Position numbers and translations under genes: made by a program. Below the pieces are notes generated by a model. The model saw nothing but the letters and a program-made list of their open reading frames with translations, had not been told where the DNA came from and ran no database searches. Positions 1-10,777 of a stretch of 10,777 nt of DNA are shown here, in pieces (within the stretch, counting starts at the first letter, position 1; each line of letters starts with the position of its first letter). Source of the stretch: Chitinophagia bacterium (GTDB taxonomy: Bacteria > Bacteroidota > Bacteroidia > Chitinophagales > Chitinophagaceae); assembly GCA_010027295.1 (NCBI GenBank), contig RGVM01000040.1, positions 1-10,777 of the forward strand, written 5' to 3'.

Positions 1-28
1 GCAGGCGGATGGGATTGCGTACCTTGTA

Positions 29-51
29 GGAAGGCGAACATTCGCCCTTCC
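29..51 (+). terminator. Probable intrinsic terminator of an upstream + strand gene
   Basis: GGAAGG plus CGAA pair with TTCG plus CCTTCC across a 2-base loop, with one bulged C; the tail that follows (54-60) is TTTGTTT. The hairpin begins exactly where a stop codon (TAG, 27-29) closes reading frame 3, whose last visible codons would read RRMGLRTL. This fits the end of a gene lying mostly outside the window. The T-tail is short and interrupted, so termination efficiency is uncertain. Confidence 0.45.
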
Positions 52-85
52 GGTTTGTTTCGAACCCATGGCACGAGGGATTTCC

Positions 86-790
86 ATGCCCAGAACTACC
101 TGGCCGACCTCTTCCATCAACCGACTGAAGACCGCCACCGCAGCGGCCATCGTCATCCATGTCGCCGGGGCGATAGGCATCCTTCTAGGGGCCGAATGGT
201 TCGTCCGAATGACGCCGGTCAACCTCCTGGTGATGCTCCTCTTCGCCCTTTGGACTGAGCGTGAGCCCTCCCGAAACCTACTGACATACTTCGCCACAGC
301 CTGGATGGTGGGCATGGCCTCCGAGATCGTCGGCACCCACACCGGCATCCTCTTCGGGAACTACGCCTATGGCACTGTGCTCGGGCCCGGCATCCTCGGC
401 GTACCCCTGCTGATCGGCTGCAACTGGTTCCTCACCCTGCGCGCCTCCTCCGGCATCGCGGCGCGACTGGTATCGGCATTGAAAAGGGGAGAAGCCGGCA
501 TGGACGACCCCAGGGATACAAGCCGCACCCAATGGGCCATCCCGTTGACCGGCGCCCTGCTGGCCACCTTCTTCGACTGGGTGATGGAGCCGGTGGCCGT
601 AAAGCTCGGGTACTGGACATGGTTCGGCGATGGAAGCATTCCCGTTCGAAACTACCTCACGTGGTTCCTCATAGGTTGGCTCCTGCTACATCTGGCTGCC
701 CGCCTTCGCATCTCTGACGACAATCGCTTCCCGGCCAGGCTCTATCTAATCCAACTGGTCTTCTTCATCCTCTTGCGCTGGCAGTCCTGA
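86..790 (+). CDS. Carotenoid biosynthesis membrane protein, CruF/DUF422 family
   Basis: A 234-residue integral membrane protein of the carotenoid biosynthesis family that includes CruF (carotenoid 1',2'-hydratase) and bisanhydrobacterioruberin hydratase. These enzymes add water to the acyclic end of a carotenoid in the membrane. Visible family signatures are E80-x2-G-x3-G followed by FGNYAYG (90-96), and FFDWVMEP with D164 and E168, then a YWTWFG segment. Hydrophobic segments lie near 17-36, 44-56, 67-90, 105-120, 150-170 and 195-210. I start at ATG 86 rather than ATG 68, because GAGGGA sits 5 bases before 86 and the extra MARGIS adds nothing family-like. The frame is open to the left edge, but the upstream residues do not resemble the family. 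The substrate cannot be told from sequence; in Bacteroidota such genes usually sit in carotenoid clusters, so crt genes may lie to the left. Confidence 0.8.
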   Translation: MPRTTWPTSSINRLKTATAAAIVIHVAGAIGILLGAEWFVRMTPVNLLVMLLFALWTEREPSRNLLTYFATAWMVGMASEIVGTHTGILFGNYAYGTVLGPGILGVPLLIGCNWFLTLRASSGIAARLVSALKRGEAGMDDPRDTSRTQWAIPLTGALLATFFDWVMEPVAVKLGYWTWFGDGSIPVRNYLTWFLIGWLLLHLAARLRISDDNRFPARLYLIQLVFFILLRWQS

Positions 791-899
791 CGGCAGTCGG
801 ACGAAGAACGGGGCTTCCGCATGTGCATTTTTCCCGCTCCGGGACCCACATCCGGTTCCATGTCTACCGAATGACCTAATTTACTGATGGATACAGGAC

Positions 900-914
900 C
901 CGGTGTGACACCGG
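900..914 (+). other. Perfect short dyad in the leader of the kinase gene
   Basis: CCGGTGT and ACACCGG flank a single G, giving a perfect 15-base inverted repeat (hairpin stem CCGGTG/CACCGG with a TGA loop). It lies 20-34 bases before the ATG at 934. It could be an operator, a leader hairpin or an incidental GC-rich palindrome. No T-run follows, so it does not look like a terminator. Confidence 0.35.
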
Positions 915-933
915 AGCCCCTTCCGGCTTGGGT

Positions 934-2625
934 ATGGACAGCCCTTCCGGACGAGACACAACCCAGATGGCCCTGCAGGATCTCCAACCCGCCTACTTCC
1001 TCCTTGACAGAAGTCTGACCGTTGTCGAAAGAGACGGTGCCGTTCTGCCCATCCTTGCCTCGGGCACCGGCTTCCACGACTCTTTCGAGATCCTGCGCCC
1101 TTCCATGCCCGGACTGGCAGACCACGACACGCTGGCCGCCCTCGGCGACCGCATCTTCCTCCTTAGATCTAGAAACTCGGAAGCGGATATCCGACTCATT
1201 GGCTCCTTCATGCCCGCCGATGCGATGGGAAAGCTGATGTTCTTCGGACGGGTATGGAACGACCCCGGGGAAACGTCGCCTGCCCGGACAGATGACGCCG
1301 ACAGGGCCGATGCGGACTCCATCACGGGCATGTCGGACACCAAGCCGGAAGCTGACATGGCGGCCGGCATCGAGCGGCTGAACCGCACCGACCGCGAACT
1401 GCTGCGGGAGAAGCTCCGTTTCGAAGCCGTGTTCCAATATTCCACCATCGCCATCCTCGTGTCGGACGGGAGAGGGCGCATCGTCCTCGCCAACCGCATG
1501 GCCGGTGAGACCTTCGGGTATCCCGCCCACGCCATAGAGGGAATGGCCATCGAAGAGCTCATCCCCGCCAGATATCGCGAAAGGCATGTCGGCTACCGCG
1601 ACCGCTACCACCAGCGGCCCGTCAACCGCACCATGGGACTGGGACTGGACCTGCATGCCCGACGCCGCGACGGCAGCGAGTTCCCCGTCGAGATTAGCCT
1701 CGGCCACTACCAGACCGAGGAAGGCCGGTTCGTCATCGCCTATGTCATCGACATCACCCGCAGGAAGGAGATCGAACAGGCCGTGCGCGACCAGCAGATG
1801 GAGATGGCCCGCGTCAACCGCGAGATAGAAGAACTAAACGCTGCGTTGGAAGCCAAGGTCGAACAACGCACCCACCAGCTGCAGGAGACCCTTGCCGTCC
1901 TCCAGCACTCGAGGGACGAACTCGAGAAGGCGCTCAGCAAGGAGAAGGAACTGAGCGACCTCAAGACGCGCTTCGTGTCCATGGCCTCGCATGAGTTCCG
2001 CACACCGCTGAGCACGATCCTATCCTCGGCGTCGCTCGTCGGCAAATACACCCTCACCGAAGAACAGAACAAACGCGACAAGCACATACAACGCATCCGC
2101 TCGGCAGTCAGCAACCTCACCGACATCCTCAACGAGTTCCTCTCCATTGGCAAACTCGAAGAGGGCCGCATCCAGGTCAACCCCTCCGAATTCAACCTAA
2201 GGCAGCACACCGAACTCGTCTGCAACGAGATGCAGACTATCCTAAAGCCCGGACAGCACATACGCGTCACACACAAGGGTCCAGAGACCGTGACGCTCGA
2301 CCTCTCCCTGTTCCGGAACATCATCATCAACCTCGTCTCTAACGCCATCAAATTCTCCCCGGAAGGCGCCGCCATCGATGTGGAGACGGCGGTCGACGGC
2401 GGCCGCTCGTCCATCCGCGTGCGGGACCATGGCATCGGCATCTCGGAAGATGACCGCAAGCATCTATTCGAGCGTTTCTTCCGCGGAAAGAACGCCACCA
2501 ACATCCAGGGCACCGGCCTCGGACTGCATATCGTCTCCAAATACGCTGAACTGATGCAGGGCAGCATCACTGTCGAGAGCGAGCTGGAACAGGGCACCAC
2601 CTTCACCGTACAATTCAACGCATGA
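934..2625 (+). CDS. HNOBA-PAS sensor histidine kinase
   Basis: A 563-residue sensor kinase without obvious membrane segments, so probably cytoplasmic. Residues about 19-109 match the HNOBA domain (heme-NO-binding-associated) that follows H-NOX in soluble guanylate cyclases: LLDRSLTVVERDG, then FEILRP, DRIFLLRSR, IRLIGSFM and LMFFGR line up in order. An acidic linker leads to a PAS domain (about 163-279) with a FixL-like core, including RHVGYRDRY (H218) and GLGLDLHARRRDGSEFPVE. A coiled coil (about 285-345) leads to HisKA with SHEFRTPL (phosphoacceptor H353). The HATPase domain has its N box near N470, DHGIGIS (D498) and GTGLGL (526-531), all intact. Start: ATG 934; TTG 928 and ATG 967 are alternatives that leave all domains whole. 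It overlaps the next gene by ATGA, so the two are translationally coupled and very likely cognate. The ligand is unknown; NO, O2 or redox sensing is inferred from the domains. Confidence 0.9.
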   Translation: MDSPSGRDTTQMALQDLQPAYFLLDRSLTVVERDGAVLPILASGTGFHDSFEILRPSMPGLADHDTLAALGDRIFLLRSRNSEADIRLIGSFMPADAMGKLMFFGRVWNDPGETSPARTDDADRADADSITGMSDTKPEADMAAGIERLNRTDRELLREKLRFEAVFQYSTIAILVSDGRGRIVLANRMAGETFGYPAHAIEGMAIEELIPARYRERHVGYRDRYHQRPVNRTMGLGLDLHARRRDGSEFPVEISLGHYQTEEGRFVIAYVIDITRRKEIEQAVRDQQMEMARVNREIEELNAALEAKVEQRTHQLQETLAVLQHSRDELEKALSKEKELSDLKTRFVSMASHEFRTPLSTILSSASLVGKYTLTEEQNKRDKHIQRIRSAVSNLTDILNEFLSIGKLEEGRIQVNPSEFNLRQHTELVCNEMQTILKPGQHIRVTHKGPETVTLDLSLFRNIIINLVSNAIKFSPEGAAIDVETAVDGGRSSIRVRDHGIGISEDDRKHLFERFFRGKNATNIQGTGLGLHIVSKYAELMQGSITVESELEQGTTFTVQFNA

Positions 2626-3680
2626 GCACCATCCTGATCATCGAAGACAACCTGGAAGTGCGGGAGAACACCGCCGAGATCCTGGAACTGGCCGACTACA
2701 GGGTCGTGACCGCCGAGAACGGTAAGATCGGCGTCGAGAAGGCCCTGCAGGAACGCCCCGACCTCATCATCTGCGACATCATGATGCCCGTGCTCGACGG
2801 GTACGGTGTCCTACACCTGCTCAACAAGAACGAGAAACTCCGACACATCCCCTTCATCTTCCTCACCGCCAAGGCCGAGCGGAGCGACTTCCGCACCGGC
2901 ATGGAGATGGGGGCCGACGACTACATCACCAAGCCCTTCACCGACATCGAACTGCTCAACGCCATCGAACGACGGCTGAAGAAGTCCGAACTCCTGCGCA
3001 AGGAATACGCCCGCAACATGCAGGGTATTGGCGAACTCATGCACGACGCCGGACACGAGGAAGCCCTCAAGGCGCTCTCCGAAGGCCGAAACATCAACCA
3101 CTATAAGCGAAAACAGATCATCTACTCCGAAGGCAACCACCCCCTTCGTCTCTACTTCGTTCAAAAAGGCAAGGTCAAGACATTCAAGTCGAACGACGAC
3201 GGCAAGGAACTCACTGTCGGACTCTACAACGTGGGCGACTTCTTCGGTTACATATCCCTGTTGGAGAACACCACCTACAAGGAGACGGCCGAAGCGATGG
3301 AGGACTGCGAAGTGGCCATCATCCCCCGCGAAGACTTCGAATCGCTTATCCACGAGAACCCCGAAGTCACACATCGCTTTATCCGCATGCTCGCCAGCAA
3401 TATCACCGAGAAGGAGGAGCAGCTCCTAGGACTCGCATACAACTCGCTCCGAAAGCGCGTCGCGGATGCACTCGTCACCCTCCAGCGCAAATACCGGAAG
3501 CCCGGCTCGGAACCCTTCGCCATCCATATCTCGCGAGAGGACCTAGCCAACATCGCAGGCACGGCCACCGAATCGCTGATCCGGACACTGAGCGACTTCA
3601 AGTCAGAGAAACTCATAGAGATCCGCGACGGCAATATCGTCATCATCAATGAAAGGAAACTCGCATCGATGCTGAACTGA
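2622..3680 (+). CDS. Response regulator: receiver fused to CRP/FNR-type transcription factor
   Basis: A 352-residue regulator. The receiver domain (1-125) has E8/D9, phosphoacceptor D52 in CDIMMP, T82 and K104 in TKPF, so it should be phosphorylatable. A cNMP-binding-like beta-roll (about 155-250), a dimerisation helix and a Crp-type helix-turn-helix (about 285-347) follow. The recognition helix reads GTATESLIRTLS: E317 and R321 match the Glu and Arg that CRP (E181, R185) and FNR (E209, R213) use to read TGA half-sites. FNR's Ser is Ile320 here. The beta-roll has FFGYIS (G209-Y210) where CRP has its GE phosphate pocket, so cyclic-nucleotide binding is unlikely. No FNR-type cysteine cluster is present; the signal probably arrives as a phosphoryl group from the upstream kinase. 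Likely targets include the neighbouring cbb3 operon, whose promoter has TGA-N6-TCA dyads (inference). Confidence 0.92.
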   Translation: MSTILIIEDNLEVRENTAEILELADYRVVTAENGKIGVEKALQERPDLIICDIMMPVLDGYGVLHLLNKNEKLRHIPFIFLTAKAERSDFRTGMEMGADDYITKPFTDIELLNAIERRLKKSELLRKEYARNMQGIGELMHDAGHEEALKALSEGRNINHYKRKQIIYSEGNHPLRLYFVQKGKVKTFKSNDDGKELTVGLYNVGDFFGYISLLENTTYKETAEAMEDCEVAIIPREDFESLIHENPEVTHRFIRMLASNITEKEEQLLGLAYNSLRKRVADALVTLQRKYRKPGSEPFAIHISREDLANIAGTATESLIRTLSDFKSEKLIEIRDGNIVIINERKLASMLN

Positions 3681-3693
3681 GGCCTCCTGACAA

Positions 3694-3720
3694 GGTCGCT
3701 TTCCACATTCAGAGGCGACC
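3694..3720. terminator. Weak inverted repeat between convergent genes, possible terminator
   Basis: GGTCGC (3694-3699) and GCGACC (3715-3720) form a 6-base stem with a 15-base loop, located where the regulator gene (ending at 3680) meets the convergent minus-strand gene (ending at 3709). A hairpin at this spot could end transcription in either direction. There is no clear T-run on either side, so this is tentative. Confidence 0.25.
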
Positions 3721-4182
3721 GTCGATATAGTCGTTGAACTGGTTTCGCAACCCAGTGAATTCGCGCTCCAGGTAATCCATCTGCCCCCTCAGCCTACGCT
3801 GCACCAGTCGCAGTCGTTCGTCCATCCCTGTCTCCCTCCTGCGCACCTGTCCCTGCAGGCTGCGCTCCTGCCCGTTCACGTCGTGACGCATCTCGTCGAG
3901 GTACTCGTCCTTGATGATGAACTGGTTCTGGAAATGCTCCGCATGCGCCAGGAAGTCCCTATCGGTGCTCCCATCCACCACCTCCGCAAGCCGGTTTTTC
4001 AGATGGCTGTTCTCCTGCCGGAGGAACTCGAGGCTCCTCAGCCAGGCCATGGTCTCCTCATGGAACTGGTGCCATAGCCGAGCGTGGGCGGTAATTTCCG
4101 CAGAAACACCCCACCCACCCGGGTAGGTTATCGGTATGCCCGTACCTCCCTGGCCCTCATGCCCCTCATGCTGCCTTTCCAT
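3709..4182 (-). CDS. Hypothetical coiled-coil protein
   Basis: A 157-residue protein I cannot assign to a characterised family. The first 35 residues are Gly/His-rich and probably disordered (a HEG-HEG tandem, then ITYPGGWG). From about residue 38 it is helical and charged: a Trp/His stretch with LWHQFHEE, then LEFLRQENSHLKNRLAEVV, then AEHFQNQFIIKDEYLDEMRHDV, and a basic, Arg-rich C-terminal coiled coil. It has no signal peptide, no membrane segment and no cysteine. Its pattern resembles small conserved hypothetical coiled-coil proteins of Bacteroidota, but that is from memory. It stands alone, convergent with the two-component operon and separated from the upstream cbb3 operon by 146 bases of AT-rich DNA, so it probably has its own promoter. 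The start at 4182 precedes the low-complexity part; a start further in would keep the helical part. Confidence 0.65.
   Translation of the reverse strand: MERQHEGHEGQGGTGIPITYPGGWGVSAEITAHARLWHQFHEETMAWLRSLEFLRQENSHLKNRLAEVVDGSTDRDFLAHAEHFQNQFIIKDEYLDEMRHDVNGQERSLQGQVRRRETGMDERLRLVQRRLRGQMDYLEREFTGLRNQFNDYIDGRL
4154..4171. repeat. Tandem 9-base repeat inside the hypothetical gene
   Basis: CCCTCATGC occurs twice in direct succession (4154-4162 and 4163-4171). On the coding (minus) strand it encodes part of the HEG-HEG repeat near the N-terminus of the coiled-coil protein. It is in frame, so gain or loss of a copy would not break the gene. Confidence 0.5.
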
Positions 4183-4328
4183 GACACCCCTCAGTCCAGG
4201 GTCCCGGACAACCCAGGAACCTTGGAATCATTTATTTTATACTTATTTGATATAAATGAAACAAATTGAATCAGAAAGGCTTGCAATTTCCATAACCGGG
4301 ATCATTCGAAACACTGACATCGGTCATG
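4183..4328 (-). promoter_or_regulatory. AT-rich intergenic region with an FNR-like dyad, probable promoter of the coiled-coil gene
   Basis: The stretch 4225-4275 is far richer in A and T than the rest of the window. It contains TTGATATAAATGAA (4247-4260), which differs from the FNR consensus TTGAT-N4-ATCAA at one base. The dyad is about 70 bases before the start codon of the minus-strand gene. I could not place a convincing TAnnTTTG element at the matching distance, so promoter position and any regulation are uncertain. The dyad could also arise by chance in AT-rich DNA. Confidence 0.4.
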
Positions 4329-4331
4329 TCA
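4315..4331 (-). terminator. Hairpin overlapping the last stop codon of the cbb3 operon
   Basis: TGACAT and ATGTCA form a perfect 6-base stem around a 5-base loop. The arm at 4326-4331 includes the stop codon (4329-4331) of the TauE/SafE gene. Position at the operon end suggests a role in termination or mRNA stability, but no T-run follows on the minus strand (GTGTTTCG), so a standard intrinsic terminator is not established. Confidence 0.3.
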
Positions 4332-5045
4332 ATGGCATTCCACCGGAGTGGTGCCGCTCAGCCGCAGGGAGGGGCTGACGAAGGGGATGCCCAGGTTCAG
4401 GCCTCTCAGGATGAGCAGGCAGGCCATTACGGCGAGGACGGCGGGATAGGCCCTCGACAGTTCCCTGCGGAGGCCTGGCCGCAGAAGTCCGCCGGTCAGC
4501 ATCAGTCCCGCCATGGCGGGCAGGGTGCCAAGGCCGAAAGAGACCATGAAGCCCATGCCACCCCATACGGAACCCGCAAGGGCGGCGCCGGCAAGCGCCA
4601 TATAGACAAGCCCGCAGGGCAGCAACCCGTTGAGGATGCCTGCCAGGAGCCTTGCCTCCGGACGCGGGTCAAACAGATGCCTGGAAAGTTGCGTACGCAA
4701 CCGGGCCAGGGCAACCGGGGTCAGCCGCCAGGAGGCCATCCGGGGACGTCGACCGGACAGCAGCAAGTAGCATAGGAGCGCGATACCCAACCCCACGGAA
4801 ATTCGCTGCTGCCAGCCGAACCATGCGATGCGTCCTCCGATTGCGCCGAACAGGGCGCCATAGGCCGCATAGGTCAGCATCCTGCCCACATTGTACAGCA
4901 GCACGCCTGCCAACCGTCTCCCCATTCCACCAATCGGGCTGGGAAGGGCCAGCGCCAGCGGACCACACATGCCCATGCAGTGCAGGCTGCCGGCGACACC
5001 TATCAGGAAACCGGGGATAAGGATCGATGCGATCGTTTCGGCCAT
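4329..5045 (-). CDS. TauE/SafE (UreH_2)-family membrane protein of the cbb3 cluster
   Basis: A 238-residue polytopic membrane protein of the sulfite exporter TauE/SafE, UreH_2-like group, which is commonly the last gene of cbb3 clusters in Bacteroidota. Recognisable motifs are GSLHCMGMCGP (19-29, with H22, C23, C27), YNVGR (51-55) and NGLLPCGLVYMAL (from 139, with C144). Both Cys motifs lie in or next to membrane segments, and the repeated GxxHC/LPCG pattern resembles the DsbD-like transmembrane fold. A second group of hydrophobic helices runs from about 137 to 228, and the protein ends in VECH. The Cys/His residues and the gene position suggest a role in copper or thiol handling during oxidase assembly, but the substrate is unknown. 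It starts 3 bases after the ccoH stop, so it is clearly part of the operon. Confidence 0.82.
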   Translation of the reverse strand: MAETIASILIPGFLIGVAGSLHCMGMCGPLALALPSPIGGMGRRLAGVLLYNVGRMLTYAAYGALFGAIGGRIAWFGWQQRISVGLGIALLCYLLLSGRRPRMASWRLTPVALARLRTQLSRHLFDPRPEARLLAGILNGLLPCGLVYMALAGAALAGSVWGGMGFMVSFGLGTLPAMAGLMLTGGLLRPGLRRELSRAYPAVLAVMACLLILRGLNLGIPFVSPSLRLSGTTPVECH

Positions 5046-5048
5046 GAA

Positions 5049-5489
5049 TCAGGGTATGAGGATGTCGCGCTCCACATGATAGACCTTACCGTCGGCACGG
5101 AAGGTCAGCTTGAGCACCTGGAAGCCGGAACGGTCACGTGGGACGACCAGGACAGCCTTACGGTCGGTCGTGGCGAAATGCTCGTGGATGTCTTTCCCCG
5201 CATCGGAAGGACAGTAGAGGGTAAGTTCGCCTTCCACCTGTCGCGACCCGAATTCGGGTGGCAGCAGCAGCTCGATACGCCCTTCGCGGAAGGATGCGGA
5301 GACGGGCACCGACAGCGCGGCGGCATTCGCCTGCTGCTCAATCCGTTCCTGGTAGCGTACCTCCTGCTCGTAATAGTCGGGCGTGACCAGGTCGACCCGC
5401 TCGCCGGCGGAACGATAGACCATCCAGCCTATCCCGGCCACAAAGACCAGGTACACTGCAAGAATCCTATATCCCCAATCGAATGACAT
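5049..5489 (-). CDS. ccoH: FixH/CcoH family cbb3 oxidase assembly protein
   Basis: A 146-residue protein with one N-terminal membrane anchor (about 8-26, YRILAVYLVFVAGIGWMV) and a periplasmic domain. After the anchor comes the family signature DLVTPDYYEQEVRYQERI, followed by a beta-rich region (about 60-146). FixH/CcoH is needed for stable assembly of the cbb3 oxidase, probably holding subunits together in the membrane. It sits between ccoG and the TauE/SafE gene; the 30-base gap after the ccoG stop is very AT-rich compared with the rest of the operon. No Shine-Dalgarno sequence is visible, as is common in Bacteroidota. Confidence 0.88.
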   Translation of the reverse strand: MSFDWGYRILAVYLVFVAGIGWMVYRSAGERVDLVTPDYYEQEVRYQERIEQQANAAALSVPVSASFREGRIELLLPPEFGSRQVEGELTLYCPSDAGKDIHEHFATTDRKAVLVVPRDRSGFQVLKLTFRADGKVYHVERDILIP

Positions 5490-5519
5490 TTGCTTGTATT
5501 TAATTTGTTTTTTAGATTA

Positions 5520-6962
5520 TCATCGCCCCACAGGGCCGATGAATGTCACAGGCAAGTCGCTGATCACACGGCCCTCCTCCAACACCTGCAGATGGAAGGG
5601 CGTCCTCCGCTTCCGGATTTCATCCTTGGGTACTTTCACGATGAACGTGGTCGTGCCATAGGCTTCCCGCCCCACCACGATGCCCTTGCCGACGAGCGCT
5701 ATCTCCCCGCGGATGCCGGTGAGGCGAAGTGTCAGGGGGATCTCCCGGCGCGTCTTGTTGGCCATCCGGGCGTTGTACAAGTTGGCGATGCGTCCGTCGG
5801 GCATCTCCTGGTACAGGCTGCCCGAGGCCCGAAGGATCGTCACGTCGACGTCCTTCCGCGTGGCGAGCATCACTGCCAACGCCACGACCAGCCCGACGAG
5901 CACGGCCGAATAGGCGACCATCCTCGCCGTGATGCGGGGGCGCTCCCCCTTCGCCACGTTGTTCTCCGATGCGAAGCGTATCAGCCGTGTCGGCTTGCCG
6001 ACGGCCTTCATGATGTCGTCGCAGGCGTCGATGCAGGCCGTGCAGTTGACGCACTCGAGCTGGGTCCCGCTGCGGATGTCGATGCCCGTGGGACACACCC
6101 GCACACAGGCGGCGCAGTCGATGCAATCACCACGGCCCATATCCGCCTTTCCCTTTACGGCCCTGCCCCGGGGCTCACCGCGGACGTAGTCGTAGGCCAC
6201 CACGATCGAGTCTTTGTCTAGCAACACACCCTGCAGTCGTCCATAAGGACAGACGACGATGCAGACCTGCTCGCGGAACCAGTGGAAGACGAAGAAGAAG
6301 ACGGTGCTGAAGACGACCACCGCGGCGAAGGTCCCCATGTGCGCCCCGACGCCCTCGTGCAGGTAGCGCCTCACCTCGTCCATCCCGATCAGATAGGCCA
6401 TGAAGAAATGGGCGATGACGAATGACAGCAGCCAGAAAACGACAACCTTCAGGGCCCGCTTCCGGATCTTGTACGCGTTCCATGGCATCTCCTTCAGGCG
6501 TCGCTGCTGTGCCGCATCGCCGTCGATCCAGTACTCCACCTTGCGGAAGACCATCTCCATGAACACCGTCTGCGGGCAGGCCCATCCGCAGAAGACGCGA
6601 CCGAAGACGACAGTGAAGACGATGATGAACACCATGAAGGTGAGCATCCCCAGCATGAAGATGAAGAAATCCTCAGGTCCGAAGATCTGTCCGAACAGGA
6701 TGAACTTCCGCTTCAAGACGTTGACCATGAACAGCGGTTCTCCACCTCTCTCGATGAACGGGAGCGTGAAGAAGACGGCCAGGTATATGAAGCTTGCGAT
6801 GGTCCGCCGGTGATACAGCGGCCCGGAAGGACGTTTCGGGAAGATACGGTTGCGCTGCCCCTTCCGGTCAATGGTGGCGATGGTGTCGCGGAACGACTGG
6901 TCCATCGACTGCCGCTTCAGGCCTGCCGCCTCTTCTGATCTGTCTGGCATGGCAGGGTTCAT
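5520..6962 (-). CDS. ccoG: CcoG (FixG/RdxA) membrane polyferredoxin, Cu reduction for cbb3 assembly
   Basis: A 480-residue membrane iron-sulfur protein. Homologues reduce Cu(II) to Cu(I) for insertion into the CuB site of the oxidase. It begins with a short soluble segment containing SFRDTIATIDRKG and FPKRPSG, followed by membrane helices. FCGWACPQ (C125, C129) and CIVVCPYGR (C234, C238) are the membrane-proximal Cys pairs. Two 4Fe-4S motifs follow: C280-xx-C283-xx-C286-xxx-C290-P and C304-xx-C307-xx-C310-xxx-C314. A helix near 345-365 leads to a C-terminal Ig-like periplasmic domain (FixG_C), ending FIGPVGR. Length and all key cysteines are as expected. The ATG at 6962 overlaps the ccoP stop (ATGA), which supports this start; M20 (MDQSF) is a less likely internal start. 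Confidence 0.95.
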   Translation of the reverse strand: MNPAMPDRSEEAAGLKRQSMDQSFRDTIATIDRKGQRNRIFPKRPSGPLYHRRTIASFIYLAVFFTLPFIERGGEPLFMVNVLKRKFILFGQIFGPEDFFIFMLGMLTFMVFIIVFTVVFGRVFCGWACPQTVFMEMVFRKVEYWIDGDAAQQRRLKEMPWNAYKIRKRALKVVVFWLLSFVIAHFFMAYLIGMDEVRRYLHEGVGAHMGTFAAVVVFSTVFFFVFHWFREQVCIVVCPYGRLQGVLLDKDSIVVAYDYVRGEPRGRAVKGKADMGRGDCIDCAACVRVCPTGIDIRSGTQLECVNCTACIDACDDIMKAVGKPTRLIRFASENNVAKGERPRITARMVAYSAVLVGLVVALAVMLATRKDVDVTILRASGSLYQEMPDGRIANLYNARMANKTRREIPLTLRLTGIRGEIALVGKGIVVGREAYGTTTFIVKVPKDEIRKRRTPFHLQVLEEGRVISDLPVTFIGPVGR

Positions 6963-8095
6963 TGGATGGCCGATGCGGAGTCCGGGGCGGCGTGTGTCTC
7001 AGAGTAGGGGTCTCCCTGTGGCGCCTTTGGGTTGGCGGGCCGGGTGCCCGCCAGCGACTTCACATAGGTTGCGAGATGCTTCATCTGCACGGGACTGAAG
7101 GATGTCTGCCATGCCTGCATGCCCTTCTCGGGGTATCCCAGCTTGATGGTCCTGTACACGTCCTTCAGGCTACCACCGTGGATCCAGTGGTTGTCAGTGA
7201 GGTTTGGACCGATGCCACCTCCGCCGTCAGGCGCATGACAGGCGACGCAGCTCTGGGTAAAGAGCGCCTTTCCGGCTGCTAACCCGACGGCATCGGAGGG
7301 GGTGAGCGTGTTCTCGTCCACCAGGTCCTTGGTGCGGGCCTTGTAGAGTTCCTCCTGTTCCCGCGCTGAAGCCATCTCAGCGGCATATTCCTGCGCGGGG
7401 TCCTTCCCCGTCCCGAAGACATGGAAGTGGAAGAGGTACACGAAGCCGATGACGATGGTGACGTAGAAGCCCCATTTCCACCAGGGCGGCAGGGCATTAT
7501 CGAGCTCGCGGATGCCGTCATAGTCGTGATCGAGCATCACGTCGGCCTCGCGTTCCACGGGCACGGCCCTTGTCATGAGCCCCCTGTCGAGTCGACTCCA
7601 CCATACCGACAATCGATTCTCGCGCACATGCTCCACAACAAGACGCTCATCGGCCCCGGTGAGTGTGCGGTACATGCGGCGGGCGAGGAAGGCGAGGAAA
7701 CAGATGACGACGACTTCCAGTCCGATGACGCCGGCAAGGAGGTAGAACTGCCATTCCGAGAGTCCTCCAAAGTGGGCGGAGGGGGCTGACGACGTCTGCG
7801 CGGGTAGGTCGTCGGATAGTGCCGTGAGCATGATCAGCAGGATCGTGGCGGTTCCAGCCGCCTTCCGCTTCGCAGAGAGCTGGCGGGCGAAGGCGAGAAG
7901 GGCCTGACCCAGGCCCCATATCACGAAGAGCAGCACGATGGCTATGAAGATGAGCAGCATCTCGAGCCAGTTGGTCTGCGGCTGCGTCGAGGGGGCCACT
8001 CCACCGCCCCGCGCAAGGGAGGTGAGGGCGGAGAGCAGTGCCAGTCCGGATACGGCCGCCTTTCTCCTAAGGCCGGTCTTGTGGGTGGAACGCAT
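6959..8095 (-). CDS. ccoP: cbb3 oxidase subunit CcoP (FixP), mono-heme c type
   Basis: A 378-residue membrane-anchored cytochrome c that passes electrons to the catalytic subunit. It has one heme c site, CVACH (C283, C286, H287), with GPNLTD and probable axial Met M326 in EKGMQAW. Proteobacterial CcoP has two such sites, whereas Bacteroidota versions usually have one. Before the heme domain lie the family segment MLDHDYDGIRELDNALPPWW and the anchor helix (about 203-225). The N-terminus is unusually long: further hydrophobic stretches near 13-30 (signal-like), 44-68, 82-95 and 116-140. I choose ATG 8095, one base after the ccoQ stop, over an upstream ATG at 8134 that would overlap ccoQ. A Pro/Ala-rich tail follows the heme domain. 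The stop overlaps the ccoG start. Confidence 0.93.
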   Translation of the reverse strand: MRSTHKTGLRRKAAVSGLALLSALTSLARGGGVAPSTQPQTNWLEMLLIFIAIVLLFVIWGLGQALLAFARQLSAKRKAAGTATILLIMLTALSDDLPAQTSSAPSAHFGGLSEWQFYLLAGVIGLEVVVICFLAFLARRMYRTLTGADERLVVEHVRENRLSVWWSRLDRGLMTRAVPVEREADVMLDHDYDGIRELDNALPPWWKWGFYVTIVIGFVYLFHFHVFGTGKDPAQEYAAEMASAREQEELYKARTKDLVDENTLTPSDAVGLAAGKALFTQSCVACHAPDGGGGIGPNLTDNHWIHGGSLKDVYRTIKLGYPEKGMQAWQTSFSPVQMKHLATYVKSLAGTRPANPKAPQGDPYSETHAAPDSASAIQ

Positions 8096-8096
8096 G

Positions 8097-8300
8097 TCAG
8101 TGGGTTTGTTCGTTAAGGGTTTCCGGGTCGTCATTCATATCCAGCGGTAGCTTGGACAGTTCGCGCAAATCGGCTCGTTCCATCATGGACACTTGCACCA
8201 GCACGGCGGCGAAGACGGCCATGAAGAGGATGAGGGCTATGACCGGGTAGATGCCGATGAGTGACAGCTGGTCGGCGTATTGCGATACGATCTTGGACAT
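8097..8300 (-). CDS. ccoQ: Small CcoQ-like subunit of cbb3 oxidase
   Basis: A 67-residue protein with one membrane helix (about 14-37, IGIYPVIALILFMAVFAAVLVQV) and a short charged tail rich in Asp and Glu (LSKLPLDMNDDPETLNEQTH). Size, topology and position between ccoNO and ccoP match CcoQ/FixQ, a non-catalytic subunit that stabilises the complex. Sequence conservation in this family is low, so the assignment rests on context. It starts one base after the ccoO stop and ends one base before the ccoP start. Confidence 0.8.
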   Translation of the reverse strand: MSKIVSQYADQLSLIGIYPVIALILFMAVFAAVLVQVSMMERADLRELSKLPLDMNDDPETLNEQTH

Positions 8301-8301
8301 G

Positions 8302-10458
8302 TCATTGGTTTTGTGCGGTCGTGGACTTGCCTATGTCGGTGCCGAGGCGCTGCATGTAGGCGATCAGTGCGATGACCTCGCGGTTCGCAGGCGTCTGGAT
8401 ACCATCGGATGCGAGGCTAGCGCGCAGCTTCTCAGCCTGGTGCATGAGGTCGGCGTTGGCCTGTCGGTCATAACCCCTGGGATAGGGAACGCCCAGTCGC
8501 TGCATGACGCGGATGCGGGCCGGCACGCTGGCCGTGTCCATCTCCCTGTCGAGCAGGAAGGCGTAGGAGGGCATGATCGAGCCTGCCGAGAGGGACTGCG
8601 GGTCTTCGAAGTGGTTGTAGTGCCAGGAGTCCGACTTCCGGTTGTTGCCCGCACCTTCACGGGCCAGGTCGGGCCCCGTCCGTTTCGAACCCCACTGGAA
8701 GGGGTGGTCGTACACGAACTCCCCCGCCTTCGAGTACTCCCCGTAGCGAGCCGTCTCGGAGCGGAAGGGACGTATCATCTGCGAATGGCAGGTGTAGCAA
8801 CCCTCCCGCACATAGATGTCCCTACCATGCAGCTCAAGCGGGGAGTAAGGCTTGACGCTGGAGAGGGTGGGCACGTTGGTGCGGATGAGGAAGGTCGGGA
8901 TCAGTTCCACGATGCCGCCGACTAGGACCACGATGAGTGTGAGTACCATGAACTGCACCGGCTTCCGCTCGATCCATCGGTGCCAATGCTCGCTGCCATG
9001 TGCTGCATAGGCACGCTCGAGGGCCGGGGCCGAAGCGGGCTCGTCAGCGAGCAGGGAGCCCTTCGCGGCCGTTTGGAAGAGGTTGTACACGCCGAGGATG
9101 GAGCCGATGAGGTAGAGGGTCCCGCCGAAGGCGCGCATCGCGTAGAAGCCGCGGAGCTGCGTCACCGTCTCCAGGAACGGGTACTTCAGCTGGCCTGCGT
9201 CGGTGAACTCCTTCCACATGAGGCTCTGCTTGAAGCCGGCCCAGTACATCGGCACGGCGTAGAAGAGGATGCCCAGGGTGGCGACCCAGAAATGCATGTT
9301 GGCGAGCCGATTCGAATGCAACTCGGTCCGGAAGATCCGCGGGAACAGCCAGTAGAGGATGCCGAAGGTCAGCATGCCATTCCACCCCAGTCCGCCGACA
9401 TGCACATGCGCGATGATCCAGTCGGTGAAGTGGCTGATGGCGTTCACGTTCTTGAGGGAGAGCATCGGGCCTTCGAAGGTGGCCATGCCGTAGGCCGTAA
9501 CGGCGACGACCATGAACTTCAGGATCACGTCCTCCCGAACCCTGTCCCAGGCGCCTCTCAGAGTAAGCAGCCCGTTGATCATCCCGCCCCAGCTGGGGAA
9601 GATGAGCGTGAAGCTGAAGACAACGCCGAGCGACTGCGCCCAGTTTGGCAGCGAGGTGTAGAGAAGGTGGTGCGGGCCGGCCCATATATAGAGGAAGATG
9701 AGCGCCCAGAAATGGATGATGGAGAGTCGGTACGAGTAGACGGGCCGGTTGGCGGCCTTCGGCATGAAGTAGTACATGAGCCCGAGGTAGGGCGTGGTCA
9801 GGAAGAAGGCCACGGCGTTATGGCCGTACCACCACTGCACCAGCGCGTCCTGGACACCGGCGTAGGCGGAGTAGCTCTTGAACAGCGAGGCCGGGAAACC
9901 GAAGGAGTTGACGATGTGCAGCACGGCCACCGTCACCAGCGTGGCGATGTAGAACCAGACGGCCACGTAGAGGTGCCGCTCGCGGCGCTTGAGGATCGTC
10001 CAGAACATATTGACGCCGAAGACGACCCATATGAGCGTGATGGCGATGTCGATCGGCAGTTCGAGCTCCGCATACTCCTTGCCGGTGGTGAATCCCAGGG
10101 GGAGCGTGACGGCGGCGGCCACGATGATGAGCTGCCATCCCCAGAAATGGATGCGGCTCAGCAGGTCGCTCGCCATGCGCGCCTTCAGCAGCCGCTGGAG
10201 GGAGTAATACACGCCCATGAACATGCCGTTGCCGACGAAAGCGAATATCACCGCGTTGGTGTGCAGGGGGCGGAGGCGGCCGAATGACAGCCCGATGGTC
10301 TCCTTTCCGGCGGGGATGCCCCCCAGGTTCCACGAGGGGAATACCATTAGCAGGGCGACCCAGAGGCCGACCAGCATGCCCACGACACCCCAAATCATGG
10401 TGGCATAGGCGAAATCCCGGACGATCCGGTTGTCATAACTGAACTTGTCGATCTGCAT
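8302..10458 (-). CDS. ccoNO: Fused cbb3 oxidase subunits CcoN-CcoO
   Basis: A 718-residue fusion of the catalytic heme-copper subunit and the mono-heme cytochrome c subunit, the usual form in Bacteroidota. In the CcoN part, H66 (RPLHTNAVIFAF) and H353 (HVHVGG, H351/H353) are heme b/b3 ligand region histidines; H213 (WWYGHNAV) and H263-H264 (AGPHH) are the expected CuB ligands; SYRLSIIHFW carries the Tyr thought to crosslink to a CuB histidine. The linker is near residues 465-495. The CcoO part has an anchor helix (FMVLTLIVVLVGGIVELIP), then CYTCH (C554, C557, H558) and axial M629 in GSIMPSYAF. I start at ATG 10458 (MQIDKFSYDNRIVRDF), the family-typical N-terminus; the longer frame back to 10608 is a shadow of ccoS. 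It overlaps the ccoS end by 26 bases. All catalytic residues are present. Confidence 0.97.
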   Translation of the reverse strand: MQIDKFSYDNRIVRDFAYATMIWGVVGMLVGLWVALLMVFPSWNLGGIPAGKETIGLSFGRLRPLHTNAVIFAFVGNGMFMGVYYSLQRLLKARMASDLLSRIHFWGWQLIIVAAAVTLPLGFTTGKEYAELELPIDIAITLIWVVFGVNMFWTILKRRERHLYVAVWFYIATLVTVAVLHIVNSFGFPASLFKSYSAYAGVQDALVQWWYGHNAVAFFLTTPYLGLMYYFMPKAANRPVYSYRLSIIHFWALIFLYIWAGPHHLLYTSLPNWAQSLGVVFSFTLIFPSWGGMINGLLTLRGAWDRVREDVILKFMVVAVTAYGMATFEGPMLSLKNVNAISHFTDWIIAHVHVGGLGWNGMLTFGILYWLFPRIFRTELHSNRLANMHFWVATLGILFYAVPMYWAGFKQSLMWKEFTDAGQLKYPFLETVTQLRGFYAMRAFGGTLYLIGSILGVYNLFQTAAKGSLLADEPASAPALERAYAAHGSEHWHRWIERKPVQFMVLTLIVVLVGGIVELIPTFLIRTNVPTLSSVKPYSPLELHGRDIYVREGCYTCHSQMIRPFRSETARYGEYSKAGEFVYDHPFQWGSKRTGPDLAREGAGNNRKSDSWHYNHFEDPQSLSAGSIMPSYAFLLDREMDTASVPARIRVMQRLGVPYPRGYDRQANADLMHQAEKLRASLASDGIQTPANREVIALIAYMQRLGTDIGKSTTAQNQ

Positions 10459-10648
10459 CTCTACGGTTTTGGTTGTTCGCAAGGGTTGAGGTGTCATCCT
10501 CCCCTGCGGGACCATCGTCGAACAGCATGCGGACCGACGGAGTGTAGTCGTCATCGTACTGACCGTCGCGTACCGACCAGAGGAAGGCCAGCAGGAAGCC
10601 CCCAGCAATCAGGATGCTCGCGGCAATCAGGATGACGAACACGCTCAT
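10433..10648 (-). CDS. ccoS: cbb3 oxidase maturation protein CcoS
   Basis: A 71-residue protein with one N-terminal helix (about 3-24, FVILIAASILIAGGFLLAFLW) followed by the CcoS signature SVRDGQYDDDYTPSVRMLFDD. CcoS is required for cofactor (heme b and copper) insertion into the cbb3 catalytic subunit. The remaining tail is polar and not conserved in my recollection of the family. It is the first gene of the operon here; the copper ATPase gene ccoI, which usually precedes ccoS, is not in the 129 bases to its right. Its 3' end overlaps the ccoNO start by 26 bases in another frame, suggesting translational coupling. Confidence 0.93.
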   Translation of the reverse strand: MSVFVILIAASILIAGGFLLAFLWSVRDGQYDDDYTPSVRMLFDDGPAGEDDTSTLANNQNRRDADRQVQL

Positions 10649-10667
10649 ACAGGTGGAGTCTGGGCGT

Positions 10668-10675
10668 CAAAACTA
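10668..10675 (-). promoter_or_regulatory. Predicted -7 element of the cbb3 operon promoter
   Basis: Read on the minus strand this is TAGTTTTG, an exact match to the Bacteroidota -7 consensus TAnnTTTG. It lies 20 bases before the ccoS start codon, which would put the transcription start near 10663 and leave a leader of about 15 bases. No TTTG (-33 element) is found at the normal 19-21 base spacing, which suits a promoter that needs an activator. Position and consensus are seen; activity is inferred. Confidence 0.55.
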
Positions 10676-10697
10676 TAAGCAGCCCCAGGGGGGTGGA

Positions 10698-10711
10698 ATG
10701 ACGCCCGTCAA
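10698..10711. promoter_or_regulatory. FNR/CRP-type dyad, proximal site of the cbb3 promoter
   Basis: On the minus strand TTGACGGGCGTCAT: TGACG and CGTCA are perfect inverted arms with the TGA-N6-TCA spacing of CRP/FNR-family operators. Its centre (10704.5) is 41.5 bases upstream of the predicted start point at about 10663, the classic class II activator position. The regulator encoded at 2622-3680 carries the Glu and Arg that contact such half-sites and is the obvious candidate, but another CRP/FNR protein could bind. Confidence 0.5.
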
Positions 10712-10719
10712 AACAAAAA

Positions 10720-10733
10720 CTGATTTCCGTCAT
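10720..10733. promoter_or_regulatory. Second TGA-N6-TCA dyad, distal site of the cbb3 promoter
   Basis: On the plus strand CTGATTTCCGTCAT carries TGA and TCA half-sites with the same 6-base spacing as the proximal site. Its centre (10726.5) is 22 bases, about two helical turns, from the centre of the proximal site, so two dimers could sit on the same face of the DNA. Symmetry beyond the TGA/TCA cores is weak. It could also belong to a divergent promoter outside the window. Confidence 0.35.
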
Positions 10734-10777
10734 GATGGCCAACCCAGGTTTTGACCCCCCTATGTCCTGAGAACCCC

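Follow-up and report, generated by a model that had tools for sequence, protein, structure and literature searches.

A PAS sensor kinase and a receiver-CRP fusion beside a cbb3 operon: a candidate two-component microaerobic switch in Bacteroidia

1. Main finding

A PAS sensor histidine kinase and a response regulator in which a receiver is joined to a CRP-type output (REC-CRP) are encoded as a conserved gene pair in the class Bacteroidia. In the stretch analysed here, called the window (10,777 nt of Chitinophagia bacterium, GCA_010027295.1, contig RGVM01000040.1, positions 1 to 10,777, forward strand), a single gene separates the pair from a seven-gene cbb3 operon, as the first-pass annotation had described. 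The two proteins probably act as a two-component microaerobic switch that activates the cco operon, ccoI, and a small number of further hypoxia genes. The pair is a concrete candidate for the control of the high-affinity oxidase and related hypoxia genes in many Bacteroidia.

The operon lies on the minus strand and contains ccoS, a ccoN-O fusion, ccoQ, ccoP, ccoG, fixH, and a gene of the DsbD_2/SafE type (Table 1). A gene similar to the intervening coiled-coil gene was found beside REC-CRP at two other loci, L009 (genome G091, 45% identity) and L166. Homology to the window coiled-coil protein was not supported for L133, a small protein before a CcoI-type gene.

Table 1: Features of the window (positions in the 10,777-nt stretch).
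Feature	Position	Strand	Basis or remark
PAS sensor histidine kinase	934..2625	+	563 aa, or 552 aa from a start at 967; Pfam
Kinase N-terminal region, possibly HNOBA-like (H-NOX-associated)	988..1258	+	PF07701 in two homologues
FixL-like PAS domain	1402..1779	+	phmmer to FixL, E 1.2e-12
His218, FixL heme-ligand column	codon 1585-1587	+	PAS column alignment
H-box His353, predicted phosphorylation site	1990..1992	+	HisKA; invariant in 40-sequence alignment
REC-CRP response regulator	2622..3680	+	352 aa; Pfam
Asp52, predicted receiver phospho-acceptor	2775..2777	+	invariant in alignments
cNMP_binding fold	3099..3359	+	Pfam; no other found in the window's genome
HTH_Crp_2 DNA-binding domain, E317 and R321	3453..3668	+	Pfam; residue alignment
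Small coiled-coil protein	3709..4182	-	sole gene between pair and operon; no Pfam match
SafE/DsbD_2-type membrane protein, cco operon	4329..5045	-	Pfam
FixH/CcoH	5049..5489	-	Pfam
CcoG	5520..6962	-	profile match
CcoP	6959..8134	-	FixP_N; under the NCBIfam ccoP cut-off
CcoQ-like small protein	8097..8300	-	named by position and length only; no Pfam match
CcoN-CcoO fusion	8302..10458	-	profile match
CcoS, first gene of the operon	10433..10648	-	profile match
-7 element TAGTTTTG (TAnnTTTG)	10668..10675	-	pattern match
Proximal operator TGACGGGCGTCA	10699..10710	-	centre exactly 29 bp upstream of the -7 element
Distal operator TGACGGAAATCA	10721..10732	-	exactly 22 bp upstream of the proximal operator

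2. The sensor kinase

The kinase gene (ATG at 934) and the regulator gene (ATG at 2622) share the letters ATGA, which confirms the 4-bp overlap noted earlier. The true kinase start may be at 967, where the encoded residue is the start in several close orthologues. Pfam placed PAS at residues 162-273, HisKA at 344-411, and HATPase at 459-561. The N-terminal region is beta-rich in a structure model of medium confidence. PF07701 gave no match in the window kinase itself but was above the cut-off in P0151 and P0152, the two carriers among the 120 listed kinase homologues. Histidine kinases and further sensor proteins predominated among the 50 matches listed by a structure search with the kinase model, which gave no clear identity for the N-terminal region.

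The window PAS domain aligned without gaps to FixL (1d06; phmmer, E 1.2e-12), and its best solved match was 10jx, a non-FixL PAS. His218 falls in the FixL heme-ligand column, which we take to be that of the proximal heme histidine (BjFixL His200), and is invariant in 40 of 40 aligned kinase sequences. Another FixL column is presumably that of the oxygen-contacting arginine (BjFixL Arg220); it holds Leu in the window kinase, so that oxygen sensing by this kinase is putative, and is mostly non-Arg in the close orthologues. The FixL-like character proposed earlier therefore stands as regards the alignment and the retained heme-ligand His, but not as regards the Arg220 column.

The heme-ligand His was found in the partner kinases of 41 of the 42 pairs, the exception (L039) having Ser at a poorly aligned column. 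A FixL-type stretch around this His is present in 13 of the 42 partner kinases, one of which (L030) matched FixL with an E of 2e-29. Of the 41 partner PAS domains aligned, 28 have Arg in the Arg220 column; this alignment was made without L039 and without L010, at which the kinase gene is divergent and not upstream. As a control, only 12 of 65 non-partner PAS hits carry the heme-ligand His, in a set with partly redundant rows (overlapping loci) and 14 hits that fall short of the column.

The signal of the window kinase could be something other than oxygen, namely, NO through the HNOBA-like/PAS module, redox, or another cofactor, with the FixL likeness as a relic. We regard this as a serious possibility, if on balance a doubtful one: the Leu and the mostly non-Arg orthologues, the HNOBA matches in two orthologues, the better match to 10jx, and the His in 12 of the 65 non-partner hits speak for it, against which stand the invariance of the heme-ligand His in the 40 sequences and the FixL-type PAS domains in relatives of the same pair.

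3. The REC-CRP regulator

The regulator consists of Response_reg (4-116), cNMP_binding (160-246, PF00027), and HTH_Crp_2 (278-349, PF13545). D9, D52, T82, and K104 are invariant in 38 sequences (the window and 37 homologues), in agreement with the complete receiver (D52, T82, K104) joined to a CRP/FNR module seen at first pass. E317 and R321, which we take to be the recognition-helix Glu and Arg that read TGA, are invariant in 23 divergent REC-CRP members. The positions of the Glu, Arg, and Ser of CRP that presumably contact cAMP hold Tyr, Lys, and Glu in the alignment, and no cysteine cluster was found in the REC-CRP translation for FNR-type cluster ligation. FixJ has a NarL/LuxR-type HTH as output, unlike the cNMP fold plus HTH_Crp_2 of REC-CRP. 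Among solved structures, the CRP part matched best to the Crp-family protein 4ev0 (E 6e-22) and the Crp/Fnr protein 2gau (E 7e-21), with chains of 216 and 232 residues, and the receiver lies outside these matches. The structure model of REC-CRP (pLDDT 61.6) was too weak and was not used.

4. Distribution and linkage

We found 47 REC-CRP genes in 43 of 296 genomes of the phylum, with a kinase directly upstream at 42 of the 47 loci (40 of 45 by computed neighbourhoods; the window and L019, which was inspected manually, make up the rest). Of the 38 genomes that have both REC-CRP and ccoNO, 15, from 11 genera and 6 families, have the two no more than 12 kb apart, where 0.25 would be expected under uniform placement (14 of 37 genomes without the window). 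A conserved cbb3 neighbourhood, the absence of which would have told against the first-pass reading, therefore exists, and the pair itself is conserved, but the expected co-occurrence did not hold, as cbb3 shows no association with REC-CRP across genomes (38 of 43 with REC-CRP vs 25 of 30 without). In G253 the cco operon lies between a kinase gene and REC-CRP. Among the neighbours of REC-CRP that were scanned (selected by size and position, in relatives whose genes were called by a simple longest-ORF script), hemN was identified in 8 of 24 (39 listed), Usp in 14 of 23 (94 listed), and a CcoI-type metal-binding domain in 4 of 13 (17 listed).

That this is an ordinary two-component pair unrelated to respiration, brought near the operon by chance, is very improbable and already disfavoured. 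The distance exceeds 12 kb in 23 of the 38 genomes and linkage is lacking even within 35 kb in 20 of the 38, which favours chance, but the excess of linked genomes over expectation across so many genera and the recurrence of hemN, ccoI, and Usp as neighbours argue against it.

5. Operators and promoter

The TGA-N6-TCA dyads claimed for the cbb3 promoter are present at both operator positions of Table 1, upstream of a -7 element for which we take TAnnTTTG as the consensus. The 29-bp spacing and the second dyad at the ccoS promoter are consistent with class II activation. The window contains nine TGA-N6-TCA, whereas its shuffled versions average 2.7 (sd 1.6) and none of 200 reaches 9; the 143 bp preceding the window kinase gene are free of the motif. 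The 85 cco-upstream regions of the class genomes contain 82 such dyads (5.6 expected), 70 of the regions carrying one, and this motif had the top ratio among those of the 64 half-sites that gave at least 3 hits. The classical FNR box TTGAT-N4-ATCAA gave 0 hits in the six region classes counted. Upstream regions of cco or hemN were scanned at 13 linked loci, and at 4 of them (L018, L025, L027, and L028) no dyad was seen.

In genomes with REC-CRP, 20 of 38 cco dyads of the form TGAY-N4-RTCA are exactly 29 bp before the -7 element (19 of 36 without the window), against a mean of 0.61 at other offsets; up to one mismatch in the -7 element was allowed in all offset counts. The same offset was found for 18 of 26 Usp dyads and 4 of 114 in the coding control. 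Dyad pairs in REC-CRP genomes were spaced by exactly 22 bp in 28 of 45 cases. Composite sites, dyad and -7 element together, numbered 249 in 42 REC-CRP genomes, with at least one in 38 of the 42 (the reversed pattern gave 8, and a spacing increased by 3 gave 11). Among the 150 sites listed (24 genomes, 12 of 16 sites for G134, out of the 249), 18 have a REC-CRP gene no more than 10 kb away, where uniform placement predicts 0.75.

The composite operator was rejected as a signature of REC-CRP, since it is about as common without REC-CRP, as is the 22-bp tandem. The 30 class genomes without REC-CRP have 150 composite sites (control 4), present in 27 of them; 25 of 33 cco dyads there are at offset 29, 6 of 6 dyad pairs are 22 bp apart, and 32 of 38 cco regions carry TGA-N6-TCA, compared with 38 of 47 from REC-CRP genomes. 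The operator may therefore belong to other Crp/Fnr proteins, and for the same reason we infer, rather than observe, that REC-CRP binds to it. The cco operators might then serve another Crp/Fnr or class-wide regulator, with REC-CRP acting mainly on Usp/hemN-type stress genes and its proximity to cco reflecting the clustering of hypoxia genes. Besides the 27 of 30 genomes, the stand-alone Crp/Fnr genes that often adjoin ccoI in genomes without REC-CRP, and in some with it, favour this explanation, which we nevertheless hold to be unlikely: the operators are concentrated near REC-CRP genes, the window's genome (923 contigs, 92.8% complete) yielded no cNMP_binding protein besides REC-CRP, and the complete genomes G249 and G122 yielded no second HTH_Crp_2 match. 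The operators of these two genomes nevertheless tell against the favoured switch: in G249 the dyads violate the Y/R rule and the -7 element has one mismatch; in G122 a dyad occurs without a -7 element at 29 bp, and there is no composite site.

The window's genome has three composite sites (control none), which lie upstream of ccoS, of a small gene followed by a CcoI-type ATPase, and of a phosphoribosyltransferase gene. The pattern AATGAYNNNNRTCATT gave 0 hits there. A second HTH_Crp_2 hit in this genome, C173, proved to be a GntR/FCD regulator.

6. Proposed mechanism and known systems

In the microaerobic switch that we favour, the PAS module of the kinase would sense a low-oxygen or redox signal, probably through heme in many orthologues, and the kinase would autophosphorylate at His353 and transfer the phosphoryl group to Asp52 of REC-CRP. 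Where ordinary CRP/FNR proteins respond to a small molecule or through Fe-S, REC-CRP would respond to its phosphorylation, and its CRP part would then bind TGAY-N4-RTCA operators centred near -41.5, joined at some promoters by a second dimer 22 bp upstream. REC-CRP would thus be a class II activator of ccoS-NO-Q-P-G-H-safE, of ccoI, and of a small set of further hypoxia genes. Beyond the gene pair, its domains, conservation, and linkage, and the operators with their preferred spacing, all of which are observed, we infer the phosphotransfer, the ligand, the binding of REC-CRP to these operators, and the direction of control. The result would be a CRP-type activator gated by phosphorylation, with neither an Fe-S cluster nor a small-molecule ligand in that role.

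In rhizobia and Caulobacter, the FixL-FixJ-FixK cascade of PAS kinase, response regulator, and CRP/FNR-type activator controls cco and haem biosynthesis genes, as outlined in excerpts of PMC4999443. The window pair contains all three elements, with the receiver and the CRP DNA-binding part in one protein; the FixJ and FixK steps would therefore merge and the fixK transcription step would be dispensable. The pair differs also in phylum, operator, promoter type, and the lack of Arg220 in the window PAS, and shows how a three-protein cascade could shrink to two. We put forward tentatively, as a reading that is nearly as likely as not, that many Bacteroidia control a microaerobic regulon through such a collapsed FixLJ-FixK, from a heme-PAS kinase to a phosphorylation-gated class II activator. 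This reading includes an operator grammar (TGAY-N4-RTCA, 29 bp to TAnnTTTG, 22-bp tandem) shared with stand-alone Crp/Fnr proteins and the retuning of some sensors, in that some lineages lost the oxygen-contacting Arg and gained an HNOBA-like module. The base-exact promoter grammar is testable and usable for reading regulons.

In Rhizobium, two-component input likewise feeds a CRP/FNR output in hFixL-FxkR-FixKf, with cco among the predicted targets (PMC4999443, excerpts); these are separate proteins, and FxkR has its own direct-repeat site. The NmpRSTU system of Myxococcus xanthus, whose kinase requires heme for activity and which controls oxygen-utilisation operons, is a multi-step relay with an NtrC-like regulator at its end, according to excerpts of PMC11841059. 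Neither a REC-CRP/FixL pair nor the composite operator in Bacteroidota was described in the titles and abstract openings of the matches listed. The stand-alone Crp/Fnr proteins encoded beside ccoI in Bacteroidota are of the CRP type, and their genomes share the operator at cco promoters. Unlike REC-CRP, they have no receiver; most are represented by partial sequences cut off where the examined stretch ends, and several carry an N-terminal CxxC pair.

Kinase and receiver-CRP fusion

The PAS histidine kinase and the receiver-CRP fusion response regulator (REC-CRP) of the window overlap by a common ATGA, as the first-pass annotation had claimed, and the domain make-up that it gave for both proteins was recovered with Pfam. 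The receiver, described there as complete, has D9, D52, T82 and K104 all present in the alignment of homologues, and the output half combines a cNMP-like fold with HTH_Crp_2. Since Tyr, Lys and Glu stand in the alignment where CRP has its cAMP-binding Glu, Arg and Ser, and no FNR-type cysteine cluster was found in the REC-CRP translation, a receiver-gated CRP is the simplest reading. Judged from sequence, the pair would be a FixLJ-FixK system in which one protein does the work of both FixJ and FixK; its phosphotransfer, its ligand and its binding to DNA are predictions. The kinase differs from FixL and is not classed as such because Arg220 is missing, and REC-CRP is not classed as FixJ because its output is CRP-type. 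The literature covered by our search held no description of the pair or of the operator grammar presented below, which does not in itself prove that none exists. A CruF-like carotenoid biosynthesis gene (PF04240) lies directly upstream of the kinase, on the same strand.

Features of the window and composite sites of its genome
Feature	Position	Strand	Remark
CruF-like gene	68-790	+	
PAS histidine kinase	934-2625	+	
Common ATGA	2622-2625	+	
REC-CRP	2622-3680	+	
Small coiled-coil gene	3709-4182	-	
Further dyad	4315-4326		TGAC-N4-GTCA
ccoNO	8302-10458	-	CcoN-CcoO fusion
ccoS	10433-10648	-	
Proximal dyad	10699-10710	-	ccoS promoter
Distal dyad	10721-10732	-	ccoS promoter
Composite site 1			before ccoS
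Composite site 2			before small gene then CcoI-type ATPase
Composite site 3			before phosphoribosyltransferase (L134:1612-2244)

Distribution and linkage to cbb3 genes

REC-CRP is more than a local oddity. A database search gave at least 7998 candidates, every one at E 1e-30 or better, and 120/120 of the matches listed had receiver, cNMP and HTH_Crp_2 domains. At a threshold of E 1e-45 or better, it was present in 43 of 296 genomes of the phylum, all 43 in the window's class. A window-like kinase is directly upstream in 42/47 loci (40/45 from the scan, plus L019 read by hand and the window). Among 80 loci from named genomes the match was nearly full-length in 14, of which at least one (L174) is apparently the same contig as an already counted genome (G154); they include Mucilaginibacter psychrotolerans, Arcticibacter svalbardensis, Sphingobacterium corticibacter and Chitinophaga filiformis. 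Thirteen of these 14 have a kinase match upstream, and in several, parts of the cco operon adjoin REC-CRP.

The proposed neighbourhood with cbb3 genes recurs: REC-CRP lies within 12 kb of ccoNO in 15/38 genomes with both (14/37 without the window), against 0.25 expected if genes were placed uniformly, and within 35 kb in 18/38. The 15 linked genomes span 11 genera and 6 families, and in one genome (G253) the cco operon is flanked by a kinase on one side and REC-CRP on the other. Co-occurrence, which the first-pass annotation had offered as a check, did not follow: the presence of ccoNO was no higher in class genomes with REC-CRP (38/43) than in those without (25/30). Neighbours of REC-CRP, scanned as a selection by size and position, included hemN (8/24), Usp (14/23) and CcoI-type ATPases (4/13); MBL/beta-CASP proteins made up 6/24 of the mid-sized neighbours scanned in the aligned loci. 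A stand-alone Crp/Fnr gene adjoins ccoI in many genomes that lack the pair, and also in some of those that have it. Six loci from genomes without REC-CRP (L114, L116, L117, L119, L125, L130) have such a gene, visible in each as a fragment at the locus edge, divergent from ccoI and encoding an N-terminal CxxC pair.

Operator sequence and spacing

When 64 half-sites were compared at a 6-bp spacer and those with at least three hits ranked by observed/expected ratio, TGA-N6-TCA came first upstream of cco (82 vs 5.6 expected; 70/85 regions), Usp (26 vs 1.8; 22/29 regions) and the kinase pair (34 vs 3.8; 25/46 regions). It was also enriched at other promoters of these loci (124 vs 22.9), where the ratio of GCC-N6-GGC exceeded it (13 vs 1.7); convergent gaps held 6 matches only, about one tenth of the cco density. 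With the dyad refined to TGAY-N4-RTCA and the -7 element required to match TAnnTTTG in full, the distance from the dyad centre down to the element is exactly 29 bp in 21/34 dyad/element pairs at cco and 6/7 at Usp. Counted per dyad with one -7 mismatch allowed, this offset was found at cco in 20/38 dyads of REC-CRP genomes and 25/33 of genomes without it, at Usp in 18/26, and at other promoters in 63/156 vs 4/114 in the coding control. Tandem dyads are exactly 22 bp apart in 28/45 pairs of REC-CRP genomes and 6/6 of the others. Both spacings are present at the window ccoS promoter, with dyads at 29 and 51 bp from the -7 element. If that element is placed as usual for the phylum, the proximal dyad would be centred near -41.5, the class II activator position. 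By eye, the further dyad, which precedes the small coiled-coil gene, has no -7 element at 29 bp.

The composite pattern (dyad 29 bp before the -7 element) gave 249 sites in 42 REC-CRP genomes, with at least one in 38/42, while the reversed pattern gave 8 and a spacer 3 bp longer gave 11; the window genome has three, and zero in the control. The operator is a class-wide element, since 27/30 class genomes without REC-CRP also carry the pattern (150 sites vs 4 in the control), and is most likely common to REC-CRP and stand-alone Crp/Fnr proteins. Locus L036 (G107:C80), a likely hypoxia island, has seven composite operators grouped within 17 kb of its REC-CRP gene.

That REC-CRP reads these operators we infer from its status as sole CRP-type protein found in some genomes, from the clustering of sites at its gene and from invariant recognition-helix residues. 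In the window genome (assembly 92.8% complete) no cNMP_binding protein other than REC-CRP was found, and a second HTH_Crp_2 match there proved to be a GntR/FCD regulator; in two other genomes, G249 and G122, REC-CRP is the only HTH_Crp_2 match. Among the 150 of 249 composite sites that were listed, 18 have a REC-CRP gene at 10 kb or less (uniform placement would give 0.75), and the helix Glu and Arg are invariant with divergent members aligned. Against this attribution, the G249 dyads violate the Y/R rule and have a -7 element with one mismatch, the G122 dyad has no -7 element at the 29-bp offset, and 4 of the 13 linked loci whose upstream region was scanned showed no dyad.

The PAS sensor

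The description of the PAS domain as FixL-like held for the heme-ligand histidine, which is present in the partner PAS of 41/42 pairs, the window's included, and invariant in 40/40 sequences aligned with the window PAS; a FixL-type stretch surrounds it in 13/42 partner kinases. In the one of these 13 that was compared with solved structures (L030), the match to FixL of Bradyrhizobium had an E-value of 2e-29, while the best DosP-type chain reached 1e-15. The description failed at the Arg220 column, which Leu occupies in the window. The same His occurs in 12/65 non-partner PAS matches (a partly redundant set), including those closest to the partner domains. Heme in the window kinase is thus a plausible prediction. 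An N-terminal HNOBA match, over the cut-off, in 2/120 of the kinase homologues listed hints at an NO or redox input in the kinase clade of the window.
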